A DNA stretch of 21,389 bases from a virus (IMGVR_UViG_3300037847_004750:1-21389); one strand, 5' to 3'. Shown: positions 1-21,389, numbered from the stretch's first letter. Numbers and translations: made by a program. The notes: a model not told the origin generated them from the sequence alone.

Positions 1-49
1 AAACTTGAAAGACTACCAAAGCCGCTGCACTGCAAATTATAAATTCCAT
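1..49 (-). CDS. Start of a small, probably membrane-associated protein (partial, runs off left edge)
   Basis: Only the first 16 codons are in the window. An ATG at 49 (minus strand) follows an AAAGGAG ribosome-binding site about 10 bases upstream. The visible residues begin MEFIICSAAALVVFQV, a hydrophobic stretch that could be the start of a membrane segment or signal anchor. The gene lies 26 nt downstream of promoter-like motif A (75-107), which supports a real transcription unit starting here. No function can be given. Confidence 0.5.
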   Translation of the reverse strand, partial: MEFIICSAAALVVFQV

Positions 50-74
50 TTTTCTTTATCTCCTTTGTTACTTA

Positions 75-107
75 TATTATCGCACATCGGTGTGACAAGT
101 CTGGTCA
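75..107 (-). promoter_or_regulatory. Promoter/operator-like motif, copy A
   Basis: Read on the minus strand the element is TGACC-N6-GTCACACC-N6-CGATAATA. The same 21 fixed bases with identical spacers recur at 1048-1080. TGAC and GTCA form an inverted repeat inside it, as expected of an operator, and an AT-rich GATAATATAAG block could hold a -10 box (TTGTCA, 16 bp, TATAAG). It lies 26 nt upstream of the ATG at 49. Promoter function is inferred from the duplication and position. Confidence 0.6.
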
Positions 108-146
108 ATCTCTATCAGAAAAGTTTAGAAAAGACAGGAATAGTCA

Positions 147-173
147 TAAGTCGTTGCCACGTAAGGACTTACG
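147..173 (+). repeat. 27-bp hairpin repeat, copy A
   Basis: The 27-bp unit starts TAAGTCGTTGCC and ends GGACTTACG. TAAGTC and GACTTA can form an outer stem; CGTAAG-GA-CTTACG gives an alternative tight hairpin. Copy B (200-226) differs at 2 of 27 positions and copy C (1345-1371) at 4. It is followed on the plus strand by a G/C-rich block (GGGG-CGG-CCCC, about 180-190), and copy C is also followed by a G-run. It lies between two minus-strand transcription units. Confidence 0.75.
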
Positions 174-199
174 GCGCCGGGGGGCGGCCCCGACCCACC

Positions 200-226
200 T
201 AAGTCGTTGCCACCAAAGGACTTACG
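200..226 (+). repeat. 27-bp hairpin repeat, copy B
   Basis: This is the second copy, in the same orientation as copy A and 53 bp away. The two changes relative to copy A destroy the small inner hairpin but keep the TAAGTC/GACTTA outer stem. On the minus strand its edge supplies the TAA stop codon of the gene at 222-464, so the repeat abuts or has inserted at the 3' end of that gene. Confidence 0.75.
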
Positions 227-464
227 ACGCAAGGTGATCAGGATTCAGATCAGTAACCATGCACTTCAACTTTTCCATCATAGACCAATCTCCGCGCACA
301 ACGTCACTTGTAACGCCAGAATCGTAGTACGGTCTACCGTCTCGCAATACAGCAAACTCATAATCGTTACCATAAAGAGAATCATCGACCCATTCAATAA
401 TCGACCACCCCAAACCATTACCGCAATCTTCCACACGGTCTACAATATTTGTATGTCCAAACAT
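222..464 (-). CDS. Small protein of unknown function, 80 aa
   Basis: I chose the ATG at 464 because GGAG sits 6-7 bases upstream; a TTG at 476 would add four residues but would place the ribosome-binding site inside the gene. The start lies 12 nt after the stop of the 45-aa membrane peptide gene, so it is probably the last gene of the minus-strand operon. The protein begins MFGHTNIVDRVEDCG and contains an acidic, Trp/Tyr-rich middle (IIEWVDDSLYGNDYEFAVLR). I do not recognise the family. Its stop codon lies in hairpin repeat copy B. Soluble, no membrane segment seen. Confidence 0.65.
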   Translation of the reverse strand: MFGHTNIVDRVEDCGNGLGWSIIEWVDDSLYGNDYEFAVLRDGRPYYDSGVTSDVVRGDWSMMEKLKCMVTDLNPDHLAS

Positions 465-476
465 AATTAACTCCAA

Positions 477-614
477 TCACCAAGGATACCAGTGTAATAA
501 CGCATGTGCTAGTATACACACGCCAAACATAAACGCAAGAGGGTAGATGATCAATGCACCCAATAGGCACACAACGCCCATTTCCTCATAGATTGTATTT
601 AGTAGTTTATTCAC
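477..614 (-). CDS. 45-aa single-pass membrane peptide
   Basis: The frame opens at GTG 614 and closes at TGA 477-479. The GTG overlaps the TAA stop of the upstream gene (GTGAATAA), the usual arrangement for translational coupling. After a short polar N-terminus (MNKLLNTIYEEMG), residues about 14-41 form a long hydrophobic stretch (VVCLLGALIIYPLAFMFGV and on), followed by HWYPW at the C-terminus. This is a typical small phage inner-membrane protein, but nothing points to a specific role such as holin. It is too short to be found by a 60-codon cutoff. The downstream gene at 464 starts 12 nt after its stop. Confidence 0.6.
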   Translation of the reverse strand: MNKLLNTIYEEMGVVCLLGALIIYPLAFMFGVCILAHALLHWYPW

Positions 615-801
615 AAATCACCACGCTTTTTTCTAGTCTAATGTCTTGATCTTGGTTTGCGTAATTACCATAATTACACGCACCACCGTCCCATTTAGGC
701 AAGCGTTTCCAGAAGTCATTCTTCTGTTCTTCTGCTCGCTCTTTATTCCATTCGCAGTTAAAATGTTTTAACCATAGTGCGACACAGTCTCGCTCACTCA
801 C
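607..801 (-). CDS. Small protein of unknown function, 64 aa
   Basis: I place the start at GTG 801, which overlaps the end of the upstream gene (stop 794-796), with GGGG about 9 bases upstream. The open frame extends to 951, but that part lies in the shadow of the 794-1009 gene. The product begins MSERDCVALWLKHFNCEW and is rich in charged and aromatic residues, with KNDFWKRLPKWDGGACNYGN in the second half and four Cys. The N-terminal helix resembles many small phage proteins, but I do not recognise a family. Its stop overlaps the GTG of the 45-aa membrane gene. Confidence 0.55.
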   Translation of the reverse strand: MSERDCVALWLKHFNCEWNKERAEEQKNDFWKRLPKWDGGACNYGNYANQDQDIRLEKSVVICE

Positions 802-1009
802 TTGCTGTACCCCATTTTGCGAAGTATGCTGCCTTGGCAGCTTGTGATTCCTCACTGACAAGCTCGGCAGTGATAACCTCAATGGCTTCATTGTAGCCAG
901 TGAACCAAGTCTCTCCGTCGATGTCTTTGAGTTGAGACTGTGGAACGTCAAGATGACGTACTTCGCGACCAGACCAAGGTTCGATGATTGTGATGTTGTA
1001 GCTTTTCAT
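794..1009 (-). CDS. Small protein of unknown function, 71 aa
   Basis: The ATG at 1009 has AAGGAAA upstream and lies 39 nt downstream of promoter-like motif B (1048-1080), so it probably heads the four-gene chain 1009 to 222. The product starts MKSYNITIIEPWSGREVRHL, then LKDIDGETWFTGYNEAIEVI, and ends in an Ala/Glu-rich helix (SEESQAAKAAYFAKWGTASE). This is a compact alpha/beta small protein. I do not recognise the family; it could be a regulator or host-takeover protein, but nothing in the sequence decides this. Confidence 0.65.
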   Translation of the reverse strand: MKSYNITIIEPWSGREVRHLDVPQSQLKDIDGETWFTGYNEAIEVITAELVSEESQAAKAAYFAKWGTASE

Positions 1010-1047
1010 AGTTGTTTCCTTTAAGGAGTGTTGTTGTTTGATATAAG

Positions 1048-1080
1048 TATTATCGGGTAGGGGTGTGACACGTTAGGTCA
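1048..1080 (-). promoter_or_regulatory. Promoter/operator-like motif, copy B
   Basis: This is the second occurrence of TGACC-N6-GTCACACC-N6-CGATAATA on the minus strand, with the same spacing as at 75-107 and unrelated spacers. It sits between the stop of the 45-aa gene (1083) and the ATG at 1009. An inverted repeat GTGAC/GTCAC (1065-1069 and 1077-1081) overlaps it. Confidence 0.6.
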
Positions 1081-1082
1081 CG

Positions 1083-1220
1083 TTATCGGACAATTCCAGA
1101 AATTTTGTCCAATTCTTCTCGCTTCTCCTGCTCGGAGATGGTGAGGTCTGCGACCAACTCGATGAGTTGCTCTTTGGTCATGTGGGCAACTGCCAGTTTG
1201 ATTTCTTCTTTAGTTAACAT
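1083..1220 (-). CDS. 45-aa charged helical protein
   Basis: ATG at 1220, stop TAA at 1083-1085, with AAAAGG about 6-9 bases upstream. A near-perfect sigma70 promoter lies just upstream (1256-1283). The product begins MLTKEEIKLAVAHMTKEQLI and continues with ELVADLTISEQEKREELDKI: short amphipathic helices rich in Glu, Lys and Leu. The repeated TKEE/TKEQ pattern suggests two or three helices, perhaps a small oligomeric or nucleic-acid-associated regulator; this is inference. It is too short for a 60-codon scan. No family recognised. Confidence 0.6.
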   Translation of the reverse strand: MLTKEEIKLAVAHMTKEQLIELVADLTISEQEKREELDKISGIVR

Positions 1221-1255
1221 TGTTTTACCTTTTGTTGTTGTTTGTTATGTCTCCC

Positions 1256-1283
1256 ATTATACATACTTATCGGCATTTGTCAA
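1256..1283 (-). promoter_or_regulatory. Consensus sigma70-type promoter
   Basis: On the minus strand TTGACA (1283-1278), a 16-bp spacer and TATAAT (1261-1256) match the bacterial -35 and -10 consensus exactly. Transcription would start near 1249 and give a leader of about 30 nt to the ATG at 1220. This implies recognition by the host's primary sigma factor and therefore early expression. Confidence 0.85.
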
Positions 1284-1344
1284 TAGCTTTGTGCAGTTAT
1301 TCTAGAAGTTTTTGCAAAGTTTTTTGTTTTGCGAAGAATCGACA

Positions 1345-1371
1345 TAAGTTGTTACTATGTAAGGACTTACG
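1345..1371 (+). repeat. 27-bp hairpin repeat, copy C
   Basis: This copy matches copy A at 23 of 27 positions; all four changes are C-to-T or G-to-A transitions. The one change that falls in the outer stem leaves a G-T wobble, so pairing is kept. A run of G (1380-1386) follows, as a G/C block follows copy A. It lies in the 274-nt gap (1221-1494) between the zinc-ribbon gene and the promoter at 1256-1283. I see no other gene in that gap. Confidence 0.7.
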
Positions 1372-1494
1372 TTCATCGAGGGGGGGTGGTGTTTTATCTT
1401 GTAGATTTTTGCCCGTGATGTACATAAAATATGTGGGGGTGGTTTATACGCAATCATCCATATATAAGTATATGTATTACCCAATCCTTTCGGA

Positions 1495-1644
1495 TCACTT
1501 GCCCCTATCAGTTTTCACGGCGCGACACAAGACGCATTTATATTTAGTTTTGCTTATCTTTAGAAATATCTTCGTCCCGCAGTGCTTGCACACGTTTGAG
1601 TCGTAAACTACTTTCGGTGACGATTTGCTGCTTTTCTTTGTCAT
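1495..1644 (-). CDS. Small zinc-ribbon-like protein, 49 aa
   Basis: I place the start at ATG 1644, with GGAG 8 bases upstream; the open frame continues to 1692 but without a better site. The protein begins MTKKSSKSSPKVVYDSNV and then shows two Cys pairs, CKHC and CVLC, about 20 residues apart and separated by basic residues (TKIFLKISKTKYK). This is a classic four-Cys zinc-ribbon layout, likely able to bind nucleic acid or protein. Its first 101 nt overlap, in another frame, the 3' part of the DUF1289-like gene. Role unknown. Confidence 0.55.
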   Translation of the reverse strand: MTKKSSKSSPKVVYDSNVCKHCGTKIFLKISKTKYKCVLCRAVKTDRGK

Positions 1645-1744
1645 CGCATTTGCTCCATATACGTATTTCACGAATAGTTCTGCCACATCCATGACAAACC
1701 CCGTCTACCGCTCCGCAATGTCTTGTACAAGGCGATTGAACCAT
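1544..1744 (-). CDS. DUF1289-like Cys-rich small protein, 66 aa
   Basis: The N-terminal half reads SPCTRHC then GVCHGCGRTIREI then W, followed by a D-K-E-K-Q segment. This matches the DUF1289 pattern known from bacteria (SPC-x-x-x-C, CxGCGRTxxEIxxW, DxER). The family is described as a small Cys-rich, possibly Fe-S, protein of unknown function. The ATG at 1744 has AGGAAA upstream. The family core ends near residue 45; the last 20 or so residues have no family pattern and lie over the zinc-ribbon gene in another frame. A DUF1289 gene is unusual in a phage setting and may come from a host. Confidence 0.7.
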   Translation of the reverse strand: MVQSPCTRHCGAVDGVCHGCGRTIREIRIWSKCDDKEKQQIVTESSLRLKRVQALRDEDISKDKQN

Positions 1745-2197
1745 TATTATTTCCTGTATTTATAAACCCCTAGCTTTTATCCTACCAAGCAAGTACCGGG
1801 AAGGATATTAGATACTTATTAGTGAGCCACCAATCAGACGCTTGCTTCGGGGTTCGGGTGAGAGCCATCAACTCACAATTAAATAAATTCTTACTTAATT
1901 TTTTATTACTAAAACCGTTCGTCTGCCAAATGTATCAGGCGCGGGTAACACCTGAGTCCAACTCCTAACCATCCTTAATAATTTTTTATATCTGGTATTT
2001 CTACCGTCCAAGCGCCACGAACAGGACAGATTTTTTACGTGACAGCGTTATATACTAATTATCAATTCTAAGTATCCGTAGACACATTTATTTACCAATA
2101 ATACCCTTTTGTAGCCCAAATTTCAAGATTTTTATGTAAAAAGCCGTCTTTGTGTATATTATATATGTAAACAGATACCATTCACATAGGAATTCAA
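1745..2197. other. Divergent intergenic region without a recognised gene (453 nt)
   Basis: It separates the minus-strand small-gene block from the plus-strand late block. No reading frame over about 40 codons with a ribosome-binding site was found, and no tRNA fold was recognised. It contains short dyads, for example GTGAG-N9-CTCAC (1858-1876), a second GTGAGCC (1822), several T-runs, and a CAGG/CCTG pair near 1955-1975. The right end holds the GTGTATATT promoter candidate. It could hold early-gene control sites or a structured RNA, but I cannot assign one. Confidence 0.5.
2152..2160 (+). promoter_or_regulatory. GTG-TATA(A/T)T promoter candidate 1
   Basis: TGTGTATATT lies 38 nt upstream of the ATG at 2198. 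The same GTG plus -10-like hexamer occurs at 10199, 12295 and 15386, each time just ahead of a plus-strand gene and without a recognisable -35 box. Probably a phage-specific late or middle promoter. Confidence 0.45.
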
Positions 2198-2344
2198 ATG
2201 AGTAAAGTTACAAAAACATGCGGCTGCAAACTTAGCTGCAAAGCAACTGCCGCACTTGAAAAAGAGACATGCGAGGAAATTAAGAAGGAAGACAAGCCCC
2301 TACAGGAACTATTGGATGACAAACAGCCCGAAGACGAGAAATAA
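2198..2344 (+). CDS. 48-aa Cys-containing acidic peptide
   Basis: ATG at 2198 follows TAGGA about 6 bases upstream; TAA stop at 2342-2344. The N-terminal half has four Cys (CGC, then C at 14 and C at 25) among basic residues: MSKVTKTCGCKLSCKA. The C-terminal half is acidic (EEIKKEDKPLQELL, ending QPEDEK). The Cys spacing does not match a zinc motif I know. It probably heads the rightward transcript from the promoter candidate at 2152. It overlaps the start of the next gene by about 29 nt. Function unknown. Confidence 0.6.
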   Translation: MSKVTKTCGCKLSCKATAALEKETCEEIKKEDKPLQELLDDKQPEDEK

Positions 2345-2969
2345 CTACTTCTGCTGCGCCACTTACAGCAAAGACACCATGCGGCTATCTGAAGCTGCCG
2401 CTCTTAAAGATGTGCCTTGCCCCGTACAAGGAGTAGCTCAACATCTAGCCGATAATTGCATTCTTGCAAATTTTCAAGAAGATGAGCTATTCTTTTACGA
2501 ACTAACTGAATACAAAGACATAATTCGCCAACCAGACAACGAGCTTGAAATAGAGCGCGGCATTGGCTGTATACAAACGGTTGATGACACACCCTGTCTA
2601 AATAGAATTACTCCACTATCTTCTATAGATGGACCCATATATAAGTATATGAGATTTACTGAAGATAAAAAACTATTCTTAAAAACATATATACCAAAAG
2701 ACTATAGAGACCTATTCTCTACACCTAATACTATATTGGCTACTGAAGTCCCCGGTTGCCCCTCTCCTGTCGAGCTACAAGACCACACGCTGCTTGGCCG
2801 TCTAAATGGTACAATCCAGTCCATAGACCAACAAGAGCTATGGTCCCTCCTTTTAAAAAGTACCCGAAAACCCACCCAAGGCATGATAAGGTTCAACAAG
2901 AGGAAGAAATGTTTTGAAGGATACGACGGAAAGAACTGGCGGCCTTTACTAATGGGGAAATGGGAGTAA
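2316..2969 (+). CDS. Unknown protein with virion-type C-terminal motif, about 217 aa
   Basis: The open frame begins at 2256, but the part before 2316 is covered by the 48-aa gene in another frame. The ATG at 2316, with AGGAAC upstream, is my choice; ATG 2379 is an alternative without a ribosome-binding site. The body is not recognised. The last 30 residues read GMIRFNKRKKCFEGYDGKNW then RPLL. This GxIRFN...FEGYDGxxW pattern is common at domain ends of phage fibre and capsid-associated proteins, so I infer a virion or tail-associated protein. It is followed after one base by the sigma-factor gene (TAA, then ATG at 2971). Confidence 0.65.
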   Translation: MTNSPKTRNNYFCCATYSKDTMRLSEAAALKDVPCPVQGVAQHLADNCILANFQEDELFFYELTEYKDIIRQPDNELEIERGIGCIQTVDDTPCLNRITPLSSIDGPIYKYMRFTEDKKLFLKTYIPKDYRDLFSTPNTILATEVPGCPSPVELQDHTLLGRLNGTIQSIDQQELWSLLLKSTRKPTQGMIRFNKRKKCFEGYDGKNWRPLLMGKWE

Positions 2970-2970
2970 A

Positions 2971-3486
2971 ATGAAAATACCATCTAATATGACAGAAAAA
3001 GAGGTTACAGAGGTTATCCGCAAGGTATGCGAGCGCTCTGCTCCCAAATACACCTTTTATGGCTATGATTCAAGAGATATGGTGCAGGAGGCTACCATTA
3101 TTTGCATAGAGGCTCTTGAGAGATACGATGAAGAGCGGCCTCTTGAGAACTTTTTGGCGGCTAACTTGAGCAACAGGCTAAAAAACTTTGTGAGGGACAA
3201 TCATTTTGTGGCTTGCAGCGATGAAAACAGGGCAAAGGTTTACCAGCCTGCCCAGCTTGACAATGATAACAGTGTGCAGCACTGGATTGACGTAAGACTC
3301 AACTGGCTTGACCAAATAGATAAAGAACAAATATTTCATATAGTGGATAAAGAATTACCTGCTTCTATGAGGCTAGATTATCTTAAAATGCAAAACGATG
3401 TATATATTGCAAAGTCTAGACGAGAAGAAATAGTGGACAAAATACAGGAGATCCTAGAAAACTATGGATACGTTGAAGAAAGGTAG
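2971..3486 (+). CDS. Late-transcription sigma factor, gp55-like, 171 aa
   Basis: Residues about 30-75 show sigma70-type region 2: YDSRDMVQEATIICIEALERY, then an F/L-x-x-x-L helix and NRLKNFVRD. This is the core-binding and -10-recognition module. The length is close to T4 gp55 (about 185 aa), which lacks the -35-binding region 4. The C-terminal third (LPASMRLDYLKMQN, SRREEIVDKIQEIL) is helical and basic and occurs in phage sigma-like proteins. It would redirect host RNA polymerase to phage promoters that have a -10 element only, which fits the GTG-TATA(A/T)T elements in the window. A GGGAG site precedes the ATG. The 3' end overlaps the next gene by 23 nt. Confidence 0.75.
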   Translation: MKIPSNMTEKEVTEVIRKVCERSAPKYTFYGYDSRDMVQEATIICIEALERYDEERPLENFLAANLSNRLKNFVRDNHFVACSDENRAKVYQPAQLDNDNSVQHWIDVRLNWLDQIDKEQIFHIVDKELPASMRLDYLKMQNDVYIAKSRREEIVDKIQEILENYGYVEER

Positions 3487-4285
3487 GATCTCCAAAAAAG
3501 AAGAGTCTTACATAAAAGAAAATCTAGAAGCTGGACACGAAAAAATAGCAAAACAGCTAAACAGGGACTCAGATAGTGTCCTTGAGTTCATTCGTCGTAA
3601 AGTTGTTAGTGGTGATTTTAAAAATCCTTCGTGGCTAGACGCGCACGACCCAGAACGGCAAGCAGAATACGAATTAACAATACGTCCATACTGGAATGAG
3701 CTTAAAAAACAATTTACAGATGAAGAATTGCAGTTGTTTAAGTATCACTGGTCTAGAGTTGTGTCTCAATTCAAAGATGATGTGACACCCACAGAAGAAA
3801 TGCAAGTTGTTGACCTTATTAAATTAGAATTGTTGATGAATAGATCTCTTGAGGGTAACAAGACAAACATACAAGAGATATCAAGACTGGAAGTTATGCT
3901 AGAGGCTGAGAGATCGCACTCTAGAGAAGCTCAAGATGCTGACGCGATATTCAACATGGAAAGACAGGTGGCCTCTTACAAAGCCTCTCAGGAGTCTCTA
4001 AATAAAGATTACAGAGAGCTACAAACAAAGAAAAACTCTATGCTCAAAGAAATGAAGGCAACAAGAGAGCAAAGAGTCAAAAGATTAGAGGACAGCAAGC
4101 ATAATTTTACAAGTTGGCTTGCGCATCTAGCTACAAACCCAGAGTTAACAAGAGAATATGGACTAATGATGGAAAAAATGAGGATGTCGATGGAAAAAGA
4201 AAAAGAAAGACTGTCCGTTTTCCATAAATACACCGACGATTCCGTTGACCAACCGTTTTTAACTCCAGACACGGTGAAGGACTAA
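3464..4285 (+). CDS. Candidate terminase small subunit: HTH plus coiled coil, 273 aa
   Basis: Residues about 8-50 (RISKKEESYIKEN, then GHEKIAKQLNRDSDSVLEFI) look like a helix-turn-helix DNA-binding domain. A middle helical segment follows, then a long coiled coil (about 140-215) rich in E, R, K and L. A DNA-binding N-terminus plus an oligomerising coiled coil is what phage small terminases have, and the large terminase lies downstream at 8206. Assignment is by architecture and context only; a scaffold or replication factor remains possible. The ATG at 3464 overlaps the sigma gene; GGAG lies 13 bases upstream, a wide spacing. Confidence 0.45.
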   Translation: MDTLKKGRISKKEESYIKENLEAGHEKIAKQLNRDSDSVLEFIRRKVVSGDFKNPSWLDAHDPERQAEYELTIRPYWNELKKQFTDEELQLFKYHWSRVVSQFKDDVTPTEEMQVVDLIKLELLMNRSLEGNKTNIQEISRLEVMLEAERSHSREAQDADAIFNMERQVASYKASQESLNKDYRELQTKKNSMLKEMKATREQRVKRLEDSKHNFTSWLAHLATNPELTREYGLMMEKMRMSMEKEKERLSVFHKYTDDSVDQPFLTPDTVKD

Positions 4286-5043
4286 TGAAAAAAATAGGAA
4301 TAGCAATTGTAGCTACTAACGCATACTTTGTTCTTGGAATAAAGTTTATCAAAAGGTTTCATCATTTTTACAATGGTGAAGACCAAGTAAAATTCTTCTT
4401 TTTTTCTGATACAGACCCAAGTGACTACGTTCAAGACGAAATAGACATAGAGTACTACCACGACCAACATGCCGACTGGGTTGAAGGTACAAACTCTAAA
4501 TTTAAAAACATAATGAAATTAAAAAACGAAGACGTTGATTACATTTACTATCTGGACGCTGACACAAGTGTAAATTCCAGCTTTGATATGTCTAATTTGA
4601 TTGGCGATTTAGTCGGAGGCGAGCATTACGGAAATAGAGACTGGATGAAAGACTCAAAACCATTTGATAGAAATCCAGCCTCCAAAGCTTATGTACCTGA
4701 AGATACAGATTTACCACAGATGTATTACTACGGCGCTTTCTTTGGCGGAAAGAAAAATAAATTTATAGGATTATGTATGCTCCTCAGAGAGTGGCAGCTA
4801 GAAGATAGAAAGATACCCCACGAACCACCGTGGAATGACGAGAGCTACTTGAACAAGTATTTTCACTACAATGAGCCACATATTGTAAAAACAGAAATGT
4901 TTCCATTTTTGGTTAGTGACAAATCTGGAATAGGATACACAAGGAGCATGACTCTGGACACTTCACAGATAAAGGAACAATTAAGACAACATAAAAACAA
5001 ATTAATAAACATAAGTGGCGAAAAGGTTCTTGTCGATGAATAA
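4285..5043 (+). CDS. GT6-family-like glycosyltransferase, 252 aa
   Basis: The sequence matches family GT6, the family of ABO and alpha-1,3-galactosyltransferases. YYLDADTSV (D91-A-D93) is a metal-binding DxD; MYYYGAFFGG (146-155) matches the acceptor-binding loop; WNDESYLNKYF (183-193) matches the conserved WHDESHLNKY motif, with E186 as the likely catalytic residue. GT6 enzymes transfer Gal or GalNAc to a galactoside, keeping the anomeric configuration. There is no membrane anchor or stem, as in bacterial and cyanophage homologues, so it acts in the cytoplasm. The ATG overlaps the stop of the previous gene (TAATG). Donor and acceptor are not known; the virion or the host envelope are candidates. 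Confidence 0.85.
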   Translation: MKKIGIAIVATNAYFVLGIKFIKRFHHFYNGEDQVKFFFFSDTDPSDYVQDEIDIEYYHDQHADWVEGTNSKFKNIMKLKNEDVDYIYYLDADTSVNSSFDMSNLIGDLVGGEHYGNRDWMKDSKPFDRNPASKAYVPEDTDLPQMYYYGAFFGGKKNKFIGLCMLLREWQLEDRKIPHEPPWNDESYLNKYFHYNEPHIVKTEMFPFLVSDKSGIGYTRSMTLDTSQIKEQLRQHKNKLINISGEKVLVDE

Positions 5044-5644
5044 GTGTTCTGATTTAACTATATTCTACATAAACTCTGAAAGACCAGCGTTTAACGATAA
5101 AAGAATCCGAATGGAAGAAAAACTTACGGAGATAGGACTTTCATACGAAAGAGTACCAGTGCCAGAGCAAAACGGCAGAGCAACTGTAAATATAGTTTCG
5201 GGCGGACATAGACAAGCTGCACAACTTGCGATAGACACAAACAAGTTTCCACTTTTAATACTAGAAGATGACGCTGAACTTTTAGACGACTTTCCGTTTG
5301 ATCTAGAGTTAAATAAAGATGCTAAATTAATATACTTCGGTCTAAGCCTTCACAACGCAGGACAAGGAAGACTTGAATTAACAGACTACGACGATGATTA
5401 CTACAGAGTTAAGAATTCACTAGCTGCACACGCTATATTGATACCAACACGCGAGTCTGCCGAATATTATATAGACCTGTGTGATAGATCAATAGATATA
5501 ACCAACTGGCACGACAAGGAGCTAGCATACGACTCACAAAAAGAGTTATTTTTGACACCCAAGAAGGGTCCAGTGTTTTTTCAGACAGACGGGCATACTA
5601 GACCAGTAACAAATTTTGAATTGGATGAATTTATAATAGATTAA
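5036..5644 (+). CDS. GT25-like glycosyltransferase, 202 aa
   Basis: The start is taken as ATG 5036, which overlaps the previous stop by eight bases (ATGAATAA); a TTG further upstream adds seven residues. The N-terminus (TIFYINSERPAFNDKRI and RMEEKL) fits the GT25/LPS glycosyltransferase opening (INLxxxxxR). A GGHRQAAQLAI segment corresponds to the usual GCxxSH helix, and PLLILEDDAELL (72-83) is the hallmark LEDD metal/nucleotide site. GT25 members add sugars to lipooligosaccharide or collagen hydroxylysine. It is probably co-translated with the GT6 gene and acts on the same product. Specificity unknown. Confidence 0.75.
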   Translation: MNKCSDLTIFYINSERPAFNDKRIRMEEKLTEIGLSYERVPVPEQNGRATVNIVSGGHRQAAQLAIDTNKFPLLILEDDAELLDDFPFDLELNKDAKLIYFGLSLHNAGQGRLELTDYDDDYYRVKNSLAAHAILIPTRESAEYYIDLCDRSIDITNWHDKELAYDSQKELFLTPKKGPVFFQTDGHTRPVTNFELDEFIID

Positions 5645-5663
5645 CACACAGCGAAACATTACA

Positions 5664-5687
5664 TCATAAGCTTCTGGATTCTTATGA
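5664..5687 (+). other. 7-bp hairpin between glycosyltransferases and gmd
   Basis: TCATAAG (5664-5670) pairs with CTTATGA (5681-5687) around a 10-base loop. It lies 20 nt after the GT25-like stop in a 121-nt gap. No T-run follows, so it is not a typical intrinsic terminator; it may be an RNA-processing or stability site. Confidence 0.35.
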
Positions 5688-5765
5688 GACCATCGGACAT
5701 TTAAGCACACATAATAATATTGTATTTCTCTTAGAAATAAATTAAAATTAAGGAACTTTAGGAAT

Positions 5766-6836
5766 ATGAAAAAAGCAATCATTTTTGGAATCACCGGACA
5801 AGACGGAAGCCATTTGGCAGAGCTACTTCTAGAAAAAGAATATCAAGTCGTGGGAGTTGCCAGAAGGGTTAGCGTAGATACTAAATCTAGGATACGCCAT
5901 ATTCTAGACAATGAAAATCTAACGATAGTAAGTGGAGACCTAACGGACGCACATTCTATAATAAATATTTTAAAAGACCACCAAGATGCCGCAGAAGTAT
6001 ATAACCTAGCTGCGCAAAGCCATGTTGCCGTTTCATTTAAACAACCCGCGCTGACTTGGGATATAACAGGTAAGGGATGTCTTAACATCTTACAAGGACT
6101 AGCTGACCTTGGAATGACAAACACTAGATTTTACCAAGCGAGTAGCAGTGAAATGTTTGGAAAGAATTATGACGTTGAAGTTGGCATGACCAGTGAAAGT
6201 AAATACCAAAACGAAGAAACAAAGTTCCTTCCTCAAAGTCCCTATGCGATATCTAAATGTGCCGCACACTATATGACTAGGCTTTACAGAGAAGGTTACG
6301 GACTACACGCTAGCGCAGGTATATTGTTTAACCACGAAGGCCCAAGACGTGGAGAAAACTTCGTTACTAGAAAAATAACTAAATGGATTGGTGATTTTGT
6401 TAAATGGTGTATCACTAATGATGTATCTCCAAAAAGACTATCTGACTTATCAACCAATGATGATGAAATATACATTACAAAAGAATTGAAATTTCCAAAA
6501 CTAAGACTTGGAAACCTTGATGCATACAGAGACTGGGGTTTTGCTGGGGACTACTGCGAAGCTATGTGGATGATGCTACAGCAGGATGAGCCAGATGACT
6601 ATGTGATTTGTACGGGAGAAACTCACACAGTAAGAGAATTTTTATCCATAGCCTTTAACTCTGTTGGAATACACGATTGGGAAGACCTTGTTGTTGTGGA
6701 CCCAGAGTTCTATAGACCAGCAGAAGTAGATTACCTAAGAGGCGATTGTTCAAAAGCCAAGGAAAAACTAGGCTGGACACCCAAGCACACTTTTGAAGAT
6801 CTTGTTAAGATGATGGTAATGAGCGATCTATCATGA
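5766..6836 (+). CDS. gmd: GDP-mannose 4,6-dehydratase, 356 aa
   Basis: Converts GDP-D-mannose to GDP-4-keto-6-deoxy-D-mannose, the precursor of GDP-fucose, rhamnose and perosamine donors. It is a short-chain dehydrogenase/reductase. GITGQDGSHL (8-17) is the NADP-binding glycine motif; SSSEMFG (126-132) and YAISK (Y160, K164) give the catalytic Ser/Thr, Glu, Tyr and Lys; RRGENFVTRKITKW and LGNLDAYRDWGFAGDY are family signatures. Between those two signatures it has roughly 25 extra residues (around 212-245) compared with the usual bacterial enzyme. AAGGAACTTTAGGA precedes the ATG. No fucose synthase is visible, so the final sugar may need another phage or host enzyme. Confidence 0.92.
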   Translation: MKKAIIFGITGQDGSHLAELLLEKEYQVVGVARRVSVDTKSRIRHILDNENLTIVSGDLTDAHSIINILKDHQDAAEVYNLAAQSHVAVSFKQPALTWDITGKGCLNILQGLADLGMTNTRFYQASSSEMFGKNYDVEVGMTSESKYQNEETKFLPQSPYAISKCAAHYMTRLYREGYGLHASAGILFNHEGPRRGENFVTRKITKWIGDFVKWCITNDVSPKRLSDLSTNDDEIYITKELKFPKLRLGNLDAYRDWGFAGDYCEAMWMMLQQDEPDDYVICTGETHTVREFLSIAFNSVGIHDWEDLVVVDPEFYRPAEVDYLRGDCSKAKEKLGWTPKHTFEDLVKMMVMSDLS

Positions 6837-7102
6837 CAAAAAGAGACTTTAACGATCCTGTTTATAAAGACTGGAGAATCAAAGTATACAAAAGGGACGA
6901 TTTTAAATGCCAAATGCCGGGATGTAAAAGTAAAAAACGCTTGAACGCACACCACATACAAAAATGGGCTAGCGCTTCTGCATTGAGATTTGATGTTGAT
7001 AATGGTATTACATTATGCTATTGGTGTCATAAAAAAGTAACAGGACACGAAAGTATTTATCAATCATTATTTCAAAGTATAGTGAGAAAAAACAATGGCT
7101 AA
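6833..7102 (+). CDS. HNH endonuclease, 89 aa
   Basis: A single-domain HNH (beta-beta-alpha metal) nuclease. C26 and C31 with C62 and C65 form the structural zinc site; AHHIQKW (39-45), DNGITLCYWCHKK (56-68) with N58 and H66 provide the HNH residues. The ATG overlaps the gmd stop (ATGA). Stand-alone HNH proteins next to a terminase often assist DNA cleavage in packaging; others are homing endonucleases. Its place in a tight operon with another nuclease favours a phage DNA-processing role. No free-standing mobile element features are visible around it. Confidence 0.85.
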   Translation: MTKRDFNDPVYKDWRIKVYKRDDFKCQMPGCKSKKRLNAHHIQKWASASALRFDVDNGITLCYWCHKKVTGHESIYQSLFQSIVRKNNG

Positions 7103-7592
7103 AATTAGACCTTTTACAATAATAAAAGACACAAGAGAAAAACAAGGATATACATTTGCAGCATCTAGGACTAAATACCATGTCTGTAAAGGTATGGTAA
7201 ATAGAAAGCTAGACACTGGTGATTATAGCATTGAAGGACTTGAAGACAAGGTATGTATAGAAAGGAAGGCTAGCGTTGTAGAGCTTGCTAACAATGTAGG
7301 CATAAGCAGGAAAAGATTTGAAGCAGAAATTGAAAGGATGAAAGAATTTCCTCATAAATTTCTAGTCTTAGAATTTTCACTAACTGACCTAATGGACTTT
7401 CCAGAGGGTTCAGATGTACCAAACAGTGAGATTAAAAAACTTAGAGTCACAAATAAATATATGTTAAGATTTCTTATGGAGATGCAAATAAATCATAATG
7501 TAAATGTTATATTCTGCGACTCAAAGAAAAACGCTAAATGGACTGTGCTTAGTATTTTAAAAAGAATAAATGAAAAGTATGCACTGGAGTAG
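7095..7592 (+). CDS. ERCC4/XPF-type nuclease, 165 aa
   Basis: An ERCC4-domain protein, the nuclease fold of XPF/Mus81. DTREKQG (12-18), LDTGDYSI (39-46, D43) and CIERKAS (54-60, E56-R-K58) correspond to the active-site motif GDxx...ERKxxxD of the family; here ERK is followed by ASVVE. The nuclease domain is alone, without helicase or HhH modules, so it may cut branched or flapped DNA. The gene overlaps the HNH gene by eight bases. A role in resolving replication or recombination intermediates before packaging is likely (inference). Confidence 0.8.
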   Translation: MAKIRPFTIIKDTREKQGYTFAASRTKYHVCKGMVNRKLDTGDYSIEGLEDKVCIERKASVVELANNVGISRKRFEAEIERMKEFPHKFLVLEFSLTDLMDFPEGSDVPNSEIKKLRVTNKYMLRFLMEMQINHNVNVIFCDSKKNAKWTVLSILKRINEKYALE

Positions 7593-7594
7593 CC

Positions 7595-8209
7595 ATGACA
7601 ACATTTCGGGACACCGTTGGAGAAATCCACACTTACAATATAGATGTCAAGAATAGAGAGATATACATAAACGAGTTTGATGATTCTGGAGAGACTGGAG
7701 GTGTCGATCATAGAATGCTTCAAAACTTTGTTAAAAATATAAATATACTAAAAAATTTAAGCAGAGATCCTATCACTATACATATGCAGACAGTAGGTGG
7801 CTGTTGGTATTCTGGTATGGGCATATACGATGCTATAAAAAACTGTAAATGCAAAACTACCTTTATAGGATACGGCCAGTTGTGTTCTATGGGTACTGTC
7901 ATTATACAGGCTGCAACAAGACGTTTGATAACTGATAATTCTGCGTTTATGGTTCATTGGGGTAGTAGCGAAATAAGTGGACACTATTTAACGGCGCAAA
8001 ACATTGCAGATTTTGAGAAGTACACTGCGCAGCAGATGGTAGAAATCTATGCAGAAAGATGCCAGAAAACTGGAGAGTATTTTAAAGAACGTCAAAACAA
8101 TTTATCTAAAACAAAATCATACATAAAAAGAAAATTAGGAAACGGTGACTGGTATATGACAGCGGATGAAGCTGTGTATTACGGGTTTGTCGATGGAATT
8201 TACAAATGA
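7595..8209 (+). CDS. ClpP-like serine protease (S14 type), 204 aa
   Basis: ClpP/crotonase-fold peptidase. GQLCSMGTVIIQAA holds the nucleophile S98; AFMVHWGS holds H121; WYMTADEAVYYGFVDGIY is the standard C-terminal ClpP signature. The triad Asp, normally about eight positions before that signature's TA, is not at its usual place (a Leu/Gly stretch, KLGNGDWY); D185 is nearby. Phage ClpP-like proteins next to a terminase often act in head maturation, but this phage also has a separate protease in the scaffold gene, so the role is uncertain. GGAG precedes the ATG; the stop overlaps the terminase start (ATGA). Confidence 0.75.
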   Translation: MTTFRDTVGEIHTYNIDVKNREIYINEFDDSGETGGVDHRMLQNFVKNINILKNLSRDPITIHMQTVGGCWYSGMGIYDAIKNCKCKTTFIGYGQLCSMGTVIIQAATRRLITDNSAFMVHWGSSEISGHYLTAQNIADFEKYTAQQMVEIYAERCQKTGEYFKERQNNLSKTKSYIKRKLGNGDWYMTADEAVYYGFVDGIYK

Positions 8210-10197
8210 GTAACTTAAAAAATATAGATGAAGCTTGGCTTAACCTTGACGATGTAAATAAAGACGAGCTAATAAATCCTTTCCAAATGGTTTCTTTGAA
8301 TGACGAAGACTATCATTTACGCCTAATATGGCTAATGACAAGGCCAGAATATTTCTCTTTTTTATGTAAACATGTATTTAATATTAATATACTACCATCA
8401 CAGGCTTTATTTCTATGTGAGATGTGGAATAGAAAATTCCCTATGCTTATAGCAAGTCGTGGATTTGGTAAATCATTTATATTATCTCTATACTCTATGA
8501 TTAGAGCCTTGATCTTACCTGAAAGAAAAGTGGTTGTTGTAGGCGCTGCTTTTAGGCAATCTAAGGTGCTATTTGAGTACATGGAAACAATTTGGAACAA
8601 TGCACCAATTTTAAGGAGTATGTGCGATGCGAGTAGTGGACCACGTAGGGATGTGGACCGTTGTGTTATGCGGATTAATAAATCCCGTGTTACTTGTCTT
8701 CCTCTGGGAGACGGACAAAAAATTAGAGGTCAGCGTGCTAATGATATTATATCTGATGAGTTTGCATCAATCCCGCGAGATATATTTGAGACAGTTGTCG
8801 CTGGTTTCGCTGCGGTTAGTTCAGATCCTATTGAGAACGTTAAGAAAATTGCTGCAAGGAAAAAAGCAGCAGAGCTTGGAATAGAAATAGAAGAAGCTAC
8901 AGAAGATGCAATAGAAAAGAAGGACAACCAAATCATACTGAGTGGTACTGCATATTATGACTTTAACCATTTCGCTGACTATTGGAAAAAGTGGAAAGCT
9001 ATAATTAAAAGTCAAGGACGACAAGCTAGACTTAGAGATATTTTTGGTGAAGACCCTCCTAAAGACTTCAACTGGAAAGATTACTCTATTATTCGTATAC
9101 CTTATGAATTACTCCCAGAGGGCTTTATGGATGCCTCACAGGTCGCTAGATCAAAGGCAACGGTTCACGCTGGTATATATCAAATGGAGTTTGGCGCTTG
9201 CTTTACGCGCGATTCTCAGGGCTTCTTCAAGAGGACGCTGATAGAGTCTTGTGTAGCTAATGAAGGTAACGACAACAATGAGGCGATATTAAACATAGAT
9301 AAAGAACCAATTGTGTTTGAAGCTAAATTAATGGGTGATAAAGATAAGAAATATGTATTTGGTATTGACCCTGCGTCTGAGGTAGACAACTTTAGTATAG
9401 TTGTATTAGAGATACATAAAGGCCATAGAAGAATTGTTCACTGTTGGACAACAAACAGGGGCGAACATAAAGAAAAGGTCAAAAGGGGTTACTCCAAAGA
9501 AACTGACTTTTATTCTTATTGCGTTAGAAAAATACGAGATCTTATGAAGTTATTCCCATGCGCACACATAGCTCTGGATGCTCAAGGCGGTGGTATTGCC
9601 GTTATGGAGGGCTTGCACGACAAAGACAAGATAGAAGATGGTGAATTACCTATCTGGCCTACTATCAACGAAGATAAACCTAAAGATACAGATGGAGAGC
9701 AAGGTTTACATATATTAGAGATGTGTCAATTTGCAAAACATGAATGGCTTGCTGAAGCAAATCATGGAATGAGAAAAGATTTTGAAGATAAAGCTCTTTT
9801 GTTTCCACGTTTTGATTCTGTTAGCCTTGGTATATCTAGCGCAGAAGATGCTGTAAAAGGAAGGTTGTTCGACACGCTAGAACAGTGCGTAATGGAGATA
9901 GAAGAGCTAAAAGACGAGCTTGCCATGATTCAAATGACACAAACCGCTTCTGGTAGGGACAAGTGGGATACCCCAGAGACCGTTGTTGGAACTGGTAAGA
10001 AAGGCAAACAAAGAAAGGATAGGTACTCATCTCTACTTATGGCTAATATGGCAGCTAGAATTATAGATAGAACCCCAGAACAAGCTGAGTATAATTTTTA
10101 TGGAGGCTTTGCTACAGGTACTAAATCTAAAGATAAAGAAAAAAATATGTATGTAGGTCCAAGTTGGTTTACAAATTCTATGAAAGATGTCTATTAA
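8206..10197 (+). CDS. terL: Terminase large subunit, 663 aa
   Basis: The motor and nuclease that packages phage DNA into the prohead. The N-terminal ATPase has Walker A ASRGFGKS (83-90) with an adenine-side helix upstream, and Walker B IISDE (181-185) with the catalytic E185. The C-terminal RNase H-like nuclease shows GIDPASEVDNFS near residue 387, HIALDAQGGG near 457 and KDRYSSLLMA near 605, giving three acidic metal ligands. The length is normal to slightly long for the family. About 50 residues between the ATPase and nuclease parts (around 215-250) are rich in Ala, Lys and Glu. It overlaps the ClpP-like gene by four bases and is followed by a promoter candidate for the portal gene. Confidence 0.95.
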   Translation: MSNLKNIDEAWLNLDDVNKDELINPFQMVSLNDEDYHLRLIWLMTRPEYFSFLCKHVFNINILPSQALFLCEMWNRKFPMLIASRGFGKSFILSLYSMIRALILPERKVVVVGAAFRQSKVLFEYMETIWNNAPILRSMCDASSGPRRDVDRCVMRINKSRVTCLPLGDGQKIRGQRANDIISDEFASIPRDIFETVVAGFAAVSSDPIENVKKIAARKKAAELGIEIEEATEDAIEKKDNQIILSGTAYYDFNHFADYWKKWKAIIKSQGRQARLRDIFGEDPPKDFNWKDYSIIRIPYELLPEGFMDASQVARSKATVHAGIYQMEFGACFTRDSQGFFKRTLIESCVANEGNDNNEAILNIDKEPIVFEAKLMGDKDKKYVFGIDPASEVDNFSIVVLEIHKGHRRIVHCWTTNRGEHKEKVKRGYSKETDFYSYCVRKIRDLMKLFPCAHIALDAQGGGIAVMEGLHDKDKIEDGELPIWPTINEDKPKDTDGEQGLHILEMCQFAKHEWLAEANHGMRKDFEDKALLFPRFDSVSLGISSAEDAVKGRLFDTLEQCVMEIEELKDELAMIQMTQTASGRDKWDTPETVVGTGKKGKQRKDRYSSLLMANMAARIIDRTPEQAEYNFYGGFATGTKSKDKEKNMYVGPSWFTNSMKDVY

Positions 10198-10198
10198 C

Positions 10199-10207
10199 GT
10201 GTATAAT
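10199..10207 (+). promoter_or_regulatory. GTG-TATAAT promoter candidate 2
   Basis: CGTGTATAAT lies right after the terminase stop and 42 nt before the portal ATG, continuing as ATAAATG. No -35 match is found 15-19 bp upstream. The context matches the other three copies. Confidence 0.5.
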
Positions 10208-10248
10208 ATAAATGTATTCCAATTCCATTCCAATTGCTTGGAGAAACA

Positions 10249-12267
10249 ATGAGCGACAATCATATAATAACTTGGGACGAAGGCAATCAACAGAGCAAAA
10301 AAGATGCATTTGAGGAGTTCTCTGGGTCGCTGGAGGCATACGAGGGCGTATCAAAAGCCTCTCGATACCATAGAGATTTTATTGATGTAGAGCCAAATCG
10401 CTCAGTTCGCCCTGCCTTTACATACCAAGACTACTATGCATTCAGGCCAGAAGAGCAAGTCCCAACCAAGCAGAAGCGTATCATAAAGATGTGCATGGAT
10501 GCCTACGATAAGGTTGGAATTATACGCAATATTATTGACCTAATGGGTGATTTTGGCTGCCAAGGTATCAATATTGTACACGAAAATGAAAGCGTAGAAA
10601 AGTTTTTCAAGCAGTGGTTTAAAAAGATTGACGGTAAAGAAAGATCAGAAAGATTCCTAAACAACCTATACAGGACTGGTCAAACTATAGTTTACAGAAG
10701 TAATGCCAACATAACGCCAGATATTACTAAATATATTAAATCTATGGCTAGCGACATTACCGTACAGTTACCGGAGATAGAGCGCAACCAAATACCTTGG
10801 AGATATAATTTCTTTAACCCTCTAAACATTGATATGAAGAATGGTAATATCAATATGTTCTTGGGTGTTAGAAACTATGAAATAGACTCTGGCGCTTTCT
10901 TAGATAATTTCAAAGAAGGTTCTGTTCCAGCACATGTGTTAGACACATTGCCTCCAAATGTAAAACAAGCAATCAAGGTCGGTCAAAAGAAAATAGACCT
11001 AGAAAAAGATAGATTGTCCATATTCTATTACAAAAAAGACGATTGGCAAAGATGGGCAAACCCTTTGGTTTATGCTATTCTTGACGATATCGTAATGCTT
11101 GAAAAAATGAGACTAGCCGATATGTCTGCCCTAGATGGTGCTATATCAAATATTAGACTGTGGACACTGGGTAATCTTGATCACAAAATTCTTCCAAATA
11201 AAACTGCGATTAACAAGCTGAGAAATGTATTAGCGAGTAATACTGGTGGCGGTACTATGGAGTTAGTTTGGGGTCCAGAGCTTTCATATACTGAGTCTAA
11301 TAGTCAAGTATATAAGTTTTTGGGTTCTGAAAAGTATACATCTGTACTTAATAGTATATACGCTGGACTTGGCGTACCTCCAACGCTTACTGGTATGGCT
11401 AATAATGGAGGTGGATTTACAAACAACTTCATTTCTTTGAAAACCTTAGTAGAAAGACTGCAATATGGTCGCGATCAATTAACTAAGTTTTGGGAAAGGG
11501 AGCTTGAACTAGTTCGTAAAGCTATGGGCTTTAGAAAGCCAGCGCACGTTGTTTATGATCAAATGAGCCTATCTGATGAGTCCGCAGAAAAGAACTTGCT
11601 AATTCAGCTTGCAGATAGGGATATCATATCTCACGAAACTGTTCTTGAAAGGTTCAAAGAAGTTCCTTCCGTAGAAAAAATGAGACTGCGCAGAGAAGAC
11701 AAAGCAAGAACCTCAGATAAACTCCCTGAGAAAGCTAGCCCTTTCCATAACCCACAAAAAGGTTTTGAGATAGAAAAGATGGACAAACAAGCGGAAATAA
11801 ACGAGAAGGTTGCAGAAAGAAAAGAACAGTCAAAGCCTGTAAATCCAAACGGTCGCCCGCCAAACAAGCTGGACGAAGGCCCAAGAAAACAAAGGGTTGA
11901 CACGCCAAGATCTACTCCCGGAGTTGCAGAACTTATACTATGGTCTGCTACCGCCTACGATACGATATCTGAAAACTTCAATAAAGCATTTCTAGCTATA
12001 AACAAAAAGAAGAACATGAGATCTTTAACAAAAGCTCAAGTTTCAGATCTGGAAAAAGTTAAGCTAGATATGCTCTTAAATGTAGAACCACTATCTAATA
12101 TTACTGAAGATAACTTTAAAGAAGTTCTACATGCTAATAAAAAAATGCCAAATACATTCGGAAATTACCTACAAAAGAATAAAATATCTACAGAATATAT
12201 GACTATGGAAGAATATAAAAGGTCAGCCTTGGCAGCCTATGTAGATTATGTCTTAGCCCAAAAATAG
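10249..12267 (+). CDS. Portal protein, 672 aa
   Basis: Forms the dodecameric ring at the head vertex through which DNA enters and to which the tail joins. The start is ATG 10249, preceded by TTGGAG; a TTG 15 bases upstream is in frame but less likely. Conserved portal features are YAILDDIVMLEKMRLADMSAL in the core, and GLGVPPTLTGMANNGGGFTN followed by a long amphipathic helix (LERLQYGRDQL, FWERELELVRKAMG), the stem/crown part. The C-terminus beyond about residue 510 is a charged, Pro-rich linker (PVNPNGRPPNKLDEGPRKQR) and an extra helical domain. Such extensions are common in large phages. Its gene order between terminase and protease is standard. Confidence 0.92.
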   Translation: MSDNHIITWDEGNQQSKKDAFEEFSGSLEAYEGVSKASRYHRDFIDVEPNRSVRPAFTYQDYYAFRPEEQVPTKQKRIIKMCMDAYDKVGIIRNIIDLMGDFGCQGINIVHENESVEKFFKQWFKKIDGKERSERFLNNLYRTGQTIVYRSNANITPDITKYIKSMASDITVQLPEIERNQIPWRYNFFNPLNIDMKNGNINMFLGVRNYEIDSGAFLDNFKEGSVPAHVLDTLPPNVKQAIKVGQKKIDLEKDRLSIFYYKKDDWQRWANPLVYAILDDIVMLEKMRLADMSALDGAISNIRLWTLGNLDHKILPNKTAINKLRNVLASNTGGGTMELVWGPELSYTESNSQVYKFLGSEKYTSVLNSIYAGLGVPPTLTGMANNGGGFTNNFISLKTLVERLQYGRDQLTKFWERELELVRKAMGFRKPAHVVYDQMSLSDESAEKNLLIQLADRDIISHETVLERFKEVPSVEKMRLRREDKARTSDKLPEKASPFHNPQKGFEIEKMDKQAEINEKVAERKEQSKPVNPNGRPPNKLDEGPRKQRVDTPRSTPGVAELILWSATAYDTISENFNKAFLAINKKKNMRSLTKAQVSDLEKVKLDMLLNVEPLSNITEDNFKEVLHANKKMPNTFGNYLQKNKISTEYMTMEEYKRSALAAYVDYVLAQK

Positions 12268-12314
12268 CCTCTTTTAATAAAAATAATTTTTTTAGTGTAT
12301 ATTTATTTTAGAGG
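12268..12314 (+). promoter_or_regulatory. Inverted repeat that can hide the protease/scaffold ribosome-binding site
   Basis: CCTCT directly after the portal stop (12268-12272) pairs with AGAGG (12310-12314), which is the ribosome-binding site of the next gene; AATAAA (12276-12281) pairs with TTTATT (12302-12307). Together this gives 11 pairs with a small internal loop. A promoter candidate lies in the loop/3' arm, so transcripts starting there would lack the 5' arm. Confidence 0.4.
12295..12303 (+). promoter_or_regulatory. GTG-TATATT promoter candidate 3
   Basis: AGTGTATATT precedes the protease/scaffold ATG by 17 nt. The leader would be only about 10 nt, just enough for the AGAGG site, so this is the weakest of the four copies. 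Confidence 0.35.
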
Positions 12315-12320
12315 TAAACT

Positions 12321-13775
12321 ATGACTATAAAAATATTCCAAAACGAAATAAATGACGGCATTGGCGAACTCGTAAAGAGTACGGCTAGTGTTGCGTACTG
12401 CTCTGAAGCAACTGTTCAAAAGGAAATTCCTGAAGAAATTGTTGCAAAGGCAGTAGCTGAAAATAAAGACCAAATAGATCTCTATTATTTAGAGTCGGTA
12501 TTGGTATCTTGCGGTTGGAACAAAAACGACGACGTGTTTATGCCAGAAGCTACTTGGGCAGCTAGAAACACACCTGAAGACAAACAGTTCAATTTCATGC
12601 ACGATGAAAATGATATTATCGGGCATATTACTGGTAGTTATGTTTTAACAAAAGATGGTAAGGCTGTAGCTGATGACTCAGAAATGCCTGAAGATTTTGA
12701 TATCATCACTCAAGCTGTTCTATATAATAGCTGGACTGGTGACGAAAATCGCGAGAGAATGGAGAAAATAATCTCTGAAATAGAAGAAGGTAAATGGTAT
12801 GTTTCTATGGAATGTCTATTTGCCGGATTTGATTATGCGTTAACTAACGCCAACGGCGACAAGAAAATTTTGGCAAGGGACGAAGAATCTTCCTTCCTAA
12901 CAAAACACCTTAGAGCTTACGGCGGTAGTGGAGAATATGAAGGTTATAAACTAGGTCGCGCACTTTCTAACATTGCTTTTTCTGGTAAAGGACTTGTCTC
13001 CAAACCAGCGAATCCAAGAAGTGTTATTTTAAAGAGTGTTGCTTTCAATTTAGATGACAATTCTGATTTTAATATAGGAGAATTCAATATGTCAGATAAT
13101 TTGCTAGAAAAGCAGTTGGAAGAAGTTCGCGCTGAACTTGCTACTGCTAAGGCTGAGAACGAAGCTATTAAAGCTAAAATTGAAGAAGCAAAAGATAAAG
13201 AATTTGCTTCCAAGGTAGAGGCTTTTGAAGCTGAAATTCAAGAAAAAGACTCAAGCGTTGCTGAACTTGAGGAAAGCATCAAGAGCAGTCAAGCTCGCGT
13301 TGCTGAACTTGAGGACGCACTTGCTAAGTCACAAGAAGAGCTTTCTGTTGCCATGAAAGACATGGACGACATGAAGAAAAAGGAAAAGATGGAGAAGCGT
13401 AAAGCTGCTCTTGTAGAGGCTGGATTTGATCAAGATGATCTAGACGCAGCACTTGCTGCTTTTGAAACTCTTGACGACGAAGCTTTTTCGGCTGTTGCTG
13501 CTATGTACGGAAAAAAGCCAAAAGCTTTGAAAAAAGACGACGAAGCAGAAGCTGCTATGCCTCCAGCGCTTAAAGAAGCACTTGAAAAGAAAAAGGAAAA
13601 AGAAGCTAAAGCTGATGACGAAGAAGCTGAAGCAGAGGAAATCACACCGGAAGCTTTTGAAGAAGTAGAAACATCTGAAGCTACTCTTGTAACCGAAAGC
13701 TCTGATGACCAGCTTGAGTCAACTCGCGCAGGTATCGCGGATTGGCTTTCAAATAACGTATTCTCACAAAAATAA
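12321..13775 (+). CDS. Head maturation protease fused to scaffold, 484 aa
   Basis: The N-terminal 245 residues look like a prohead protease of the herpesvirus-assemblin type. FMHDENDIIGHI carries candidate H94, and EEGKWYVSMECLFAGF carries candidate S162 about 70 residues later, the usual His...Ser spacing. PANPRSVIL (about 235-245) resembles the end of such domains. From about 258 to 345 there is a strong coiled coil (EKQLEEVRAELATAKAE and on), then an Ala/Glu/Lys-rich acidic tail typical of scaffolds, ending ADWLSNNVFSQK. The protease processes the core and capsid during maturation while the tail guides shell assembly. AGAGG precedes the ATG. The catalytic residue assignment is by pattern. 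Confidence 0.75.
   Translation: MTIKIFQNEINDGIGELVKSTASVAYCSEATVQKEIPEEIVAKAVAENKDQIDLYYLESVLVSCGWNKNDDVFMPEATWAARNTPEDKQFNFMHDENDIIGHITGSYVLTKDGKAVADDSEMPEDFDIITQAVLYNSWTGDENRERMEKIISEIEEGKWYVSMECLFAGFDYALTNANGDKKILARDEESSFLTKHLRAYGGSGEYEGYKLGRALSNIAFSGKGLVSKPANPRSVILKSVAFNLDDNSDFNIGEFNMSDNLLEKQLEEVRAELATAKAENEAIKAKIEEAKDKEFASKVEAFEAEIQEKDSSVAELEESIKSSQARVAELEDALAKSQEELSVAMKDMDDMKKKEKMEKRKAALVEAGFDQDDLDAALAAFETLDDEAFSAVAAMYGKKPKALKKDDEAEAAMPPALKEALEKKKEKEAKADDEEAEAEEITPEAFEEVETSEATLVTESSDDQLESTRAGIADWLSNNVFSQK
13089..13775 (+). CDS. Internal in-frame start: separate scaffold protein, 228 aa
   Basis: Inside the protease gene, TAGGAG (13075-13080) lies 8 bases before an in-frame ATG at 13089 (Met257), exactly at the border between the protease domain and the coiled coil. 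This would yield the scaffold alone, as lambda Nu3 is made from within gene C. The product begins MSDNLLEKQLEEVRAEL and consists of the coiled coil and acidic tail. The ribosome-binding site is as strong as those of the neighbouring structural genes. That it is used is inferred. Confidence 0.65.
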   Translation: MSDNLLEKQLEEVRAELATAKAENEAIKAKIEEAKDKEFASKVEAFEAEIQEKDSSVAELEESIKSSQARVAELEDALAKSQEELSVAMKDMDDMKKKEKMEKRKAALVEAGFDQDDLDAALAAFETLDDEAFSAVAAMYGKKPKALKKDDEAEAAMPPALKEALEKKKEKEAKADDEEAEAEEITPEAFEEVETSEATLVTESSDDQLESTRAGIADWLSNNVFSQK

Positions 13776-13794
13776 TTAAATAGGAGATTAAACT

Positions 13795-14286
13795 ATGGCT
13801 CTTAAAGCAGATAGATACGAAGAATCAACAGACATTAGCTTCTTCTATGATGACGATACTGCCACCCGTGGCGGCGTTGTTGTTCTAGATGCAGCGCTTG
13901 CTTCTGGTGCAGCAATGGACCAAGGTGCAAATAAAGTTAAGTATAAGACAGCAGCAGCAACAGACGTTCCTGTAGGAATTCTGTTGAATGACGTTGTAAA
14001 CAAAGACCTCACAAGAACCCATCTTAACCAGCATAAAGATGAAGTTCAAAAAGGTGGAAAGGTTACTATTATGACTCGCGGTTGGGTTGTGACAGATAAA
14101 ATTACCGGCACACCAGTTCCGGGGAAAGTAGCTTATGCAGATTCTGCAACGAAAGGTAACATCCGTACCGATGCTAGTACTGCACAGGCATCTGGAAACT
14201 TGGCTATTGGTCGTTTCATGTCTAACAAAGACGCAGACGGTTACGTTAAAGTTTACATCAACCTTCCTAATCACGGCCTTAGCTGA
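13795..14286 (+). CDS. Head decoration protein, 163 aa
   Basis: A small Ala/Gly/Thr/Val-rich beta protein directly ahead of the capsid gene. GGVVVLDAALASGAAMDQG, then VPVGILLNDVV and KVTIMTRGWVV are typical of the DUF2190/decoration class that binds the outside of the capsid and stabilises it. TAGGAG precedes the ATG, 19 nt after the scaffold stop. No signal or membrane segment. A recurring VGILLNDV and RGWVVT pattern supports the call, which otherwise rests on size and gene order. Confidence 0.75.
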   Translation: MALKADRYEESTDISFFYDDDTATRGGVVVLDAALASGAAMDQGANKVKYKTAAATDVPVGILLNDVVNKDLTRTHLNQHKDEVQKGGKVTIMTRGWVVTDKITGTPVPGKVAYADSATKGNIRTDASTAQASGNLAIGRFMSNKDADGYVKVYINLPNHGLS

Positions 14287-14313
14287 ACATTAACCTAACA
14301 GGAGATAAATACA

Positions 14314-15321
14314 ATGTCATATAAAGAAAGACCAAGTGAAGAGTTTATCACATTGCTTCGCCGCTCTGGTGATAATGATCAAAATGTAGCTTTTGCCGCT
14401 CAAAGAGAGTTTGCACAAGCTTTGGAGCTTCCTCTGCGTAAAGGCGTTTTGGTTGGAAATATCCTTGGAGATATTTTTGAGACCATTCAAGTCGAGCCGG
14501 GAGGAAGTACTGAGTATCCATTGGATCTCATTAGCCCCGGACTTGAGGGTGAGCATGTTGCTTACACCAATCCGGGTCATGGTCGCGTTCCTGAGAGATC
14601 GGTCGAAGGCGATTACGTCATGATTCCAACTTACAGCATCACAAGTAGCATTGACTACTTGCTGCGCTTTGCGCGTGAGGCTCGTTGGGACATTGTTGGT
14701 CGCGCTATGCAAGTTCTGGAAGCCGGATTCGTCAAGAAAATGAATGACGACGGATGGCACACACTCCTTGCTGCTGGTGTTGACCGTAACATTTTGGTTT
14801 ACGACGGTGACGCAACCGCTGGCATGTTCTCAAAGAGACTTGTTAGCTTGTTGCAGACTGTTATGCGTCGTAACGCTGGCGGTAATACTGGTTCCGCAAA
14901 TCGTGGTCGTCTGACCGACCTTTATGTTTCTCCAGAGGCTCTTGAAGATGTCCGTAACTGGGGATTCGATCAGATTTCTGACGCAACCAGAACCGCTATC
15001 TACAATGCGGGTGGCGATGGCGCTCCTATCACCAATGTATTTGGTGTTGCGCTTCATGACCTTGATGAGCTTGGCGAAGGTCAAGAGTATCAAGACTTCT
15101 TCACTACTTCTCTTAGTGGTGGCCTTGCTAGTGGTGACACTGAGTTGGTGGTTGGTCTTGACCAAGGTGCTAACGATAGCTTTGTGATGCCAATGAAGCA
15201 AGCTGTTCAAGTCTTTGAAGATCCTACTCTTCACAGACAGCAAAGAGCAGGTTACTATGGATTCGCTGAACTTGGCTTTGGCGTTCTTGACAACAGAAGA
15301 GTCCTTTTGGGTTCATTCTAA
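14314..15321 (+). CDS. Major capsid protein, HK97 fold, 335 aa
   Basis: The position after scaffold and decoration genes, the strong AGGAG site, and the sequence pattern fit a HK97-type shell subunit. The N-terminus is helical (MSYKERPSEEFITLLRR); FETIQVEPGGSTEYPLD and YVMIPTYSITSSIDYLLRF would be the E-loop and spine-helix region; DLYVSPEALEDVRNW is the familiar A-domain segment, and the end GFAELGFGVLDNRRVLLGSF is characteristic. The length (335 aa) is nearer to siphovirus or small myovirus capsids than to T4 gp23. The codon use is noticeably richer in C and G (CGT for Arg, CTT/GGT) than that of the sugar genes, as expected for a very highly expressed gene. A terminator follows. Confidence 0.9.
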   Translation: MSYKERPSEEFITLLRRSGDNDQNVAFAAQREFAQALELPLRKGVLVGNILGDIFETIQVEPGGSTEYPLDLISPGLEGEHVAYTNPGHGRVPERSVEGDYVMIPTYSITSSIDYLLRFAREARWDIVGRAMQVLEAGFVKKMNDDGWHTLLAAGVDRNILVYDGDATAGMFSKRLVSLLQTVMRRNAGGNTGSANRGRLTDLYVSPEALEDVRNWGFDQISDATRTAIYNAGGDGAPITNVFGVALHDLDELGEGQEYQDFFTTSLSGGLASGDTELVVGLDQGANDSFVMPMKQAVQVFEDPTLHRQQRAGYYGFAELGFGVLDNRRVLLGSF

Positions 15322-15348
15322 GTTAAAATCCAAATTGTAGAAATAATG

Positions 15349-15384
15349 GGGGTTCCTTCTTTTTTTAGGGGGAACCCCTTTTTT
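15349..15384 (+). terminator. Intrinsic terminator after the capsid gene
   Basis: GGGGTTCC (15349-15356) pairs perfectly with GGAACCCC (15371-15378); the loop is 14 bases and TTTTTT (15379-15384) follows at once. It is the clearest intrinsic terminator in the window and closes the head operon. Confidence 0.93.
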
Positions 15385-15385
15385 A

Positions 15386-15394
15386 GTGTATAAT
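15386..15394 (+). promoter_or_regulatory. GTG-TATAAT promoter candidate 4
   Basis: AGTGTATAAT starts one base after the terminator T-run, 39 nt before the ATG at 15433. A terminator directly followed by this element strongly suggests a real promoter. No -35 box is seen; the upstream bases are the terminator arm. Confidence 0.6.
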
Positions 15395-15432
15395 ACAATA
15401 AATGTCTATATTTTTAGGAATAGGAGTCTATA

Positions 15433-15900
15433 ATGAGTACTGCTTTGTCGGACTATCTAGAGTCTGGTTTATTACATCACGTATTTAAAGGTCAGGTTTT
15501 TATAAAACCTAGCGAAATAGCCATTGCGCTTTGTAGTGGTGTGCCAGTAGATGCTGACACTGGCGAAACAATTCCTGAGCTTCCAAGCGGAATTAATGGT
15601 AGCGGGACTGGGTATGCTAGAATCTCACTTGGAGACCCTTCTACTGAAGGTAACACAAAATGGATTTTTGAACAAGAAGCTGCCGATTACGGTAGTGGAG
15701 TACTTAAAAATTCTGGGTCTATAGTATTTGAGAAAGCTCTTTTAGACTGGGGATTTGTTTCTGGTATAGCAATAACCGACGACTCTCAATTTGGATCTGG
15801 AAATCTTCTAATGCATTCAGAGTTAGCCAACCCAAGAATCATCTACAAAGGTGACGCTGTAAAGTTTGATGTAACAAATCTTAAAATTAAATTCAGCTAA
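15433..15900 (+). CDS. Small phage structural protein, 155 aa
   Basis: The N-terminus (ALSDYLESGLLHHVFKGQVF), the segment IAIALCSGVPVDADTGETIP, and GTGYARISLGDPS fit a widespread phage family of about 150 aa found next to capsid genes and usually annotated as tail-fibre-associated or structural. It has a beta-rich pattern: DWGFVSGIAITDDSQFGSGN near residue 110, then LLMHSELANPRIIYKGD. The likely role is in the virion, perhaps as an adaptor or fibre-tip protein. GGAATAGGAG precedes the ATG. It is the first gene of the transcript after the terminator and lies ten bases before the fibre gene. Confidence 0.65.
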   Translation: MSTALSDYLESGLLHHVFKGQVFIKPSEIAIALCSGVPVDADTGETIPELPSGINGSGTGYARISLGDPSTEGNTKWIFEQEAADYGSGVLKNSGSIVFEKALLDWGFVSGIAITDDSQFGSGNLLMHSELANPRIIYKGDAVKFDVTNLKIKFS

Positions 15901-15909
15901 GGTAGGGTC

Positions 15910-18900
15910 ATGGCAGAGTTCTCAGAAAATGATTTCATACTATCTTTAAATACTTTCTTACCAGACAATAGCACAGAACAAATATCTCCTAAAGATGTTA
16001 GAGATGTTTTCACAAATGCTGTAGACTCTACCCATAGATTTCTTGAGCTACACAGTATAAAAGCATTAAATATAGAATCTGCCTACCTAAGACAAACAAA
16101 GGTTGGGGAACTAGCCTTAGATAATTTAGATCTTCCTTATGAAAGCGGAGTTGACAATACTGCCGTTGGATACTCTTCAATGGGTGGTAATGTATATGGT
16201 AAACAGAATACCGCTCTAGGTTCTTATTCTCTTAGTTGTAATTTAGATGGAAATTATAACACAGCTATTGGTTTTTCGTCTGTAGTTGGAAATGTAGAGG
16301 GGCATGGAAACGTAGGTCTTGGTCTAAAAACTCTTTACGGCCTTAGAAATGGTGATTTCAATATAGCTATTGGTCATGGCGCTGGCTACTACGTAGGTAA
16401 ATCAGACAGTTATCAATTTTATTTAGGCTCTCATCCAGAGGCTTCTGGGGATTGTTGTCTTGATGGTTCTGGAACTCCGCTTCTTCGTGGAGATTTGCAA
16501 GAATTAAAACTTGCTGTTGGTACTAATGAGTTACATAACTACGGAACACTTCAAGTTTCTGGAGATATTTCTCCAACTGTAACTAGAACTTTTAACCTTG
16601 GTAACGACAATAGGGCTTGGAAGTCTATAAATGGTCAGCTTCAATTTCCACACTCTGATATTGTAAAGTCAACATCACATATTATACCGTGTTATGATGG
16701 ACTTGACCTTGGAACACCTGAACTAAGATGGGATGGATTTTTTAGAGATGTGCAGATTTATGGCGATTTGACAGTTAATGGAGAGACTGTTTGCCCCTCT
16801 GGTTCTGGTTTACAGAGGTTTGCTGAAGGTTTCTTTATCGAAGATGTAGATCCAGCAACTGATTTTTGTAATCCAACCTCTGGCTTGTTTAGAGAAAAAA
16901 GAACTTGCGAAGGTGTCTGCGAGGACGGCGACACTTTTTACGCTGTAAATAGAGACGCTTGTTTAACTATTTATAACGGCACGTATGCACAATTCGCTAA
17001 ACACGGTGAAGAATGGAGACCTATCTGGGTTAGCTGCTGCGCTACAAATCCGTTTTCAACGACTACGACTACTGCTGGTCCAACCACCACAACGACTTCT
17101 GCCCCAACAACTACGACAACTTCTGGCCCAACCACCACAACGACTTCTGGTCCAACCACCACAACGACTTCTGGTCCAACCACTACAACGACCACTGTAG
17201 CCCCAACAACCACTACTACAACAACCATTGCACCCTTTGGGTTTGCTGGTTGCGAAGCGCTTGACATACATCCATCCGCTGAACAAGTTGCGGCAACGGT
17301 TCCGTATACACCTGTTGGTTATGCGCATGAGTTCCCTAGTGGAGCTAAGTCGATCTTTATCAACACTTCATTCCAAGGTGATGCGGAAGATCCATCTATG
17401 GACCTTTTCTTAATGATGAAACAGAAGGGAAATTTCGCCAGAGAGCAGGAGATGGGGATTGGTATCACGCAGTGTGATATGGTTAGCGATAACCCCGACG
17501 CTAGCGGCTGGGGTAGCGGCTTCATGGCTCTTCAAACGGACGGTCAGCTTATCCCAAGTACAGCGCAGCTTGTGTCTGGCGTCTCACTTGCAAACTTTAA
17601 ATCTTTTGTTGACGATTTGAATTATGATACATGGCCTACCAATAGGACGGCTATGGGAGTTGACGGAACCCACAATAATAGCGGAGTTTTAATTCTAGGC
17701 TATCACGATAGATGCGGTCCGATGACAGAGTTAAGTGGTATTGTTGCTGCATCTGCTGATGTATTTTATAACTACATGAGATGTAATGGTGTTATTTGGG
17801 TAAGAGGCGCTCATACATCTGGTAACTGTTTAGACATTGACAACATGAACTTTATCCTTAAAGAGCTTTTGTGTGAGTCTAAATTCTCTGCTGATACTGA
17901 CATTCAACTTCAAGGTTCGTCTATATTACAAACAATAGACGATGAGTTTGGAACTCCTGACTCTATCAGGGTTAGCGGTTTTGATTTAGGTTATCCCGGC
18001 AGTCTTTCTGGAGGTTGCAAACTTTGCGTTCCAGATGCTTCTGGGTTCTACCTGTGGAACGAAGCGTTAGGTGTGGCTCAAGATTTGTTTGGTCAAGGCA
18101 TTAACTCAAGTGTTAATTCTGGAGATCCCTTCAGGGCGGGCGCTTTAAGTGGCAATGTCGTTGACCCAATATTTATTCATAGTGGAGTTAAAAATCCTTA
18201 TGTTTCACCTGCTGAAGATGTAGTAGGTCAGTACTACGGATCTGGTGTTTTCACTATGGTTCATGAGTACACAATGGCTAGCGGGTATGGTGGTGATGAA
18301 TGTCAATCCTTAGTTCCGTGGGGTTGTTGCGGTCATCCTGTCAGCCCCGGACCCGGACCTTGCGATCTTTCTATTGATAATACAGGCAAAATCTTGACAC
18401 ACACCTCGGCAAAATATGGTACAGTGCAATTGACGCTATGTCATTGCGCGTTGTTGCGATGGGGTGGAAGAACTCAGAGTGAGATAGATGCTATCCCAAT
18501 TAAATGTATAAGAGACGATGTGCAAAGCGCAAAGGACTACTACGAATTAAACTGTCCTTGTGGTACAACCACCACCACTACAGCTAACCCAACCACTACA
18601 ACAACGTTGGGGCCATTGGGTGCTTGCTGCCAACCAGATGGAGCGGGAGGGTTTGACTGCTTTGACAACCAATACGCCCAAAGCTGCGACATTGGTGGCT
18701 CAACATTCTACCCCGGACAAACATGTAGCGAAATTACTTGCGGCACGACTACTACTACTACTGCCGCACCAGATGCGTGTGAGATTACATGTGGTTGGGA
18801 ATACTCCACGTTTGGAGGCTGGAGTGTTACGGGAGCTAGCATACCTTGTCCATTCGACTGCGGTAGCTTTGAGAGTTGCGGTAGCTTAAATAACGCTGGG

Positions 18901-19017
18901 CAAGTTTCTGCATTGTATCAAGCTGCTCAAGGGGGCGCACCGAGGGATGGATCAAATATACAATTTAAGTATAATTGTGTTACCACTGCCTTTACATACA
19001 TTAGCCACACGCATTAA
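15910..19017 (+). CDS. Modular fibre-like protein with YadA-type repeats and Thr-rich linkers, 1035 aa
   Basis: The N-terminus (LNTFLPDNSTEQISPKDVRD) is common in phage tail and fibre proteins. Residues about 83-160 form five 17-residue units, each beginning N-T/V/I-A/G-V/L/I-G (NTAVG, NTALG, NTAIG, NVGLG, NIAIG), like the YadA adhesin head. Then follow a Cys-containing segment, a linker of nearly pure Thr with Gly/Ala-Pro (about 382-442), and a globular region (about 445-800) I do not recognise. A Cys-rich part is broken by two further Thr linkers (about 884-902 and 944-953) and includes GACCQPDGAGGFDCFDNQYA. A trimeric receptor-binding fibre or capsid fibre is likely. GGTAGGG precedes the ATG. 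Confidence 0.75.
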   Translation: MAEFSENDFILSLNTFLPDNSTEQISPKDVRDVFTNAVDSTHRFLELHSIKALNIESAYLRQTKVGELALDNLDLPYESGVDNTAVGYSSMGGNVYGKQNTALGSYSLSCNLDGNYNTAIGFSSVVGNVEGHGNVGLGLKTLYGLRNGDFNIAIGHGAGYYVGKSDSYQFYLGSHPEASGDCCLDGSGTPLLRGDLQELKLAVGTNELHNYGTLQVSGDISPTVTRTFNLGNDNRAWKSINGQLQFPHSDIVKSTSHIIPCYDGLDLGTPELRWDGFFRDVQIYGDLTVNGETVCPSGSGLQRFAEGFFIEDVDPATDFCNPTSGLFREKRTCEGVCEDGDTFYAVNRDACLTIYNGTYAQFAKHGEEWRPIWVSCCATNPFSTTTTTAGPTTTTTSAPTTTTTSGPTTTTTSGPTTTTTSGPTTTTTTVAPTTTTTTTIAPFGFAGCEALDIHPSAEQVAATVPYTPVGYAHEFPSGAKSIFINTSFQGDAEDPSMDLFLMMKQKGNFAREQEMGIGITQCDMVSDNPDASGWGSGFMALQTDGQLIPSTAQLVSGVSLANFKSFVDDLNYDTWPTNRTAMGVDGTHNNSGVLILGYHDRCGPMTELSGIVAASADVFYNYMRCNGVIWVRGAHTSGNCLDIDNMNFILKELLCESKFSADTDIQLQGSSILQTIDDEFGTPDSIRVSGFDLGYPGSLSGGCKLCVPDASGFYLWNEALGVAQDLFGQGINSSVNSGDPFRAGALSGNVVDPIFIHSGVKNPYVSPAEDVVGQYYGSGVFTMVHEYTMASGYGGDECQSLVPWGCCGHPVSPGPGPCDLSIDNTGKILTHTSAKYGTVQLTLCHCALLRWGGRTQSEIDAIPIKCIRDDVQSAKDYYELNCPCGTTTTTTANPTTTTTLGPLGACCQPDGAGGFDCFDNQYAQSCDIGGSTFYPGQTCSEITCGTTTTTTAAPDACEITCGWEYSTFGGWSVTGASIPCPFDCGSFESCGSLNNAGQVSALYQAAQGGAPRDGSNIQFKYNCVTTAFTYISHTH
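17077..17196 (+). repeat. 24-bp tandem repeat coding for the Thr linker (5 units)
   Basis: Five adjacent 24-bp units (17077, 17101, 17125, 17149, 17173) each encode G/A-P-T-T-T-T-T-S or a close variant. The first and fourth units are identical over 24 bases; the others differ by a few. ACG, ACC, ACA and ACT are all used for Thr. Such arrays can expand or contract by slippage or recombination, so linker length may vary among related phages. Confidence 0.9.
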
Positions 19018-19093
19018 TACGTAATCTACTACATGCATAACAATGGACGACATTAAATCAGGAACTTAGAAATTAACTTAGGAAAGGGAATTA

Positions 19094-20143
19094 ATGAGGA
19101 AAATAACCATAGGAATGGCACACCATTCGGACTTTCATGGAACTTACTTTAGTATTCAGGATATTATTAAAGAATTAAGATTTAACAAAAGAGAGGATTT
19201 ATTAGATAGACTTGAATTTGTAGTTATTGAAAACGCAAAAGAAAACGCACACGCTCAAGCTGTTAAAAGCCTTCAGGGTGGCACTGGCCTTGGCGATAAA
19301 TTTAGAGTCATAGATTTTCCAGACTCTCAAGGTACATCTTCCACAAGAAACAAGATTATTGAAGAAGCAAGAACTGATTTTGTACTTGTTATGGATTGCC
19401 ATGTATTGCTATGCCCAGTTGTACAAGCCCTAGAAAAATTATTTCAGTTTATAGATAAATACCCAAATACAATGCACTTGTATCAAGGTCCACTTGTCTA
19501 TGATAATTTAAGAATGATCTCTACACACTTCAATGATGAGTGGGGAGGTCAAATGTGGGGAAGGTGGGGTAGCGCTTGGACTTGCAAATGCAAACAGAAA
19601 AACTTTAGCGTTATTAATGATAATAATACTTGTAAAATAGTAGGTTTAGAAAAACAGAATCATATGTCGCATTGCGACCATTGCTACACTATTTTTCCGC
19701 AAGAATTAGCATACTCAGGTCATGAGAGTATACTTGAAAAACTTGGATTTACAAGGCTTGGGTTTGATCCAGATGAAAATGAGTTTGAAATTTTTGCACA
19801 AGGACTTGGTTTGTTTTTTACTTCCAAAAGATCTTGGCTTGGTTTTAATGAACACTGTAGAGGGTTTGGTGGTGAAGAATGTTATATACATGAGAAGTAC
19901 AGGAAGGCTGGTAGGAAAGCACTATGTTTACCATTTTTAAAGTGGTTGCACAGGTTTTCTAGACCAGACGGTGTTAAATACGAATTGACTATTGATAACA
20001 AAGTTAGAAATTATGTATTAGAGTTTACAGAATTAGATCTAGACTTATCACCTGTATATAAAGAATTTGTAGAAGACGCTAAATTTGATGAAAGTAAATA
20101 TAATCAGTTTTTAGAAGAAGCAAAAACAATTTACGGAAAGTGA
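19094..20143 (+). CDS. GT-A glycosyltransferase with DxH motif and Cys/His insertion, 349 aa
   Basis: The fold signals are GT2/GT27-like: SSTRNKIIEEARTDFVLVMD leads into DCH (D101-C-H103). DxH is the metal site of polypeptide GalNAc-transferases, whereas most GT2 enzymes have DxD. Near the C-terminus, CRGFGGEECYIHEKYRKAG and then LPFLKWLHRFSRPDG resemble the GT27 pattern WGGENxExSFR...CGG...P...GH, which carries acceptor-side residues. Between them sits a Cys/His cluster (C164, C166, C180, H193, C194, C197) that may bind zinc. The gene lies between two Thr-linker proteins and ends one base before the second. I infer that it starts O-glycans on those linkers; a plain GT2 on host glycans is the alternative. 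GGAAAGGGA precedes the ATG. Confidence 0.75.
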   Translation: MRKITIGMAHHSDFHGTYFSIQDIIKELRFNKREDLLDRLEFVVIENAKENAHAQAVKSLQGGTGLGDKFRVIDFPDSQGTSSTRNKIIEEARTDFVLVMDCHVLLCPVVQALEKLFQFIDKYPNTMHLYQGPLVYDNLRMISTHFNDEWGGQMWGRWGSAWTCKCKQKNFSVINDNNTCKIVGLEKQNHMSHCDHCYTIFPQELAYSGHESILEKLGFTRLGFDPDENEFEIFAQGLGLFFTSKRSWLGFNEHCRGFGGEECYIHEKYRKAGRKALCLPFLKWLHRFSRPDGVKYELTIDNKVRNYVLEFTELDLDLSPVYKEFVEDAKFDESKYNQFLEEAKTIYGK

Positions 20144-20144
20144 T

Positions 20145-21389
20145 ATGGGTAGAGGTACACAGTGTTATTATTGTTGTCCAACAACAACCACAACTGCTGG
20201 TCCAACAACAACGACGTTGTTTCCACCAACAACGCCACCACCGCCAACAACAACGCTGCCACCGCCAACAACAACGCTACCGCCACCCTGTGTTGGAGAT
20301 CCGGGTGACTTGCAGTGTAGATATGAATACACTGGGGTTGTTTGGCAAAAAGTTTGGGAAGTAGACAGATGCTTTAACAGAGAGTGTAGCTGTCCAGCAA
20401 CTCAGACAATTCGCAATGAATGGAATAGCCGACATTCTTCAGATCCTTTTGAGGGAGCGTGCGCTGACGTTTATGGAAACTGCTGTGAACCTTTTTGTTT
20501 CGATTATAGTATTACTTTCAATCAAACTTGCCCAACTACAACAACTACCACAGAAGGCCCAACAACAACAACTTCAACCACTGATCCACCTGAAGAGCCA
20601 TTTTTCGTAGTTGTTTGTCTTGAACCACGGCCTTGTCCTAATTGCCCTGAAAAAACACAGCAAACTAGAAGGTGTGTCAATTTTCCAAATAAAGACCAAG
20701 CAAACGCTTATTCTAGAGACCTTCTAAACATGGGTTTGGTTCCAATTCAAGGTCCGGGTACTTGCGCTGATGTCACCAATTTTCAATGTCCGTCGTGTGA
20801 TTCGGACGGCCCATGTAATACTACCACAACAACCACGCAGGCTCCCACAACTACGACAACGACTTCTGGACCAACAAGCACAACTACAAGCACAACGTCC
20901 AGCCCAACTACAACAACTACAGAAGCTCCAGATGGTATTATCTGCTGTTGTTACGACGATACCACTCCTTATACCTTAATAAGCTGCACAGAAACTAACA
21001 CAGCAGGCTGTAATGCTAACAGTGCGATTCCGGGACAAAAATGTAAAGGTCATGTAAAGGGTTCAAGTAAACCGGGAGGAGGAATCGGAGATATTTTCAA
21101 TAGTTGCTTAGACTGTGCAGACTCAGATCCTCCAACCAGTACGACTACTACAACTGCCGCCCCTCTACTTGGGTGTTGCCGTGTTTGTGATGATTGTTGT
21201 GGCGCTGGTACATTCACTCATGATGTACTGGAAGAGGAATGTGACGGAGATTGGAGTGCTGATTGTTTCATTACTGCTCTTCTAATACCTTGCTGTGCTA
21301 CAGATCAGTGTCCCGATGTCAATTGCGTTGATTGCGTGCGTCCTGACCCTGATAAGGATATTAATCCCGGAGGCGGCGGTGGCGGCGGT
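20145..21389 (+). CDS. Cys-rich modular protein with Thr/Pro linkers (partial, over 415 aa)
   Basis: ATG at 20145 follows GGAAAG and starts one base after the stop of the glycosyltransferase. The frame stays open to the end of the window, so the 3' end is missing. Of 415 residues about 41 are Cys. Cys-rich modules (for example QCYYCCP, GNCCEPFCFDY, CCRVCDDCCGAGT) alternate with Thr/Pro linkers at roughly 12-47, 126-142, 222-258 and 323-331. The visible end is Gly-only after DKDINP. The linkers match those of the 1035-aa fibre. A virion surface or fibre protein is likely; I recognise no enzyme domain. Disulphides could form in the virion after release. Confidence 0.8.
   Translation, partial: MGRGTQCYYCCPTTTTTAGPTTTTLFPPTTPPPPTTTLPPPTTTLPPPCVGDPGDLQCRYEYTGVVWQKVWEVDRCFNRECSCPATQTIRNEWNSRHSSDPFEGACADVYGNCCEPFCFDYSITFNQTCPTTTTTTEGPTTTTSTTDPPEEPFFVVVCLEPRPCPNCPEKTQQTRRCVNFPNKDQANAYSRDLLNMGLVPIQGPGTCADVTNFQCPSCDSDGPCNTTTTTTQAPTTTTTTSGPTSTTTSTTSSPTTTTTEAPDGIICCCYDDTTPYTLISCTETNTAGCNANSAIPGQKCKGHVKGSSKPGGGIGDIFNSCLDCADSDPPTSTTTTTAAPLLGCCRVCDDCCGAGTFTHDVLEEECDGDWSADCFITALLIPCCATDQCPDVNCVDCVRPDPDKDINPGGGGGGG
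20238..20279 (+). repeat. 21-bp tandem repeat coding for Pro/Thr linker (2 units)
   Basis: Two adjacent 21-bp units (20238-20258 and 20259-20279) differ at one base and encode P-P-P-T-T-T-L. They are a Pro-rich variant of the Thr linkers. Confidence 0.75.

Follow-up and report, generated by a model that had tools for sequence, protein, structure and literature searches.

Whether a bacteriophage may decorate threonine-rich stretches of its own virion proteins with sugars, using an enzyme encoded beside them, is the question raised by a marine locus in which a glycosyltransferase gene lies between two genes for proteins with long runs of threonine. The window, that is the whole stretch of DNA analysed here, corresponds to one whole IMG/VR record (IMGVR_UViG_3300037847_004750; 21,389 bases) and represents a fragment of an uncultured marine phage. 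On its plus strand the genes follow one another in the order GT6, GT25-like, GDP-mannose 4,6-dehydratase (GMD), ClpP-type, terminase, portal, cement, major capsid protein, gp80-like, fibre-type protein, glycosyltransferase and second Thr-rich protein, the ClpP, portal and capsid names being assigned by eye from position and sequence (Table 1). An Rfam search of the window returned no matches. We consider it likely that the 349-aa enzyme is a GT-A-fold phage polypeptide O-glycosyltransferase, GT27-like, which would glycosylate the Thr linkers of the virion proteins encoded on either side.

Table 1. Features of the window, with their positions and the evidence for each
Feature	Position	Strand	Evidence or remark
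GT6 glycosyltransferase, not placed in the system	4285..5043	+	PF03414, E 3e-16, 59.6 bits vs cut-off 25
GT25-like gene	5015-5644	+	phrog_24091, a family with no assigned function; 49-residue blastp match, E 0.005, to Che8 gp110
GDP-mannose 4,6-dehydratase (GMD)	5766..6836	+	PF16363, E 2.5e-112; best solved relatives are GMDs
gp80-like gene	15433-15900	+	PF23140, E 2.5e-22; directly precedes the fibre-type gene, major capsid gene also before
Virion fibre-type protein, 1035 aa, predicted acceptor	15910..19017	+	PHROG virion structural protein, E 2.3e-15; tail spike, E 1.9e-12; Thr runs
Main Thr/Pro linker of fibre-type protein, residues 383-442 (60 aa), beginning STTTTTAGPTTTTTSAPTTTTTSGP	17056..17235	+	Thr fraction 0.70 per 30 residues
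Second Thr-rich linker of fibre-type protein, residues 886-899	18565..18606	+	Thr runs of 6 and 5
Third Thr run of fibre-type protein, residues 946-951	18745..18762	+	Thr run count
GT27-like glycosyltransferase, 349 aa, predicted polypeptide O-glycosyltransferase	19094..20143	+	Pfam Glycos_transf_2, E 7e-9; AlphaFold pLDDT 93; PDB fold matches
D101-C-H103 metal motif (DxH) of the 349-aa enzyme	19394..19402	+	Invariant in 36 homologues
G259-G-E-E262 motif of the 349-aa enzyme	19868..19879	+	Invariant in 36 homologues
H286 of the 349-aa enzyme, candidate third metal ligand, E261 + 25 residues	19949..19951	+	Invariant
Second Thr-linker protein, Cys-rich, 415 aa, predicted acceptor	20145..21389, cut by contig end	+	Eight runs of at least 4 Thr
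Thr/Pro linker 1 of second protein	20178..20216	+	Thr runs
Thr/Pro linker 2 of second protein	20532..20582	+	Thr runs
Thr/Pro linker 3 of second protein, residues 226-262	20820..20930	+	Thr runs
Thr/Pro linker 4 of second protein	21129..21164	+	Thr runs

The PHROG matches of the fibre-type protein to virion structural and tail spike proteins lie in its N-terminal part, where NTAxG repeats, read by eye, resemble a YadA head. The protein contains ten runs of at least four Thr residues. Homologues of the second, Cys-rich protein come after the same enzyme in related loci (L003, L005 and L006). When open reading frames (ORFs) are scored by their highest Thr fraction in 30 residues, the two proteins peak at 0.70 and 0.63, respectively, whereas 200 shuffles of these two sequences never exceeded 0.47; the Thr/Pro linkers that the initial annotation had described in two virion-type proteins are, in other words, present in both ORFs and exceed what composition alone produces. 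Moreover, both proteins use mixed Thr codons, those inside the runs of the first comprising 13 ACA, 19 ACT, 14 ACC and 9 ACG. This mixing of all four codons within runs rules out a DNA microsatellite origin, and the Thr runs are therefore a feature of the protein level.

The enzyme encoded between these proteins scores 36.2 bits against the Pfam Glycos_transf_2 model, above the cut-off of 23.3. It has 50 relatives in IMG/VR, and bacterial homologues are present in multi-domain proteins. In an alignment of 36 members, with identity down to about 39%, the residues D101, C102, H103, G259, G260, E261, E262, H266, K268, R270 and H286 are invariant, so that both the DxH motif and the GGEE...H block singled out in the initial annotation are fully conserved. 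We take the GGEE of the enzyme to be the counterpart of the GT27 WGGEN, on GALNT2 numbering, and the position of H286 presumably mirrors the spacing from E334 to H359 in GALNT2; FGGEE and H286 are invariant among the homologues, at a spacing like that of these assumed GT27 reference positions.

The predicted fold points in the same direction. Specifically, when the AlphaFold model was compared with the PDB, the top 29 entries were all polypeptide GalNAc-transferases, from animals or Toxoplasma (Z 23.2-19.5), aligned over 250-273 residues at an rmsd of about 3 within a model range of 1-349. Along its full length the model comes closest to a GT27 structure (Z 23.2, rmsd 2.9, 261 residues), and the likeness suggested at the outset is borne out by a family that ranks above every other solved one. 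The enzyme and GT27 have in common the DxH motif and a presumed Thr acceptor, and may also share the GGE block with a His 25 residues on. Unlike GT27, the enzyme comes from a bacterial virus, has GGEE in place of GGEN, carries a CxC...CxxC insertion in many members and shows only about 13% identity and no significant sequence-profile match. It also differs from most GT27 members in being without the C-terminal ricin-type lectin domain: Pfam finds no lectin domain in it, and the fold match spans only the catalytic part of each GT27 chain. A profile of the 36 sequences retrieved no GT27 chain from the PDB at E <= 1, only weak GT2-type matches and, since CAZy families are defined by sequence, the enzyme is described here as GT27-like and not as a member of GT27. 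On structural grounds, it would work like a GT27 catalytic domain.

The folds that come next in the PDB comparison are those of the polysaccharide builders GlfT2 (Z 18.3) and chondroitin polymerase K4CP (17.5). A fold common to such enzymes would also suit a protein whose targets are lipid-linked sugars or glycans on the host surface, in superinfection exclusion or serotype conversion, and that merely happens to be placed in a structural operon; many phage glycosyltransferases do act on host surfaces. Yet GT27 ranks above both builders, and the position directly beside virion-type genes is kept over wide divergence, which makes a host target very improbable. Glycosylation of phage DNA, for which known phage enzymes provide a precedent (cited in a passage of PMC12619734), is hardly credible here, as the closest fold is that of protein O-glycosyltransferases, the gene adjoins fibre-type genes and the window ORFs scanned appear to include no other recognisable DNA-modification gene.

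A polypeptide O-glycosyltransferase acting on Thr linkers had been expected to co-occur with Thr-linker proteins well above background, and this is what a survey of related loci returned, in more than one phage backbone. The Thr score was read at thresholds of 0.4 and 0.5, and the background was a random set of viral DNA, drawn with an arbitrary 14-mer, in which 2 of 972 ORFs reach 0.5. Among the viral clusters of the enzyme, formed at 90% identity, 34 of 48 have a Thr-rich neighbour at the lower threshold and 31 of 48 at the higher; Thr-rich stretches are seen by inspection in two more (L033 and L051). The Thr-rich genes are, in addition, concentrated next to the enzyme: within 45 representative loci they account for 28 of 87 adjacent ORFs versus 4 of 432 non-adjacent ones, all four of which are two genes away. 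The raw Fisher p of 7e-20 for this adjacency ignores relatedness and overstates the case, because enzyme relatives are not independent samples, the Thr-neighbour trait showing at least 6-7 changes, clustered, on a tree of 49 members. Enzyme relatives and pairing nonetheless span at least two main phage backbones.

The association is not strict. No Thr-rich neighbour is found in 12 of the 48 clusters, or about a quarter of homologues, and among these are a compact group of marine loci (L289-L301, L309) and several loci of the window's capsid clade. In a set of 80 loci anchored on the capsid gene, 26 carry the enzyme; a Thr-rich gene is present in 15 of these and absent from 11, and occurs in none of the three enzyme-free loci long enough to judge. 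A rule by which the enzyme implies a Thr linker consequently fails within this clade, and the enzyme is also retained without Thr runs. A Thr-rich fibre gene is present without the enzyme in one locus, L229, an observation that is not decisive because the contig ends 1.4 kb beyond. Approached from the acceptor side, 120 loci were picked solely by a run of eight Thr codons, and 54 hold a genuine Thr-rich ORF; the enzyme is represented in these 54 by one partial copy, a fragment at a locus end, and most Thr-rich phage proteins are without it. Both the homologues that adjoin virion-region proteins devoid of Thr runs and the frequency of Thr-rich proteins in loci lacking the enzyme would be explained if it glycosylated other sites on its neighbours, for example Ser/Thr of Cys-rich or fibre domains, the Thr linkers then serving only as flexible spacers of a kind often present in the fibres of aquatic phages. 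This alternative sits less well with the concentration of Thr-rich genes beside the enzyme within its own loci and their rarity in random viral DNA, and with the same preference in an unrelated glycosyltransferase; we regard it as unlikely, with a small but real chance of being correct.

That unrelated glycosyltransferase was met among the genes beside the 54 Thr-rich ORFs; ten of these neighbouring genes belong to one family, PHROG 4417 (phrog_4417), which is listed with no assigned function. Its DxD is invariant and usually forms part of an HDxD, and its model (pLDDT 95) is that of a GT-A glycosyltransferase, with glycogenin (Z 15.2), LgtC (14.1) and Skp1 galactosyltransferase (13.8) as the nearest structures. 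From the model, the family is predicted to be a GT8-like glycosyltransferase, that is of a different GT-A subfamily from the window enzyme, to which it is unrelated in sequence. It was found in 13 of those 120 loci picked by a Thr run, versus none of 965 random viral ORFs. The initial annotation had named two observations that, taken together, would refute glycosylation of the linkers, namely Thr-linker proteins in phages lacking the transferases and transferases without such linkers: the former proved largely true of the 349-aa enzyme, although those 13 loci carry phrog_4417 instead, and the latter true in part, for the quarter of homologues mentioned above. A family-based search, in whose sample close kin of the query are over-represented, placed a Thr-rich ORF next to phrog_4417 in 53 of 80 metagenomic loci.

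The search of cultured phages gave no match to the family of the 349-aa enzyme among 50,697 phage records, and phrog_4417 therefore provides the practical test case. It occurs in 74 cultured-phage records, and a Thr-rich protein lies beside it in nearly all of 17 examined; in 13 of the 17 the annotated reading frame immediately upstream encodes a Thr-rich protein. Often it is the C-terminal end of a major tail or capsid protein that is rich in Thr, as in the major tail protein of phiFL1A, with NGTTTTTSTTTTTTSSTTTTTTTQASSK at its C-terminus, and in the major capsid protein of 4995_1; the R3.3 protein at the same place is likewise Thr-rich at its C-terminus. Further cultured examples of phrog_4417 next to a Thr-rich protein come from the Lactobacillus plantarum phages Semele and LP65 and from Lactococcus phage 1706. 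In Planchet, 9183 and VPE25 the 3' end of the capsid gene is overlapped by a poly-Thr stretch that is read in a different frame, and a short Thr6 follows the capsid stop in bIL285. In LP65, the C-terminus of orf51 contains Thr; this gene is two genes upstream, and its annotation calls the product a structural protein detected by mass spectrometry. Enterococcus phiFL1A gp51, LP65 orf49 and the VPE25 'prophage pi2 protein 34', all of PHROG 4417, resemble the window in that a glycosyltransferase-type model stands directly downstream of a Thr-rich virion-type protein.

The other sugar-related genes of the window were originally thought to act together with the 349-aa enzyme. The identities of the GT6 glycosyltransferase and of GMD were confirmed, the former having Bacteroides BoGT6a as its nearest solved relative, together with ABO-type enzymes. 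For the GT25-like gene, what stands is the weak 49-residue match to Che8 gp110, which is itself a GT25-family protein by Pfam, while Pfam, NCBIfam and the PDB gave no support. A single pathway, in which GT6, GT25-like gene, GMD and 349-aa enzyme build an extended mucin-like glycan on the linkers, would agree with the location of all these genes on one strand, with the occurrence of GMD-like genes across the window's clade, in its larger records, and with the presence of GT25-family gp110 in the reported virion-glycosylation locus of Che8. However, no more than 2 of 27 related records contain GT6, which is rejected as a conserved part of the system; GMD-like matches, present in 10 of 16 related records, include two without the enzyme in the stretch examined; and the product of GMD is a GDP-sugar, whereas the GT27 donor is UDP-GalNAc. 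The joint pathway did not hold up to these comparisons and is improbable. GMD may supply a GDP-sugar to the phage, and nothing ties it to the 349-aa enzyme.

The closest functional parallel comes from mycobacteriophages. According to the passages of PMC12363180 and PMC12619734 that report Freeman et al. 2023, capsid and tail-tube proteins of Che8, Corndog and Myrna are glycosylated at their C-termini. In these systems, as in the window, a phage-encoded glycosyltransferase is present in the same genome, and it is there reported to act on virion proteins. In addition, Che8 gp108 is a glycosyltransferase-methyltransferase fusion, an architecture resembling that of distant relatives of the window enzyme. 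The differences are nonetheless considerable: the Che8 glycosyltransferases gp108-gp110 gave no match to the 349-aa-enzyme and phrog_4417 profiles, and their genes are at the far genome end and not beside the acceptor gene, whereas the window enzyme adjoins its predicted acceptors. The Che8 capsid and tail proteins are without Thr runs, and their C-termini were discarded as poly-Thr precedents. GT60 polypeptide GlcNAc-transferases (PF11397) are protein O-glycosyltransferases too, and the window enzyme has no PF11397 match; one PF11397 protein adjoins a Thr-rich gene in the control set. A search of the open-licence literature found no report linking poly-Thr phage proteins to glycosylation. In short, mycobacteriophages provide known cases of phage enzymes that glycosylate virions, while the enzymes described here and poly-Thr acceptors appear to be new.

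In the mechanism that we favour, glycosylation of the Thr linkers, the 349-aa enzyme would use D101, H103 and probably H286 to bind a metal ion and a nucleotide sugar. In the host cytoplasm, before or during virion assembly, it would link sugars to Thr in the Thr/Pro linkers of the virion proteins encoded alongside. The product would be a stiff, protease-resistant, sugar-coated fibre. No gene for UDP-GalNAc supply was identified, which counts against this explanation, as do the bacterial homologues in multi-domain proteins. Distant relatives of the enzyme are extended by a C-terminal methyltransferase-like domain, which matches Methyltransf_24 at E 2.6e-7 in L049 and more weakly in L037 and L253, from the second backbone. 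The presence of this domain in many relatives suggests that in these the added sugar would then be O-methylated. Across the two enzyme families, fusions to methyltransferase-like or radical-SAM domains are seen occasionally.

Taken more broadly, the two families incline us, with somewhat less assurance, towards a general arrangement in which phages of many hosts equip one of their major capsid, tail-tube or fibre proteins with a poly-Thr tail or linker and encode a dedicated peptide O-glycosyltransferase directly alongside. At least two unrelated families, the GT27-like enzyme and the GT8-like phrog_4417, would have converged on one type of acceptor, some of their members being fused to methyltransferase-like or radical-SAM domains. 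In the open-licence literature, phage virion glycosylation is demonstrated in a few mycobacteriophages only. If the proposed arrangement is true, virion O-glycosylation would be a widespread trait, shared by cultured phages of Enterococcus, Lactobacillus, Lactococcus and Staphylococcus, and would have been overlooked because the enzymes are annotated as 'hypothetical'; PHROG 4417 would gain a function, and GT27-like peptide O-glycosylation chemistry would extend to bacterial viruses. Moreover, if poly-Thr is the acceptor and the neighbouring gene encodes its glycosyltransferase, virion glycosylation would become predictable from sequence and testable in cultured phages, with a bearing on phage stability, adsorption and the recognition of phages by the immune system.

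Within the window, Cys-rich modules of approximately 40-60 residues, of the type GACCQPDG...CSEITC, are found in the C-terminal part of the fibre-type virion protein and in the second Thr-linker protein. The modules are connected by the Thr linkers and look like a repeated disulfide-type domain. The left end (~2.2 kb) lacks a convincing ORF on either strand, and contains a single perfect sigma-70-like site and 5 terminator-like sites versus 1.9 expected.

The core of the GT27-like family, comprising the homologues of the 349-aa enzyme of the window, is also encoded in bacterial genomes (L353-L377; Labrys, Desulfobulbaceae, Bradyrhizobium and others), mostly in proteins of 400-1100 aa, in which it is often preceded by ~320 residues. 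The Thermogutta and Chloroflexota contigs carry the enzyme with a Thr-rich neighbour, and have genes in common with the second phage backbone, a separate phage gene order harbouring the GT27-like enzyme; the enzyme is also present in Chthoniobacter. A possibility is that these three contigs are prophages or misbinned phage contigs. The family includes a compact marine branch of 283 aa (L289, L296, L309 and relatives), beside which Thr-rich neighbours are absent.

Features and their positions in each locus
Feature	Locus	Positions
Fibre-type virion protein	Window	15910-19017
Second Thr-linker protein	Window	20145-21389
Left end	Window	1-2250
Sigma-70-like site (- strand)	Window	1283-1256
Contigs assigned to Thermogutta, Chloroflexota, Chthoniobacter	L356, L357, L349	
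phrog_4417 fusion protein	L163	297-2291
Poly-Thr coding stretch, Enterococcus phage Planchet	L583	2235-2330
Poly-Thr coding stretch, Enterococcus phage 9183	L594	1770-1860
Poly-Thr coding stretch, Enterococcus phage VPE25	L587	1720-1810
Major tail protein and overlapping poly-Thr frame, Staphylococcus phage SA2	L585	1623-2436

The unrelated glycosyltransferase family phrog_4417 is fused in one locus (L163) to a radical-SAM/SPASM domain in a single protein, adjoined by a Thr-rich protein. In another (L052), a methyltransferase-like tail, recognized by eye, replaces this domain.

In the three Enterococcus phages, the 3′ end of the major capsid gene is overlapped by a poly-Thr stretch in a different reading frame, directly followed by the phrog_4417 gene. 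The heptamer CCCAAAA, located at the overlap in Planchet and 9183 and absent at the corresponding overlap of VPE25, is a candidate -1 slippery sequence, which would add a Thr-rich tail to the capsid protein. In SA2, whose gene order is resembled by L582 and L592, the major tail protein terminates with a Thr run followed by CCC TAA, and a long poly-Thr stretch is carried on in the overlapping +1 frame. This arrangement suggests that the major tail protein may gain a Thr-rich tail through +1 frameshifting.
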